A stretch of 64,000 nt of DNA from Alphaproteobacteria bacterium (GTDB taxonomy: Bacteria; Pseudomonadota; Alphaproteobacteria; UBA9219): assembly GCA_019233975.1 (NCBI GenBank), contig JAFALY010000031.1:1-64000 (forward strand), read 5' to 3'. The notes beneath the pieces are model-generated. The model was not told the origin of the DNA and did no database searches. It saw only the letters and a program-made list of their open reading frames with translations. The number at the start of each line of letters is the position of its first letter. The first letter of the stretch is position 1. A program made the position numbers and the translations under genes. Shown here piece after piece: positions 1 to 64,000 of the stretch.

Positions 1-1845
1 GTTACATTGGAGGCAAAGCCACAGACCATCAATCTGGGCGATGTCAGCTTTGACGGTGCCACCTATAACGGCAGCTATGGCGCCCCTGTTTTGCATCTGA
101 AGCCAGGTGACACGTTGCATGTACATCTGATCAACCACTTAAAAGAAACAACCAACCTTCATTTCCACGGCATCCACACGTCGCCCAAGAATAATAGCGA
201 TAATATCTTTACCGTCGTGCAGCCCAATCAGGTGTTTGATTACGAAGTTAAGATTTCCCCTACCCAACCGCCCGGCCTCTATTGGTATCACAGCCATATT
301 CATGGCCAGACGGAAATGCAAACCATGCGCGGATTAAGTGGCGCGTTAATTGTCGACCCAACTACCCCAGACGCAGTGCCGATGCGCGAGAGGCTGCTTG
401 TGTTAAAGGATTACACATTCGAAACAGCACCGAACGATATTGTGAAGACCTATTATCACAAATTTGTGCAGACGATTAGTGGCCAGACAAATGTCACCCT
501 GCAAATGCACCCACATGAAAAACAATTGTTGCGCCTGACGAACCAAAGCGCGGACAACACTTCCAGACTAAGCATTACAGGGCATGCATTTTACGTCGTG
601 GCGCGTGACGGCGTTCGTCTAGGCACACCAACAACAGAAACGACGCTGAACCTACCACCCGCATCACGCGCAGATGCCATACTTGATGCAGGAGACGCAG
701 GGCAGTATAGCATCATCGCGAACGGTGTTGTCACGGGTAGCGGCGATACCAAAACAACTGACCGCATCATGGGTCAGGTTATAGTTGCCGGCGATGCTGT
801 TGACAGCCCCCCTCTGCCGGCAGGGGTGCCGCGACCCGACTTGTCCAACGCTAAGATCGACGCAGAACGCAGTGTTGTCTTTAGCCAATCCAAGGACGGG
901 ACGCAGTATCTCCTGAATGGCAAGATTTTTGACCACGACCGCATTGATATACGCGTACCGCTGGGCTCCACTGAAAAATGGACAATTAAAAACGACACAG
1001 ATGATCTGCACGTCTTTCATATTCACCAGATGCATTTTCAAGTTGTTGAGATTAACGGCGTTCCGCAAACCGATCATGTCTATCTGGATAATGTACGCAT
1101 ACCCGAACGCGGCGAAGTTAAAATTATCATCCCCTTCACCGAATCCATCATACTGGGTAAATTTGTTTACCACTGCCATGTTTTAGAACACGAAGACAAA
1201 GGCATGATGGGGGTCATTCAAGTATACGACCCCCATCATTTTGACTTTGGCGAGTGGGTCGATGATATGTGGGGTCGCATCTGTACGACCATGGGATGGA
1301 AGCATACCGCCCTTACGCTGTTCACAAAGGCCGCACCGGTCGGCACACCCGAACCAAGGCTTGATGGTCATTTTGATTTGTTCGATCAAAACGGTCAGCC
1401 AGTAACCGAGAAAACATATGAAGGGAAATACAGGCTGATCTTCTTCGGCTACACACATTGCCCGGATGCTTGCCCGACGGCGCTCGCAACACTTGATAAA
1501 ACGCTGCAGACTCTAACAGACAAGGGCCGGAACATTAGCATACAGTTTGTTTCTTTGGATCCAGAACGCGATACAGCGCCTGTGCTGAAAAGCTACCTCG
1601 GCAACTTCGCTACCCCCATGACAGGTCTGACAGGTACCCTAGAACAGGTTAACCGGTTCTCCAAAAACATGAACATACAATTTGAAAAGGTTGCCGATAA
1701 AGATGTCGATGGCGGATACAGCATAGACCATCCCGCCGCTGTCTACCTGATGGATAAACAAGGCAATTACGTCGATGACCTGTCCTATCAGGCTACACCC
1801 GAAGAATTTATCGCCTTCCTCAAGAAATATGGAGCCACGCCATGA
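1..1845 (+). CDS. Multicopper oxidase fused to a C-terminal SCO1/SenC domain (5' partial)
   Basis: Periplasmic copper protein whose open frame runs off the left edge, so the true start and any signal peptide lie outside the window. Numbering from the TTG at 7, residues 20-410 form a multicopper oxidase. The four copper-binding histidine blocks are visible: HFHG near residue 52, WYHSH near 95, HxHxMHF near 340 and HCHVLEHE at 389-396 with a following MM. Residues 450-612 form a complete SCO1/SenC thioredoxin-like domain with CPDAC (Cys485, Cys489) and the conserved His575 that together bind copper in SCO proteins. SCO proteins deliver copper to the CuA site of cytochrome c oxidase. The two domains share one reading frame with no frameshift. 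The next gene is a PCu(A)C chaperone overlapping by 4 bases, which supports a copper-delivery operon. The exact oxidase substrate is unknown; oxidation of Cu(I) is an inference. Confidence 0.9.
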   Translation, partial: VTLEAKPQTINLGDVSFDGATYNGSYGAPVLHLKPGDTLHVHLINHLKETTNLHFHGIHTSPKNNSDNIFTVVQPNQVFDYEVKISPTQPPGLYWYHSHIHGQTEMQTMRGLSGALIVDPTTPDAVPMRERLLVLKDYTFETAPNDIVKTYYHKFVQTISGQTNVTLQMHPHEKQLLRLTNQSADNTSRLSITGHAFYVVARDGVRLGTPTTETTLNLPPASRADAILDAGDAGQYSIIANGVVTGSGDTKTTDRIMGQVIVAGDAVDSPPLPAGVPRPDLSNAKIDAERSVVFSQSKDGTQYLLNGKIFDHDRIDIRVPLGSTEKWTIKNDTDDLHVFHIHQMHFQVVEINGVPQTDHVYLDNVRIPERGEVKIIIPFTESIILGKFVYHCHVLEHEDKGMMGVIQVYDPHHFDFGEWVDDMWGRICTTMGWKHTALTLFTKAAPVGTPEPRLDGHFDLFDQNGQPVTEKTYEGKYRLIFFGYTHCPDACPTALATLDKTLQTLTDKGRNISIQFVSLDPERDTAPVLKSYLGNFATPMTGLTGTLEQVNRFSKNMNIQFEKVADKDVDGGYSIDHPAAVYLMDKQGNYVDDLSYQATPEEFIAFLKKYGATP

Positions 1846-2279
1846 AACTGCACTACAAACTGCTGACATTTGCGGCCATCATATTGTTGCCCCTCGCGGT
1901 ACACGCCGCTGAAACAACCGCGTTAAAGGCCAGCGATGCCTGGGCAACAGCTTCACTAAAAGGTAGCGAAACGGCAGCGGCTTACCTCACCCTTGAGAAT
2001 ACAGGCGACAAGCCGGTCACCATCACGGATGTCGATACACCTGGCGCGCACGCCATGCTGCACAGCATGACAAATGACAATGGCGTCATGCGTATGCGCC
2101 ATGTCGACCACCTGGTTGTACCAGCGCATCAGTCCGTGAAGCTGGAGCAACACGCGCTGCACATAATGCTGATGCACATGGATGCGCCGCTAAAGGCCGG
2201 CGATACGTTGCCACTCACCTTTACACTGTCTAACGGCGATACGCTGACCGTTAATGCACCTGTGAAAGCGCAGCCATAA
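1842..2279 (+). CDS. PCu(A)C-family periplasmic copper chaperone
   Basis: A 145-residue secreted protein. Residues 1-22 form a signal peptide (charged start, hydrophobic core, VHA cleavage site). The copper-binding pattern of the family, H-M, a Met about 10 residues later, then H-x-M, is present as His70/Met72, Met83/Met85, His107 and Met109. Family members bind Cu(I) in the periplasm and work with SCO proteins to metallate the CuA centre of cytochrome oxidase. The ATG overlaps the stop of the MCO-SCO gene in an ATGA arrangement, which implies translational coupling. The stop abuts the convergent mfd stop. Confidence 0.9.
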   Translation: MKLHYKLLTFAAIILLPLAVHAAETTALKASDAWATASLKGSETAAAYLTLENTGDKPVTITDVDTPGAHAMLHSMTNDNGVMRMRHVDHLVVPAHQSVKLEQHALHIMLMHMDAPLKAGDTLPLTFTLSNGDTLTVNAPVKAQP

Positions 2280-5200
2280 TTAGGCTGTTAGAGCAGCCAA
2301 TTCGGACAACAGTTTTTTAACGCCCGCGATACGTTGTGCGTCATCATCCCAGGCCCGCATGGCAACAAGCTTGTTATCCGGTCGCGCCTTTATTGTGCCA
2401 GCCTGCTTTTGTATCCAACCGATTAGCTTATCCGGACGCGGGAAAATATCGTTGTGGAATGAGAAAACCGCACCTTTTGGTCCAGCGTCCACTTTGGCCA
2501 CGCAGGCCCTACGGCACAGGATCTTAATACCGACAATGTTCAGGAACGTCTCCACCTCCGGCGGCAAACTGCCAAAACGGTCGATCATTTCCGTTGCCAC
2601 AGATTCAATCTCTGCATCCTCAGTCACTTCTGCCAAACGGCGATAGAGACTGAGGCGCACATTCAGGTCATGCACATAGGTTTCGGGAATGAGAACAGAC
2701 AAGCCGATATTAATCTGCGGCGTCCATCTATCATCAGCCTGCGCATCTGTGCGCCCCTGTCGTGCGGCCGCAACGGCGTCTTGCAGCATCTGCTGGTACA
2801 ATTCCACACCAACTTCGCGGATCTGACCAGATTGCTCCTCACCCAGCAAATTACCGGCACCGCGAATGTCCATGTCGTGGCTGGCCAACTGAAAGCCTGC
2901 GCCCAATTGGTCAAGTGTCTGGATGACTTCTAACCGTTGCTGCGCCGTCTGTGACAATGCCGCTGTGGGCGCATAAGTCAGATACGCATAACCACGCAAC
3001 TTGCCGCGTCCAACACGACCGCGTAGCTGGTATAGCTGCGCCAGCCCGAACATGTCGGCACGGTGCAGAATAATCGTGTTGGCATTCGGCACATCAAGGC
3101 CGGATTCAACAATGTTGGTCGCCAGCAATATATCAAACTGCCCGGCATCGAACGCCGTCATGATGTCGTCCAGCTGTGTTGCCGACAGGCGACCATGCGC
3201 CGTTATAACCTTAACTTCTGGCACCAGATCACGTAGCGCAGTCGCAACACTATCCAGATCCTCAATACGCGGGCATACGTAATAACACTGACCGCCGCGG
3301 TAGTGTTCGCGCATGATCGCTTCGCGGATCACCATCGGGTCATACGGCAGTACAAAAGTACGCACCGCCAGCCTATCGAGTGGCGGCGTCGCAATCAGAC
3401 TAAGTTCACGTACGCCAGACACAGCCATTTGCAAGGTTCGCGGGATTGGCGTCGCCGTCAGTGTCAGTACATGCACTTCGGCACGCATTTCTTTCAGGCG
3501 TTCTTTTTGCTTCACGCCGAAATGCTGTTCCTCGTCGATAATCATCAAACCAAGGTTTTTAAAGCCAACTTCCTTGCCCAACAACGCGTGCGTGCCGATG
3601 ACAATATCAATGCGGCCTTCCTTTAAATCTTCCTTTGTTTGCCGCGCCTCAGCCGCGCTCACCATGCGCGACAACTGCGCGACCTGCACCGGGAAGCCGG
3701 CAAAGCGGCGTTTAAAATTATTATAATGCTGACGCGCCAGCAAGGTTGTCGGCACAACAACCGCCACCTGAAACCCAGATTGTACAGCCACAAAAGCCGC
3801 GCGCAGGGCAACCTCTGTTTTGCCGAAGCCAACATCGCCGCAGACCAAGCGGTCCATGGGTTTGCCACTGCCAAGATCATCAATTACATTTTCGATGGCA
3901 CGCGCCTGATCTTCCGTTTCCGCATAGGGGAAGCGCGCCGCGAATTCGTCATACGCTCCATCTGGTGCTTCCAGCACCTCACCCCGACGCAATTCACGCT
4001 CCGCAGCAATTTTCATCAAGGCTTCAGCCATGTCTTTCAGGCGTTTTTTGACACGCGCCTTGCGTTGTTGCCAGCCGACACCGCCAAGTTTATCGAGCGT
4101 TGCCCCCTGCTCTGCCGAGCTATAGCGTGACAGAACGTCCAGATTCTCCACGGGCACAAAGAGCTTATCACCGCCGTCGTAAACCAGTTTCACACAATCA
4201 TGCACCGTGTTCAGAACGTTGACCGCCACCAACCCGTCATAACGTCCAATACCGTGTTCAGCATGCACGACGTAATCGCCGGGGTTGAGCGACCCAAGTT
4301 CCAGCTGAAACGCCTTGGCCGCTTTGCGTTTACGCGTGGGTCGCACCAACCTGTCGCCTAGAAGATCTTGCTCTGTCACAAGCGCAAGGTCAGGCGAAAT
4401 AAAACCATGTTCAAAGCCCAGCACAACCAGCGTCACCAGTTGCGCATCACATTTCCGCGCTTCTTCCCAACTTTGCGCCGTTGCAATGCTGTTCAGGCCA
4501 TGATTGCGCAAAACACCCGCCAGACGCTCCGCCGAACCCTGACTGTAACAGGCTATCGCAACGCGACGTTGTGCGTTCTGTTGTTCTTTAATATAATGTT
4601 GCAGGGCTTCATAAACGGCGCCAACGTCCGGCTTTGCTCGTGCATCGGCAAAATCACGACCACGTTGACCGCCTGCATCCAGATACCCCACCCCTTCTGG
4701 TGCCAAAAATGGAGAGAGAGATACTACGGCACGTGAAGCCAACGCCTCAGCAATTGAGGCAGCATTGAGGTAAAGGCTGTCCACCGGCGCGGGCTTATAA
4801 GGGGCAACCATTGCCTCCCCACCTTTGTTTTTCGCTTTGGCACGTTTGGAAGCGTCATACAGGCTTTGGCGCGCCAGATAAAAATCCTCAATCTGCTGAA
4901 ACCGCGACTGCAAAGCATCGTCGACCTGATAATCCAAGAGAACAGGCGCATCTGGCAGATATTCAAACAAAGTGCCAAGGTGCGGGTAGAACAGCCCAAG
5001 CCAATGCTCAACGCCCGGAAATTTGCGACCATCACTTACCGCTTCATAAAGCGGATCGGCATCCGTCATGGCGCCAAACAACTCGCGGTACTTCGAACGG
5101 AAATGGGCGATCGTGCGCTCATTCAGCAATACTTCGGATATGGGGCCAAGGTGGAAGCTATCTGTCTTGTCCGTTGTGGTTTGCGATAGCGCATCAAAGG

Positions 5201-5783
5201 TACGGATGCTTTCAATCTCATCACCAAAATAATCAAGCCGAAGCGGCGCTTCATATCCCGGCGGGAACAAGTCAACAATACCGCCACGCACGGCAAACTC
5301 GCCGGGTTCCCGTACTGTGCCGACGCTGATATACCCGCTGGCAGATAGATAATTGCGCAATTTTTCGACCGGTAGATTTTCGCCTATCTTCGCGTCAATG
5401 CTGGACGCGGTTAAAACATCCGGCGGCAAAGTTTTCTGAACAACCGCGTTGACAGTCGTCATGATAATCGTCGGTTGTTTGAACGGCTTTTGCAGACGCG
5501 TCAACGTGGCAATGCGTGTGCCGCTGACATCCGCTTGTGGCGAAACGCGGTCATAGGGCAAACAATCCCATGCAGGGAAAGGCAAAACTTCCGTATGCGG
5601 TGAAAAGAACGCCAGCGCGTCCGTCACAACTGCCGCACGCACATCATCCTGCAGCACGGCAATGATAGGCTTGTTGCCGCTACGGCTGGCCAATTCGGCC
5701 AAAACACGCACATCATGCCCGGCGGGCGCACCCGCCAGAACATGTCGTCCGGTTACCGATGGATCAATGCCGCGCGTAAACAT
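2280..5783 (-). CDS. mfd: Transcription-repair coupling factor Mfd
   Basis: A 1167-residue ATP-dependent DNA translocase that removes RNA polymerase stalled at lesions and recruits UvrA. It shows an N-terminal UvrB-like module (about 1-350), an RNA-polymerase interaction domain (about 490-560), a RecG-like motor with Walker A GFGKTE (about residue 645) and a DEEQ box followed by HFGV, and a C-terminal TRCF domain. Length matches the family. The ATG at 5783 is chosen: the longer frame adds 16 residues with no homology-like character. This ATG also overlaps the sdhE stop by one base (TGATG), which implies coupled translation. It converges with the copper chaperone gene. Confidence 0.97.
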   Translation of the reverse strand: MFTRGIDPSVTGRHVLAGAPAGHDVRVLAELASRSGNKPIIAVLQDDVRAAVVTDALAFFSPHTEVLPFPAWDCLPYDRVSPQADVSGTRIATLTRLQKPFKQPTIIMTTVNAVVQKTLPPDVLTASSIDAKIGENLPVEKLRNYLSASGYISVGTVREPGEFAVRGGIVDLFPPGYEAPLRLDYFGDEIESIRTFDALSQTTTDKTDSFHLGPISEVLLNERTIAHFRSKYRELFGAMTDADPLYEAVSDGRKFPGVEHWLGLFYPHLGTLFEYLPDAPVLLDYQVDDALQSRFQQIEDFYLARQSLYDASKRAKAKNKGGEAMVAPYKPAPVDSLYLNAASIAEALASRAVVSLSPFLAPEGVGYLDAGGQRGRDFADARAKPDVGAVYEALQHYIKEQQNAQRRVAIACYSQGSAERLAGVLRNHGLNSIATAQSWEEARKCDAQLVTLVVLGFEHGFISPDLALVTEQDLLGDRLVRPTRKRKAAKAFQLELGSLNPGDYVVHAEHGIGRYDGLVAVNVLNTVHDCVKLVYDGGDKLFVPVENLDVLSRYSSAEQGATLDKLGGVGWQQRKARVKKRLKDMAEALMKIAAERELRRGEVLEAPDGAYDEFAARFPYAETEDQARAIENVIDDLGSGKPMDRLVCGDVGFGKTEVALRAAFVAVQSGFQVAVVVPTTLLARQHYNNFKRRFAGFPVQVAQLSRMVSAAEARQTKEDLKEGRIDIVIGTHALLGKEVGFKNLGLMIIDEEQHFGVKQKERLKEMRAEVHVLTLTATPIPRTLQMAVSGVRELSLIATPPLDRLAVRTFVLPYDPMVIREAIMREHYRGGQCYYVCPRIEDLDSVATALRDLVPEVKVITAHGRLSATQLDDIMTAFDAGQFDILLATNIVESGLDVPNANTIILHRADMFGLAQLYQLRGRVGRGKLRGYAYLTYAPTAALSQTAQQRLEVIQTLDQLGAGFQLASHDMDIRGAGNLLGEEQSGQIREVGVELYQQMLQDAVAAARQGRTDAQADDRWTPQINIGLSVLIPETYVHDLNVRLSLYRRLAEVTEDAEIESVATEMIDRFGSLPPEVETFLNIVGIKILCRRACVAKVDAGPKGAVFSFHNDIFPRPDKLIGWIQKQAGTIKARPDNKLVAMRAWDDDAQRIAGVKKLLSELAALTA

Positions 5784-6082
5784 CAGCTGACACCTTTTGT
5801 AGATGATGAAGGCGCGAACTGATGCGCACAAAGTGCCCGCATAACCTGATTATCATATTCAGGCGGTACAGGCTCTTTACCAGTCATCCAGTTGTACAGG
5901 TCAGGATCGCTTATGCCCAAAATCACTTCATATTCATCCAGTTGCGCATCGCTGTAGGCAGGCAGGTTTAAGTCAGCAAAGCTGCCCATCAGCAAATCCA
6001 TTTCGCGCGTACCCCTATGCCAACTGCGGAAGCGCAAGCGTTCCCGGCGGCGGTCTGTTGTGGATATGTCGGGGTCGGTCAT
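5783..6082 (-). CDS. sdhE: SdhE-type flavinylation factor (succinate dehydrogenase assembly factor 2 family)
   Basis: A 99-residue protein starting MTDPD. It contains the hallmark RGxxE motif (RGTRE) near residue 24 within the small helical fold of the SdhE/YgfY family, which promotes covalent FAD attachment to SdhA and FrdA. Length fits the family. An ATG at 6142 in the same frame would add 20 residues absent from the family, so 6082 is preferred. The gene lies directly upstream of mfd with a one-base overlap, an order seen in alphaproteobacteria. Confidence 0.9.
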   Translation of the reverse strand: MTDPDISTTDRRRERLRFRSWHRGTREMDLLMGSFADLNLPAYSDAQLDEYEVILGISDPDLYNWMTGKEPVPPEYDNQVMRALCAHQFAPSSSTKGVS

Positions 6083-6296
6083 GGCCTGTATCCTGTGCAA
6101 GTGCGGCAAATTGCCCGATACGCATTGGCAAGGCAAGTCCACACATTTGCCATATTTCTGTTGGGTTATCGAAACAATATATTAATATAAATCATATGGT
6201 TAGTATGTGTAACATAACGTAAGAAAGCTTGTCTTTCGCATAACAGCATAACAAGGTTAATTAGCGTCATAAATCACATTGTTGCCGGTTGTCCCA

Positions 6297-7250
6297 ATGC
6301 AGTCGAATTACGTCCAACAGCTAAATCCCACGACAAACACCATGCCACAGGCGTGGTTGTCGCGTAGTCACGCAGTTGCGATGCAAAAGACATTGGCGAC
6401 GAAGACCCAATGCTCAGGCATCGGCGTTCATTCCGGCAAGAAAGTTACACTACGTTTAATCCCGGCCCCGGTCGGTACCGGAATTGTTTTTATGCGCACC
6501 GATCTGCCCACGGCGCAGGCCAGCATCCCAGCCCGATGGGACACAGTTGTAGACACCCGCCTGTGCACCGTCATCGGCAATGAACAAGGCGCCCGCGTCG
6601 GCACGGTTGAGCATTTGATGTCGGCCCTGTTTGCCTGCGGCGTCGATAACCTGATTATCGAAATCGACAGTGACGAAGTCCCCGTGATGGACGGCAGCGC
6701 CGACCCCTTCATGTTCCTGATCCAGATGGCAGGCATGGCCGAACAGAAGACCCACCGCCCGGCCATTGAAATTCTGACTCCGGTCGAAGTCCAGCATAAC
6801 GGCAAATGGGCGCGCCTGTCCCCGGCGATTGAACCGCGCTTCAGCTTCGAAATTGATTTTCCACAGGCCGCCATTGGCCGCCAGAGCTACAGCTTCGCGC
6901 TGTCACAGGACACGTTCCGCAACGAAATCAGCCGTGCACGCACTTTCGGTTTCTTTGAAGAAGCTGAGCAACTGCGCAAGGTTGGTTTGGCACGCGGCGG
7001 TTCTTTGGATAACGCCGTTGTCATTAAAGACGCACAAATCATGAATGCGGACGGCCTACGCTATGCCGACGAATTCGTCCGCCACAAGCTTCTGGACGCA
7101 GTTGGTGACTTGTCACTGGCTGGCGCCACAATCATCGGCCACTTCGAAGCCTATTGCTCGGGCCACGCGATGAACAACCGCCTGCTACACGCCCTGTTCG
7201 CAGACACGTCAGCGTGGCGCTATGTCAGCGCCGAAGCGTTGGCCGCCTAA
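6297..7250 (+). CDS. lpxC: UDP-3-O-acyl-N-acetylglucosamine deacetylase LpxC
   Basis: Zinc enzyme for the committed step of lipid A synthesis, acting in the cytosol. Zinc ligands are in place: His in the EHLMSAL motif (residue 106 from this start) and His263/Asp267 in HKLLDAVGD. The MDGSA motif is also present. The start is uncertain: ATGs at 6297, 6342 and 6381 are all in frame, none has a clear Shine-Dalgarno, and the E. coli enzyme begins close to the equivalent of 6381. The first ATG is reported. The 214 bp upstream (6083-6296) are AT-rich, hold no ORF, and must carry the divergent promoters for sdhE-mfd and lpxC. The gene is not next to ftsZ here. Confidence 0.95.
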   Translation: MQSNYVQQLNPTTNTMPQAWLSRSHAVAMQKTLATKTQCSGIGVHSGKKVTLRLIPAPVGTGIVFMRTDLPTAQASIPARWDTVVDTRLCTVIGNEQGARVGTVEHLMSALFACGVDNLIIEIDSDEVPVMDGSADPFMFLIQMAGMAEQKTHRPAIEILTPVEVQHNGKWARLSPAIEPRFSFEIDFPQAAIGRQSYSFALSQDTFRNEISRARTFGFFEEAEQLRKVGLARGGSLDNAVVIKDAQIMNADGLRYADEFVRHKLLDAVGDLSLAGATIIGHFEAYCSGHAMNNRLLHALFADTSAWRYVSAEALAA

Positions 7251-7261
7251 GCTACACAATC

Positions 7262-9520
7262 TCAGGAAAACTTATTCGTACGTGTAAAGCCGTTCGGCGG
7301 CAGTTTACCAGCCTGCGCGCGTTCACCTATCCAGCCACGCAGATCGGTTTCCGTGCGTTCACGGTCTCCCGACTTCCATGACAGGCCTTCCTTACGCGTA
7401 AAGGCTTTGACGTCGGACAGGGTGCCGTCCTTATATTTCTGCAGCATCACGCCACGGCCGCGCGCCATTTCCGGCAGTTGGTCCAGCGGGAAGATCAGCA
7501 ATTTGCGGTTCGTTCCGATCACGGCGATATGGTCGCCCTTCACCGGCGCAAAAGCTGCTGCGCGGGATTTTTCATCCAGATTAAGAACCTGCTTGCCGTT
7601 CTTGGTTTGAGCCAGAACGTCTTCGGCCTTCACGATAAAGCCGCGACCATCCGTTGACGCGACGACAAATTTATCTTCCGCCCTGTAAAGGGTCAGGCCG
7701 AGAATGGCAGCTTCAGGTGGCAGGTCAAGCATCAGGCGTACGGGTTCGCCAAAACCACGCCCGCTCGGCAACTTATCCGCCGACAAGGTATAGAAACGCC
7801 CGTTACCGGCAAACATCAGGATCTTGTCCGTTGTCTCCGCGTTCAGAACAAAGCGTTCTTCGTCCCCTTCTTTGTATTTAATAGCGGCACGTGCGCTGGC
7901 GTCTTCGGCAATGTGCCCACGCATGGCACGCACCCACCCCTTGTCCGAGCAGATGATCGTAATGTTTTCGCGTTCAATCACCGCCTCAACCGGCACGATC
8001 AGCTCAACCGGTGCATCGGCAATTTCCGTGCGGCGCGCACCCAAGGGCTTTTTCTTGCTGAAGCGTTCTTTGAGGCCGACAATTTCACTGTCGATGTAGG
8101 CCCAGCGAACATCTTCGTTTTTCAGAAGTTTTTTTAGCTCAGCCTGCTTGGTCGCCAGTTCTTTCTGCTCACCCTTTATTTCCATCTCCTCAAGCTTGCG
8201 CAAACTGCGCAGACGCATATTCAAAATGGCTTCCGCCTGCACTTCGGTAAGCGAGAAGGTTTTTATCAAAACAGGCTTTGGCTCATCCTCTGTCCGGATG
8301 ATCTTGATAACCTTATCCAGATTGAGGTACGCAACCAGATAGCCCGCCAACACCTCAAGCCGCGATTCAATCTGCCCCAACTGGTAGGTTGATCGGCGCA
8401 CCAGAACATCCTGACGATGGTCCAGCCATGCGCGCAGAACAGCGCGCAAATCCATGACTTGCGGCACGCTGTCCTTATCCAGCACGTTCATGTTCAATGG
8501 GATGCGCACTTCCAGTTCCGTCTGACGGAACAAGGATTCCATCAGGACAACCGGATCAACATTCCGGTTTTTCGGTGTGATGGTCAGGCGCACATCATCG
8601 GCAGACTGGTCGTTCACATCATCAACCAGCGGCAGCTTGCGCGCTTGCAGCAAATCCGCCATTTTTTCAATCAAGCGCGATTTCTGTACCTGATACGGAA
8701 TTTCTGTAACGACGATCTGCCACGTTCCCTGACGCAAATCTTCCTTATGCCACTTGGCGCGCAGGCGAAACGCACCCTTGCCCGTGCGATAGGATTCCAA
8801 AACGGCTTCGCGGCTTTCAACCAGAACGCCGCCCGTTGGGAAATCCGGGCCGGGGATAAAGCTGACCAGTTTTTCAATGCCCGCATTCGGATATTGAATG
8901 AGGTGGCGTAAGGCATCACACAATTCCGCAACATTGTGTGGCGGGATGCTGGTTGCCATACCGACCGCAATACCGCTCGCACCATTGGCCAAGAGGTTCG
9001 GGAAGGCCGCAGGCAGCACAACAGGTTCAACACCGCTGTTATCATAGGTCGCACGGAAATCAACGGCGTCTTCGTCGATGCCTTCCAGCAACAGCTTGGC
9101 AACTTCGGTCATGCGCGCTTCGGTGTAACGCATCGCAGCCGGATTATCGCCGTCGATGTTGCCGAAATTCCCCTGCCCTTCAATCAACGGGTAGCGTTCG
9201 ACGAAATCCTGCGCCAAGCGCACGAGCGCATCATAAACTGCCGTGTCACCATGCGGGTGGAACTTACCGATAACGTCACCTACTACACGGGCTGACTTTT
9301 TGGGCGGCAGATTGGGGTCGAGCCGTAATTCGCGCATGGCATACAGCAGGCGACGATGCACCGGCTTTAAACCGTCACGGACATCAGGCAACGAACGCGC
9401 CACGATCGTCGAAAGGGCATAGGACAGATAACGTTCGGATAACGCCTCAGACAGTTTTTTGTCGATAATCTCGGCGGGCGGTTCTTCGGGCGGGCGCTGT
9501 TTCGATGATGTACGGGCCAT
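7262..9520 (-). CDS. parC: DNA topoisomerase IV subunit A
   Basis: Type IIA topoisomerase subunit that, with ParE, decatenates daughter chromosomes. The catalytic tyrosine is Tyr132 in AMRYTEAR. The quinolone-determining stretch reads [10 protein letters not shown], with Thr where E. coli ParC has Ser80. About 752 residues and a single short beta-propeller region with [12 protein letters not shown] favour ParC over GyrA, which is usually 850 or more. The ATG at 9520 (MARTSS) is preferred over a TTG six bases upstream. It is convergent with lpxC and shares an orientation with purN-purM. ParE is encoded separately at 40333. Confidence 0.95.
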
Positions 9521-9545
9521 AGGCAAACAATCTACTCAATGATTC

Positions 9546-10193
9546 TTAAGACAGGGGAGGATTCACGATAAACGCGTCAGATGCAACATGATCGGCAATA
9601 AAACACTTATCCTCATGAATATTAACGCGTCCCTCGGCAATAAGGCGCACAGCCTGCGGATAAATCTGATGCTCCAACCGTAAAATACGGGCAGCCAACG
9701 TGTCCGGCGTATCGTCAGCCAAAACTGGCAATACGGCCTGATTAATAATTGGTCCGTCATCCGTACCATTGCGAACAAAAAAGACGGTCGCGCCACTGAA
9801 ACGCGTGCCACTTTTTATAACCGCCTCATGCACATGCAGACCCGGAAAGGCCGGCAGTAAAGTCGGGTGGATATTAACCAGCCGGTCATGCCATTCGTTG
9901 ACAAACCACGGTGTGTGCAAGCGCATAAAACCGGCGAGGCAGATAAGCTGCACCCCATGCGCCTGTAAAACGGCGTTGATAGCACGGTCAAAATCTTCGC
10001 GTTCGGCAAAGGCTTTGTGATTAATGACGTGCGCCGGAACTTGTGCCTCTTCGGCGTATTTCAGCCCTTCTGCGCTGGCTTTGTTTGAAATGACACAGGC
10101 AATCTCAGCCGGAAAACCGGGTTGTGCCGCCGCATCGATCAGCGCCTTTAAGTTACTACCACGGCCAGAAATCAGAACACCGACCTTTAGCAT
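9546..10193 (-). CDS. purN: Phosphoribosylglycinamide formyltransferase
   Basis: A 215-residue enzyme that transfers the formyl group of 10-formyltetrahydrofolate to GAR in step 3 of purine synthesis. The N-terminal GRGSNLKAL loop binds the substrate phosphate. The catalytic Asn and His are in VNIHPTLLP, and the Asp is in the TDDGP loop. Its ATG overlaps the purM stop by 7 bases, so the pair is probably translationally coupled, as in many proteobacteria. Confidence 0.96.
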
Positions 10194-11269
10194 GGCCAGA
10201 ATTCTCCCGCCCCTTCCAGCATAACGCGATGGGTTGATTTATTGATCTCGACCTCACCAATGCGGAATACTTTTTCGCCTTCGGCGGTCAGGATGCGTTT
10301 TGTTTCATCGACGTGCTCTGCCGCCACAATCAACACCATGCCGATGCCGCAGTTAAAAGTGCGCGCCATTTCCTGCGCTTCTATATTGCCAGTCTTGGCC
10401 AACCAGTTAAATATTGGTGGTGCCTGCCACGTATCGGCACCCAGCCAAACGCCAAGTCCATCAGGCAAAACGCGCGGGATGTTTTCTAGCAACCCGCCGC
10501 CGGTGATATGAGCCATGGCCTTAACCAGCCCCGCACGCACCGCCTTCAAAACCGGCTTCACATAAATGCGTGTCGGCGTCAGGAGCGCATCACCCAGTGC
10601 CTGCGTTTTATCAAAGGGTGCTGGTGCATCGTAACGCAGGTTTTCCTGCGCGACTAACTTGCGTACCAAAGAAAAACCATTGCTATGCACGCCGTTTGAC
10701 GCGAGTCCCAGAACAATATCGCCTTCGCGCAATTCCTTGCTTGGCAAAATCTGGTCGCGCTCAACGGCACCGACCGAGAAACCAGCCAAGTCATAATCAC
10801 CGGCGCCATACATGCCCGGCATTTCTGCCGTTTCACCGCCGACCAAGGCACACCCTGCCTGCCTACACCCTTCGGCAATGCCTGCAACCACCTGTTTGGC
10901 GCTCGCGATATCCAGCTTGCCTGTCGCAAAATAGTCGAGGAATAGCAAAGGTTCCGCACCCTGTACGATCAAGTCATTAACGCACATGGCGACCAGGTCA
11001 ATGCCGACCGTGTCATGCTTACCGTGGTCAATAGCGACCTTTAACTTGGTACCGACGCCGTCGGTTGTGGATACTAGAATGGGATCGCGAAAACCGGCGG
11101 CTTTCAGGTCAAAAAGGGCGCCAAAACCACCCAGACCGGCATCGGCACCTGTACGAGCCGTCGATTTGGCCAGCGGCTTGATCGCCTCAACCAAAGCATT
11201 GCCCGCATCGATATCAACACCGGCTGCCGCGTAGGCCTGGCGACCGGAAAGGTTGGAATTGCTGGATAT
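10187..11269 (-). CDS. purM: Phosphoribosylformylglycinamidine cyclo-ligase, probable AUA start
   Basis: AIR synthetase, step 5 of purine synthesis. The hallmark [12 protein letters not shown] near the N-terminus, the GGETAEMPG motif and the [14 protein letters not shown] motif are clear. The start is unusual. A near-perfect Shine-Dalgarno AGGGAGG (11281-11275) sits five bases before an in-frame ATA at 11269. Starting there gives about 360 residues, and the distance to the AGVDIDAGN motif matches E. coli PurM closely. The only in-frame standard start upstream is a TTG at 11335, which lacks a Shine-Dalgarno and adds 22 unlike residues. There is no ATG, GTG or TTG near the motif. The gene is divergent from the 11335 plus-strand gene and overlaps purN. 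Confidence 0.95.
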
Positions 11270-11274
11270 GGCAA

Positions 11275-11281
11275 CCTCCCT
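11275..11281 (-). promoter_or_regulatory. Strong Shine-Dalgarno of purM
   Basis: On the minus strand the sequence AGGGAGG ends five bases before an in-frame ATA codon (11269-11267). No ATG, GTG or TTG lies in frame at a usable spacing. This site therefore marks the ATA as the likely purM start. Confidence 0.6.
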
Positions 11282-11334
11282 TAATATGGGGTAAGAATCT
11301 CTGCCGCAAGATAGCGTAAACGGGCCCTTTTGCA

Positions 11335-12225
11335 ATGAAACACATCAACTATCTGCTTTTTATGCTTTTTGGCCTGATTGGCCTGGCCGCCGGCCAGGCC
11401 AGCGCCGAACCCGCCCCTGTACCTGTTATAACACCTGCCCAGCCAACCACGACGGCTGCCACGGCCGCACAAACAACCGCCCAGCCACCACAGGTAACAG
11501 CCACACCGGCGCCAGATGCACAGGCAGCCGCAGTACCGGCCTATAATGCCCCCGCCCCTTCCAACCCTTACGAAATCACCGGTATTGCTGTTGATGTGAC
11601 CGCCGACACAGCCGTACATGCCCGCGACAAAGCGTTGAGTGAGGCGCAGCGCAGCGGTCTGGAACAATTGGTTGGGCAGATGAATGCCGACAAAGGAGTT
11701 GTGGCCAGGCTGAGCGACGACGACATTGCAACGCTCGTGCAGAATTTTGCGGTTGAGGATCAACACACCTCTGCCGTGCGCTACATCGGCCATTATTCGG
11801 TGCAATACCGGCAAAACGCCGTGCGCAGCTGGTTAAACAAAAAAGCGGTTGCCTACACCGAGCCGGGCGCCCAATTACAAAACAATGCTCTACCTGACGT
11901 ACAGCCCCCTGCCTCGCCAACAGCATCAGGTGCGCCCGCCGGTGATGTCCTGACCGTTGTGACCACACCAGCCGCAGAAGCCAGTAATCACCTTTATGCC
12001 TTTGTGAAAATTGCCAGCCTACAGCAATGGGCACAGATCCAGTCACGCCTGAACGGCATTAACGCGATCAAGCAGGTCAATGTGATTAGCCTGACCAAAA
12101 CAAGCTGCCATGTCGATATTGCCTACAGCGGCGAGTTGGAAGCCCTGCGCACCGTGTTCGGGCAAAACAGATTACAACTGACACAACCCTCTATCGGCAC
12201 CGAGTGGGTGCTGCAATTTATCTAA
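11335..12225 (+). CDS. Secreted DUF2066-like protein
   Basis: A 296-residue protein with a signal peptide (residues 1 to about 24, ending QASA) and a Pro/Ala/Thr-rich linker (25-75). The folded region from about residue 78 reads [23 protein letters not shown] and resembles the start of DUF2066 proteins. That family is found next to perM in proteobacteria. Function is unknown. The gene is divergent from purM, with only 65 bp between the likely starts, and is followed nine bases later by perM. The family call rests on the VxVxADTAxxARDKAL pattern and on gene order, so it is moderate. Confidence 0.6.
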
Positions 12226-12234
12226 GGTGACCCG

Positions 12235-13287
12235 ATGAGCCCCCAAACACAAACACGCGCCTGGTTGATATCGCTTGGCATTCTGCTGGTTTTCCTGTGG
12301 CTGGTACATCCCGTGCTGCTGCCCTTTATTTCGGGGCTGGTTATCGCCTATTTCCTGGCACCTGTCGTGAATTTCTTTGAAAAGAACCACATACCGCGGT
12401 GGCTGGGTTCCATTATGGTGCTGCTCAGCTTCGGTTCTGTCGCAGTGGCAATTATCACGCTTGTGGCTCCCCTGATCTCCAGTCAGCTTGGCGCTTTGGT
12501 CGACGCGACGCCCGGCTATATCGCGAAGCTACGCTCGCATTACACGCCATGGATTGAGGAGTGGCTGCAACGGTTCCAGCCGGCCGATGTTGAAAAGCTA
12601 CGCAGCGCTGCCGGACAATCTGCCGGCGAAGCCGCGGGATGGCTTGCCAAACTGTTCCACAACATTATCACCGGCGGCATCGCGCTGATTGACGCGTTTG
12701 CGCTGGCCATCATCGCGCCCGTTGTCGCGTTCTTTACATTGCGCGACTGGCCAACCCTGACCGCCAGCATCGACTCCATTTTCCCGCGCCGCTATTACGG
12801 CCTGATCCGCGAACAACTAGCGGATATTGACAGCACCCTGTCCGGCTTTATTCGTGGGCAGGCCCTTGTCTGCCTGGCGCTCGGCATCATTTACAGCACC
12901 GGCCTGACGGCTATCGGTCTTAAATACAGCCTGGCGATTGGCGTTACATCCGGCGTCCTGTCCTTCATCCCCTATATCGGCACGGCATTTGGCTGGATCA
13001 GCAGCATCATCCTCGCCCTCGTGCAGTTTGACGACATGCTGCATGTTGGACTGGTTGTAGTCGTATTTTACGTCGGACACTTCCTTGAGGCATATGTACT
13101 AACGCCAAAACTCGTCGGACATCGGGTCGGGCTACATCCTCTTTGGATCTTATTTGCCTTAATATGCGGCGCAAAGTTGTTGGGCTTCACCGGCTTGCTC
13201 ATAGCCGTGCCGACAGCCGCGGTTATTGGCGTACTCATCCGTTTTGCAATCAGGGCTTATAAAGACAGCCCTATGTATAAAAACTGA
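12235..13287 (+). CDS. AI-2E family (PerM-like) membrane transporter
   Basis: A 350-residue polytopic inner-membrane protein with roughly eight hydrophobic segments. These include residues 8-50, 60-85 and 150-175 and a C-terminal cluster (205-340) with the family signature GxxSFIPYIGTxxG. Family members include E. coli PerM, TqsA and sodium-proton antiporters, so the substrate cannot be assigned. The start ATG at 12235 follows AAGGTGA. It is in an apparent operon between the DUF2066-like gene and the Hda-like gene. Confidence 0.88.
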   Translation: MSPQTQTRAWLISLGILLVFLWLVHPVLLPFISGLVIAYFLAPVVNFFEKNHIPRWLGSIMVLLSFGSVAVAIITLVAPLISSQLGALVDATPGYIAKLRSHYTPWIEEWLQRFQPADVEKLRSAAGQSAGEAAGWLAKLFHNIITGGIALIDAFALAIIAPVVAFFTLRDWPTLTASIDSIFPRRYYGLIREQLADIDSTLSGFIRGQALVCLALGIIYSTGLTAIGLKYSLAIGVTSGVLSFIPYIGTAFGWISSIILALVQFDDMLHVGLVVVVFYVGHFLEAYVLTPKLVGHRVGLHPLWILFALICGAKLLGFTGLLIAVPTAAVIGVLIRFAIRAYKDSPMYKN

Positions 13288-13297
13288 CAGGCTTGCA

Positions 13298-13966
13298 GTG
13301 ACACAGCAAATACCCCTGCCCTTGCCTCATAAAGTGGCGATGAGCGCCGATGATTTTGTCGTGACCAGCAGCAACCAAGAAGCCACCATGTGGATCCAAC
13401 AGTGGCCGCAATGGCCGTCAGTATGCTCTGTCATCCACGGTCCTTCGGGCAGCGGTAAAACGCATCTGATGCATATGTGGTTGGCCAAGAGCCATGGGAA
13501 GGCGCTGACATCGCACGACTTGTTGCGTAATGAACCGGGCGCCCTGATTATGAGTAACCGCAATATCGCGATAGACGATGCGCAGCAAATTGCGACCAAC
13601 CCCGTGGCAGAAGAGGCTTTGTTCCACCTCTACAACGCGCTCAAGGAAACTGGCGGGTCGTTGCTATTGACTGCTGAAAAGCCGCCAGCCAAATGGCCTG
13701 TACAGTTGGCAGATTTACGGTCACGCCTAAATGCTGCGCCGGCACTGGGCATCCATGCGCCGGATGATGAACTACTCACAATGCTGTTAATCAAGCAATT
13801 CCATGACCGCCAGATTGACGTTGGCATGGATGTTGTAACCTATATCGTGCCACGCATTGAACGTACAACGCAGGCGTTACGCGAAGTCGTCAACAAACTC
13901 GATCAGGCCGCCTTGTCTGAAAGCCGCGGCATTACGATAGCGCTGGCCAGACGCCTGTTATCCTGA
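13298..13966 (+). CDS. hda: Hda-like regulatory DnaA-family ATPase
   Basis: A 222-residue protein homologous to the AAA+ core of DnaA but lacking the DNA-binding domain. It has Walker A GPSGSGKTHL (about residue 49), Walker B-type NIAIDDAQ, and the lid with ERTTQALREVVNKLD. The N-terminal QQIPLPLPHK resembles the clamp-binding motif of Hda/HdaA, which stimulates DnaA-ATP hydrolysis on loaded clamps. The GTG at 13298 is chosen: it puts the clamp motif at residues 3-7 and lies 10 bases after the perM stop. Upstream starts would lie inside perM. Confidence 0.85.
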   Translation: MTQQIPLPLPHKVAMSADDFVVTSSNQEATMWIQQWPQWPSVCSVIHGPSGSGKTHLMHMWLAKSHGKALTSHDLLRNEPGALIMSNRNIAIDDAQQIATNPVAEEALFHLYNALKETGGSLLLTAEKPPAKWPVQLADLRSRLNAAPALGIHAPDDELLTMLLIKQFHDRQIDVGMDVVTYIVPRIERTTQALREVVNKLDQAALSESRGITIALARRLLS

Positions 13967-14031
13967 AAAACCTCAAGTTGATTTCGGCCGCCGCTTCTGC
14001 CATGCCTATAATGTATTTATTTGGGCACCCC

Positions 14032-14580
14032 ATGACGTTACGCATTGCCTGGTTCAATGAGACACCAATTCAACCTGACGCAAAAGGTCAATTGGCATCA
14101 GAAGACGCGCAAGTCCGTCAACGCTGCCTGATGCCCGCGCGCACACTTGAAAATGCCGATATGGAATGCTCAGTCTTCGGGAATATGAGCGACCCGGACC
14201 TGACGCATGTCAGTCACCTTTTACAAAAATTACGCACACAGATCGTTGTCTTGCGCCCCTTTGCGGGCACATCCGGCCTGCCCCTGATGCGCACAGCCAA
14301 ACATCTGGGATGTTATGTCGTGCTTGATTTGGGCGATGGGCAAACAGAGCAACCTGAATTGGAGCAGTTGGTCGCGCTGGCTGATTATGTCGTCGCCGCT
14401 GATGCAACCGTGCAGGCAAGCGGTGCGCATAAACTGGTTATCATTCCCGACTGCCCGCCCGACGCTCTTCAACACGCAGGCGCCGTACAGGCATGGCGCG
14501 ATATGTTTGCCGAGCTCGTGAAAACGCCGCCGCTTTGCGCCAATAATAACAATCCAGATATCGCGCAAGACGATGCCTAA
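14032..14580 (+). CDS. Unassigned protein resembling a GT-B glycosyltransferase N-terminal domain
   Basis: About 182 residues starting MTLRIAWFNE; ATGs at 14002 and 14011 are alternatives. The pattern is a Rossmann-like beta strand (RIAWF), a CLMPARTLE segment, a hydrophobic strand QIVVLRPF and then CYVVLDLGD. This resembles the acceptor-side half of GT-B glycosyltransferases. There is no C-terminal donor-binding half with an EX7E motif, and the ORF ends after about 180 residues. No signal peptide is present. A TATAAT box at 14007-14012 lies just upstream of this ATG but lacks a matching -35. The stop overlaps the xerD start by 8 bases. Function unknown. Confidence 0.6.
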   Translation: MTLRIAWFNETPIQPDAKGQLASEDAQVRQRCLMPARTLENADMECSVFGNMSDPDLTHVSHLLQKLRTQIVVLRPFAGTSGLPLMRTAKHLGCYVVLDLGDGQTEQPELEQLVALADYVVAADATVQASGAHKLVIIPDCPPDALQHAGAVQAWRDMFAELVKTPPLCANNNNPDIAQDDA

Positions 14581-15505
14581 AACGGCAGAGATCGCACCCA
14601 GCCTGCGGACCGTTTCACTGATAGACGCCTTTCTGAACATGATGCTGGCTGAGCGCAACGCATCACCGCATACGCGTGCCGCGTATCAGCGCGACCTGAT
14701 GGATGCCGCTAGGTGGCTTATGCGTCAAAGCGATTTATCAACCGCGAGCGAGGATGATTTACGGGCTTATCTGCGCAGCCTGAAGAAAATGACCGCCCGC
14801 ACACAGGCGCGTCGTCTGTCAGCACTTAGACAATTTTTTCGTTTTCTGTGTTCCGAGCAGCATCGCAAGGATGATCCGACGCGCCTTATTGACGCGCCAA
14901 AGCTGGGGCGCGCACTGCCAAAATATCTGTCTGAAGAAGAAGTCGGCGGCCTTCTGGATGTCGTACAAAGCATGGATGGCGCCGAGGGCGCGCGCCTGCG
15001 CTGCCTTTTGGAAATACTGTATGCCGCAGGGCTGCGCGTAACCGAGCTGGTCAGTTTACCACTGAATGCCGTTCAGTTTGACCAGGGCATAGTACGCGTG
15101 CGCGGTAAGGGCGACAAAGAAAGAACCATTCCGCTGGGTGATTTGGCAATAGAGGCCCTGGAAAACTGGCTGCCTATCCGCAAGGAATCGCTGGGCGAAG
15201 TCAAATCCCCCTACCTGTTTCCTTCACGACAGCCCAACAAACATATTACGCGCCAGCGTTTCTTTCAGTTGATCAAGGAAATTGCCGTTGAAGCGGGGTT
15301 GGATCCCAAACGCCTCAGCCCGCACGTATTACGGCACGCTTTTGCAACGCATTTAATTGAACATGGTGCGGATTTGCGCAGCGTACAGGTCATGCTGGGG
15401 CACGCGGATATTGCCACCACGCAAATTTATACGCATGTAGCGCATGACAGGCTCGGTAAAATGGTCGCCGAGCATCATCCTTTGGCAAAAACCAAAAAGA
15501 AGTAA
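14573..15505 (+). CDS. xerD: Tyrosine recombinase XerD (chromosome dimer resolution)
   Basis: A 310-residue site-specific recombinase. It has an N-terminal SAM-like core-binding domain (about 10-105) and a catalytic domain with the invariant residues Arg155 (GLRVTEL), His251 and Arg254 (HVLRH), the GHADI histidine, and Tyr286 (TTQIYTH). With XerC, such enzymes resolve chromosome dimers at dif. XerD is preferred over XerC from the LxERNASPHTRAAYxRDL start and its length. It is transcribed with the preceding gene and converges with pheT. It is a housekeeping recombinase, not evidence of an integrated element. Confidence 0.88.
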   Translation: MPKTAEIAPSLRTVSLIDAFLNMMLAERNASPHTRAAYQRDLMDAARWLMRQSDLSTASEDDLRAYLRSLKKMTARTQARRLSALRQFFRFLCSEQHRKDDPTRLIDAPKLGRALPKYLSEEEVGGLLDVVQSMDGAEGARLRCLLEILYAAGLRVTELVSLPLNAVQFDQGIVRVRGKGDKERTIPLGDLAIEALENWLPIRKESLGEVKSPYLFPSRQPNKHITRQRFFQLIKEIAVEAGLDPKRLSPHVLRHAFATHLIEHGADLRSVQVMLGHADIATTQIYTHVAHDRLGKMVAEHHPLAKTKKK

Positions 15506-15509
15506 CCGA

Positions 15510-17912
15510 TCAGCCGCGCAGTGTTGCGCCCGTTGCCTTTGTCACACCGGCCGTTACTTTGGCCGCAATGGCGTCAATTTCGGCATCCGTCAGGGTTTTA
15601 TCGACAGGTTGCAAAGTGACGGTTAGCGCAACAGATTTTTTGCCCGCCGCAACATGTTCACCCTCATAGACATCGAAGACCGTAACGTCGCGGATCAGGT
15701 TCTTATCAGCGTCACGCGCGGCCTTAATCAGTTTAGCCGCTGTTACGTCGCAATCCACGACGAAAGCAAAATCGCGTGAAACGGGTTGTAGTGGCTCCAG
15801 CTTCAACAACGGCTTAGCCGACCCTGTGCCGCGGCCTTGCGGAATATTGGCAGGATAAATCTCAGCGACCGCCACGGCGCTTGTCAAACCAAACGCGTCG
15901 ACGAGCGTCGGGTGCAATTCGCCAAAGCTGGCCAGAACATTCGGCCCCAAACGCAGGCAACCCGAACGGCCCGGGTGATACCATGCCGGCGCATCGGTCG
16001 TGACTTGCAATGATGCAACCGGCGCACCGGCGGCGGACAGGGCAGCCATGGCATCGGCCTTCGCATCGAAAACATCTGCCTGACGCGCACCCACTGCCCA
16101 GTGGCGCGGCGACTGTCCAGTGCGCAAAGTTGTAGCAACAATAGACTGCCCTTCCGGCGTTGTATTTTTAAACACAGGGCCGACTTCAAATAAGGCCACA
16201 TCCGCAAAGCCACGGTCAGCATTACGACGTGCCGCCTGCGCCAAATTGGCAATGATGGTCGGGCGCATCAGGTCCAGATCACTACTGATCGGGTTCTGCA
16301 AAACCAACGCATCGTTTGCGGGCACAAATTTCTCAGCCAACTCCCTGGACATGAACGACCAAGTAACGGACTCCATCAACCCCTGTTCGGCCAACGTACG
16401 GCGGATCTGACCAATGCGACGGTCCTCAACATCCAACGCAACGGGAGTAGTTGCTAGCGCACGTTGCAGGCTTGTGGCCGGTACGGCGTCATACCCGACG
16501 ACGCGCACGACTTCTTCTACCAGATCGGCGGCTCCTTCGATATCAGGGCGCCAGCTAGGCGGCACAACGGACAGCGCGGCCCCTTCGGTCACGCCAAAAC
16601 CCAGAGCCTTTAAAATGCGAACTTGTTCGGCCACCTGAACATCAACACCAGTGCGTTTCTTACAAAGGGCAGTGTCGAGCACTATTGTACGCGTGTGATC
16701 CGGCGCTGAACCAGCAGCAACAGTCGCATATATTTGCGTTTCAGCCGCACCACACATTTCCCTGACCATGCGCGCAGCAGCAACGGCCCCCGTAGCGGCA
16801 GATTGTGTATCCAACCCACGCTCGAAGCGATAACGGGCATCGGATGTAATTTGCAGGGCACGACCCGTCTGCGCCGTAATGACGGGGTCAAAATACGCGG
16901 ATTCAATCAGCACATCCGTTGTGTTTTCATCACAAGCAGTTGTACTGCCGCCCATAATGCCGGCCAGACTAATAATTCCCGTATCGTCGCTGATCACAAC
17001 CATGTTTGGTTGCAACGTGTAATCTTTATCATTCAGGGCCGCGAAAACCTCACCACCCTTAGACATGTGAACACGCAGGTTGCCTTTGACCTTCTTGGCA
17101 TCAAAGACGTGCAGCGGTCGTGCGCGGTCATAGGTCATGAAGTTGGTGATATCGACGAGCGCGGAAATGGGACGCTGGCCAATCGCCTTCAAACGCTGCT
17201 GCAACCACTGCGGGCTGTCACCGTTTTTAATATTGCGCACCAGTAAGCCAACAAAATGCGGGCAGGCATGTTTATGCCCAGCATCAAAATCCAAGGTTAT
17301 GGAAACTGGTGTTGGGCCTGCACTCTTGACTTCAGCTTCATCCAACGGCTTCAGCACACCAAGTCCTGCGGCGGCCAGATCACGCGCAATGCCACGTACG
17401 CCTGCGCAATCCGGACGGTTTGGTGTCAGGTTGATTTCAATAACCGGATCATTCAACCCCGCATATTCCGCAAAATTGGCGCCGACCGGCGCGTCTTCGG
17501 GTAATTCAATAATGCCATCATGGTCATCGCCAATGCATAACTCATCCGTCGCGCAAAGCATGCCCTGCGATTCAACACCACGAATAAGGCCCTTCTTTAG
17601 GGCCTCGCCACGGTCCGGCATAACGTCACCCGGGCGCGCCAGGACAACCTTAATTCCCGCACGGCAATTCGGCGCACCGCAAACAACCTGAAGCTTTTCA
17701 GTTCCCGTATCCACAGTTGTGACTTTGAGCCTGTCAGCTTGCGGATGTTTGTCAGCCGTCAGAACATGTGCCACGATAAAAGGCTTAAGCGCAACAGACG
17801 GATCGCGCACATCTTCGACTTCCAGCCCCAACGCAGTGAGTTTGTCGCAGATCGTTTGCAGCGAGGCGTCGGTATCCAGATGCTGCTTGAGCCATGAGAG
17901 CGTGAATTTCAT
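15510..17912 (-). CDS. pheT: Phenylalanyl-tRNA synthetase beta subunit
   Basis: An 800-residue beta chain of the alpha2-beta2 enzyme that charges tRNA-Phe. The order is an N-terminal EMAP-type tRNA-binding domain (about 40-150, KVTTVDTGTEKLQVVCGAPN), B3/B4 editing domain (about 210-380), B5 domain (about 405-475, PSWRPDIEGAADLVEEV), catalytic-like core, and C-terminal FDX-ACB anticodon-binding domain (about 705-800). Length is normal for proteobacteria. It lies 6 bp downstream of pheS. Confidence 0.98.
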   Translation of the reverse strand: MKFTLSWLKQHLDTDASLQTICDKLTALGLEVEDVRDPSVALKPFIVAHVLTADKHPQADRLKVTTVDTGTEKLQVVCGAPNCRAGIKVVLARPGDVMPDRGEALKKGLIRGVESQGMLCATDELCIGDDHDGIIELPEDAPVGANFAEYAGLNDPVIEINLTPNRPDCAGVRGIARDLAAAGLGVLKPLDEAEVKSAGPTPVSITLDFDAGHKHACPHFVGLLVRNIKNGDSPQWLQQRLKAIGQRPISALVDITNFMTYDRARPLHVFDAKKVKGNLRVHMSKGGEVFAALNDKDYTLQPNMVVISDDTGIISLAGIMGGSTTACDENTTDVLIESAYFDPVITAQTGRALQITSDARYRFERGLDTQSAATGAVAAARMVREMCGAAETQIYATVAAGSAPDHTRTIVLDTALCKKRTGVDVQVAEQVRILKALGFGVTEGAALSVVPPSWRPDIEGAADLVEEVVRVVGYDAVPATSLQRALATTPVALDVEDRRIGQIRRTLAEQGLMESVTWSFMSRELAEKFVPANDALVLQNPISSDLDLMRPTIIANLAQAARRNADRGFADVALFEVGPVFKNTTPEGQSIVATTLRTGQSPRHWAVGARQADVFDAKADAMAALSAAGAPVASLQVTTDAPAWYHPGRSGCLRLGPNVLASFGELHPTLVDAFGLTSAVAVAEIYPANIPQGRGTGSAKPLLKLEPLQPVSRDFAFVVDCDVTAAKLIKAARDADKNLIRDVTVFDVYEGEHVAAGKKSVALTVTLQPVDKTLTDAEIDAIAAKVTAGVTKATGATLRG

Positions 17913-17918
17913 AATGAC

Positions 17919-19022
17919 TTATCCCTTCAACGCCGGGTTGGGAATATCCAGCGGCACAAAACCGTAATGTTTCAGCCAGCGCGTGTCGGCTTCGAAAAAA
18001 GTACGCAGGTCAGGAATGCCGTATTTCAGCATCGCCAGACGTTCAACGCCCATGCCGAACGCGAAACCCTGATACTGTTCAGCGTCAATGCCCCCATGTT
18101 TCAGAACATTGGGGTGCACCATGCCGCAACCACCGATTTCCAGCCAGTCACCGTAGTTGCCAAGCTTCAGCTCGCCATTCTTGCGCGAGCAACCAATATC
18201 CACTTCGGCACTCGGTTCCGTAAACGGGAAGTAGGACGGGCGAAAACGTATGGGTAGATCGGCAATGCCAAAAAAGGCACGCAGAAAGTCAAGCAAGCAA
18301 CCCTTCAGATGTCCCATATGTGTCACTTCATCCAGCACCAGACCTTCGAATTGGTGGAACATGGGCGTATGCGTCATATCATAGTCAACGCGGTATGTAC
18401 GCCCGGGTGCGATGATGCGGATGGGCGGCTTTTGCTTCTGCATCGTGCGAATTTGCACAGGTGATGTTTGCGTGCGCAGAACCACAGGCTTGCCATCCTG
18501 TTCCGGCAGATAAAAGCTCGACTGCATTTGGCGCGCGGGGTGATCAGGCGGAATGTTCAGCGCCGTAAAATTGTAATAATCACTTTCAATGTCCGGCCCC
18601 TTGGCAACCGCAAACCCCATGCTTGCGAAGATCGTCACGATTTCTTCGATCGTTTGTGTGATGGGGTGAATGCGCCCCTCGCTCTGCGGGCGAACGGATA
18701 AGGTAACGTCAACACGCTCCTGCTCCAGACGCTTTTGCATCTCAAATCCGGCAATTTCTTTTTGACGTACCGCAAGCTTGGCCGCGACTTCATCCTTGAT
18801 GACGTTAAGCGCAGCGCCTTTTTCCTTACGCTCATCGGGCGGCAGAGTGCCAAGCGTTTTCATCTGCTCGGTCAATCTGCCCTTTTTCCCAAGGGCGGAA
18901 ACGCGGATTTCCTCGATCGAGGCGGCGTCCTGTGCCGCGTCAATGGCGGTCAAAATCTCTTGCCGCAGGGCATCCAGTGAATCAGGGATATCGGTTAAAA
19001 CCGTGGCGGATATGTTTTGCAT
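17919..19022 (-). CDS. pheS: Phenylalanyl-tRNA synthetase alpha subunit
   Basis: A 367-residue catalytic subunit. It has an N-terminal coiled coil (about 10-95) and a class II core with motif 2 (FHQFEGLVLDE) and motif 3 (GFAFGMGVERLAML). It forms an operon with pheT. The usual upstream partners rpmI and rplT are not present here. Instead a 198-bp gap separates it from a divergent lysozyme gene. No T-box or clear attenuator was seen in that gap. Confidence 0.97.
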   Translation of the reverse strand: MQNISATVLTDIPDSLDALRQEILTAIDAAQDAASIEEIRVSALGKKGRLTEQMKTLGTLPPDERKEKGAALNVIKDEVAAKLAVRQKEIAGFEMQKRLEQERVDVTLSVRPQSEGRIHPITQTIEEIVTIFASMGFAVAKGPDIESDYYNFTALNIPPDHPARQMQSSFYLPEQDGKPVVLRTQTSPVQIRTMQKQKPPIRIIAPGRTYRVDYDMTHTPMFHQFEGLVLDEVTHMGHLKGCLLDFLRAFFGIADLPIRFRPSYFPFTEPSAEVDIGCSRKNGELKLGNYGDWLEIGGCGMVHPNVLKHGGIDAEQYQGFAFGMGVERLAMLKYGIPDLRTFFEADTRWLKHYGFVPLDIPNPALKG

Positions 19023-19138
19023 GAAAGTAATCTAGTCAGACCGTTCGCCCATGGCAACACGAATATGCAATGCAGTACATAAAAATGGTCATTATTCCAA
19101 TGGGTTAGTTTTTGCAATACGGTTCATGCCGACGCAAT

Positions 19139-19168
19139 TAAACTTGTTTTAAGTTTACGCGCTATACT
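19139..19168 (+). promoter_or_regulatory. Inverted repeat and -10-like box upstream of the lysozyme gene
   Basis: TAAACTT (19139-19145) and AAGTTTA (19151-19157) form a perfect 7-bp inverted repeat with a 5-base centre. It sits where a -35 region would be relative to TATACT at 19163-19168. No good -35 hexamer is visible, so an activator or repressor site is plausible. Function is inferred. Confidence 0.35.
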
Positions 19169-19220
19169 ATTATTGAGCCTAAATATTGGATTTTATTAAA
19201 AATGCCGGAGATCGGGTTAA

Positions 19221-20177
19221 ATGGTTGATGCTGCACTAAAAAAACCAGACGCTGCGAACCTCACCGCAATTGAGGCCAGCGCGAAAGTTCGACATGTGAG
19301 CGCAGCACTTGGGGCAAACCCCGCTGGCACCAAGCTAGCCCAAACAGGCCCAGATGGCACCACTACCCTATCACAAACCGACACAAAAGTAGATGCGGAT
19401 GCTCCATCTACGGATGCGTCAGCAGCAGTGGAGCAGGCAGATGACACACATCATCACTTTATTCACTTTTTAGATTCCCCCACCAAACAAGAAGGCACTT
19501 TTACAGACCCGCAAGGGAATAATCTAAAGTTTGACGACCCGAAGACACCGGGATCGTTACAGACCAAATCAACAAACGATTATGTCCCCGAGTGGAAGCC
19601 ACCGCAGTTAAGTAACCTCCCTCTTGATGAACAGATGGTTGCTTCGGTCAAAGCCATGGAAGGCGAGAAATTGTGCGCATACAGATGCCCCGCAGGCGTC
19701 AGGACTATCGGGTATGGCCATACGGGCGCTGATGTCGCCGAAGGCATGCAAATCAGTGAAACACAGGCCGATGCCTTGCTGCGTCAGGATTTAAAAGTCG
19801 CCAGAGATGGGGTTGACAGGATTGCATCTGCACGCGGCATAAAATTGAGTGAACATGAGCGTGCGGCGCTGACGAGTTTTGCCTTCAATGTAGGGGTTGG
19901 CGCGCTCTCTCACTCAAACATAATGTCAAGACTGCAGGCCGGGGACCATCAAGGCGCCGCCGATGCATTGCTTGACTGGGATAAGGCACATGTCAACGGG
20001 CAACTGGTACGACTGCGTGGTTTGACTGGCCGCCGCCAGTTTGAACGTGAGATGTTTTTAAAGCCTGACACACCGGTCATGGCAAATGCTGCTGGCCTTA
20101 AGTCGTCGTTTAACGCCCCCGGCACTGCACCAATACCCGGCCACAGCAGACCTGAACCAGATTCAGCAATGGGCTAA
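19221..20177 (+). CDS. Phage-type (GH24) lysozyme with long leader region
   Basis: A 318-residue protein. Residues 1-125 are low complexity (Ala, Thr, Asp, Lys) with no signal peptide. Residues about 138-285 form a GH24 muramidase that cleaves the MurNAc-GlcNAc bond of peptidoglycan. The catalytic Glu147 stands in EGEKLCAYRCPAG and the conserved Thr follows in RTIGYGHTG. The position of the catalytic Asp of T4 lysozyme is Cys156; I recall this AYRCPAG form from other phage-type lysozymes. The conserved FAFNVG and RR..E segments are also present. The next gene, 8 bases on, encodes a second peptidoglycan hydrolase. No holin, spanin or structural phage gene is near. The export route is unknown. 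Confidence 0.88.
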   Translation: MVDAALKKPDAANLTAIEASAKVRHVSAALGANPAGTKLAQTGPDGTTTLSQTDTKVDADAPSTDASAAVEQADDTHHHFIHFLDSPTKQEGTFTDPQGNNLKFDDPKTPGSLQTKSTNDYVPEWKPPQLSNLPLDEQMVASVKAMEGEKLCAYRCPAGVRTIGYGHTGADVAEGMQISETQADALLRQDLKVARDGVDRIASARGIKLSEHERAALTSFAFNVGVGALSHSNIMSRLQAGDHQGAADALLDWDKAHVNGQLVRLRGLTGRRQFEREMFLKPDTPVMANAAGLKSSFNAPGTAPIPGHSRPEPDSAMG

Positions 20178-20185
20178 GAGCAAAC

Positions 20186-21262
20186 ATGACACAGACAACT
20201 CATGCAGCAGATTCCCTGACCAGCAACCGCAAAAGTCGCAATTGGCATGGATCACGCCAAGGGTTGAACCCGGAAGAGTTAGAGGCGCTTGATAAAAAGA
20301 ACACCAAACTGGACGCGGTAGAAGACGAGGAACAAGAGAAGCTTGATCGCGACCGGCAACTAACCGATGAAGAGAAAAAAGAAGAGCAAGAACCAGCTGT
20401 CGTTTTGCTTGAACTCTTAAAAGATGATGCGCCAAAGCCCGGCAGCGACACCGACAAAGAGGAAGACGATGACGCCGACAATGGCGCACCTGTCACAGGC
20501 CCACTTGGCACTTTAGGCAATATTGCCGGCGGTGCCGTACGTGCAGTTGGCGGTGTTGCGCGTAGCGCCTTGCGCGTTGTTGTTCCTGCAGCCGTTGCCG
20601 TTGGCGGCCTCGTCACAATTGAAGCCATCAGCAACGGCGCGCTGCTTAACGTTACCAGAGACAGAATCAGCCGCGGCGTCAAATACGGCTTTGGCGACAA
20701 AGACGATAGCTGCGGCGCCATTGACTGCTCCGGCCACACTGCAAGCGCAGTGATTGCCACAATGGAAGCACTTAACGAGCGCGCCCGCGAAAAAACCGGT
20801 AAAGATGTTTATGACATAGCCACCATGCGCAAGATGCTGGACACCGGAGCCGCATATCAAATCAACAACGTTGCAAGACAAACGCACCAAGGCTTTGTCA
20901 TCAACCCCAGGGATAGTAAGAGCCTACAGGACGGCATGGCCGCGATTAAGCCCGGCATGTTGCTGGGTGTCGAGCGCAACAATGTGCCAAGCTGGGCCAA
21001 GGGCCGCCCCTTCAATATTTCACATATTGGTGTTGTCGTGAAAGTCGGGAACGAATTATATGTTTCCGAAAGTGCATCTGGTGGCGTTAAACTGACACCA
21101 CTCAAGAAATGGCTTACCTACTCCAGCGTGCGTCGCATTTACGCAGTCAATCCGTTTGCCATGCTGAAACCGGACAGCGCACCGGTCGTCAAGGCTGCCT
21201 TTAACGACACGCCACAACCCATGCCCCAGGCGCAAGGCCTTACGCCAATCGAGGATGCCTGA
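20186..21262 (+). CDS. NlpC/P60-like cysteine peptidase with acidic N-terminus
   Basis: A 358-residue protein without a signal peptide. Residues 30-105 are strongly charged (Glu/Asp/Lys). Residues about 108-155 are hydrophobic and Gly/Ala/Val-rich, possibly one or two membrane-active helices. Residues about 165-325 look like an NlpC/P60 or CHAP-type fold: YGFGDKDDS followed by Cys181 in DCSG, and His280 in ISHIGVVV before a strand YVSESAS. Such enzymes cut peptide stems of peptidoglycan. It lies 8 bases after the lysozyme gene, so the two probably act together on the cell wall. The enzyme class rests on the Cys and His motifs only. Confidence 0.65.
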   Translation: MTQTTHAADSLTSNRKSRNWHGSRQGLNPEELEALDKKNTKLDAVEDEEQEKLDRDRQLTDEEKKEEQEPAVVLLELLKDDAPKPGSDTDKEEDDDADNGAPVTGPLGTLGNIAGGAVRAVGGVARSALRVVVPAAVAVGGLVTIEAISNGALLNVTRDRISRGVKYGFGDKDDSCGAIDCSGHTASAVIATMEALNERAREKTGKDVYDIATMRKMLDTGAAYQINNVARQTHQGFVINPRDSKSLQDGMAAIKPGMLLGVERNNVPSWAKGRPFNISHIGVVVKVGNELYVSESASGGVKLTPLKKWLTYSSVRRIYAVNPFAMLKPDSAPVVKAAFNDTPQPMPQAQGLTPIEDA

Positions 21263-21300
21263 GACCCTGCCTATTTTACATTTCTGATTATTCTGCTAAC

Positions 21301-21326
21301 CCTTATATGGAACAAAACATATAAGG
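21301..21326 (+). repeat. Perfect inverted repeat covering the yggT ribosome-binding site
   Basis: CCTTATATG and CATATAAGG (9 bp each) flank an 8-base centre. The right arm ends in the AAGGA that serves as Shine-Dalgarno for the ATG at 21336. In RNA the hairpin could mask the ribosome-binding site; in DNA it could be an operator. Confidence 0.6.
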
Positions 21327-21335
21327 ACAGTGTCG

Positions 21336-21635
21336 ATGCATCCGTTTTCAGCTCTTTTGTCAGCGTTTATTGAAGTCAGCTATATGATGCTGGATTTCTA
21401 TGTTTGGATTTTGATCATCAGCGCAGCGCTAAGCTGGCTGGTTGCCTTCAATATCATCAACACACACAACCGGTTGGTGCGCATTATCGGCGACTTCACC
21501 TATCGCCTAACAGAGCCCCTGCTGCGCCCCATTCGTCGCATCCTGCCCCCATTTGGCGGGGTCGATTTATCGACGCTTGCGCTCATCTTCATCATCATGT
21601 TCTTGCAGTCATTCCTACGCCATTTGATGATCTGA
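21336..21635 (+). CDS. YggT family inner-membrane protein
   Basis: A 99-residue protein with hydrophobic segments at about 5-35 and 70-95. The family signature between them is RLTEPLLRPIRRILPPFGGVDLS. YggT proteins are small membrane proteins linked to osmotic stress and, in some bacteria, cell division. The ATG at 21336 is preferred over a GTG at 21330 because AAGGA lies 8 bases upstream. It is probably not part of the hydrolase operon, because a 73-bp gap with an inverted repeat separates them. Confidence 0.88.
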   Translation: MHPFSALLSAFIEVSYMMLDFYVWILIISAALSWLVAFNIINTHNRLVRIIGDFTYRLTEPLLRPIRRILPPFGGVDLSTLALIFIIMFLQSFLRHLMI

Positions 21636-21723
21636 TCCGCTAACCGGTTTATATTAAACATAATTTTTTGGTTTAATTGCAGGCGTGTTTTCGTCTATAG
21701 AAATTTCCAAGGCGAGGATATAG

Positions 21724-22122
21724 ATGTTACACGAATTACGCATTATCAGCAGCCATACAAACGGGCGTTCATTCCTGGAACGTTTTGAAGTTGTAACAGT
21801 AGACACGCGCCTGCTGCATGCTATTCACCCCATTGAACGCGGTCATGTATCTACACAGTTCCCACTGACTGCGCAGTCAGCCGTTGTGCTGCGTGAAACG
21901 CATGCAGAACATCACACCGTACTTTTTTTACAAACGAACCTGAACCGCATGTTCGACGATGCCGATGAACGCAGATTACCCCTCGGCATAAACGGGCGAT
22001 TTATCTTCACTCATATCCGCTTTGTTGACATGACGCCGTTATCGCCAAACATGCTTATCTGCGACAGGCCGTTTGTCGTCGGCGGCGCGGGCACATCGGT
22101 GCGCGGCTTGGCCCGCGATTAG
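21724..22122 (+). CDS. Conserved-looking hypothetical protein
   Basis: A 132-residue soluble protein with no signal peptide or membrane segment. A GAGG Shine-Dalgarno lies seven bases before the ATG and codon use resembles the neighbours, so it looks real. It is rich in His and Arg (HAIHPIERGH, RETHAEHHT) and ends GGAGTSVRGLARD. I recognise no family. Its 3' end overlaps the htpG stop by 4 bases in convergent orientation. Confidence 0.6.
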   Translation: MLHELRIISSHTNGRSFLERFEVVTVDTRLLHAIHPIERGHVSTQFPLTAQSAVVLRETHAEHHTVLFLQTNLNRMFDDADERRLPLGINGRFIFTHIRFVDMTPLSPNMLICDRPFVVGGAGTSVRGLARD

Positions 22123-23984
22123 GCGACCCTGTCTATCAGCACCTTACTCAATCGCGCAGCAAAGGCCGTCACATCCGGCAGCGTTTCACCGTCGATAAGC
22201 CTCGCTTGATCCAGCAGCAACCACGCATAGTCCGCCAGCGCATCACTGGCGCCGGACTGCGCAGCACGTTCCGCCATTTTAGCAATCAGCGGATGGTGCG
22301 CGTTAATCTCAAGAATACGCTTGCTGGGCATTTTTATCTGGTTGTGCTGCTTCAGGAAGCGTTCAAGATGAATGTCCAGATCACCTTCATCCGCAACAAG
22401 GCAAACAGGGCTTTCCGTCAGGCGCTCCGTCGTTCGCACATCCTTGACCGCATCACCCAACGTCAATTTCAACAAGGCAACCAGGGTGGGGGTTTGCGCG
22501 TCATCCTCTGCGTTTTTTTTGGCCTTATCATCAGAGCCGGTGATTTTGCCCAGGTCATTTCCACTGCGCGTAACCGATTTGAACTTTTTACCTTCATATT
22601 CATCCACCGCATTCGGCCAGAAGTCATCCACCGTATCAGTGAGCAGCAATACCTCCACCCCCTTAGCACGGTAACCTTCAAGATGCGGGTTTTTCTTTAA
22701 TTTCTCTACGCTCTCTCCGCAGAGAAAATAAATCTCATCCTGACCTTCCTTCATGCGTGATACGTAGTCCGCCATGGATGTCAGGCCGTCATCATGCGTC
22801 GAATAACAGCGCAGCAGTTTCAGCAAATCCGCGCGACTATCGGCATCCTCGTACAGCCCTTCCTTCAACACAGCGCCGAAATTGCCCCAGAATGCATTGT
22901 AGGCTGTTGCATCTGCGGCAAACTTGATCAGATCGCCCAGCACGCGTCGTGTCACGCCACGTTTAATGTGCGACAGCATGGGGTTGTTTTGCAGCATTTC
23001 ACGGCTGACGTTCAACGGCAGATCTTCACTATCCACAACGCCACGCAGGAAACGCAACCAGGGCGGCAACAACCCTTCGGCGTGGTCCGTGATGAAAACA
23101 CGTTTGACGAAAAGCTTCACGCCATGACGACGCTGCGGATCGAACAGATCAAACGGCTTCATCCCCGGCACGAAAAGAAGGCCCGTATATTCCAGCTTAC
23201 CTTCCGCGCGCCAATGAATGGTCAGCGTGGGATCATCAAACGCATGAGCAACATGGTGATAGAACTCCCTGTATTGCTCAGGCGTGATATCGCTCTTATT
23301 GCGCAACCATAACGCACCCGCTCGATTGGCCGGTTCATCTTCTTCCCCCAACAAAATTGGAATAGCGATATGGTCAGAATATTTGCCAATGATATGACGC
23401 AAGCGCTCGGCTTCCAGAAATTCATCTTCGCCCTGACGCAGATAGAGCGTTATTTCCGTGCCGCGTCCGGGTTTTACATCTTCTTCAACAGCAAATTCAC
23501 CTTTGCCATCCGAGCGCCAGCACCAAGCCTCTGTCGACCCAGCGCGGCGCGATTTAACCTCGACCATTTGTGCGACCATAAAGGCTGCGTAGAAACCGAC
23601 CCCAAACTGCCCGATTAAATTCGTCGCCGCTTTACCGCTACCTTGCTCACCCCGTCCCGATAGCTGCTCCAGGAATTTACCTGTGCCGGAGCGTGCAATG
23701 GTGCCCAGATTTTCAACCAGCTCATCGCGCGTCATACCAATACCGTTATCGCCGACCGTCAGCGTGCGCGCCTTTTTATCCAGAGTGATTTTGACTTTGA
23801 AATCCGTGTCATCCCCCAACAACTCAGGCTGGGTCAGACCTTCATAACGCAGTTTATCACAGGCGTCAGAAGCGTTAGAAATCAGCTCACGCAGGAAAAT
23901 CTCCTTATCACTGTACAGGGAATGTACAACGATATCGAGCAAACGGCTGACTTCAGCGCGAAATTCCATACGGGTTTCAGTCAT
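22119..23984 (-). CDS. htpG: Molecular chaperone HtpG (Hsp90)
   Basis: A 621-residue cytosolic ATP-dependent chaperone. The GHKL ATPase domain (1 to about 220) shows ELISNASDACDKLR, DNGIGM and GQFGVGFYAAFMV. Middle and C-terminal domains follow, with the SREMLQNNPML motif. Length is typical. A heat-shock-type promoter (24021-24048) lies about 30 bp upstream. Confidence 0.97.
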   Translation of the reverse strand: MTETRMEFRAEVSRLLDIVVHSLYSDKEIFLRELISNASDACDKLRYEGLTQPELLGDDTDFKVKITLDKKARTLTVGDNGIGMTRDELVENLGTIARSGTGKFLEQLSGRGEQGSGKAATNLIGQFGVGFYAAFMVAQMVEVKSRRAGSTEAWCWRSDGKGEFAVEEDVKPGRGTEITLYLRQGEDEFLEAERLRHIIGKYSDHIAIPILLGEEDEPANRAGALWLRNKSDITPEQYREFYHHVAHAFDDPTLTIHWRAEGKLEYTGLLFVPGMKPFDLFDPQRRHGVKLFVKRVFITDHAEGLLPPWLRFLRGVVDSEDLPLNVSREMLQNNPMLSHIKRGVTRRVLGDLIKFAADATAYNAFWGNFGAVLKEGLYEDADSRADLLKLLRCYSTHDDGLTSMADYVSRMKEGQDEIYFLCGESVEKLKKNPHLEGYRAKGVEVLLLTDTVDDFWPNAVDEYEGKKFKSVTRSGNDLGKITGSDDKAKKNAEDDAQTPTLVALLKLTLGDAVKDVRTTERLTESPVCLVADEGDLDIHLERFLKQHNQIKMPSKRILEINAHHPLIAKMAERAAQSGASDALADYAWLLLDQARLIDGETLPDVTAFAARLSKVLIDRVA

Positions 23985-24020
23985 GGGATATCCAGAGAGA
24001 AAAGTTAATCAATGCCCTAA

Positions 24021-24048
24021 ATATGGAGAGGTTTTGGCTTGTTACAAG
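24021..24048 (-). promoter_or_regulatory. Sigma-32-like promoter of htpG
   Basis: On the minus strand CTTGTAA (24048-24042), a 13-base spacer and CTCCATAT (24028-24021) match the heat-shock consensus CTTGAAA / CCCCATNT at 6 of 7 and 7 of 8 positions. A start near 24014 would give a leader of about 30 bases. The -35 element lies inside a perfect inverted repeat, GGCTTGT-T-ACAAGCC (24036-24050). Confidence 0.65.
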
Positions 24049-24080
24049 CCCCGATCCGCCTGAAAGTCAATAAATTTTCC

Positions 24081-24109
24081 TTCAAGAACCAGCCCAAGGC
24101 CATTATGAT
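24081..24109 (+). promoter_or_regulatory. Probable promoter of tRNA-Arg
   Basis: TTCAAG (24081-24086) and TATGAT (24104-24109) are spaced by 17 bases. Initiation about 7 bases after the -10 would fall at about 24116, three bases before the mature tRNA 5' end. The -35 is a weak match. Confidence 0.45.
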
Positions 24110-24118
24110 GCGCGGCGC

Positions 24119-24195
24119 GCGCCCGTAGCTCAGCTGGATAGAGCAGCGGTTTCCTAAACCGGAGGTCGGAGGTTCAAATCCTCTCGGGCGCACCA
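24119..24195 (+). tRNA. tRNA-Arg (anticodon CCU)
   Basis: A 77-base cloverleaf can be folded. The acceptor stem GCGCCCG pairs with CGGGCGC, the D arm is GCTC-AGCTGGATA-GAGC, and the anticodon loop TTCCTAA holds CCT. The T arm GGAGG-TTCAAAT-CCTCT has one G-U pair. The discriminator is A and CCA is encoded. The anticodon stem has one terminal G-G mismatch. It decodes AGG, converges with the next gene, and no duplicate of its 3' end was noticed. Confidence 0.95.
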
Positions 24196-24212
24196 AATTG
24201 TCAGGCAGGAAA

Positions 24213-25781
24213 TCAGGAACAACCTTGGTCCGGGTAACACTGTATAATGTTACCACAGTTGTCATAGTCGCAATCCACCCAACCGCTATAGGGGCTTGTC
24301 CAACCGACGGGCTGTATGCAGCTTTGCGTATAGGCAAAAGTGCCGCATGTCTGTTGGACACAGCTATTGCCGCTCAAAGTATAGCCAGAATTACAGGTGA
24401 TTGAACAATCAGCGTTTACGGTACCATTGGTAACGGAAGCCGGATTACAGGTTGGCCCAGGTGGTATCCAACGGCCGCAATAGTATTGGCTCCCATACTC
24501 ATCAAAGCAGGCCGGTATCGAAAAACTGCAATTCTGGACCTGACTGTTATAGGTGCAATTCCATGTATAGGTCCCGTAACTGTTTTGCCCGATAACACCA
24601 TTGAAAACGGTGTTGCTGGCGGTGCCTTGCTGACATTGATAAATACCGTTACCACCCGTAGCGCAAATGTTATTAGGTACGCAGCTTTGATTATCGCTGC
24701 CAAGCGTGTAGCCCGAGTTACAAGTGATAGTACAAGACGGCGCAGCACCAACCGTCCCATTGGCCACCGCGGACGGCGTACAACTGGCAGCGACATAGGG
24801 CGTTTGACAGGACGCCGTCGTCCCGCCACTGCTACCCCCCGCGCATGTCCAGTTATAGGTTTTACCCGTTGTATCCATTGCAACAGCAGACGCAACACCT
24901 ACGTGACAAAGCCCAGAAGTGGGTGCCGCGCTAGCCCCCGCCCCGCCAGCAGATGCGCCACAAACACCATTATAATTTGTTTGAATGCCGCCCTGCGTTG
25001 GATCCAGCGTCCAGCCGATAGAACCATCCCCATCCGTCGCAACAACACCTGTGTATATGCCCACAACCGTTTCCGAGAACACTGTGCCATCTGCAGACTG
25101 GCAAGAATACGTTACCGCACCGGATGTCCATGAATTATTCACCGGGCGGTGATAAGGCGCCACGACCTGTTGCGGATTAGGCGTTGACGTCACAGTCGCG
25201 CATTGGTTGGTTACCGGTGCGCTACCATAATTGGCAGGCAGATTGACGGCCCCGCCCCTGATACACCGCGCAAAATAAATATCGGCATCACCGAGTGGTG
25301 CGGCATTGATAAACGACTGCCATTCGTTGATTGAATTAAAGGGGATGAGTATGCTGTGATTGCTTTTGCTGTTTCCTTTGTCAACGTACCGACAGTAGGC
25401 ATACAGGTCGATTGGCGCACCGGATACAACACCCGCCTCCAGCTTGGCAGCCATAAACAATCCGTCCTGAGAACCTTGCGTATGGTGCCGGTTAACGGCC
25501 CCTGCTGCAAAGCAGGGGTTCTTGGCGCTGTTTGCAGTAATCACACATTCGTCGGTTGATCCGTTCGCATGCGTGTCTGTACTTAACCCTGAATCTGACG
25601 TGCTGCTGGTTGTCTGGGGGGCGTCCTGACTATTAGGACAATATCCACTGGTACATGTCGCACCCGTTGTTGTGTTACCGCCATCCGCTTGCGCCAATGT
25701 CGGCACAAAAAATGCAAATGCCGCCAACGAAGCGCAGCTAAGTGATGTACAACACAGCAAGGCATTCCGGCGGAGGCTCAT
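24213..25781 (-). CDS. Secreted cysteine-rich modular protein
   Basis: A 522-residue protein with an N-terminal signal (about 1-32, ending LAQA). Residues 33-80 are Ser/Thr-rich. Residues 80-290 are an unrecognised domain with scattered cysteines. The rest is made of short cysteine modules. Two related copies (about 333-368 and 444-475) follow the pattern C-x-P-[SA]-x-V-x-NGTV...C-x-ITCNSGYTL...C. Two further modules (about 291-327 and 373-418) carry the Y-x-W-x-C...C pattern of bacterial surface proteins. The C-terminal 45 residues hold seven cysteines. An oxidised, surface-exposed adhesin-like protein is inferred; no catalytic motif was found. AAGGA stands ahead of the ATG. The gene is divergent from a periplasmic PEBP. 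Confidence 0.75.
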   Translation of the reverse strand: MSLRRNALLCCTSLSCASLAAFAFFVPTLAQADGGNTTTGATCTSGYCPNSQDAPQTTSSTSDSGLSTDTHANGSTDECVITANSAKNPCFAAGAVNRHHTQGSQDGLFMAAKLEAGVVSGAPIDLYAYCRYVDKGNSKSNHSILIPFNSINEWQSFINAAPLGDADIYFARCIRGGAVNLPANYGSAPVTNQCATVTSTPNPQQVVAPYHRPVNNSWTSGAVTYSCQSADGTVFSETVVGIYTGVVATDGDGSIGWTLDPTQGGIQTNYNGVCGASAGGAGASAAPTSGLCHVGVASAVAMDTTGKTYNWTCAGGSSGGTTASCQTPYVAASCTPSAVANGTVGAAPSCTITCNSGYTLGSDNQSCVPNNICATGGNGIYQCQQGTASNTVFNGVIGQNSYGTYTWNCTYNSQVQNCSFSIPACFDEYGSQYYCGRWIPPGPTCNPASVTNGTVNADCSITCNSGYTLSGNSCVQQTCGTFAYTQSCIQPVGWTSPYSGWVDCDYDNCGNIIQCYPDQGCS

Positions 25782-25898
25782 TAATCATCCTTTGTCTGAG
25801 TAACCGCAATATTGTCTATGATTTCAGTTACCAGTCCGTTAAGGTTTTGTTAAGCGATCGCGTGACCCCACTAAACTTATATAAAATAATGGGCGGTG

Positions 25899-26456
25899 AT
25901 GATGTATATTCGGTTAGCACTCTTCGTGATAATTGTCACTCTATCCTCTCTCACCGGTCTGCCTGTCCGTGCAGATGACCAATTTAGTCTGACCGTGGGC
26001 AATGGTGCGCGATCTGAATTTCTGGCGACTGAGTATGCAGACATCATGGGGTGTAACGGCAGCAATCTGACCCCTCCATTGTCATGGAAGAACCCTCCTG
26101 CAGGAACACAAAGTTTTGCTGTCACAATTTATGACCCTGATGCATCCGTTCAAGGTGGTTGGTGGCATTGGATTTTGATCAATCTGCCCGCTTCGATTGA
26201 TCATCTGGATTCCATGCACGATACGAATCGTGACTTACCTCATGAAAGCCGAGAACTGCATAACACTAATGATCGAAGCGCCTACACCGGCCCCTGCCCG
26301 CCTGTCGGCCAGCGTCATCATTATGAAGTTTCTCTCACAGCCGTAAACATTGCCACACTGCCCGTCACAAATAATGCGGGCATTGATACTTTTTTATCTG
26401 TGTTGCAGCGACACAGTCTCAAAAGCGTCACAAAGACACTGTTTGCTGGCCGATAG
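25899..26456 (+). CDS. Periplasmic YbhB/YbcL-type phosphatidylethanolamine-binding-like protein
   Basis: About 185 residues with a signal peptide (cleavage near VRA at about 25). The PEBP fold is marked by LTPPLSWKNPP, YDPDAS followed by GGWWHW, and YTGPCPPVGQRHHY. Bacterial members resemble Raf-kinase inhibitor proteins, but their ligands are unknown. GTG and two ATG codons are adjacent at 25896-25904; the first ATG is used. No strong promoter was seen in the divergent gap to the cysteine-rich gene. Confidence 0.88.
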   Translation: MMYIRLALFVIIVTLSSLTGLPVRADDQFSLTVGNGARSEFLATEYADIMGCNGSNLTPPLSWKNPPAGTQSFAVTIYDPDASVQGGWWHWILINLPASIDHLDSMHDTNRDLPHESRELHNTNDRSAYTGPCPPVGQRHHYEVSLTAVNIATLPVTNNAGIDTFLSVLQRHSLKSVTKTLFAGR

Positions 26457-26469
26457 GGATGCGTTTTAC

Positions 26470-26497
26470 TTGACGTAACAAACCACTCAAGCATAAT
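26470..26497 (+). promoter_or_regulatory. Probable sigma-70-type promoter of the RND efflux operon
   Basis: TTGACG (26470-26475) and CATAAT (26492-26497) each match consensus at five of six positions, with a 16-base spacer. Initiation near 26504 would give a leader of about 36 bases to the ATG at 26540. This is the best housekeeping-type promoter seen in the window. Confidence 0.55.
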
Positions 26498-26539
26498 CCT
26501 GTAACTGACTGTTTTACATATCAACACCGCGCGGTCACT

Positions 26540-27766
26540 ATGTCCTCTGCCCCACTCATCCCACCCCATCAAAAGCAAAAAGGCCCGTGGGGCATTATCA
26601 CTATCTTTCTGCTGATTGCGGCCATTGGCGGCGGCATTGCGTATCAGCAAGTCATAATGCCGAAGTCAGGTGATGCTGCTTCAAGCAAAGGGCACGGCGA
26701 TCAACAAGCCATGCAGGGCGGAAGCCGTTATCATCCCCAATCTGGACCCGCCGCAAGCGGCACACCGACGCCGGTAACCCTGGCGGCGGCTGAAAAAGGA
26801 GATATCCGCATTACGCGCCGTGCGCTTGGCACTGTTACGCCTTTTAAAAGCATCACTGTTCGAACACAAATCAGTGGTCAGTTGATGGAGCTTGGCTACA
26901 AAGAAGGGCAACTGGTTCAGCAGGGCGGTTTTTTGGCACAAATTGACCCGCGCCCCTATCAAAACGCATTGGAACAAGCGACCGGCAGCCTGCAACATGA
27001 TCAGGCACTATTGAAAGACGCGACGGCCACGTTGGAACGTTACAAAACGCTGATCAAAAAAGATGCGATTTCGCAACAGCAACTCGATACTCAGGATGCC
27101 CTTGTCCGTCAGTATGAAGGTGCCGTGCTTTCCGATCAGGCTCAGATTGATACCGCGAAACTTAACCTTACCTATTGCCATATCACAGCCCCCGTCAGTG
27201 GCCGTGTAGGCCTAAAACAGGTTGACCCCGGCAATTATGTGCAGCCGAGTGATGCGAATGGCATTGTTGTCCTAACACAGGTGCAACCGATAAGTGTCAT
27301 TTTCACATTGCCCGAAGATGACATTCCATTGGTAAGCAAAGCCAATGACGCCGGCAAGGAACTGCAAGTAGATGTGTATGATCGCAATTTTTCAGCCAAG
27401 CTGGCAACTGGCAAACTGGTGGCCATTGATAATCAGGTCAACACATCGACGGGCACGTTCAAGCTGAATTCCAATTTTGACAACAACGATAACGCGCTGT
27501 TCCCCAACCAATTCGTCAATGTTGAATTGCTGGTCGATACATTACATGACCAGATCATCATCCCATCTGCAGCCGTCCAGACCGGCAGCAACGGTGCCTT
27601 TGTTTATCTGACCACGGATAACAAAACCGTATCCGTACACCCGATAAAGACGGGCGTTGGGGAGGGCGATAAAGTTATCGCAACTGACGGCTTGGCTGTC
27701 GGCGACAAGGTCGTGACAGAAGGCGTCGATAAATTGCGCGATGGCGCGGCAATCAGCGCACCATGA
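26540..27766 (+). CDS. RND efflux periplasmic adaptor (MdtA-like membrane fusion protein)
   Basis: A 408-residue adaptor bridging the inner-membrane pump and an outer-membrane channel. An uncleaved N-terminal membrane anchor (about 15-37) replaces the lipobox of AcrA. It is followed by a split lipoyl domain, an alpha-helical hairpin (about 145-205, [21 protein letters not shown]), and beta-barrel and membrane-proximal domains. [21 protein letters not shown] marks the first lipoyl half. The stop overlaps the first pump gene by 4 bases (ATGA), so the three-gene operon is translationally coupled. Confidence 0.93.
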
Positions 27767-30700
27767 CGCCCTCACGCATCTTTATTCTACGACCGGTGGC
27801 GACAAGCCTGCTGATGATAGCCATCATGCTGGTTGGATGGGCGGCCTTTCGTTTTCTACCACTATCTTCCCTTCCCGAAGTTGATTACCCAACCATTCAG
27901 GTGCAAACTTTCTATCCTGGCGCCAGCCCTGAAGTCACAACTTCGGCAATAACCGCCCCGCTGGAAAAGCAGTTTGGGCAAATGCCCGGATTGACGCAAA
28001 TGTCATCCTACAGCTCAGCGGGTGCTTCGGTTATTACCCTCCGCTTTGACCTGACGCTCAATCTCGACATCGCTGAACAGGAAGTGCAGGCCGCCATTAA
28101 TGCTGCTGGCAATTTATTGCCTGCTGATCTTCCTGCCCCCCCCATTTACGCCAAAGTCAACCCGGCGGATGCGCCCATTCTGACGCTTGCCATCACGTCC
28201 AAGACGTTACCTTTGACGCAAGTACAGGATATGGTCGATGCGCGTCTGGCGCAGCGCATATCACAAATGCCCGGGGTCGGCCTTGTTACCCTCAGTGGCG
28301 GCAACAGGCCCGCTGTGCGGATACGCGCAAATCTGCAGGCGTTGGCAAGTTATGGCTTGAATATAGACGATCTGCGTACAACAGTCGCCAATGCCAACGT
28401 CAACACACCAAAGGGCAGCTTTGACGGCACCTTGCGCGCCTACAGCATCAACGCCAACGACCAGATTCACAGCGCCAAGGAATACGAGGAAATCATCATC
28501 GCCTATAAAAACGGCGCACCCGTTCGTTTAAAGGATGTCGCGACGATTGAGGATAGTGCCGAAAACACAAAACTTGGTGCGTGGATGGCTGACCGCATCG
28601 CCGAGGGCGTGCCGCCCGCCATCATCCTGAACGTGCAAAGGCAGCCCGGCGCCAACGTGATAGAGGTATCAGATGCTATTCAGGCGAAGCTGCAACAGCT
28701 GAAGGATACTCTGCCCCCCAGCATCGATGTCAAATTATTGACTGACAGAACAACGACTATTCGCGCATCCGTTCATGATGTTGAATTCGAATTAATGCTG
28801 GCCGTCGCACTGGTGGTCGCCGTTATTTTTGTATTCTTACGCAACTTGCCTGCTACCCTTATTCCCAGCCTTTCTGTACCGTTATCGATTGTCGGCACTT
28901 TTGCCTTTATGTATCTGGCCGGATTTAGCCTGAACAACCTGACATTGATGGCTCTTACAATCGCGACCGGCTTTGTGGTTGATGATGCGATTGTGATGAT
29001 TGAAAACATCGCCCGCTATATTGAGCAAGGTGATAAACCGCTGGATGCTGCCCTGAAGGGCGCCGGTGAGATTGGGTTTACGATCATCTCCCTGACCATC
29101 TCGCTGATCGCGGTGCTCATTCCCCTTTTGTTTATGGGGGATGTTGTTGGACGTTTATTCCGTGAATTTGCCATTACGCTTTCCGTCACCATTCTGATCT
29201 CGGCGGTTGTTTCGCTGACGCTCGTCCCCATGATGTGCGCGCGCATCCTGAAACCACACAGTGAGCAGCATGAAAACTTCGTCATGGTCGCCGTGCATCA
29301 CTCGTTAGAGTCCATGATTAGTGGATATAATAAATCACTGGATGTCATTTTGCGTCATCAACGCTTGACACAGTTTGTTGCCATTTTGACGCTTATACTG
29401 ACCGTTGCCTTATACATTCTAATCCCCAAGGGGTTTTTCCCGGTGCAAGATACCGGCTTGCTGCAGGGTATTTCGGAAGCCGCACAATCCATCTCATATG
29501 CGACCATGGCTGATAAGCAACAAGCGCTTGCCGCATTGATTATGAAGGACAAGGATGTTGAAAGCCTATCATCTTTCATTGGCGTTGACGGCACGAATGA
29601 AACACTTAATCAAGGACGCTTTCTGGTCAATCTGAAACCACTGCCTGAACGCACTGACAGCGCGGACACCATCGCCCGCCGGATCGACGCACTGTCTGAG
29701 CAACAGACGGGGGCCCATCTATACCTGCAACCCGTACAGGATTTGACTTTGGATAGCAGTGTCAGCCGCACGCAATATCAATTTATTATCGAAGACGCCA
29801 GTCCGGATGAACTGGCAGAATGGAGTGACAAGCTGGTTACCAGCATGCAGACATTGCCGCAAATTACGGACGCAAGCTCCGATCTTCAGCAAAAGGGGCT
29901 GGCCTACTACATCAATGTTAATCGTGATACGGCTGCGCGCCTAGGCATAACGCTCGCGACCATTGATAATGCGCTGTATGACGCCTTCGGCCAGCGCATC
30001 ATTTCAACCATCTTTACGCAGTCGAACCAGTACCGCGTTATTTTGAACAGCGAAGCCAGCCGTCAGTCACTTGATAGCCTCTACCTGCCCTCCGCCGATG
30101 GCAGTCAGGTGCCGCTAACTGCCGTCACGACGATTGATGAACGCCCCGTCCCGTTGCAAATCAGCCATATGGGACAGTTTCCTGCAGCGTCTATATCCTT
30201 CAATGTCAAACCCGGCGTAGCCATAGGCGATGCCGTACAAGCCATAGAAAAAATGACCACGGATGTTAGCATGCCACCCAGCGTCGCGTTGCGTTTTCAG
30301 GGTGCGGCGGCTGCCTTCCGCACCTCGGTTGACAATGAAATATTACTGATCCTTGCGGCGATCATAACAGTCTATATCGTCCTTGGCGTCTTGTACGAAA
30401 GCTACATCCACCCCGTTACTATCCTGTCTACCCTGCCATCTGCGGGCGTTGGCGCCCTGCTGGCCTTGATGATAGCCGGGCATGATCTTGGCATTGTCGG
30501 CATTATCGGCATTATTCTGTTGATTGGCATCGTAAAGAAGAACGCAATTATGATGATCGACTTCGCTCTGGAAGCAGAACGCAAAGAAGGTAAATCCGCT
30601 TTCGATGCTATAAGGCAGGCCGCGCATCTGCGTTTCCGTCCGATTATGATGACGACCATGGCGGCCTTACTCGGTGCGCTCCCGCTTATGATCGGCAGCG

Positions 30701-30867
30701 GTGTAGGATCGGAATTGCGTCACCCTCTGGGCATTACCATTGTCGGTGGCCTGATCCTCAGCCAAATACTGACGCTCTACACAACGCCCGTCATCTATCT
30801 TGGCTTTGATGCATTAGCCAAACGCTTTGGCTTCAGCGCGTCCAAGGGCGTAGATGAGAGCGCGTGA
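27763..30867 (+). CDS. RND multidrug efflux permease (MdtB-like)
   Basis: A 1034-residue proton-driven inner-membrane pump of the HAE1 family. It has twelve membrane segments, two large periplasmic loops (about 30-330 and 560-860), and transmembrane segment 4 with the proton-relay acidic pair ([12 protein letters not shown]). The N-terminus ([20 protein letters not shown]) and two adjacent pump genes place it with the MdtB/MdtC heteromultimer type rather than AcrB. The substrate is unknown. It overlaps the following pump gene by 4 bases. Confidence 0.93.
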
Positions 30868-33800
30868 TGAGCTTCTCTAGCCCCTTCATACGGCGGCCGG
30901 TTGCCACAACACTTCTGACAATTGCCATTGCCTTGTCAGGACTGATTGCGTTCAAACTCCTGCCAGTGGCCTCACTCCCGCAGGTGGATTATCCAACCAT
31001 TATGGTTCAGGCATCCATGCCCGGCGCCAGCCCTGAAACAATGGCATCCAGCGTCGCGACACCCTTGGAACGCCATTTGGGACAGATTGCCGATGTCACT
31101 GAAATGACATCGCAAAGCACACTGGGTAACAGCCGCATTACCCTTCAATTCGGCCTTGACCGCAATATTGATGGCGCCGCCCGTGATGTGCAGGCAGCCA
31201 TTAATGCCGCGCGTGCGGATTTGCCAGCCGCGTTGAAGTCGAACCCAACATACCGCAAGGCCAACCCTGCCGACCCCCCCATCATGAACCTTGCGCTGAC
31301 GTCGGCAACCATGACACCAGGGCAGATTTATGACTCCGCTTCATCTGTATTGGCCCAGAAATTATCACAGATACAGGGCGTGGGTCAGGTCAGCGTCGGT
31401 GGCAGTTCCCTGCCCGCCGTGCGCATAGAATTAAACCCGCGCGCGCTATTCAAATACGGTATTGGACTTGAAGATGTACGAGCCGCCCTATCCGCCGCTA
31501 ATGCCAACAGTCCTAAAGGAGCGTTAGAGGAACGAGGTCAACATTTCCAGATATACACGAATGATCAGGCACGCCACGCTGTAGACTATCGGGACATGGT
31601 CATTGCCTGGCGCAATAACGCGCCGGTTCGGTTGTCAGATGTGGGGGTCGTCTCTGACTCGGTAGAGGATCTCCGCAATCAAGGCCTGTTTAATGGCAAG
31701 CCCGCTGTTATTTTGAGCATCAACAAACAACCCGGCTCAAACATAGTAGAAACCGTTGATCGCATTAAAGAAATATTGCCGCAACTGCAGGCCTCCATTC
31801 CCGCTGCCGTTAACATGACGATTGCGTCAGATAGAACCCCGACCATTCGCGCCTCGCTGGCGGATGTTGAACGTACACTGATGATATCGACGGTGCTGGT
31901 CATCTTTGTTGTGTTCATTTTTCTGCGTGACGGTCGCGCCGCTCTGATCCCTTCTATCGCTGTTCCTGTGTCACTTATCGGTACCTTTGGCGTTATGTAT
32001 CTACTGCACTACAGCCTGGATAATTTCTCGCTGATGGCCATGACGGTTGCGACCGGGTTTGTCGTCGATGACGCCATTGTTGTGTTAGAGAATATAGCAC
32101 GCCACATTGATAACGGCATGCCGCGCATGAAAGCCGCCCTGCAAGGGGCGCGCGAAGTGACCTTTACCGTCATTTCCATGAGCCTATCGCTGATTGCTGT
32201 CTTCCTGCCCATTCTGTTGATGAGCGGTATGCTCGGCCGCCTGTTCCGCGAATTCGCCATGACGTTGGCAATTTCCATCGTTATATCACTTTTTGTGTCA
32301 TTAACCGCCACGCCGATGATGAGCGCACGCCTGTTATCTCAGCATAAGCATGACGAGATAACAAAATCATCGCTGTTACGCATTCTGTTTCGTATGACTC
32401 GCGCGGCCTATACATTAGCCCAACGCCAATATGACAAAGGCTTGATGTGGTCATTGCGACATAAAGGCTTGGTTATACTCAGCTTGTTTATAACTATTGG
32501 CTTGAACTTCTACCTTTTTACAATTGTGCCTAAAGGTTTCCTGCCTCAGCAGGACACGGGCATGATGTTCGGCAACATTCAAGCCGATCAGAGTATCTCC
32601 TTTCAGTCCATGCGGCAAAAGATGCAGCAAATTGTTGAGGTCATACATACAGAACCTGCTGTCAGCAACGTTGCAGCGTTCACAGGTGGCAACCAAACCA
32701 ATCAGGCTTTTGTGTTTGTTTCTATGAAACCGTTAAGCCAGCGAACAGACACTGCGGATATGGTGCTGCGCAACCTGCGCAAGAAGCTGAAGAACGTAAC
32801 GGGCGCCACATTGTTGATGCAGCCCGGACAAGATGTTCGGGTAGGAGGCCGCGCGTCAGGATCGCAATACCAGTACTCCATTCAATCTGATGATCTGGAT
32901 GAATTACGGCAATGGTCGCCCAAAATTACGACCGCACTGCGCGAAGACGGCCGTTTGCTGGATGTCTTTTCCGACCAGCAAGACAGTGGCCTTGAAACCA
33001 ACGTAACTGTTGACCGTGACAGCGCGGCAAGACTTAACCTGCAAGCCTCACAGATTGACAACACGCTTTATGATGCATTTGGGCAGCGCCAGGTTTCTGT
33101 TATCTATAACCCGTTGAACCAATATCACGTTGTCATGGAAGTGGACCCGAGTTTCTGGCAAAGCCCGGCCAGTCTAAACGAGATATACGTCAGCACGGCA
33201 GGCAATGTCAGCGGTACGCAGTCATCAGGTCCGGCAGCTGGCACAACCACTTTATCTAACACAAGCAGCGTGACGATTAGCGACGACGCTGCGCGCAATC
33301 AAAGTTTAAACGCGATTACGGCCATTGGTCACAACAACGCCTCAAGCGGCGCCGCACTGACAACACAACAGGAAACGATGATACCGCTGCCGGCAATCAG
33401 CAAAGTTGAAGATCACACCACCCCGCTAGGCGTCAACCATCAGGGGCATTTTGCCGTCACAACCATTTCGTTCAATTTGCCTGTCGGGCAGGCACTGGGT
33501 TATGCCGTAACGGTGATGAATGATGTGCTGCGCAAGATTGGCGTCCCTGCCAGTATTCACGGCAGTTTTCAGGGCACAGCACAGGTTTTTCAGGATGCAC
33601 TGAAAAATCAGCCTGTGCTGATCGCAACTGCTTTTATCACGGTCTATATCGTGCTGGGTATTTTGTATGAAAGCGTCATTCATCCGCTCACAATATTATC
33701 CACGCTGCCATCAGCAGGCGTTGGTGCGGTCATTGCGCTACTGCTCTGTGGCATGGATTTTAATATTATAGCACTTATCAGCCTTATTCTATTGATCGGT

Positions 33801-34124
33801 ATTGTTAAAAAGAATGCGATTATGATGATCGACTTTGCGATAGAAGCGCAACGAACGCAAAACTTATCCGCGCGTGATGCTATCTATCGCGCGTGTCTGC
33901 TGCGCTTTCGCCCCATTATGATGACAAGCCTTGCGGCCCTGCTTGGGGCCCTGCCCCTTGCCATCGGTTTTGGTGAAGGCTCCGAACTGCGCCGCCCGTT
34001 AGGCATATCAATCGTTGGTGGTTTACTGGTCAGCCAGTTCCTGACACTGTTCACAACACCCGTCGTTTACATCTATCTTGACCAGCTGCGCACGATTTTT
34101 AGGAAAAAGAGCGTTCAGGATTAA
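30864..34124 (+). CDS. RND multidrug efflux permease (MdtC-like)
   Basis: A 1086-residue second pump subunit, homologous to the preceding gene, with [12 protein letters not shown] in transmembrane segment 4. It is about 50 residues longer than its partner because of a Ser/Thr/Ala/Asn-rich insertion in the second periplasmic loop (about 780-840), just before the conserved ETMIPL stretch. I recall similar insertions in other MdtC homologues. No TolC-type outer-membrane factor follows, so the pump must borrow one encoded elsewhere. The last 26 bases overlap the 3' end of the convergent GNAT gene. Confidence 0.93.
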
Positions 34125-34986
34125 TCAAAAAATCCAGCTTCCACCGGCCAATTTTTTGGAACCCCAAGGCTTCATAAAGCCTTATGGCCTGTGGGTTTTC
34201 GGAAAACAAAACCGCATGCCGTACACCACCGGCACGCACGATGTTCAAAGCCCCCGCCGTCACAATACGTGCATAGCCTTTGCCGCGGAACGAAACCGGG
34301 GTCCAGACGGGACCAATACCGCGCCAGTCGGGCAGATAACCACCACAACCGCAAAAGCTGACAATCTGCCCTCTATACTCCAACACATAAACATTCTTTT
34401 CGTGGATCATGCCGTTTATGTTCGCTTCTGCGCGACGTCGAGCATCTTCACCACCCGGATCACCAAGCGCTTCCATATAAAACTCATAACGCCATGGAAT
34501 GAGTGTCGCTCCATCTTCAATGGTCGCACGGCGCACGATATATTCCGGCTCATGCAATTGTGGTGGCACGTTCATCGTCGATATATCAAGCGTGAACAGG
34601 TATTCGTCACGGCCACCCGCCCGCAGGTCATGTTCATCAATACCCAGCGCCTGCCGTATGGCCAGCACGTCATCCATGGGCCCCAATATCTCACTTAATT
34701 TTCTGGGCTTACCGTCGTGATGCTCACGCCAAGTAGAAGCCAACGCAACGGCTGCAGATTTATCTGTCATAAAGACCTGCATATGACCAAGCCAGGCGTG
34801 GCTTAACACCCCGACCAGATCGCCATCTTTAAACGCGCCGAATACTTCGGATTGATAGGGCTGCCCCCTATAATCCAACCCGCCCTTATGCGCATTCGAA
34901 CGGATGAAAAAGGTGAACCCGGTGTGCGGTTCCAGATAGGCGTCCAGATTTTTGAAATCTTCCTGCGTCAGGAGCCGCACATACAT
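34099..34986 (-). CDS. GNAT family N-acetyltransferase
   Basis: A 295-residue protein with a C-terminal GNAT domain. VWTPVSFRGKGYARIVTAG matches motif A (the R/Q-x-x-G-x-G/A acetyl-CoA loop), and AVLFSENPQAIRLYEALGFQKIG matches motif B. The N-terminal half (1-150) is a degenerate second acetyltransferase-like domain. The substrate is unknown. It starts 3 bases after the ETF-QO stop on the same strand, so it is probably cotranscribed with it. Its 3' end overlaps the convergent efflux gene. Confidence 0.82.
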   Translation of the reverse strand: MYVRLLTQEDFKNLDAYLEPHTGFTFFIRSNAHKGGLDYRGQPYQSEVFGAFKDGDLVGVLSHAWLGHMQVFMTDKSAAVALASTWREHHDGKPRKLSEILGPMDDVLAIRQALGIDEHDLRAGGRDEYLFTLDISTMNVPPQLHEPEYIVRRATIEDGATLIPWRYEFYMEALGDPGGEDARRRAEANINGMIHEKNVYVLEYRGQIVSFCGCGGYLPDWRGIGPVWTPVSFRGKGYARIVTAGALNIVRAGGVRHAVLFSENPQAIRLYEALGFQKIGRWKLDFLINPERSFS

Positions 34987-34988
34987 CC

Positions 34989-36656
34989 CTACATCCCCTG
35001 ATAATTCGGGCCACCACCACCTTCGGGCACCGTCCAGTTGATGTTCTGCGTAGGGTCTTTGATGTCGCAGGTCTTACAGTGAACACAGTTCTGGGCATTA
35101 ATGATCAAATGCGGGTTTTGTCCACCGGCATCGCGCGCGATTTCATAAACACCCGCGGGACAATAACGGGTTTCCGGCGCGTCATAGATCGCCAGATTGG
35201 TTTGAACCGGTACTGCTGTATCTTTTAGGCACAAATGCGCAGGCTGATTTTCTTCGTGATTGGTGTTCGACAGAAACACGGACGACAAACGGTCAAAACT
35301 GATAACACCATCAGGTTTTGGATACGCAATCTTGCGACATACCTTGGCTGGCTTGAGAGCAGTGTTATCCGCATGGTTACGGAACGTCCAAGGTGCCCAC
35401 CCGCGCAGCAAGATGCAGTCAACCGCCCCATACAGCATGCCAGCAAGCAACCCCCAATGAAACGCTGGCCTGATGTTGCGTACACCGCGCAGCTCAGCCC
35501 ACAGCCATGACTTTTCCAGTTTGTTTCTATACTCAGCCACTTCGCGCGGTGCGTTGTCGGCCAGCAGATGATCGGCCAAAGCCTCTGCCGCTACCATGCC
35601 GGACTTCATTGCCGTATGGTTGCCCTTGATCTTCGCGACATTCAGAAAACCAGCGGCATCGCCAATCAACAACCCGCCCGGAAATGTCAGGCGCGGGATG
35701 GATTGATACCCACCTTCGTTAAGGGCTCGCGCACCGTACGCGATACGCTTGCCACCCTCCAGCAATTGCCGGATATGCGGATGTTGCTTGAAGCGCTGAA
35801 ATTCCTCGAACGGCGACAGATAGGGGTTTTCATAATCCAACCCGACAACAAAGCCGATGCTCACCTGATTATTATCGGCGTGATATAACCATGACCCACC
35901 ATAGGTTGCCCCGTCCATGGGCCAACCGATTGTGTGTTGCACTAAGCCCGGTTTGTGTTTGGCGGGGTCAATCTGCCATATTTCCTTGATACCCAGGCCA
36001 TAAGTTTGGGGGTCCACACCATCGCGCAAATTGAACTTGTCAAAAAGCTGTTTTGTCAGTGAGCCACGGCACCCTTCGGCAAAAACTGTCTGCCGCGCGT
36101 GTAACTCCATGCCGCGCGTAAAACCGTCTGTCGGGTTACCGTCTTTGCCGATACCCATATCACCTGTTGCCACGCCGATGACGGCACCGGATTCATCGTA
36201 CAACAGCTCTGCCGCCGCAAAGCCGGGATAGATTTCTACCCCAAGAGATTCCGCCTGCCCCGCCAGCCATTGCGCCAGACGACCCAAACTGATCACGTAA
36301 TTGCCGTGATTATACATGGGCGGTGGAGTTGGTAGTTTGTAGGACTTGGATTGCGTCAGGAAATAAAAATGGTCTTCCTTCGCTTCGACCTGCAGGGGCG
36401 CACCAAGCGTACGCCAGTCCGGCAATAATTCGTTTAAGGCGCGCGGCTCAAACACCGCACCTGAAAGCAGATGCGCACCGACCTCTGCCCCCTTTTCGAC
36501 AACGCAGACAGAAAGCTCCTGCCCCTTCTCTGCTGCACACTGCTTAAGACGTATCGCGCAGGCAAGGCCGGATGGCCCCGCGCCCACAATCACGACATCA
36601 TAAGACATAACTTCGCGCGGTGCCGCGGCACGTGCCTGATCCAATACTTCCGACAT
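34989..36656 (-). CDS. Electron transfer flavoprotein-ubiquinone oxidoreductase
   Basis: A 555-residue membrane-associated flavoprotein that passes electrons from ETF (fatty-acid and amino-acid oxidation) to ubiquinone. The N-terminal FAD site is [16 protein letters not shown]. The C-terminal 4Fe-4S ferredoxin domain carries CPAGVYE and [12 protein letters not shown], followed by the conserved [13 protein letters not shown]. Length is close to mitochondrial and alphaproteobacterial homologues. The etfAB genes are not in the window. Confidence 0.95.
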
Positions 36657-36680
36657 AGCGCTTCCTTAAACGAAACAGGC

Positions 36681-37106
36681 CTAACCGTTTTGCGGGCCCT
36701 GAGGCTGATCCCGCTGCATTTGATGCCCCGGACGCACGCGAATGCCCCAACGCCGTAAACGACGAACCTGTCCGGCAGTACGGTCGCGCTCACGCAAAAG
36801 CTGCGACACTTCCTGACCAAAGCTGATGAGGTGGTTGACGATGGCGTAGCTCTGCTTGGCAACCCCCGTCCATGTGACCTGTAGGTTTGCCGAGGCACGC
36901 GCGGGCATTTCTGTGAAAAATTCAGCGACACGCAAAATAGCCTGGGTCATGTCCAGATGTTCCCAATTCGCCATAATTTCTTGCAGCTTGTTTGGCGGCA
37001 ATTTGATACCGCCACCACCGCCGCCACCGGAACGACGACCACCGCCACCGCGGCCTTCCTGGCCTTCGGTTTCCTTCTGCTTGTTGTCGTCATTTTCTTC
37101 AACCAT
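36681..37106 (-). CDS. Hypothetical protein with poly-glycine N-terminal linker
   Basis: A 141-residue protein. Residues 1-34 are acidic then Gly/Arg-rich, including a run of seven glycines. Residues 36-110 are predicted helical (LQEIMANWEHLDMTQAILRVAEFF), followed by a basic tail (RERDRTAGQVRRLRRWGIRVRP). No signal peptide is present. No family is recognised; a nucleic-acid-binding or scaffold role is only suggested by the basic and Gly/Arg-rich parts. The ATG at 37106 is preferred to a TTG one codon upstream. Confidence 0.6.
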   Translation of the reverse strand: MVEENDDNKQKETEGQEGRGGGGRRSGGGGGGGIKLPPNKLQEIMANWEHLDMTQAILRVAEFFTEMPARASANLQVTWTGVAKQSYAIVNHLISFGQEVSQLLRERDRTAGQVRRLRRWGIRVRPGHQMQRDQPQGPQNG

Positions 37107-37127
37107 CAATAATACCCCGAACTTAGA

Positions 37128-37415
37128 TCAATCTATTGTACGCCCGTCTTTCAAACGCAGGAAACTGGTATCAAACCCTTCGATGGGGCGCTTGTTCTCC
37201 ATGCGGATGATCAGGATCTTATTGACCTTCAGCAGGTAGTTATGCATTTCATCGGTCGACTCCCATTCAATCAGATAGGTAGCGCCGGTATCAAAGATTA
37301 TTTCAATCAGCCGCCTGTCCAAATGATACCCGACCCAGAGAGGCGTTGCCTCAAAAGGTTCATCATGTACAAGGCACAGCTTGCCGCGCGCGTTAACGAC
37401 TAGACCGATATTCAC
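37128..37415 (-). CDS. Small hypothetical protein
   Basis: A 95-residue protein of beta-strand character (LVVNARGKLCLVHDE, RLIEIIFDTGATYLIEWES) with an amphipathic helix (DEMHNYLLKVNKILIIRM) near residues 56-73. No signal peptide or cysteine motif. It precedes the Gly-rich hypothetical gene by 21 bp and probably shares its transcript. I recognise no family. The 107-bp gap upstream holds no clear promoter. Confidence 0.6.
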   Translation of the reverse strand: MNIGLVVNARGKLCLVHDEPFEATPLWVGYHLDRRLIEIIFDTGATYLIEWESTDEMHNYLLKVNKILIIRMENKRPIEGFDTSFLRLKDGRTID

Positions 37416-37523
37416 GGGTTAAAGGACCCCTAGCCAATCCATTGATTCTGAACACAAGTTGTGACGCATATAAGCGGCTACAGGCCGGATTGTCGACCAA
37501 AGATGGTTAAGGAGTGGTGAATA

Positions 37524-38093
37524 TCAGTTTTGGCGATATTCGGCAGCTAATTCAGCGTAATGCCCTGCCCGCATTTGAAATTGCGCGAGATCATCAGCCG
37601 ACAGGTCGCGCCAGAATTTAGCCGGGCTGCCCGCCCATAATTGACCGGATTTGATGACTTTGCCCGGCGTCAGCAACGCACCCGCCGCCAACATACCGTT
37701 TGATTCAATACGCGCCCCATCCATGACGGCGGCCTTCATACCGACAAAGGCGTTATCCTCAACCACACATGCGTGCAGCAATGTCATATGCCCGACGGTG
37801 ACATTGTCACCGATAAGGGTTGGAAAGCCTTCTGGTGGTGTCGGCGCATTGGCCCCTGTGCGGGCGGGATGTTCACCGCTCGCTACATGGATAACCGTGC
37901 CATCCTGAATATTCGTGCCCGTGCCGATGCGTATCTTGTTGACGTCGCCGCGCACCATGCAGCCAAACCAGATGGAGCTGTTCGCGCCAATTTCTACATC
38001 GCCAATGACAACGGCACCCGCCGCCACAAAGGCCAGCGGGTCAATCTTTGGCCAGATGCCACGATAAGGAAGGATGATGGGCGAAGCAGACAT
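37524..38093 (-). CDS. Gamma-carbonic-anhydrase-like hexapeptide-repeat protein
   Basis: A 189-residue left-handed beta-helix protein of the YrdA/CaiE type. Hexapeptide repeats start at about residue 18 (FVAAGAVVIGDVEIGANSSIWFG). Metal ligands are visible as HVASGEHPA and GHMTLLH. The fold and ligands match gamma-class carbonic anhydrases, but many members lack proven activity. The ATG at 38093 (MSASPI), with a GGAA Shine-Dalgarno, is preferred over an upstream start that would add 28 unlike residues and run toward the rpsI terminator. Confidence 0.88.
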   Translation of the reverse strand: MSASPIILPYRGIWPKIDPLAFVAAGAVVIGDVEIGANSSIWFGCMVRGDVNKIRIGTGTNIQDGTVIHVASGEHPARTGANAPTPPEGFPTLIGDNVTVGHMTLLHACVVEDNAFVGMKAAVMDGARIESNGMLAAGALLTPGKVIKSGQLWAGSPAKFWRDLSADDLAQFQMRAGHYAELAAEYRQN

Positions 38094-38126
38094 GAAAGGT
38101 TCCCGTAACGCGCGATTACCATACCT

Positions 38127-38162
38127 CAAAACAAAAACGGGGAAAACCGAAGTTTTCCCCGT
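38127..38162 (-). terminator. Rho-independent terminator of rplM-rpsI
   Basis: A perfect 11-bp stem (ACGGGGAAAAC / GTTTTCCCCGT, 38137-38162) encloses, on the minus strand, a C(UUCG)G tetraloop, and is followed by TTTTTGTTTT. It starts 27 bases after the rpsI stop. Confidence 0.92.
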
Positions 38163-38188
38163 TGATTGTAACCACAATACAGTTGCAA

Positions 38189-38716
38189 TTAGCGCTTGCT
38201 GTACTGGAAGCGACGACGCGCCTTGGCGTGACCGTACTTCTTACGTTCGACGACACGCGAGTCGCGACGCAGGAACTTGGCGACCTTCAACGGTGCGCGC
38301 AGATCCGGTTCGAAATAGGTCAAAGCCTTCGAAATGCCGTGCTTGACGGCACCGGCCTGACCAGACAAACCACCGCCGACGACGAGGCATTCGACGTCGA
38401 ACTGGTTGTTACGGTCGGCAACGGCGAAAGGCTGGTTGACGATCATCTGCAGCACGGGGCGTGCAAAATAGACCTTCAGTTCACGACCATTGACGGTGAT
38501 CTTGCCCTTACCCGGCTTAATCCACACGCGGGCAATGGCGTTCTTACGCTTGCCGGTGGCATAGGCGCGACCATACTTGTCGAGCTTGCGTTCGTGCTTC
38601 GGGGCTTCGCTGTTCGCGGCCTTGGTTTCAGCAGCCGGAGCGGCGGCCTTGGCCTGTTCCTTGACAGCAGACTTGATGCCCGAAAGCTGGGATGTTGTTT
38701 TGCGAGGCGTAGCCAT
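38189..38716 (-). CDS. rpsI: 30S ribosomal protein S9
   Basis: A 175-residue protein. The conserved S9 core starts near residue 49 ([18 protein letters not shown]) and ends with the [17 protein letters not shown] tail that reaches the P-site tRNA. The N-terminal 45 residues are an Ala/Lys-rich extension, somewhat longer than I expect for alphaproteobacterial S9. Its ATG overlaps the rplM stop by one base (TAATG). A strong terminator follows. Confidence 0.98.
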
Positions 38717-39216
38717 TATTTGACCCTCTTGTTCTTGGGGTTACGGGCGGCGAAATCGATCGCGGTCGGGTTCTGGGCCGTGTGCGGGTGTTCGGCACCG
38801 GCATAGACCTTCAGGTTGCCCATTTGACGGCGGCCCAGCGGACCACGCGGCATCATGCGTTCGACGGCCTTTTCAATGACACGTTCGGGATGCGCACCGG
38901 CCAAAATCTGGGCGCGGGTGCGTTCCTTGATACCACCCGGGTAACCCGTGTGATAATAGAACTTCTTGTCGGTAGCCTTGTTGCCGGTCATCTTGACCTT
39001 GTCGGCGTTGATGACGATGACATTGTCACCGCTATCGACAGACGGGGTGAAGGTCGGGCGATGCTTGCCACGCAGCAGCGTAGCGATAGTTGCGGCCAGA
39101 CGGCCCAGGATGACGCCTTCGGCGTCGATCACAACCCACTGTTTCTTCACGTCCTGGTGACGAAGCGTGAAGCTTTTCGTCTGGACGCTGCGTTTAACGC
39201 GAATTTTTGCAGCCAT
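38716..39216 (-). CDS. rplM: 50S ribosomal protein L13
   Basis: A 166-residue ribosomal protein with [29 protein letters not shown] and [25 protein letters not shown]. The ATG at 39216 (MAAKIRV) is chosen because GGAG lies six bases upstream; an ATG at 39228 would place that site inside the coding region. It forms the usual rplM-rpsI operon. Confidence 0.97.
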
Positions 39217-39260
39217 TGTTTTCTCCATTAACCGCCGCCAACAGGGCGTGCGGAGCGTGG

Positions 39261-39290
39261 TGAATACAATTTGACTGCTACCGATGTCAA
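39261..39290 (-). promoter_or_regulatory. Probable rplM-rpsI promoter
   Basis: A consensus TTGACA lies on the minus strand at 39290-39285. A -10-like TATTCA (39266-39261) follows after 18 bases; TGTATT at 16 is an alternative. The -35 is perfect and the -10 weak, as is common in alphaproteobacteria. The leader would be about 40 bases. Confidence 0.45.
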
Positions 39291-39321
39291 GTTAATTGCT
39301 ACAAAACAAGCCTTTTTAATA

Positions 39322-39341
39322 TGTAGTATTATAATACTACA
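39322..39341. repeat. Perfect 20-bp palindrome upstream of rplM
   Basis: Half-site TGTAGTATTA is repeated in inverted form with no spacer. The centre reads TATAAT on both strands. It spans the stop codon of the GT2 gene and lies about 105 bp upstream of the rplM start. It has no GC clamp or U tract, so it is more like an operator or a bidirectional -10 than a terminator. Confidence 0.6.
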
Positions 39342-40209
39342 TTGCAAGCGCTATTTTCAAATAGGCCCTGCCCCAGATGGCCAGATCCAGCAACCACAAG
39401 AAGGGAGCGGGGTAATGGCCGCCAAAATTGCGATGAAAATACCGGACAAAACCCTGCGCCTTGCTCTTTTCAATAAAGGCGTTGGGGGCATGGCCGCTGG
39501 TTCCACCGATATGGGTAACCACAACATCTGGCGCAAAATAGGTTATGCCGCCGTTGCGGGCAAAACGCAGACAGAAATCCAAATCCTCGACATGCAGAAA
39601 ATAACCTTCATCAAACCCGTTGATGCCCCAATAATCCTCACGACGCATATACATAAACGCGCCACTGATTGCCGGCACGGGCGATAAAATCGCCGGCACG
39701 GGCTCTTTATCAAAGTTAAGGCGTAATCCTGGGAACAGCTTATAGAGAAACAAAGCCTCAATAAAAGCAGTTGTGGGGGTCAAAATCGCACGCCGGCACC
39801 CACGCTGATCCGCCCCCTGGGCATCCACCAAACGCGCGCCAATCATGCTGCCTGAACCGGTTTCTAAGATATATTTCTCAAGTCTTTCAAGGCAATCCGG
39901 CTGAATCTTCGAGTCCGGATTCAGAAACAACAGTTTGCCGCCCCTGCCCGCCCTGGCACCCGTGTTACAGCCCCGGCTAAAACCAATATTCCCATAACCT
40001 TGAATGAGGGTAACGCGCGGCTCACGCGACGCCAGTTGAACAAGGCGTTGGGCCACATCTGGCGGGTTGCCGTTATCAACCAGACAAAGCTGCACAGGGC
40101 GCGTTTGGTCCAAAACGGACTGGATCGCCTCAAACAGGAACGGGCCTGTGTGGTAGCTGACCATCACAACCGAGGTAAGCGCTTCATCGATTACCTGATT
40201 TTCCTGCAT
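39337..40209 (-). CDS. Family 2 glycosyltransferase (rhamnosyltransferase-like)
   Basis: A 290-residue GT-A enzyme. It has SVVMVSYHTGPFLFEAIQSVLDQ at the N-terminus, VDNGNPPD, the metal-binding FLNPDSK, and the acceptor-side GFDEGYFLHVEDLDFCLR motif of the WbbL/rhamnosyltransferase branch. The ATG at 40209 (MQENQ) follows GAGGGG and is preferred to starts further upstream. It probably adds a sugar to a cell-surface polysaccharide; the rml and WecA-type genes at 50-55 kb are possible partners. Divergent from parE. Confidence 0.88.
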   Translation of the reverse strand: MQENQVIDEALTSVVMVSYHTGPFLFEAIQSVLDQTRPVQLCLVDNGNPPDVAQRLVQLASREPRVTLIQGYGNIGFSRGCNTGARAGRGGKLLFLNPDSKIQPDCLERLEKYILETGSGSMIGARLVDAQGADQRGCRRAILTPTTAFIEALFLYKLFPGLRLNFDKEPVPAILSPVPAISGAFMYMRREDYWGINGFDEGYFLHVEDLDFCLRFARNGGITYFAPDVVVTHIGGTSGHAPNAFIEKSKAQGFVRYFHRNFGGHYPAPFLWLLDLAIWGRAYLKIALAM

Positions 40210-40332
40210 AATCCCCTCTTTTACAGACTGTCGAGGCATAACCCACAGCCCCGTATGGGGCAAGTTATTTGTCAGAAGGGCGCCGCACATGCTACCACTA
40301 GGCACAGAATCAACTTTTTGAATTAGAGCCCA

Positions 40333-42318
40333 ATGTCAGATCTGTTTCCGTCCCAGGCCAAGAAAAAGAACGAAACCTATAACGCGCAGGATATCGAAGT
40401 TCTGGAAGGGCTGGAGCCCGTCCGCCGCCGCCCCGGTATGTATATCGGCGGCACCGACGAAAACGCCATGCACCATCTGGTGGCCGAGGTTCTGGACAAC
40501 TCGATGGACGAAGCCGTCGCGGGTTATGCGAACAGGATCGAAATCATTCTGCAACCGGACAATAAGGTCACCATCCGCGACAACGGGCGCGGCATCCCCA
40601 TCGACAATCACCCGAAATACCCCGGCAAGTCGGCGCTTGAAGTTATTCTGACCATGCTGCACTCCGGCGGGAAGTTTTCGAACAAGGTTTATGAGACATC
40701 AGGCGGTTTGCACGGCGTTGGTATCTCGGTCGTTAACGCGTTGTCTGAAGAACTTATTGTCGAAGTTGCACGCGACAAGGAATTGTATGCCCAAAGCTAC
40801 AGCCGCGGTCACGCGAAGGGTAAGCTCAAGAAAATGGGCGCGATTAATCGTCGCGGCACCAGCGTTACCTTCATTCCAGACGCAGATATTTTTAGCACCA
40901 AGGCGCATTTCAAACCCGCCACCCTGTTCCGCATGGCGCGATCCAAGGCCTATCTGTACAGCGGCGTCGAAATGCGCTGGAGCTGTGACCCCAGCCTGAT
41001 TAAGGGCGACGATCAGACACCAGCCGAAGCCGTCCTGCATTTCCCTGGCGGTTTGTCTGATTATCTCAGCAGCACGATGGAAGGCCGCGACACGCTGACA
41101 GCCAATCCATTTGCTGGCAAAGCCGACCTGCCGGACAATCAGGGTAAGGTCGAGTGGGCTGTTACATGGCCAGATGATGGCCAGGGTGTCTGCAGTTCGT
41201 ATTGTAACACAGTCCCCACACCGCAAGGCGGGACCCATGAAAGCGGTATGCGATCAGCCCTGCTGCGGGGCCTGCGCAGTTATGGGGAAATGATAGGCAA
41301 CCGCCGCACAGCCGCCATCACCGGCGATGAAGCCTTTGGCGATGCCTGCATCATGCTGTCCGTCTTTATCCGCAACCCGCATTTTCAAGGGCAGACCAAA
41401 GAAAAGCTGGTCACGACCGAGGCAACGCGTCTGGTCGATCAGGTTATCAAAGACCATTTTGACCATTGGCTGGTCGGGGATTCCGCAGGCAGCAAAAACC
41501 TGCTGGATCAACTGATTTTCCGCGCGGAAGAACGCGCGCGCCAAAGTCAGGCAAAGGATATGGCGCGCAAAACCGCCACACGTAAATTGCGTCTGCCCGG
41601 CAAACTGGCCGACTGTTCGCAAAGCCGATCTGAGAACACAGAAATCTTTTTGGTGGAAGGTGACTCGGCGGGCGGCTCAGCCAAGCAAGCACGCAACCGC
41701 GAAACACAGGCCATCCTGCCGCTGCGCGGCAAAATCCTGAACGTCGCCAGCGCGACCACGGACAAATTACGCAGCAATCAGGAACTTGCCGACCTGGTGC
41801 AAGCTCTCGGCTGCGGTCTTGGCAGCGAGTTCAAGCTTGATAAGCTGCGTTACGAACGCGTCATCATCATGACCGACGCCGATGTGGACGGCGCACATAT
41901 CGCCTCGCTTCTGATGACTTTCTTCTATCGTGAAATGCCGGGGCTCATTAACGCCGGACGGCTTTATCTGGCGCAGCCGCCGCTGTACCGCCTCAGTCAG
42001 GGCGATAAGATCGCCTATGCGCGCGACGACGCACACCGCGACGATTTGATGCAAACCACATTCTCCGGCCGCGGCAAGGTTGATATCAGCCGCTTCAAAG
42101 GTTTAGGCGAAATGATGCCGGTGCAGCTGCGTGAAACCACAATGGACCCGCGCCGACGCTCCCTGTTGCGCGTTGTTGTCGCAACCAATGCAAACGATAA
42201 TTTGGCCGACATCAAGGAAACCGAAACCCTGGTTGAAAGTCTAATGGGCCGCAAGCCCGAATTACGTTTCCAGTTCATTCAGGAAAACGCCAAATTCGCG
42301 CGCGACGTTGATATTTAA
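40333..42318 (+). CDS. parE: DNA topoisomerase IV subunit B
   Basis: A 661-residue ATPase subunit partnering ParC. GHKL motifs are EVLDNSMDEAV, DNGRGIP and GGLHGVGISVVNALS. The TOPRIM domain carries EGDSAGGSAKQ and MTDADVDGAHI. Length (no large C-terminal insertion) and the RRPGMYIGGTDENAMHHL start favour ParE over GyrB. Confidence 0.96.
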   Translation: MSDLFPSQAKKKNETYNAQDIEVLEGLEPVRRRPGMYIGGTDENAMHHLVAEVLDNSMDEAVAGYANRIEIILQPDNKVTIRDNGRGIPIDNHPKYPGKSALEVILTMLHSGGKFSNKVYETSGGLHGVGISVVNALSEELIVEVARDKELYAQSYSRGHAKGKLKKMGAINRRGTSVTFIPDADIFSTKAHFKPATLFRMARSKAYLYSGVEMRWSCDPSLIKGDDQTPAEAVLHFPGGLSDYLSSTMEGRDTLTANPFAGKADLPDNQGKVEWAVTWPDDGQGVCSSYCNTVPTPQGGTHESGMRSALLRGLRSYGEMIGNRRTAAITGDEAFGDACIMLSVFIRNPHFQGQTKEKLVTTEATRLVDQVIKDHFDHWLVGDSAGSKNLLDQLIFRAEERARQSQAKDMARKTATRKLRLPGKLADCSQSRSENTEIFLVEGDSAGGSAKQARNRETQAILPLRGKILNVASATTDKLRSNQELADLVQALGCGLGSEFKLDKLRYERVIIMTDADVDGAHIASLLMTFFYREMPGLINAGRLYLAQPPLYRLSQGDKIAYARDDAHRDDLMQTTFSGRGKVDISRFKGLGEMMPVQLRETTMDPRRRSLLRVVVATNANDNLADIKETETLVESLMGRKPELRFQFIQENAKFARDVDI

Positions 42319-42334
42319 CTGACGGCTCCTCCCC

Positions 42335-43264
42335 ATGTCCATGAGCATGAGCAACCGCGACGGCTTTATCTGGTTTGACGGCGCCTTGATACCATGGCGC
42401 GAAGCGAATGTGCATGTGTTGACACATACGCTACATTACAGTGTCGGCGTGTTCGAAGGCATCCGCGCTTATGAAACCGACAAAGGCACCGCCATTTTCC
42501 GCCTTCAGGAGCACACAGATCGTTTGCTGAATTCAGCAAAAATCATGCGCCTGAACGCGCCGTATGACAAAGACACAATCAATGCCGCCTGCCGCACCGC
42601 CGTGACCAGCAACAAGCTGGCTTCGGCCTATATCCGCCCGATCGTGTTTTTGGGGTCTGAGGGCATGGGCATCCGCGCCGAAAGTCTGAAAGTACATGTA
42701 GCCATTGCCGCATGGCATTGGGGCAGCTATCTGGGTGACGAAGGTATCACCAAGGGCATTCGCGTCAAGACTTCGTCCCTAACACGCCATCACGTCAACA
42801 TCACGATGTGCAAAGCAAAAGCAACGAGCAACTACGCCAATTCCGTCCTTGCTTTGCGCGAAGCCGTCGAAGCTGGCGCAGACGAAGCCATGTTATTGGA
42901 TGCTGAAGGCTATGTCGCCGAAGGCAGTGGTGAGAATATCTTTATCGTACGCAATGGCGTGATCTATACCCCCGAACCATCATCCGCCCTTGAAGGCATC
43001 ACGCGCGATACCGTCATTCAGTTGGCGCAGGAAAATGGTTATCAGATCAAAGAGAAGCGCATTACGCGCGATGAGGTCTATATCGCCGACGAAGTATTCT
43101 TTACCGGTACAGCCGCTGAAGTAACCCCGATCCGCGAAGTCGATGGTCGCCCCATCGGCAATGGCGCACGTGGCCCCATTACTGAAAAGTTGCAAAGTCT
43201 GTACTTTGATGTCGTTAAGGGTAAATCGGCCACGCACAACAAGTGGCTGACCTATACCACCTGA
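42335..43264 (+). CDS. ilvE: Branched-chain amino acid aminotransferase
   Basis: A 309-residue PLP enzyme of fold type IV that interconverts Leu, Ile and Val with their keto acids. LHYSVGVFEGIRAYET, the PLP lysine in MCKAKATSNYANSVLA, and EGSGENIFIV are all present. Three in-frame ATGs (42335, 42341, 42347) are possible starts and none has a clear Shine-Dalgarno. The gene follows parE by 16 bases. The last 13 bases overlap the convergent recJ 3' end. Confidence 0.95.
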   Translation: MSMSMSNRDGFIWFDGALIPWREANVHVLTHTLHYSVGVFEGIRAYETDKGTAIFRLQEHTDRLLNSAKIMRLNAPYDKDTINAACRTAVTSNKLASAYIRPIVFLGSEGMGIRAESLKVHVAIAAWHWGSYLGDEGITKGIRVKTSSLTRHHVNITMCKAKATSNYANSVLALREAVEAGADEAMLLDAEGYVAEGSGENIFIVRNGVIYTPEPSSALEGITRDTVIQLAQENGYQIKEKRITRDEVYIADEVFFTGTAAEVTPIREVDGRPIGNGARGPITEKLQSLYFDVVKGKSATHNKWLTYTT

Positions 43265-45015
43265 GCCGGTGCAGCATCATCAACAAACAACTGCACGCGT
43301 TCTTCGTCCTGCCATTCGTCGATGCGCAGATGGCCCGCGATATGACATTGCCTTTCTGTCAGTAGCGCGTTGCCAAGCCTACCCTCCATTGCACGAAAAG
43401 CGATACCACGCAGTGTATTACCACCCTGCGACAGGATAACGGATACATGCTTCTCACCAACTACGTTTGCGCGCACAATCCGACAGTTAGCGAGCGCAAA
43501 GCGCGGCTCGCTGTTTCCAGAACCAAACGGCCCCAAGGCATCCATCTGTTTAATGAAGTCAATTGTTACAGCCGTTGAAGCCACCAGCCCGTCGATGGAC
43601 AAAGTCGGCACCAGCGGTTCGTCGGCAATCTGCTTGCCTATACGCTCGACTAGAAATTGCTTTAACGCATCAATCTTATCGTGTGCCACGGTAAATCCCG
43701 CCGCCATTTTGTGACCGCCACCGTTAAGCAACAATCCCGCCTGACGTGCGGCGATAATGTGGGCGCCCAGATCAATATTACCAATCGACCGCCCTGAACC
43801 TTTGCCAATATCGCCTTCGATCGCGACAACAAGCGCCGGATGTTGAAACTTGTCCTTGAGGCGAGAAGCAACAATGCCGATAACGCCTGGGTGCCAGTTC
43901 TCAGAAGCCACAAACGCAATTGGCAAATTATCGTTTAGTTTAATTTCTTCGGCTTCGGCCAGAACACGCGCTTCAATCTCACGTCGCTGGCTGTTCAGTT
44001 CGTGCAGGTGTTCGGACAGTGATGCAGCAACCGACGGATCATCGGTCGACAGCAGGCGCGCGCCAAGATCAGCCTCCCCTACACGCCCACCTGCATTAAC
44101 GCGCGGCCCCAGCAAGAATCCTGCAGCATAAGCGTCCAATTGTGTTTTACACCCCGCCACCCGGGCCAACGCGGCAATGCCAACATTGCCACGACGCGAC
44201 ATAACTTTGAGCCCCTGCGTGACAAAGGCACGGTTAAGCCCTTGCAATTTAACAACGTCACAAACAGTGCCCAACGCCACCAGATCCAGCCACTGCATCA
44301 AATCAGGTTTTGGCCGCGTTTCATTATAAAATGCCGCTTCGCGCAAAACTCGGTTTACCGCTATGATAAATAGATAGGTTACCCCCACGGCAGCCAATGC
44401 GCCATAACCCTCCTCTTCATCCAGACGGTTTGGATTGACCAGCGCAGATGTCGGCGGCAATTGCGGCTCTGCCGCGTGATGGTCCAGAACGATAACGTCC
44501 ATACCTGCATCGCGCGCAGCGGCCAGCGGCTCATGAGCCGTTGTACCGCAATCAACGCAGAGCGTTAGTTTAACCCCCTCCAACGCTAATAGTCGCATGG
44601 CTGGCGCATTCGGCCCGTACCCTTCGCGCAGACGGTCAGGCACATAAAGTCTGACCTCAACGCCCAGCGCACGACAAAAACGGATTAACAGCGCCGATGA
44701 TGTCGCGCCATCCACATCATAATCACCCCAGACGGCGATTTTCTGCTGCCCCTGTACGGCAGCAACAAAACGTGTAACAGCCTCATCCATTGCCTTAAAC
44801 CGGCTGGGGTTCGGCAGGAAGTCACGCAGTTTTGGTTCCAGAAATTGAGGCGCGTCATCTAGTGAAACGCCTCTGACGGCAAGGCTCCGCGCCAAAACAT
44901 CTGGTAGGCCATGCCGTTGAGAAAGAGCCAGCGCCAGCCGTTCATCATAGGCGCGTGCTACCCATTTTTTACCCGTAAAGGACCGGACAACGTCCAGAAA
45001 TGCAGCCTCAGTCAC
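43252..45015 (-). CDS. recJ: Single-stranded-DNA-specific exonuclease RecJ
   Basis: A 587-residue 5'-3' exonuclease of recombination and mismatch repair. DHH-family motifs are WGDYDVDGATSSALL, CVDCGTTAH, VLDHH and, in DHHA1, GGGHKMAAGFTV. Length matches the family. It overlaps the small membrane-protein gene upstream by 8 bases and the ilvE end downstream. Confidence 0.95.
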   Translation of the reverse strand: MTEAAFLDVVRSFTGKKWVARAYDERLALALSQRHGLPDVLARSLAVRGVSLDDAPQFLEPKLRDFLPNPSRFKAMDEAVTRFVAAVQGQQKIAVWGDYDVDGATSSALLIRFCRALGVEVRLYVPDRLREGYGPNAPAMRLLALEGVKLTLCVDCGTTAHEPLAAARDAGMDVIVLDHHAAEPQLPPTSALVNPNRLDEEEGYGALAAVGVTYLFIIAVNRVLREAAFYNETRPKPDLMQWLDLVALGTVCDVVKLQGLNRAFVTQGLKVMSRRGNVGIAALARVAGCKTQLDAYAAGFLLGPRVNAGGRVGEADLGARLLSTDDPSVAASLSEHLHELNSQRREIEARVLAEAEEIKLNDNLPIAFVASENWHPGVIGIVASRLKDKFQHPALVVAIEGDIGKGSGRSIGNIDLGAHIIAARQAGLLLNGGGHKMAAGFTVAHDKIDALKQFLVERIGKQIADEPLVPTLSIDGLVASTAVTIDFIKQMDALGPFGSGNSEPRFALANCRIVRANVVGEKHVSVILSQGGNTLRGIAFRAMEGRLGNALLTERQCHIAGHLRIDEWQDEERVQLFVDDAAPAQVV

Positions 45016-45283
45016 TGATGCGGCTCATTGCGCGCTCGCGCCATTTATACTTTATACAACGATAAACACCGTACAGGCTGAACCCCAGCCACAAAATATT
45101 ACTGGCGAAGGACGCCAGATTCCAGTGCTGCGATAAGCACATCAGCATCATGATATTCGCAGCACCGTTCGCGATGGAATATTGTATCGACTTTGCAAAT
45201 TCGCGGCGAAATTGAAGGCGTGCGTAACAGCTAGTTGAAATAACAACGGCGCAAAGCCCAACCACATCCATATAATCGATCAT
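45008..45283 (-). CDS. Small CBU_0592-like membrane protein
   Basis: A 91-residue protein with three hydrophobic segments (about 5-22, 36-50 and 57-75). The pattern VVGLCAVVISTSCYARLQFR...SIQYSIANGAANIMM resembles the CBU_0592-type membrane domain. Function is unknown. GGGAGG lies six bases before the ATG. It overlaps recJ by 8 bases and follows glpX by 11 bp, so hom-glpX-this gene-recJ may be one transcript. Confidence 0.75.
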   Translation of the reverse strand: MIDYMDVVGLCAVVISTSCYARLQFRREFAKSIQYSIANGAANIMMLMCLSQHWNLASFASNILWLGFSLYGVYRCIKYKWRERAMSRISD

Positions 45284-45294
45284 GCTATCCCTCC

Positions 45295-46284
45295 CTATTC
45301 ATCCAGATCAGCCATAAGTGGCTTGCGACGAAAGTTATGGTGCGCCTCGATATAACGAACCGTGCCGCTCTTGGATCGCATAACGACCGTATGGGTGTAC
45401 GCACCACCGGCAAATCGGCGCACACCGCGCAACATAGTGCCGTTCGTCACACCCGTTGCCGCAAACATGATGTCGCCATGCGCCAACTCATTCATTTCAT
45501 ACTTACGGTCAAAGTCTGTAATCCCGGCGCGTGTAGCGCGTGCGCGTTCATCATCGTTACGGAACAACAAACGCCCCTGCATTTGCCCGCCGATGCATTG
45601 CAACGCGGCAGCAGCCAGCACACCTTCAGGCGCACCACCTGTGCCCATATAAATATCAATGCCACTGCTGGCCTCGGCCGTCGAGATAACGCCAGAGACG
45701 TCACCATCGCCAATCAACATAATGCGCGCGCCAGTCTCACGCACCTTGGCGATCAGTTCCTGATGGCGCGGACGCTCCAGGATACAAACCTGCAAATCTT
45801 CAATTTCTGAACGCTTGGCCTGTGCTAGGTTACGCAGATTTTCCTGCGGTGACGCGTCCAAATCAACAACATGGGGCGGCAAGCCACCACCGATGGCGAT
45901 TTTGTCCATATACACGTCCGGGGCATGCAGAAACCCCCCAGCTTCGGCCATCGCGATAACGGCTAATGCGTTGTTGCCACCGCGTGCGGTGATGGTGGTT
46001 CCCTCCAAAGGGTCCAAGGCAATATCAACACGCGGGCCACGGCCCGTACCCACTTCTTCACCAATGTAAAGCATGGGAGCTTCGTCACGCTCACCTTCGC
46101 CGATAACAACCTTGCCCTTGATGTCGAGAGCATTCAGTGCACGACGCATAGCATCGACGGCCACCTGATCTGCCTGCTTTTCATTGCCGCGCCCGACAAG
46201 GCCGGAGGCGGCAAGGGCCGCTGCTTCGCTAACGCGCGCCAATTCCATGGCCAGATTACGATCCATATAGGTTGGGATGTACAT
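45295..46284 (-). CDS. glpX: Fructose-1,6-bisphosphatase class II (GlpX)
   Basis: A 329-residue lithium-sensitive, metal-dependent phosphatase of gluconeogenesis. The signature DPLEGTT is present, with VIGEGERDEAPML and the GTGGAPEGVLAAAAL loop. The start MYIPTYMDRNLAMEL follows GAGG within the hom 3' end, and the intergenic distance is 6 bases. Pairing of hom with glpX is common in alphaproteobacteria. Confidence 0.95.
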   Translation of the reverse strand: MYIPTYMDRNLAMELARVSEAAALAASGLVGRGNEKQADQVAVDAMRRALNALDIKGKVVIGEGERDEAPMLYIGEEVGTGRGPRVDIALDPLEGTTITARGGNNALAVIAMAEAGGFLHAPDVYMDKIAIGGGLPPHVVDLDASPQENLRNLAQAKRSEIEDLQVCILERPRHQELIAKVRETGARIMLIGDGDVSGVISTAEASSGIDIYMGTGGAPEGVLAAAALQCIGGQMQGRLLFRNDDERARATRAGITDFDRKYEMNELAHGDIMFAATGVTNGTMLRGVRRFAGGAYTHTVVMRSKSGTVRYIEAHHNFRRKPLMADLDE

Positions 46285-46290
46285 GTATTA

Positions 46291-47562
46291 TTACTCCTCA
46301 ATGGGCATCAGACAGGGTGGTTCCGCAATTTCCTTCAACTGCAAAAGCTTTGTCATAACGCGACGAATGGCAACGGCGGGCGACCTGTGGGTCATAATAA
46401 CCAGTGGCACAGAACCAGCCACCTCATTCCCGCGCTGGATGATGGCTTCGATTGAGATTGACTCGTCGCGCAGTACGCCAGCGATGGCGGCCACGACACC
46501 CGGTTGATCGGCCACCTGTAAGCGTATGTAATAACGGCTACTGTCGCTTGCCTTCACCGAAGGCTTTTGCATTTTTTCTGCAGATTGGCCAAAAGGCGGC
46601 GTTTTATTGCCACGCGCGACATCAACCAGATCGGCAACAACCGCACTGGCTGTTGCGGGACCGCCCGCGCCCTGCCCATACAACAAAACATCGCCCACAA
46701 AGTCACCGCGCATCATAACCGCGTTCATAGCCCCACTGACCTGCGACAACGGAGATGACAATGGCACAAGACATGGCCCCACGCGTTGCACGATGCCCGA
46801 TGCGTCCCCATGCGCGCTGCCCAACAGTTTGACGCGGCATTTCAAATCATCAGCAAAAGCCAGGTCGGTGGGCACGATCCGCCTGATGCCTTCAAGCGTC
46901 ATGTTGGATGTATTCGGCACCGTACCGAACGCGAGTGCCGACAAAATAGCCAGCTTATTTGCCGTATCCACCCCATCAATATCGGCACTGGGGTTTGCCT
47001 CGGCATAGCCCTTGTCCTGCGCTTCTTTCAGTGCTGCCTCAAGGTCCAGCCCCCTGTCCCACATGCTCGACAGTATGTAATTACAGGTGCCGTTCAAAAT
47101 ACCTTGAACCGACTGCACGTGATTACCCGCAAGACTTTCACGCAACGTCTTGATAACGGGAATACCGCCGGCCACTGCCGCCTCGAACATCAATGAAACA
47201 CCGCGATCTTCAGCTAACGCAGCAAACTTAACACCGTGTTCCGCAATCAGCGCTTTATTGGCGGTCACGACATGTTTACCGGCCTCAAGAGCAGCCTTAA
47301 CCAGATCATAGGCAACACCACTGGCGCCACCGATCAGTTCAACCACCACATCTGCATCTGTTGCCGCAAGATCCAGCGGATTTTGCACCCAATTGATATC
47401 GGTCAAGTCGCAGGAGCGTTTCTTGCCTTTATCCAGCGCCGTTACGCCAACTATAGCCAGTCGCTTACCTGTACGGTTCCGCAACAGATCCCGTTGCTGT
47501 TGCAACAACCTGACAACTGAACCGCCAACATTCCCCAATCCTGCGATAGCAATTTTAAGCAT
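46291..47562 (-). CDS. hom: Homoserine dehydrogenase
   Basis: A 423-residue NAD(P)H enzyme reducing aspartate semialdehyde to homoserine for Thr, Met and Ile synthesis. It has an N-terminal Rossmann fold (GLGNVGGSVVRLL), the catalytic-domain GILNGTCNYILS and EAQDKGYAEANPSADIDG, and a C-terminal ACT domain (about 345-420, YYIRLQVADQPGVVAAIAG) that usually mediates feedback by threonine. It follows a lipoprotein gene by 2 bases. Confidence 0.97.
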   Translation of the reverse strand: MLKIAIAGLGNVGGSVVRLLQQQRDLLRNRTGKRLAIVGVTALDKGKKRSCDLTDINWVQNPLDLAATDADVVVELIGGASGVAYDLVKAALEAGKHVVTANKALIAEHGVKFAALAEDRGVSLMFEAAVAGGIPVIKTLRESLAGNHVQSVQGILNGTCNYILSSMWDRGLDLEAALKEAQDKGYAEANPSADIDGVDTANKLAILSALAFGTVPNTSNMTLEGIRRIVPTDLAFADDLKCRVKLLGSAHGDASGIVQRVGPCLVPLSSPLSQVSGAMNAVMMRGDFVGDVLLYGQGAGGPATASAVVADLVDVARGNKTPPFGQSAEKMQKPSVKASDSSRYYIRLQVADQPGVVAAIAGVLRDESISIEAIIQRGNEVAGSVPLVIMTHRSPAVAIRRVMTKLLQLKEIAEPPCLMPIEE

Positions 47563-47564
47563 CG

Positions 47565-47942
47565 TTACTGCCCTTTCTTTGCCGCTGTCGGCGCATCATC
47601 CTGCAAATCGTATATTTCAGGATGGGCGGCACGTATGGTCTGCCCTTCCTGTCGCAGGGCTTCCATATCCTGTTTGTGCTTCTCAATATCCGCAGCAGCC
47701 GTAAAGTCTGTGGGCTTTGACGGCACGTCACCAAGCCGTAGCCATGTTTTGGTATCCAACTCTTCCTGCGTCGGCGCGGCAACAAGACGCGGTTGCTGTA
47801 AAACGGCATCCGGCACGTCGTTGTCCCTGAAGACATGGGGCATGTTGTCCGATGAACATCCCGCAAAACCGGCAATTGCCAGAACGCAGAAAAAACATTG
47901 CAAAACAGTGTGCAAGGAAGATGGTGTTTGCCTGAAGGTCAT
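47565..47942 (-). CDS. Small predicted lipoprotein
   Basis: A 125-residue protein with a hydrophobic signal (about 10-28) and lipobox AGFAGC, so Cys29 is the lipidated residue. The mature part is polar and includes PTQEELDTKTWLRLGDVPSKP and a Lys/Gln-rich helix. No catalytic motif is visible. It is probably anchored in the outer membrane and cotranscribed with hom. Divergent from phaC with only 38 bp between the starts. Confidence 0.7.
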   Translation of the reverse strand: MTFRQTPSSLHTVLQCFFCVLAIAGFAGCSSDNMPHVFRDNDVPDAVLQQPRLVAAPTQEELDTKTWLRLGDVPSKPTDFTAAADIEKHKQDMEALRQEGQTIRAAHPEIYDLQDDAPTAAKKGQ

Positions 47943-47980
47943 GCTAGAAACGCTCGAATCTCGCGGCTAAAGAGTACCCC

Positions 47981-49969
47981 ATGACCATAGCAGACGACGG
48001 GAAAAATCCAAACCTTTCAAAGAGGCTGCAGCAATCCGCCGACGCCGTTGCCGCGCTGCGGAAAGCCATGGAACAAAAGCTGGCTGAACAAACCCCTCGC
48101 GCAGCCCAACCCGCACAGAAACAGCAACCGAAACAATCAGAAACGGATAACACTCTGGACGAAGCCGTTGATGGCGCTCTGGCTAAACGCATGTCCGATC
48201 CGCTTGCCTGGTCGCAAATATTGATGCATGTGACAGAAAGATGTCAGGAAATTTTGATGTCCTACATCCAGCGCCACAAAGAACACCCCATTCCCCTGCC
48301 ACAACAATTTACGCCAACAAAGCTGCTGGACGCGTTTATAGAATTAAACAGCCGCATTTTGAACGACCCCAAACAGTTTGTGGATACCCAACTGGCCCTT
48401 TGGCAAGGCTATACGCAAATATGGCAAAGCGCCCTGGCGCGAATGCAAGGCAAGACAGTCAGCGATTACGTCAACGCACCCGTGTTTGATCGTCGTTTTA
48501 AAGATAAGGAATGGCAGCAGAACTGGATCTTCGATTATCTGAAACAGCTCTACCTGCTGACTAGCCAGAAAATGTATGGCTGGGTGAAGGAAGAATCCTC
48601 CAAACTTGACCCAACGCTGGCCCGCAAAGTGGAATTCTATACACGGCAAATGGGGGACGCACTGGCCCCCAGTAATTTCTGGATGACCAACCCCGAAGTG
48701 CTCCGCGCCATGTTCCAGAGCAACGGCGAAAGCCTGATCAAGGGATTTGAGAATTTCATTGGTGATCTGGAACGCGGCCACGGTGAGCTGCGTATCAGCA
48801 TGACAGACGCAACCGCCTTTTCGATAGGCGACAACATTGCCATGACGCCGGGCCGTATCGTTTACCAGAACCAGTTGATGCAATTGATCCAGTACGCACC
48901 GCAAACATCAGATGTTTATGCCGTACCTGTGCTGATTATTCCACCCTGGATCAACAAATTTTATATTCTGGATTTGCGCGAGAATAACTCGCTTATCCGC
49001 TATCTGCTCAATCAGGGGTTTACCGTCTTTTGCGTTTCGTGGGTAAATCCGGACGCCAAGCTGGCTCTCACCAACTTTGATGACTATATGGTAGACGGTC
49101 CGCTGGCTGCCCTGCGTGAAATCAAGCGCATAACGGGCGCAGCAGAAGTTAACGCGGTCGGCTATTGCATTGGTGGTACGTTATTGGCCAGCACGCTTGG
49201 CTGGCTGGCGGCACAACCCGCACCCGCGACCGATCTAACTACTGTTAAAAGCGCCACCTATTTTGTAACGCTGGTTGATTTTTCGGACCCCGGCGATATC
49301 GGTGTTTTCATCGACGATGACTTGATTAAATACGTCGAAGATAAAATGGCACGCCAAGGTTATATGGACGCCGCGACCATGGCGACCGTTTTCAACCTGC
49401 TGCGCTCAAACGACCTTATCTGGTCTTATGTCGTCAACAATTACCTGCTCGGCAAAGACCCGGCGCCGTTTGACATTCTGTACTGGAATTCAGACTCGAC
49501 CAACCTGCCGGCGGTGATGCAAAGCTATTACCTGCGCAATATGTATTTGCTGAACAGGCTGCGCATGCCGGGCGGCATAACGCTTAAGGGCACGCCCGTG
49601 GATGTCCGCAAGATCCAAACGCCTACCTACTTGCTATCCACACGCGATGACCACATTGCGCCATGGCGCACAACCTATCAGGCAACACAACTGTATAGCG
49701 GCAACGTGACCTTCACACTTGCTGGTTCAGGCCATATTGCGGGGGTTATCAATCCGCCCTCCGTTAATAAATACGGCTATTGGACTAACGAGACATGCCC
49801 GAGCGAGCCGGAACAGTGGTTGAAGGCAGCAGAAGAACATAAAGGTTCTTGGTGGCCACACTGGGCCAATTGGCTAGGCCAATATGGCGGCGAGAAAGTA
49901 CCGCCAAGGCAACCCCCTGAGGGGCTGGAACCCGCCCCCGGCAGCTATGTTAAGGTCAGAGCTGTTTAA
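47981..49969 (+). CDS. phaC: Class I poly(3-hydroxyalkanoate) synthase
   Basis: A 662-residue polymerase that makes PHA storage granules from hydroxyacyl-CoA. The lipase-like box is GYCIGG with nucleophile Cys396. The triad is completed by Asp557 and His585; their spacing (161 and 28) equals that of the Ralstonia enzyme (Cys319, Asp480, His508). The N-terminal 60 residues are a polar, Gln/Ala-rich extension. phaA, phaB, phaR and phasins are not in the window. Confidence 0.96.
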   Translation: MTIADDGKNPNLSKRLQQSADAVAALRKAMEQKLAEQTPRAAQPAQKQQPKQSETDNTLDEAVDGALAKRMSDPLAWSQILMHVTERCQEILMSYIQRHKEHPIPLPQQFTPTKLLDAFIELNSRILNDPKQFVDTQLALWQGYTQIWQSALARMQGKTVSDYVNAPVFDRRFKDKEWQQNWIFDYLKQLYLLTSQKMYGWVKEESSKLDPTLARKVEFYTRQMGDALAPSNFWMTNPEVLRAMFQSNGESLIKGFENFIGDLERGHGELRISMTDATAFSIGDNIAMTPGRIVYQNQLMQLIQYAPQTSDVYAVPVLIIPPWINKFYILDLRENNSLIRYLLNQGFTVFCVSWVNPDAKLALTNFDDYMVDGPLAALREIKRITGAAEVNAVGYCIGGTLLASTLGWLAAQPAPATDLTTVKSATYFVTLVDFSDPGDIGVFIDDDLIKYVEDKMARQGYMDAATMATVFNLLRSNDLIWSYVVNNYLLGKDPAPFDILYWNSDSTNLPAVMQSYYLRNMYLLNRLRMPGGITLKGTPVDVRKIQTPTYLLSTRDDHIAPWRTTYQATQLYSGNVTFTLAGSGHIAGVINPPSVNKYGYWTNETCPSEPEQWLKAAEEHKGSWWPHWANWLGQYGGEKVPPRQPPEGLEPAPGSYVKVRAV

Positions 49970-49972
49970 TCC

Positions 49973-50002
49973 TTGGCAAATAACCCTTTTTGCCAATTGG
50001 CA
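49973..50002. repeat. Triple TTGGCA-type half-sites upstream of rmlD
   Basis: TTGGCAA (49973-49979) is inverted as TTGCCAA (49990-49996), and the latter overlaps a perfect 12-bp palindrome TGCCAATTGGCA (49991-50002). The cluster lies 56-85 bp upstream of the rmlD ATG and just after phaC. It could be a regulator site; termination is less likely as there is no U tract after the stem. Confidence 0.4.
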
Positions 50003-50057
50003 GCCCATATTCCGGCGGCTATGATGCGTGCGGATATACAGAGTCAGGTGTGTAGGC

Positions 50058-50990
50058 ATGTCTCAGAAAACTAAACGCGTTCTTCTAATTGGCGGCAGCG
50101 GTCAGGTAGGGCAAGCCCTGCGCGCAGAGCCCTTGCCTGAAAATTGGGTATTTGCCGCTCCGCCGCGGGCCGAGTGCGACCTGACCGATCACGCCCAGGT
50201 GCAGGCCAGTATCAATAATTTTAAGCCTGACATCATCATCAACACCGCGTCCATGACCAATGTGGATGCATGCGAGAAAGATTCGGACTCCGCCGTTGCC
50301 GCCAACTTCGAAGGGCCTGCCAATCTGGCCGCGCAATGCTGCCACCGTGATATTCCGCTTATTCACCTGTCGACCGATTATGTTTTTGACGGCGCTGACG
50401 GGTCGCGTCCCTATACGCCTGATGACCCGATGAATCCATTGTGTCATTACGCCAACACCAAGATGATGGGCGAAGAGTCCATTCGCCATGAAATGGCGTG
50501 GCATGTCATTTTGCGCGTGGCGTCCGTCTACAGCACCTATGGCACAAATATTTTCTCAAAATTGCTGACGGCCATAGAAACCAAAGATGAGTTGCGCATG
50601 GTAACGGATCAGGTTGGATCGCCCACCTATGCGCCGGATATTGCCAAAGCGCTGATCCGTATTGTCGACGCCGTTATGGGTGGAAAATTCGACGCGTATG
50701 GAACGTTTCACTTTGCCGGCGATACGCCCATGACCCGTTACCAATTTGCGCAAGATATCATGCAGGCCTACGCCCCACATATACAACGCCTGCCAAAACT
50801 ATTTACCGCCGTCAGCAGCGACTTCCCCGGCTTTGCAACACGCCCCGCTTACTCCGTACTCGACAGCAGTAAGTTGGAACGCGTTTATGGCATTCCCGCA
50901 AGTTCATGGAAAAAGGGCCTTGCCGAAGCGATCGCCATGCATGTGGCTGCCCGCGATGCACGCAACGCCGACCAAGCACAATCAGCCTAA
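50058..50990 (+). CDS. rfbD: dTDP-4-dehydrorhamnose reductase
   Basis: A 310-residue SDR enzyme for the last step of dTDP-L-rhamnose synthesis. It shows the N-terminal GGSGQVGQAL NAD(P) loop, the STDYVFDG motif and the catalytic YANTK (Tyr-x-x-x-Lys). The ATG at 50058 (MSQKTK) is chosen; a GTG at 50028 would add 10 unlike residues. It is followed by rmlA, but rmlB and rmlC are missing from the window. Confidence 0.94.
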   Translation: MSQKTKRVLLIGGSGQVGQALRAEPLPENWVFAAPPRAECDLTDHAQVQASINNFKPDIIINTASMTNVDACEKDSDSAVAANFEGPANLAAQCCHRDIPLIHLSTDYVFDGADGSRPYTPDDPMNPLCHYANTKMMGEESIRHEMAWHVILRVASVYSTYGTNIFSKLLTAIETKDELRMVTDQVGSPTYAPDIAKALIRIVDAVMGGKFDAYGTFHFAGDTPMTRYQFAQDIMQAYAPHIQRLPKLFTAVSSDFPGFATRPAYSVLDSSKLERVYGIPASSWKKGLAEAIAMHVAARDARNADQAQSA

Positions 50991-50999
50991 GGAGTATTC

Positions 51000-51884
51000 A
51001 TGACCACCAAGAAAGGTATTATCTTGGCGGGCGGCAGCGGCACGCGCCTCTATCCCGCCACCAAGGCCGTCAGCAAGCAATTGATGCCCGTGCATGACAA
51101 GCCGATGATTTATTACCCGCTGTCGACCCTCATGCTATCGGGCATTCGCGATTTTCTGATCATCAGCACGCCGCGTGATTTACCCTTATTCGAAGGATTG
51201 CTGGGCGACGGCAGCCAGTGGGGCATTAATCTGAATTATACCATGCAGGCAGCACCGAATGGATTGGCTGAAGCCTTTATTTTAGGTGCCCCCTTTGTCG
51301 GCCGCGACAGTGTCGCCATGATTTTGGGTGACAATCTGTATTATGGTCAGGGCTTGAACGTTCTGCTGCCTGAAGTGGCGCAAAAAGAAAAGGGCGCCAC
51401 CACATTTGCCTACCGCGTCGCCAATCCGGAACAATATGGCGTCATCGCCTATAACGATCAGGGCGTTCCTGTTGACGTTGTAGAAAAGCCACCGGTTGCA
51501 CCGTCCAAATGGGCTGTCACAGGGCTATATTTTTATGACAATCAGGTTGTCGATATTGCCAAATCCCTGAAGCCATCCGCGCGCGGCGAATTGGAGATCA
51601 CAGACCTGAACCGCGTCTATCTGAAAAAGAATGAGATGGAAGTGATGCGCCTTGGCCGCGGCTACACATGGCTTGACACCGGCACGCATGAATCCTTGGC
51701 CTCAGCCAGTGACTTTGTCCGCATTCTGGAACAACGTCAGGGTTTGAAGCTCGGCTGCCCCGAAGAGATAGCTTTCGCCAACGGCTATATCGATGCCGAG
51801 CAAGTGTTAAAAATCGCAGGCCAGATGGGCAAAACGCCCTACGCCGCCTATTTGCGTGACCTTTTGGACCAAGATTATAAATGA
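51000..51884 (+). CDS. rfbA: Glucose-1-phosphate thymidylyltransferase
   Basis: A 294-residue nucleotidyltransferase for the first step of dTDP-rhamnose synthesis. GGSGTRLYPATKAVSKQLMP, the metal-binding LGDNLYYG and VEKPPVAPSKWAVTGLYFYD are typical. AAGGAG precedes the ATG by five bases. It overlaps the next gene by 4 bases (ATGA). Confidence 0.97.
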   Translation: MTTKKGIILAGGSGTRLYPATKAVSKQLMPVHDKPMIYYPLSTLMLSGIRDFLIISTPRDLPLFEGLLGDGSQWGINLNYTMQAAPNGLAEAFILGAPFVGRDSVAMILGDNLYYGQGLNVLLPEVAQKEKGATTFAYRVANPEQYGVIAYNDQGVPVDVVEKPPVAPSKWAVTGLYFYDNQVVDIAKSLKPSARGELEITDLNRVYLKKNEMEVMRLGRGYTWLDTGTHESLASASDFVRILEQRQGLKLGCPEEIAFANGYIDAEQVLKIAGQMGKTPYAAYLRDLLDQDYK

Positions 51885-52897
51885 CAATGCAGGACCTGCT
51901 GCCCCTCATCGCTATACTCAGCAGCCTTGGTGTAACGCTTATGCTGACGGGATATGTGAGAGGCGTTTTACTGAAGCATAAAATTCTGGACCAGCCGAAC
52001 GCACGAAGCTCGCACACTATTGCGGTGCCGCGCGGCGGGGGCTGGGCATTTCTGCCCACCCTGATTGCAGCCCTGTTGGCTCCGCTTGCCATCACCGCCA
52101 TCGCACCCATGCACCCTTATCTGCTGACCGGACTTATTTTGCTGGCGCTCATATCATGGGTGGACGACCGTTTCGATATCAGCGCCCGCATACGCCTCTG
52201 CCTGCACTTTGCGGCTGTGATCGTCGCTTTGTGCGATCTACCGAACCACGGCCTTATTTTTGCAGGTATGATCCCGGCATGGATTGACCACATTCTGGTT
52301 GTTGTCGGTTGGGTCTGGTTTATCAATCTGTACAATTTTATGGATGGCATCGACGGCATAACCGGCGTTGAAACCATAAGTCTGGCTGTTGGCCTTTGCC
52401 TGCTGGGTGATGCAACGGGCGTTCTGTCCACATCCGATCATACTATCTTTCTACTACTCATCGGCGGCTGCCTTGGTTTTCTGGCCTACAACTGGCATCC
52501 CGCCAAGATATTCATGGGTGATATCGGCAGCATCCCGCTTGGTTTCCTGACGGGGTTTGGGCTTTTGTCCCTGGCATCCAACGGGCATCTGGTCGCGGCA
52601 ATCATTCTGCCGCTTTACTACTTGGCCGACAGTGGCATCACCATAGCCAAGCGCGCCCTGCGTCGCGAAAAGATCTGGCAGGCGCATCGGCAACATTTCT
52701 ACCAACGCGCCACCACCGGCTGTGGGCGGCACGATAACGTGACCATGCGTATTGCTGCCGCTAATTTATTCCTGATAGTGCTATCCGTGTGGTCGCTCAA
52801 TCAACCCTTTGGCGCATTACTGGCTGCCTTGATCGTGGTTGCTCTTTTACTGTTTTGGATGCATACCAAATCTAAACAACAAGCCGCATCAACATGA
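51881..52897 (+). CDS. WecA/WbpL-type undecaprenyl-phosphate sugar-1-phosphate transferase
   Basis: A 338-residue polytopic enzyme of glycosyltransferase family 4 (about ten membrane segments). The Mg-binding Asp pair (SWVDDRFDIS, about residue 88), NFMDGIDGI (about 148-156) and FMGDIGSIPLG (about 207) are present. It loads the first sugar phosphate onto undecaprenyl phosphate for O-antigen or capsule synthesis. MraY is less likely, as no murein gene is adjacent. It overlaps both neighbours by 4 bases. Confidence 0.9.
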   Translation: MTMQDLLPLIAILSSLGVTLMLTGYVRGVLLKHKILDQPNARSSHTIAVPRGGGWAFLPTLIAALLAPLAITAIAPMHPYLLTGLILLALISWVDDRFDISARIRLCLHFAAVIVALCDLPNHGLIFAGMIPAWIDHILVVVGWVWFINLYNFMDGIDGITGVETISLAVGLCLLGDATGVLSTSDHTIFLLLIGGCLGFLAYNWHPAKIFMGDIGSIPLGFLTGFGLLSLASNGHLVAAIILPLYYLADSGITIAKRALRREKIWQAHRQHFYQRATTGCGRHDNVTMRIAAANLFLIVLSVWSLNQPFGALLAALIVVALLLFWMHTKSKQQAAST

Positions 52898-54819
52898 AAC
52901 GTTTGCTTTCTTTTATAAAATTAAACCGGCGGTCGCTGGCCATGCTGCACGACACATTTGTGGCTGCCTTGGCGTATATCATTGCGCTGTATCTGCGCAT
53001 GGGCGATGACATAGCAACATTGTCATTCGCCACCATTCTGACATCCACCGCCATATTCACCGCCACCTGCGCCAGCATATTTTGGCTGAGCGGACTGTAT
53101 CGCAGCATTTGGGCTTTCGCCTCGCTCCGCGACCTGACTGAAATCCTGCGCGCCTCTACTATTGCGACAGTCACTTTTGTAATCATCGCCTTCCTGCTGA
53201 CCCGCCTTGAAGGTGTGCCGCGTACCGTACCCTTTATTACATGGTTTATTATGATGGCGGGGCTCGGTGGTTCACGCATGGCCTTCCGCCTATGGCGCGA
53301 AAAACGCCTGAGCACCCTATGGCAACGTTCCGGCGGCGGGCGTGTCAATGTCCTGCTGGTCGGCGCAGGCGATGAAGCGGATATTTTTATGCGTGCAATT
53401 TCAGCCAACCCGCAGGCCGCCTTTAACGTTGTCGGCATTGTTGGTGAAAATGACAAGCGCGTGGGGCGTTCCATTCACGGCGTTACGGTTCTGGGCACCC
53501 TTTATGAACTACCGGCTATTGTTGAAAAGCTACGTCATGATAATCGCGCACCAAGCAGGTTGATACTCACCCGCAATGTCAGCCGCTTTAACGGCGACCA
53601 TGTTACACAGTTGCTGGAACAGGCCTCCGCCCTTGGCCTCAACCTCTCACGCGTGCCGTCCCTCACCGAAATTCGTGATGATGTCAGCACGGCACTCACC
53701 ATGAAGGACCAACCGTTAGCCTTGGAAGATTTGCTGGGCCGTCCCGAAACCAAACTGAATCGCGAAGATATCAGCCGTTTAGTAAAAGGACGGCGCGTTT
53801 TGGTGACCGGCGCAGGCGGCACTATCGGCTCAGAATTAGTGCGTCAAATCGTGGCTCTGGCCCCCTCAGTGCTTATACTCTGTGAATTCAGCGAGTTTAA
53901 TCTCTATAAAATCGAGATGGAAATCCGCGAGTCCGTGCCGCAGCAGAACTTGCGTGGCTACATCACTGACGTGCGCGATGCTTTGCGCCTAAAGCAATTG
54001 TTTGACACAGAAAAACCTGAGCTAGTTTTCCATGCGGCGGCTATCAAGCATGTGCCGATTGCCGAAGACAATATACGCGAAACGATCCTGACCAATGTCG
54101 GCGGCACACGCAATGTTGCTGACTGCGCACTGGCGGCAGGCGCACTGGCTATGGTGGTTATATCAACGGATAAGGCCGTTAACCCACCAAATGTCATGGG
54201 CGCCACCAAACGCCTTGCCGAAATGTATTGCCAGTCACTGGATATCGCTAGTCCGGCAACGCGTTTCATTACCGTACGTTTCGGCAATGTGCTGGGCTCC
54301 ACCGGCTCTGTCGTACCCCGTTTTCAGGAACAGTTGGCCAAGGGCGGTCCGCTGACCGTCACGCATCCTGAAATCACACGCTATTTCATGACTGTGCATG
54401 AAGCGGTTGAGCTTGTCCTGCAAGCCTCAGCCCTTGGTACAGGCCCGAATGAGATACGCGGCAAGTTGCTGGTTCTGGATATGGGGCAACCCGTCAAGAT
54501 TGCCGACCTCGCCAGACAAATGATCCGTCTGGCCGGATACAAGCCGGATGAAGACATCAAGATTGTTTACACAGGGCTGCGTCCCGGTGAGAAACTATAC
54601 GAAGAACTGTTTGCGGATGCGGAATCCCTGATCCCCTCCGGCGCGGATGGCGTGCGGCTTGCCACGTCGCCTGTTGTCAACATTGAAACGCTGCGCGCGG
54701 AAATATCGGGTATGCTGCAACAGGCGCTACAGAAGGTAGACGATCAAACCGCCCTGTTGGCGCTTATGTCTTTGGTGCCTGAATTCGCCGCACAACGCGG
54801 CATTAAAAAAGCGTCCTAG
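52894..54819 (+). CDS. WbpM/CapD-type membrane nucleotide-sugar 4,6-dehydratase
   Basis: A 641-residue protein. Four N-terminal membrane helices (about 10-125) and a first Rossmann fold (VLLVGAGDEAD, about 150) lead to a C-terminal SDR domain (about 285-600). That domain has VTGAGGTIGSEL, FHAAAIKHVPIAEDN, and STDKAVNPPNVMGATKR, in which Met replaces the usual catalytic Tyr as in WbpM. Such enzymes make UDP-2-acetamido-2,6-dideoxy sugars for O-antigen. It is the last gene of the rfbD-rfbA-GT4 run, and its stop abuts the convergent LytM gene. Confidence 0.92.
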   Translation: MKRLLSFIKLNRRSLAMLHDTFVAALAYIIALYLRMGDDIATLSFATILTSTAIFTATCASIFWLSGLYRSIWAFASLRDLTEILRASTIATVTFVIIAFLLTRLEGVPRTVPFITWFIMMAGLGGSRMAFRLWREKRLSTLWQRSGGGRVNVLLVGAGDEADIFMRAISANPQAAFNVVGIVGENDKRVGRSIHGVTVLGTLYELPAIVEKLRHDNRAPSRLILTRNVSRFNGDHVTQLLEQASALGLNLSRVPSLTEIRDDVSTALTMKDQPLALEDLLGRPETKLNREDISRLVKGRRVLVTGAGGTIGSELVRQIVALAPSVLILCEFSEFNLYKIEMEIRESVPQQNLRGYITDVRDALRLKQLFDTEKPELVFHAAAIKHVPIAEDNIRETILTNVGGTRNVADCALAAGALAMVVISTDKAVNPPNVMGATKRLAEMYCQSLDIASPATRFITVRFGNVLGSTGSVVPRFQEQLAKGGPLTVTHPEITRYFMTVHEAVELVLQASALGTGPNEIRGKLLVLDMGQPVKIADLARQMIRLAGYKPDEDIKIVYTGLRPGEKLYEELFADAESLIPSGADGVRLATSPVVNIETLRAEISGMLQQALQKVDDQTALLALMSLVPEFAAQRGIKKAS

Positions 54820-55809
54820 TTATTTAATAACCCCAACAGGGTCCACTGGTTTGCCCTGATACCGCGTTTCAAAATGCAACTGCGGCGTCGTGGCACTGCC
54901 TGTCTTCCCGACGGTGCCGATCATGTCACCTTTTGCCACGACGGCGTCTTTACTGACCAGGACACGGTCCAGATAGGCATAGGCCGTTACCCAACCATCT
55001 TCATGCCGGATCAGGATCAGATTACCAAACCCCTTCATCTCATTCCCGGCATAAACGACAATACCGTTTGCCGCAGCCGAAACGGGTGACCCCTTAGGCG
55101 CGCCAATATTCACGCCGTCATTGTTAAGCCCCTGCCCTTTGGGGCCGAACCCGGACAAAGTCGGCCCTTTAATCGGCCACTGAATAGCGAAGCTTGGGGC
55201 CGCGATCGTCCCTGCACTTGCCGTTTGTGTAGCAGAAGCAGCCGATGCAGCAGGCGCGACAGACTGCGGTGCATTCGTCGCATATACGGGTGCAGACGCA
55301 GGTTGCGTCGCCACGCCTGCCTGTGCTGTACCCGCTGAAGAAGCGGACGACGCCCCACTGCCTGACAAAACAACAGGCGCGGCGGCTAAAGGCGCCGCCA
55401 TTACACCCGCAGGCACAATATTGTTGTCATGATTATTATCGGGCTTAGTCGGTGGCGGCAGTGGTTGCGCCTCGATCTTATCAAGATTGACCTTCTGAAC
55501 ATCGCCCGATGGGGCGGCAACCGGCACAGGAGCGCTTTCGCCAGCAGCGGCAGGTAAAACCAATTGCTGACCGGCCTTGACGACAAAGGGCGCTTTCAGG
55601 TCATTCAGGACAATGATTTCGCGCATTGCCACATTATGGCTACGTGCAATCGTATAGGTATTTTCGTTCGGCTGTACCGTTATGGTGGGTCCGGCCATCA
55701 GACCGTTGCGTGACGGCAATTCTGCATCAGGCCCATGAAACATGGTACAGCTTGTCGCGGTCAGCAGCGCCGAGGCCAGAAGAAACCGTACGGTTAATCT
55801 ACCCAGCAT
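54820..55809 (-). CDS. LysM and degenerate M23 (LytM-factor) lipoprotein, NlpD/DipM-like
   Basis: A 329-residue lipoprotein. The signal ends in lipobox TATSC (Cys21), LysM lies at about 43-85, then a Pro/Ala/Ser-rich linker and a C-terminal M23 domain (about 205-329). The zinc site is incomplete: NNDGVNIGAP replaces the first His-x-x-x-Asp and AYAYLD replaces the HxH motif, leaving only the QLHFE His. It is therefore more likely an activator of cell-wall amidases, like EnvC/NlpD, than an active peptidase. The ATG at 55809 overlaps the serS stop by one base, which excludes a longer start inside serS. Confidence 0.88.
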   Translation of the reverse strand: MLGRLTVRFLLASALLTATSCTMFHGPDAELPSRNGLMAGPTITVQPNENTYTIARSHNVAMREIIVLNDLKAPFVVKAGQQLVLPAAAGESAPVPVAAPSGDVQKVNLDKIEAQPLPPPTKPDNNHDNNIVPAGVMAAPLAAAPVVLSGSGASSASSAGTAQAGVATQPASAPVYATNAPQSVAPAASAASATQTASAGTIAAPSFAIQWPIKGPTLSGFGPKGQGLNNDGVNIGAPKGSPVSAAANGIVVYAGNEMKGFGNLILIRHEDGWVTAYAYLDRVLVSKDAVVAKGDMIGTVGKTGSATTPQLHFETRYQGKPVDPVGVIK

Positions 55810-57080
55810 TACGCGGCCTCTATCTTTGTTAGGCCGTTCATATAAGGCTGCAACACCGCCGGAATGGCAATCGATCCATCCGGCTGCTGATAGTTCTCCA
55901 TAATCGCGATCAGGCAACGACCAACTGCAACGCCAGAGCCATTCAGCGTGTGCACAAACTCCGTTGCCTTTTCACCCGCCGCACGGCAACGCGCATTCAT
56001 GCGCCGCGCCTGAAAATCACCACAGTTCGAACAACTGGAGATTTCACGATACATGTTTTGTCCGGGCAGCCAGACTTCCAGATCATAGGTCTTGCGTGAA
56101 GCAAACCCCATGTCGCCCGCGCACAGAACAATGGTGCGGAACGGCAGCTCCAACCGTTTCAACACTGTTTCAGCGCAGTCCGTCATGCGTTCATGTTCGG
56201 CGTTTGACTCTTCTGGCGCCGTAATGCTGACCATTTCCACCTTGTAAAACTGGTGCTGGCGCAACATGCCACGCGTATCGCGCCCGGCTGATCCCGCTTC
56301 GGAACGGAAGCAAGGCGTGCGCGCCGTCATACGCAGCGGCAGTTTCTCTTTTTCAATAATATCGCCATTCACGACATTGGTCAGGGGTACTTCCGCCGTC
56401 GGGATCAGCCACAGACCGGTTGTCGTCTGAAACAGATCTTCTTTGAACTTCGGCAATTGGCCCACGCCATATTCCGCTTCGTCACGCACCATCAACGGTG
56501 GAGAAACTTCTTTATAGCCATATTCCTGCGTCAGCATATCGAGCATGAAGTTGCCCAACGCGCGTTCAAGCCGCGCCAACGCACCGGACAAAATAGTAAA
56601 ACGCGCACCCGACAATTTTGCCGCCGTGTTAAAATCCATCAGTCCCAGTTTTTCGCCCAAATCAAAATGCTCCTGGGCTGAATTGATACGCGGCGGTTCG
56701 CGGAAGCGGCGCACTTCAACATTGCCATGTTCATCCTTACCGTCCGGCACATCGGCAGCAGGAATGTTTGGCAGCACATCCAGCAAAGCCTTCAGACGCT
56801 CACCAAGTTCACGTTCGCTTTCTTCCAGTGCCGTCATCTTATCTTTGATAGACGCAACCTCCTGCATCAGAGCGTCCGCATCGCCACCCGTACGTTTGAC
56901 CTCACCGATTTTGCGCGACACGTCGTTACGCTTGGCCTGCAATTCCTGTAGAGAGGTTTGCGTCGCACGACGTTCAGCATCAAAAGCCAGAATTTCAGGC
57001 GAGACTGTCGAAAGACCGCGACGGGCCAACCCTTTATCAAAGGCTTCGGGATTTTCGCGAATAAAACGGATATCGTGCAT
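55809..57080 (-). CDS. serS: Seryl-tRNA synthetase
   Basis: A 423-residue class II synthetase. It has an N-terminal coiled-coil arm for the tRNA-Ser long variable loop (about 25-105), motif 2 [21 protein letters not shown] and motif 3 [19 protein letters not shown]. It is part of the tatABC-serS-LytM run; the 44 bases to tatC hold no terminator. Confidence 0.98.
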
Positions 57081-57124
57081 GGCAGGCCTTGAAAACGACG
57101 GTAAGGCCCTGACTATAAAACGCT

Positions 57125-57940
57125 TTAAGCCACAGGTCCAGCCACGCCGTCATCGTTTTGCACGCTTTCCGGTTTCTTTTTCTGCACCCAGCGTGCGCCC
57201 CATATGGCCATTTCATACAGAAGCATCATAGGCAGCGCGAGACTGAGCTGACTAAATACGTCCGGCGGGGTCAATATGGCTGCGGCGATGAAGATCAACA
57301 CAACCGCATAGCGCCGAAAAGCAACCAGCTGGACAGCAGATACCAGTCCGATACGCGCCAGCAGAACAAGAATAACCGGTAATTCAAACGCGATACCAAA
57401 GGCAAAAATCACGGTCATGGACAGGTTCAAATACTCACTGACCCGCGCCTCCAACTGTATGGGTAAAGCTCCCGCATGCCCTGCGGCCTCAAAACTCAGA
57501 AAAAACTTCCACGCCAAGGGAAACACCAGATAGTAGGCCATGGCTGCGCCCATAATAAAAAACACAGGCGTCGCGATCAGAAACGGCAGAAAAGCCTTCT
57601 TTTCTTCCTTGTACAGACCGGGGGCCACAAACATCCACATCTGAGAGGCAACAACAGGAAATGCCAAAAAGCATCCCGTCCATAAAGACAGTTTGATGTA
57701 GGTAATAAACGCCTCGGTCAGTCCGGTGTATATCAGGCGGCGATGCTCACCCTCCGTCACCTGCGCCAGCGGCGCCACCAAAAAATTATAGATATCAGCC
57801 GCAAAAAAATAGCTGATGCAGAAACCAACGATGATTGCCAGCAAGCTATAGATCAGGCGTTGCCGCAGTTCGACAAGGTGTGCCAGCAAGGGCTGCCGCG
57901 ACGGGTCCAGCCGTGTGTCGTCTGGCAGCACATCAGCCAT
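57125..57940 (-). CDS. tatC: Sec-independent protein translocase TatC
   Basis: A 271-residue polytopic receptor for twin-arginine signal peptides. It has six membrane helices and the conserved [16 protein letters not shown] start and [20 protein letters not shown] segment. The ATG at 57940 (MADVLP) is used; a longer frame runs into tatB. It overlaps tatB by 8 bases. Confidence 0.96.
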
Positions 57941-58172
57941 TGGGCTTGCTTTCTTCGGCTTTCTTGGCGGCCTCTTCGCGCCGCAGCCGTTCCGCAACTT
58001 CCGTTTCATAGTTCAGCTGGTCGAGATTGCCTTTGACCTCTTGCACCATCCGACGAGCCTTACCGGTCCAACGGCCAAGCGCGTGCATGACTTTAGGCAA
58101 ATCTTTCGGGCCGATGGCGACCAGCGCCACGGCACCAATAACAATCAATTCAGGCCAGGCTATGTCGAGCAT
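57933..58172 (-). CDS. tatB: Twin-arginine translocase subunit TatB
   Basis: A 79-residue protein: a membrane helix at about 6-21 with the conserved Glu (MLDIAWPELIVIGAVALVAIG), then an amphipathic helix and a charged tail (RLRREEAAKKAEE). The ATG at 58172 begins the canonical MLDI sequence. Upstream codons in the same frame lie within tatA. Shorter than E. coli TatB, as is usual in this class. Confidence 0.93.
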   Translation of the reverse strand: MLDIAWPELIVIGAVALVAIGPKDLPKVMHALGRWTGKARRMVQEVKGNLDQLNYETEVAERLRREEAAKKAEESKPNG

Positions 58173-58179
58173 AGAGGGC

Positions 58180-58374
58180 TCAGGACGCCTTATCGTTCGG
58201 CGGCAAGGTTTTGGTGTCAGAACCCTCGGCGGTCTTGTCTTCACCATTTAGGCCCGCCTTAAAGCTGCGGATGCCTTTACCCAGATCACCCATGACATTC
58301 GGCAGGCGCCCGGCACCGAAGATAATCAGTACAACGACGAGTACGATCAGAATATGGCCAAAGCTTAGCCCCAT
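58180..58374 (-). CDS. tatA: Twin-arginine translocase subunit TatA
   Basis: A 64-residue pore-forming subunit. A short membrane helix (5-20) is followed by the FGAGRLPNVMGDLGKGIRSFK hinge and amphipathic helix typical of TatA. The ATG at 58374 has a GGAA Shine-Dalgarno. It is the first gene of tatABC-serS-LytM and is divergent from miaA, with 73 bp between them for both promoters. Confidence 0.95.
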   Translation of the reverse strand: MGLSFGHILIVLVVVLIIFGAGRLPNVMGDLGKGIRSFKAGLNGEDKTAEGSDTKTLPPNDKAS

Positions 58375-58447
58375 GACGCGTTCCTTTCCTTGAACAGGCA
58401 ACGTAAATACAGCAATATCGGGGAGCAATATAGCACTGTTAACGCCC

Positions 58448-59347
58448 ATGTCCTTAGCAAAAATCATCCTTGTCGCTGGCCCTACGGCATCCGGTAAATC
58501 AGCCTTTGCCGCCGCTATGGCGGCACGGACAGGTGGCGTTATCATCAATACAGACGCGTTGCAGATATACGCAGGGCTACCCCTCCTTTCAGCCCAACCA
58601 ACACCAGAACAACGCGCGATGGCACCCCATAAACTGTATGGCACTACGGATGCGTCCGAACGATCATCCGCAGGAAAGTGGTTGCGTCAGGCACAGGCCG
58701 CAATTGCGGAATGCCTGCAAGCAGGACAAACACCCATTATGGTCGGTGGCACAGGGCTGTATTTTCAATCCCTCCTGGGCGGACTGGCCGAAATTCCCAA
58801 CATTCCAGAGGCCGCACATGAGGAAGCGCACCGCTTGTATATGGAGATTGGCGAGGGCGCATTCCGTCAGAAGCTGGCCTCCCTTGATGCAGAGAGCGCA
58901 AGCCGCATAGCTCCCAACGACCGTCAACGCCTGACACGCGCGTACGAAGTTGCAATCCATACCGGCAAGCCTTTGTCGGCATGGCATAGAGCGTCAGTCG
59001 GTGCGGATTTAGGCGCAGGCAGCATCACCCTGCCCTATGCCGGTCATGTGACAGTCGCCGTTGAAAGGCACCTGATTATGCCGGAACGCGATATCCTCTA
59101 TCAGCAATGCAACCAACGGTTTCATGTCATGCTGGAGCAAGGTGCGTTGCGCGAGGTTGAAGGCATTCTGCCACGCCACCTGGATGACACCCTACCGGCC
59201 ATGAAAACCATCGGCGTGCGTGAGTTGGCAGATTATTTATCCGGTAATTGTTCGCTGGAAGCGGCCATCAGCAATGCGCAACAGGCAACTCGCAATTACG
59301 CCAAACGGCAAATGACATGGTTCCGCAACCAGTGGCCAAAGACCTAA
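58448..59347 (+). CDS. miaA: tRNA dimethylallyltransferase MiaA
   Basis: A 299-residue enzyme that prenylates A37 of tRNAs reading UNN codons. It has P-loop AGPTASGKSAFA (about 9-20), the NTDALQIY motif, GGTGLYFQSLLGGL and NDRQRLTRAYEV. It lies on the opposite strand within the otherwise one-directional scpAB-tat cluster. Its end faces the scpB end across 7 bases; CCTAAG/CTTAGG forms a small inverted repeat over both stops. Confidence 0.96.
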   Translation: MSLAKIILVAGPTASGKSAFAAAMAARTGGVIINTDALQIYAGLPLLSAQPTPEQRAMAPHKLYGTTDASERSSAGKWLRQAQAAIAECLQAGQTPIMVGGTGLYFQSLLGGLAEIPNIPEAAHEEAHRLYMEIGEGAFRQKLASLDAESASRIAPNDRQRLTRAYEVAIHTGKPLSAWHRASVGADLGAGSITLPYAGHVTVAVERHLIMPERDILYQQCNQRFHVMLEQGALREVEGILPRHLDDTLPAMKTIGVRELADYLSGNCSLEAAISNAQQATRNYAKRQMTWFRNQWPKT

Positions 59348-59354
59348 GGAATGC

Positions 59355-60005
59355 TTAGGCGCTGGCGGCTTCAGCTGTTTCCGGCTCAACCCAGGACACG
59401 AATTCCTGATCTTCATCCGCGACGTCTACGCCGTCTTCCGACGATGTTTCACGCGGCAAATCAGCCAAGACGGGGCGCGCATCCAACAAACCTGCGGCCT
59501 TCAAATCTTCCGTGCCCGGAAGGTCGGATAGCGTTTCCAGATTGAAGTGGCTCAGGAAATCCGGTGTCGTGTTCCAGGTCAGCGGGCGGCCCGGCGTTTC
59601 GCGGCGCTTGCCGGGGCGTACCCAACCAAGTTCCAGCAGGATGTCCAGCGTGCCTTTGCTGGTTTCTACGCCACGAATGCTTTCGATCTCGCCACGCGTG
59701 ACAGGCTGGTGATACGCAATGATCGCCAACACTTCAGCAGCGGCGCGCGGCAATTTGCGGCGCGGCTGGCGTGTAATTTTAAGCTGAGCAGCAAGGTCCG
59801 GCGCCGTGCGGAAGCTCCAGCTACCATCCGTTTCAACCAGATTAACCCCGCGGTCAGCGTACAGCGCCTTCACCGCATAGATGGTTTCCAGCACATTCGT
59901 GCCTTCCGGCAGCTGCTGCGCCAACATATCGGTCGATAGCGGCTCAGCGCTCGCGAACAAATAAGCTTCCAAAATGCGCATTTCAGAGGAAAGTTCTGTG
60001 GTCAT
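59355..60005 (-). CDS. scpB: Chromosome segregation and condensation protein ScpB
   Basis: A 216-residue kleisin-associated protein with two winged-helix domains. Markers are LEAYLFASAEPLS, the RAAAEVLAIIAYHQPVTRGEIESIRGV stretch and LGWVRPGKRRETPGRPLTWNTT. It acts with ScpA and SMC in chromosome compaction. The C-terminal 40 residues are acidic. It starts 11 bp after scpA. Confidence 0.95.
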   Translation of the reverse strand: MTTELSSEMRILEAYLFASAEPLSTDMLAQQLPEGTNVLETIYAVKALYADRGVNLVETDGSWSFRTAPDLAAQLKITRQPRRKLPRAAAEVLAIIAYHQPVTRGEIESIRGVETSKGTLDILLELGWVRPGKRRETPGRPLTWNTTPDFLSHFNLETLSDLPGTEDLKAAGLLDARPVLADLPRETSSEDGVDVADEDQEFVSWVEPETAEAASA

Positions 60006-60016
60006 GATTGTTCCCG

Positions 60017-60844
60017 TTATTCGCTTATTGTTTCTTCGGATAAAATAGCCTGCATAGCCGATGCCTCGCGGCGGCGGATATAGATGGGCGCATAGGTGCC
60101 GTCTTGCCGCAATTCCAGCTCGCCATTCTTGACCAGCTCCAATGTCGCGGCAAAGGTGGAGGCGAGTGCGGAGCGAACCTCCAGAGCCTGTGCCTTATCG
60201 ACAACCTCTGGCAGATATTCCTTAAGCGTACCCCAGTTTGGAATGTTACCCAACAGGCCGCGCAGACGAACAACGCTTTCTTCCATGCTGTAAAGACGCG
60301 TCTCGATAACCTTGTAAGCAGGTGGTTTGCGGCGGCGCATAGGGGCCGCAAGCGCAAGCAGCAGATCCTGAATGGGTAAAAAGTAAATCGGCTTTTCTTC
60401 GATTTCCATTTTCTCCGGCTGACCGCGCAGGAAAATATCTGTGCCCAGTTGGGGGCGTTCCTGCACTTGCAATGCAGCCTTCTGCATGGCCTCCAGACGC
60501 ATCAGTTGGAACTTCAGCGCTTCGGCCAATGCTGCGGGATCTGGTTCGCCTTCCGGTGTTGCTTCCTGTTGCGGCAGGAGCAGGCGCGACTTCAGAAACG
60601 CCAGCCAGGCCGCCATGACCAGATAATCCGCTGCGATTTCCAGCCGCAGTTTACGGGCGGAAGCGATATAGGCCAAATATTGCTCAGCCAATTGCAAAAT
60701 GGAAATGGTGCCCAGATCGAGTTTCTGTTCGCGCGCAAGATTCAGCAAAAGGTCGATAGGGCCTTCGAATCCCTGCAGTGCCAGCACCAAATCTGATGCC
60801 GAAGCGCCTTCTGTAAGCGGTAGTTCTGTTGCCGGTTCGGTCAT
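60017..60844 (-). CDS. scpA: Segregation and condensation protein A (ScpA)
   Basis: A 275-residue kleisin. The N-terminal FEGPIDLLLNLAREQKLDL, helix YLVMAAWLAFLKSRLLLP and C-terminal winged helix (ELVKNGELELRQDGTYAPIYI) are typical. The 210-bp gap upstream (60845-61054) carries no ORF or clear promoter and separates it from a divergent small membrane-protein gene. Confidence 0.95.
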   Translation of the reverse strand: MTEPATELPLTEGASASDLVLALQGFEGPIDLLLNLAREQKLDLGTISILQLAEQYLAYIASARKLRLEIAADYLVMAAWLAFLKSRLLLPQQEATPEGEPDPAALAEALKFQLMRLEAMQKAALQVQERPQLGTDIFLRGQPEKMEIEEKPIYFLPIQDLLLALAAPMRRRKPPAYKVIETRLYSMEESVVRLRGLLGNIPNWGTLKEYLPEVVDKAQALEVRSALASTFAATLELVKNGELELRQDGTYAPIYIRRREASAMQAILSEETISE

Positions 60845-61054
60845 GTTTATCCTGAAACCTTAACGAATCGAATGATTTTAGACGGGAATCAGACGTGGAA
60901 TCACTGAAAAAAACACAGAATCCCCACCTTTTTCCCGTTATTCACAGTCATAAAAAGGTTATTTACCAAACTTCACGCAAATAGATCTTCAAAGTAGAGA
61001 ATGGCTGATGTTAGGCTATGTCATATCGTTTATTTCATTTTTGAGGCGTTTCCG

Positions 61055-61327
61055 ATGAAATCATTACTTGGAGCTTTTGTCGTCGCAGCCGCAATATTTG
61101 GTGCTAGCTACGTAGGCCTTGCCCACAGCGCCCTACTGGGTGCGGCTTGCCTCGTCTTAGCGGCAGGGGCCACAGGCTCTATGCAAGGTGGTGATTATGC
61201 CCTGCAGGGTGGCCGCGGCATGTCATACGGCTTAATTGCCTTGCTCGCCTTAGGTGCTACGCTGGCCATTGCGCATTTCGGATGCGGTGTAAACGTCTTG
61301 GGACCGCTTGGCGCGTCCCCCACCTAA
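61055..61327 (+). CDS. Small predicted membrane protein
   Basis: A 90-residue, almost wholly hydrophobic protein. One membrane segment lies at about 3-40, possibly a signal anchor plus a second helix, and another at about 58-80. Between them is a Gly-rich turn (GSMQGGDYALQGGRG). GAGG lies nine bases before the ATG at 61055; an in-frame ATG at 61001 lacks such a site. No family is recognised. It sits between nagZ and scpA on the opposite strand and ends 4 bases from the nagZ stop. Confidence 0.6.
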   Translation: MKSLLGAFVVAAAIFGASYVGLAHSALLGAACLVLAAGATGSMQGGDYALQGGRGMSYGLIALLALGATLAIAHFGCGVNVLGPLGASPT

Positions 61328-61331
61328 AGCG

Positions 61332-62378
61332 TCAGGCCGTCTCAGCCGTAAAGGCAACAGCCCCCAACAGAATGTCCAAACGGGCAATGTCCGCCGCCGG
61401 GCGATAATTCTTCTCCATAGGCCTGATCATTGATTGGGCATAAAGCCAGCGGCTCCAGCTTTCATCCTGCATCGGCTTCAGTGCCGCTGCCATCATCCGC
61501 ATTTCTTCGATAAAGCCGTTACAATGCAAAACAACGTCCGACCCGGCACCAAGGGCGCGACGCGCCAGATCATCCGGACGGCCATGTAATGCCTTCATCG
61601 TCAAATCATCCGACAAAAGCAGACCGTCGAATTCCAGTTTCTCACGAATAATATCCTGATGCACGACCGTGGACAGTGACGCAGGGCATGACGCGTCGAT
61701 CTGCGTAAATACGGCATGCGAGTTCATGGCAATCGGTAAATCCTTCAACAAGGTGAAGGGTACGAAATCGTCGCTTTCCAATTCGGCAACAGTTGCTTCG
61801 ATCACGGGCAGCATTTCGTGCGGATCTGTACGCAGACGCCCATGCCCCGGCATGTGTTTCAGAACCGGCAGGATACCGTTTTCCATGAAGGTTTCAGCCA
61901 TCGTGCGCGCCAACGCCGCCACAACGGCAGGTTTACGGCTATAGGCGCGGTCGCCGATGGCGCTTGTAGCACCCGGCATGAACAGGTCGAGCACAGGCGC
62001 GCAATTCACGTTGATGCCCAAACGGTTGAGTTCATAGGCAACAATTCGCGTATAGATAGCGATGGCTTCCGCCGCATCTTCCGGATCCGTTTCGTACATT
62101 TGCCCGAATAGGCGCGCTGCCGGATATTTTGCCCAATGCGGGGGCTGCAGGCGGGCCACGCGCCCACCTTCCTGATCAATCAGAATTGGCGCATCAGGGC
62201 GGCCAACAGCCTGCCTTAATTCCTTAACCAGAGAACGGACTTGTTCAGGATTGTTGCAGTTACGCTTGAAGAGAATGAACCCAAACGGATTACTTTTTTC
62301 AAAAAAGTAATACTCGTCCTGCGATAAACTTGTGCCGGAACAACCCCAAATAACGGGGAGAGGACGCTTTTCAGTCAT
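61332..62378 (-). CDS. nagZ: Beta-N-acetylhexosaminidase NagZ
   Basis: A 348-residue cytosolic GH3 enzyme that removes GlcNAc from anhydro-muropeptides in peptidoglycan recycling. Substrate loop IDQEGGRVARLQPPHW, KHMPGHGR followed by the catalytic TDPH (Asp-x-His), and nucleophile SDDLTMKAL are present. It lies downstream of the SPOR gene with a 69-bp gap. Confidence 0.95.
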   Translation of the reverse strand: MTEKRPLPVIWGCSGTSLSQDEYYFFEKSNPFGFILFKRNCNNPEQVRSLVKELRQAVGRPDAPILIDQEGGRVARLQPPHWAKYPAARLFGQMYETDPEDAAEAIAIYTRIVAYELNRLGINVNCAPVLDLFMPGATSAIGDRAYSRKPAVVAALARTMAETFMENGILPVLKHMPGHGRLRTDPHEMLPVIEATVAELESDDFVPFTLLKDLPIAMNSHAVFTQIDASCPASLSTVVHQDIIREKLEFDGLLLSDDLTMKALHGRPDDLARRALGAGSDVVLHCNGFIEEMRMMAAALKPMQDESWSRWLYAQSMIRPMEKNYRPAADIARLDILLGAVAFTAETA

Positions 62379-62447
62379 GTATCATTACCCTTAGATAATT
62401 GACCACCGCACTTCAGGGGATGTGATACGCACTGCACGTCTCTGCTA

Positions 62448-63440
62448 CTATTGACGGACCAGAAGACAGCTCATCTTCATACTCCGTAATGCAGAGCATA
62501 CACGATTTGCCCTATCTTCTGCAATCGCTTGGCTCTGAATCCTAAAGTAAATTCCTTTGCTGCCCAGGTCAGCCTTTTGTAAATGCAGGCGAATATCGCC
62601 TAATTGACTGCTATACTTGCCCTGAAGCTGCTTCGCATGGGTTTCTGCCGCAACCTCATCCGGCAGAGCGGCAAGCTGGATTTTAACCATTTTGGTTCCG
62701 CTCACCGCCTTTTTGGTTTCACGAGAAACAGCAGCGGCCTTTGGCGGTGTAACTGCTGGCTGGACTGTTGTTGCGGCGGCGGTCTGAGGCTGAGGTTGAG
62801 GCATAGGTTCAGATTTTTTCTCTATCTGCATATAACCGGGACGCTGATTGGTTGCCAATGCTTGCGGTTGTTGCTCCTCCACCCCTTGTGTTGCTTCCTG
62901 TAAAGGGAACGGTTCCTGCGTAGCCACGGCCGCTTGCTGCACAGACGGCGCAGGAGAAGCGGCAGGTGTGTCAAGGCGCTCAGCCGTTTTTTCCTGTGTG
63001 GCTGGCGGCGGCACAACCACCGGCTTGGGTTGAACCTGTATCAAAAATTCCTTACTGGTTTTGCTGCCATCACCCACATTTTGTGGGTTAGCGACGGTAA
63101 CCATCGGCTCCTCGGGCGGCGGCAATAAATGTTCGACCGTCACGGCTGTCTGGGCCTTCGGATCCATTTCCTGATACACCTGCACATCCTGATGCGGGAT
63201 GTCGATACCACCCGGTGTTTGTGGTTTTTGCTTGTAAGTACCTTCTGCCTTGATAGTCGGTATTTCACTGTTACCGCCACCATGGCGCCCTATGAAGGCG
63301 TATGCACCACCCCCCAGAATCCCCAGCAATACGCCAACAGTTATCAGTCGCCGCACGGCATAAGAGATACCCCTGCTCCGCGAGAATTCAGAGGCCACGG
63401 GACGCTGCGCAAACAGTTCAGACATCCGTGGGTCGTTCAT
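62448..63440 (-). CDS. SPOR-domain inner-membrane protein
   Basis: A 330-residue bitopic protein: cytoplasmic residues 1-28, a membrane helix at about 30-50, a long Pro/Gln/Ala-rich periplasmic linker, and a C-terminal SPOR domain (about 245-330, MVKIQLAALPDEVAAETHAKQL). SPOR domains bind denuded glycan strands at the division septum, so a divisome role is likely. The ATG at 63440 overlaps the argS 3' end by 23 bases. Confidence 0.9.
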   Translation of the reverse strand: MNDPRMSELFAQRPVASEFSRSRGISYAVRRLITVGVLLGILGGGAYAFIGRHGGGNSEIPTIKAEGTYKQKPQTPGGIDIPHQDVQVYQEMDPKAQTAVTVEHLLPPPEEPMVTVANPQNVGDGSKTSKEFLIQVQPKPVVVPPPATQEKTAERLDTPAASPAPSVQQAAVATQEPFPLQEATQGVEEQQPQALATNQRPGYMQIEKKSEPMPQPQPQTAAATTVQPAVTPPKAAAVSRETKKAVSGTKMVKIQLAALPDEVAAETHAKQLQGKYSSQLGDIRLHLQKADLGSKGIYFRIQSQAIAEDRANRVCSALRSMKMSCLLVRQ

Positions 63441-64000
63441 TACGCAATTCCTCTAACGGTGCGCAACCCATAACGGCCAGACCGCTTTGCAAAACGGTTT
63501 GCACAGCCTTGATTAAAGCCATGCGCGCATAGGTCAACGGTTTGTTGTCGGCCACGATAAAGCGCAGAGAAGTATTATCATTCCCCTTGTTCCACAGTCC
63601 GTGGAACAAAGCCGCCAAGTCCAGCAAATAGAAAGCGACGCGATGCGGTTCACAGGCCGTCGCCGCAGCCTCGACAACACGCGACCAATTCGCCATTCCC
63701 TTGACCAGCAGTAGTTCCTCAGGCGAGGAAATAGGTGTCAGGTCGGCTTTTTGCAGTTTTTCTGCCGTCAACTCATCCGCACCGAAAATCTCGCCCGCGT
63801 GACGCAGGATGGAGCAGCAACGCGCATGCGCGTACTGTACATAAAAGACCGGATTATCACGCGTCTGTTCGACAACCTTGGTAAAGTCGAAATCAAGCTG
63901 CGACTTCGGGTCGCGCGTCAACATAAAGAAGCGCACGGCCCCCGCGCCAACCTGCTCCACCATTTCACGTAAAGTAATAAGGTTACCCGAACGCTTGGAC
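63418..64000 (-). CDS. argS: Arginyl-tRNA synthetase, C-terminal part (cut by window edge)
   Basis: The last 193 or so codons of a class I synthetase. The first visible residues, SKRSGNLITLREMVEQVG, are the end of the KMSKS-type loop and its ArgS-specific follow-on. FDFTKVVEQTRDNPVFYVQYAHARCCSILRHA and the DALR anticodon-binding helices follow. The 5' two-thirds lie beyond 64000. It heads the SPOR-nagZ-scpAB-tat-serS cluster. Confidence 0.95.
   Translation of the reverse strand, partial: SKRSGNLITLREMVEQVGAGAVRFFMLTRDPKSQLDFDFTKVVEQTRDNPVFYVQYAHARCCSILRHAGEIFGADELTAEKLQKADLTPISSPEELLLVKGMANWSRVVEAAATACEPHRVAFYLLDLAALFHGLWNKGNDNTSLRFIVADNKPLTYARMALIKAVQTVLQSGLAVMGCAPLEELRNERPTDV

Follow-up and report, generated by a model that had tools for sequence, protein, structure and literature searches.

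A rare fusion of a multicopper oxidase to a SCO1/SenC domain, encoded beside a PCu(A)C chaperone in an alphaproteobacterium

The window analyzed here, a 64,000-nucleotide stretch of an Alphaproteobacteria bacterium genome (contig JAFALY010000031.1), begins with a gene that joins a laccase-type multicopper oxidase (MCO) to a SCO1/SenC domain (SCO) in a single polypeptide. We conclude that this MCO-SCO fusion is a real, rare domain architecture built from known parts. It is more likely that the fusion helps the oxidase acquire its copper than that it builds a respiratory oxidase.

An ORF scan of the window found an open frame at 1-1845 (+) with zero internal stops. It encodes a three-domain MCO (frame residues 1-411, bases 1-1233), a linker of about 45 residues (bases 1234-1365) and a complete SCO domain (bases 1366-1842). 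Pfam places Cu-oxidase_3 at residues 17-121, Cu-oxidase at 95-245 and Cu-oxidase_2 at 300-410, and all four His/Cys copper motifs of a three-domain MCO are present: H54-F-H56-G, W95-Y-H97-S-H99, H337-x2-H340-x-H342 within HVFHIHQMHF (residues 337-346, bases 1009-1038), and H391-C392-H393-x3-H397-x4-M402. The last of these, HCHVLEHEDKGM (residues 391-402, bases 1171-1206), is invariant in the MCO alignment; in this family the motif supplies the Cys, His and Met of the type 1 site along with type 3 His ligands. The SCO1-SenC match spans residues 456-589 (E 2.5e-42; 144 bits against a cut-off of 22.8), alongside a weak AhpC-TSA match to the same part. Its copper site consists of the CxxxC motif C487-P-D-A-C491 (bases 1459-1473) and the distal D576-H577 (His577, bases 1729-1731). 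An earlier note on this DNA had placed the oxidase copper sites and the full SCO site in one continuous frame, and the domains, motifs and unbroken frame bear this out, except that the histidine it numbered 575 has position 577 in the open frame. GC3 is similar on either side of the MCO/SCO junction (0.55 and 0.52).

Because base 1 of the window is also base 1 of assembly contig C6, in a 1.88-Mb genome of 41 contigs, the fusion frame is open at its 5' end. We estimate from full-length relatives that about 45 N-terminal residues are absent, including the export signal. As the contig itself starts here, the signal peptide and any upstream genes are unassembled and not just outside the window; a small CutF-like CxxxC protein, encoded before the MCO in cutFOG-type operons, would fall in this unassembled part.

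The second gene (1842-2279, +) encodes a PCu(A)C periplasmic copper chaperone with a signal peptide, identified from its open reading frame, Pfam and motif. Its start overlaps the fusion stop by four bases (ATGA, 1842-1845), just as the earlier note had reported. The protein contains the PCuAC domain (E 1.3e-34) and matches H-X10-M-X21-H-X-M exactly from residue 74, and a genome search identified it as the sole PCu(A)C of its genome. All Pfam matches on the two genes are well over cut-off. The convergent gene that follows (2280-5831, -), read from its sequence as an mfd-like transcription-repair factor, bounds the module and is not a part of it.

In an AlphaFold2 model of the fusion, the MCO body (1-411) is followed by a helix (416-430), a low-confidence loose stretch (432-455) and the SCO domain (457-610). 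The mean pLDDT is 76 and the pTM 0.61, and the model does not fix the orientation of the domains. Set against solved structures by fold and by sequence, the MCO part is nearest, among the matches listed, to the Thermus laccase (2xu9/6wcn), with 29-30% identity and a TM-score of 0.84 on the target. The SCO part is nearest, among the matches listed, to Bradyrhizobium ScoI/Blr1131 (4wbj; E 4.7e-38), and none of these matches is a solved chain carrying both MCO and SCO. Against the CueO equivalog NF008205 the window MCO scores 134 bits with a cut-off of 525, and against CopA (TIGR01480) 105 bits with a cut-off of 479. These shortfalls are not explained by the missing N-terminus alone.

Searching other genomes for the same architecture yielded two further full-length fusions, one in a Telmatospirillum MAG (L002 5863-7932, 689 aa) and one in genome G334 (L111 7223-9205, -, 661 aa), on an 806-kb contig. 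All three fusions come from Alphaproteobacteria and share domain order and intact ligands. The CxxxC motifs of the other two read CGDLC and CMHVC, respectively, and both retain the copper His; loss of copper ligands in close homologues, which the earlier note would have held against its reading, is thus seen in neither. The architecture is rare: it occurs in two of 385 genomes sampled across the class (the window genome included), a phylum-wide sample of 398 genomes returned only those same two, and the other 32 genomes of the window's order lack it. A pattern search for close relatives across about 85,000 species genomes found one fused locus among 80. The earlier note knew of no characterized example, and we found no described MCO-SCO fusion in the literature searched, with subscription journals and InterPro architecture tables outside that search.

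On the MCO tree, all fused proteins fall within a seven-member clade (support 100/99), scattered among its unfused members (G919, G010, G005 and G385), and a single origin of the fusion is not rejected (AU p 0.50). The fused SCO domains do not group on the SCO tree (0% of bootstraps), where a single origin is again not rejected (AU p 0.078). Since neither tree rejects it, one or several origins both fit; these sequences suggest, rather than prove, that the fusion arose recurrently. The linkers differ, with no detectable similarity between them. We also considered whether the window linker is a retained C-terminal tail of the unfused G005, G010 or G919 MCO, on the strength of WxxDM and GRxC motifs picked out by eye, and rejected this after a shuffle test (p 0.33-0.91; for L125 the anchor motif was missed, so that row compares the whole protein). 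No twin-arginine motif was seen by eye in fused or unfused clade relatives, which have Sec-type signals or anchors.

Most unfused relatives outside this clade carry tails with 12-40% His+Met, compared with 7.5% overall, and G385, inside the clade, also has such a tail. In L004-L019, L047 and L126 these short tails, mostly 15-40% His+Met, come directly behind the final copper motif, where other proteins have the fused SCO; this suggests that they handle copper on behalf of the MCO. Unfused MCO and SCO genes also occur side by side. In an operon of G349 (L112 3944-9462), three tandem MCO genes are followed four bases on by SCO, all on one strand, and in G005 the MCO adjoins convergent SCO and PCu(A)C genes. 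The G005 MCO, the closest unfused relative, is split by a single in-frame TAG that separates domain 1 from domain 2 (L003 6361-6363, the same as in L083 and L114). Its halves are otherwise intact, and a pseudogene, a sequencing error or readthrough are all possible. In G010 (98% complete; L115, L123), SCO, PCu(A)C and COX2 were not found, whereas the MCO, a Cyc2-like gene and a cbb3 oxidase are present.

The clade's MCO usually belongs to a conserved gene cassette. In L002, G334 and G385, the MCO is preceded on its own strand by genes for a monoheme protein with a CxxCH motif (about 460-500 aa), for a plastocyanin-type cupredoxin and for a chemoreceptor. In G919 the cupredoxin, chemoreceptor and MCO genes form one cluster, and the CxxCH gene is truncated at the end of another contig. 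The cassettes span L111 7223-12616 (-) and L002 961-7932, where the MCO is fused to SCO, and L126 5324-10449 and L125 70-3519 plus L124 1-1164, where it is unfused. The CxxCH protein matched no Pfam or NCBIfam family. The published Cyc2 signature consists of AXPXFAR[Q/K][T/Y] before a single CXXCH, PXL after it, and a length of at least 365 aa (PMC8406198). The cassette proteins have a single CXXCH, AXPXFAxQT and PQL, at lengths of 388 (cut by a contig end) to 507, but Ala, Val, Ile or Gln occupies the Arg position; because this Arg is missing, we call them Cyc2-like only. A single-sequence fold gave a pLDDT of 31 and did not confirm a barrel. The window genome has a Cyc2-like/cupredoxin pair near bc1 genes on contig C36 and its best chemoreceptor match on C29, with the MCO at neither. 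We rejected a physical link of the window to either locus, as both lie inside other contigs among unrelated neighbors. The cassette has the appearance of a unit for electron uptake or metal oxidation that brings a taxis receptor of its own. The MCO might be the soluble terminal oxidase of an outer-membrane route of electron uptake, equipped with a chemoreceptor, in which electrons pass from a Cyc2-like monoheme barrel through cupredoxin and MCO to O2; PCu(A)C and the fused SCO would then form a dedicated copper-loading arm. We regard this larger scheme as distinctly improbable.

Which oxidases could be clients differs between the genomes. By names assigned from sequence reading, the window genome encodes an aa3 oxidase with CuA-type residues together with Cox11 and SURF1-like genes on C8, and a cbb3 oxidase on C5; it also has a separate canonical membrane-anchored SCO on C32. 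The complete genome of G334 has a single COX1/COX2 pair, which is bo3-like and whose COX2 lacks the CuA Cys/His cluster, and a genome search did not find PCu(A)C there. Since G334 keeps the fusion with no CuA oxidase and no COX1-family oxidase beyond the bo3-like one, neither an aa3 nor a cbb3 oxidase can be its client in that genome. In G010 and G919, cbb3 is the only oxidase found. A second SCO gene in G334 lies directly after a PQQ-dependent dehydrogenase gene (L154 3196-6251), a further hint that SCO has clients besides cytochrome oxidase.

Our best explanation, held tentatively and at a little less than an even chance, is that the SCO domain serves the oxidase to which it is joined as a copper/thiol chaperone in cis, with PCu(A)C as its supplier. 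PCu(A)C from the overlapping gene would take up copper and load it onto the SCO domain, at the site formed by CxxxC and His. This loosely tethered domain would then supply the MCO copper sites in cis, possibly with thiol reducing equivalents as well, and the oxidase could be filled after export under copper scarcity. The loaded MCO would reduce O2, drawing its electrons from a periplasmic cupredoxin or from cuprous or ferrous ions. The parts and their conservation are observed, whereas which way copper flows, which protein is the client and what the substrate is are inferred. Several features speak for this reading: the intact ligands of three fusions, the G334 fusion without a CuA oxidase, the extra canonical SCO and complete aa3 locus with Cox11 in the window genome, the His/Met-rich tails at the SCO site, the unfused MCO-SCO neighbors in L112 and G005, and the predicted looseness of the linker. 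Against this reading, the closest MCOs (G005, G010 and G919) work without a fused SCO, in G010 even in a genome where neither SCO nor PCu(A)C was found, the orientation of the domains is left free by the model, and the closest solved SCO, ScoI, is a CuA assembly factor. NosZ or other proteins are conceivable as SCO clients in G334. The absence of PCu(A)C from G334 means that the complete PCu(A)C-SCO-MCO relay is not common to the fusions. There is precedent in Rhodobacter capsulatus, where the CxxxC factor CutF is needed for the MCO CutO; however, CutO activity is not lowered by loss of SenC and PccA, so MCOs need no SCO or PCu(A)C in general (PMC8456105). Later work dealt with CutF as a translational copper sensor of the nascent-chain type (PMC9973294), which weakens the analogy.

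The earlier note proposed a self-contained copper-delivery module and pointed to CuA assembly. In a rival reading along these lines, the MCO would oxidize PCu(A)C-borne Cu(I) to the Cu(II) that the fused SCO needs before COX2 docking, with the aa3 oxidase as client. In the published scheme, Sco works in its Cu(II)-bound form, and copper in either oxidation state, Cu(I) or Cu(II), can be borne by PCu(A)C (PMC9145763). Because CuA assembly through Sco calls for Cu(II)-Sco and an attached cuprous oxidase could produce it, we retain this idea, though as an unlikely one. The aa3 oxidase with CuA-type residues and the closeness of the fused domain to ScoI among the matches listed agree with it, and a CuA role in the window genome is possible since its PCu(A)C is the only one. 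Set against this are the separate SCO on C32, the distance of the fusion gene from the cox locus on C8, the sister MCOs of G010 and G919 in genomes where only cbb3 was found, and the G334 fusion, kept in a genome where neither a COX2 with CuA ligands nor PCu(A)C was found. The CuA-assembly reading is weakly supported, and the idea of a self-contained module for CuA delivery is not supported.

It is somewhat less probable again that operon neighbors were joined almost neutrally, with the proteins working separately and the tether doing little. The rarity and scatter of the fusions, their dissimilar linkers and the unfused neighboring pairs would all fit, yet three lineages share domain order and intact ligands, and the single origin allowed by the MCO tree would have been kept over a long divergence. 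We doubt still more that SCO, instead of donating copper, works in thiol-disulfide exchange or electron transfer, either holding the MCO cysteines in reduced form or exchanging electrons with the MCO. Its thioredoxin fold and AhpC-TSA match, the electron-transfer cassette around the clade's MCO and the redox homeostasis discussed for some Sco proteins (PMC6307045) favor such a role, but the copper-binding His, superfluous for a pure thioredoxin, is kept in 3/3 fused domains, and the neighboring gene encodes a copper chaperone. That the frame reaches a contig end raises the prospect of an assembly or annotation artifact. This is hardly credible: the junction lies 1.2 kb into the contig, composition is even, and the independent full-length fusions in L002 and G334 make chance or misassembly very unlikely.

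How MCOs are metallated after export is unsettled, and no dedicated SCO for an MCO was found in the literature searched. The natural fusion offers an in-cis pair whose copper loading is measurable within a single molecule, with the SCO ligands present or removed. An MCO-fused SCO in a genome where no CuA oxidase was found suggests that SCO clients extend beyond cytochrome oxidase.

Each part of the module resembles a known system. Like the window protein, the Thermus thermophilus HB27 laccase and CueO-type MCOs have three cupredoxin domains and all copper motifs, but they lack an SCO domain. ScoI/SenC proteins (Blr1131, SCO1) share the entire domain with its CxxxC and His; they are usually separate and N-terminally anchored, whereas the window SCO is the C-terminal domain of an oxidase. 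The window PCu(A)C has the domain and the full H-X10-M-X21-H-X-M of other PCu(A)C chaperones, but no His/Met-rich C-terminal extension, and its gene overlaps the MCO-SCO gene. The R. capsulatus cutFOG operon likewise ties an MCO genetically to a CxxxC factor on which production of the MCO depends (PMC8456105). There, CutF is small, separate and not an SCO, CutO is Tat-exported, and CutG is CopG-like and not PCu(A)C, for which reason we dropped an analogy between CutG and PCu(A)C.
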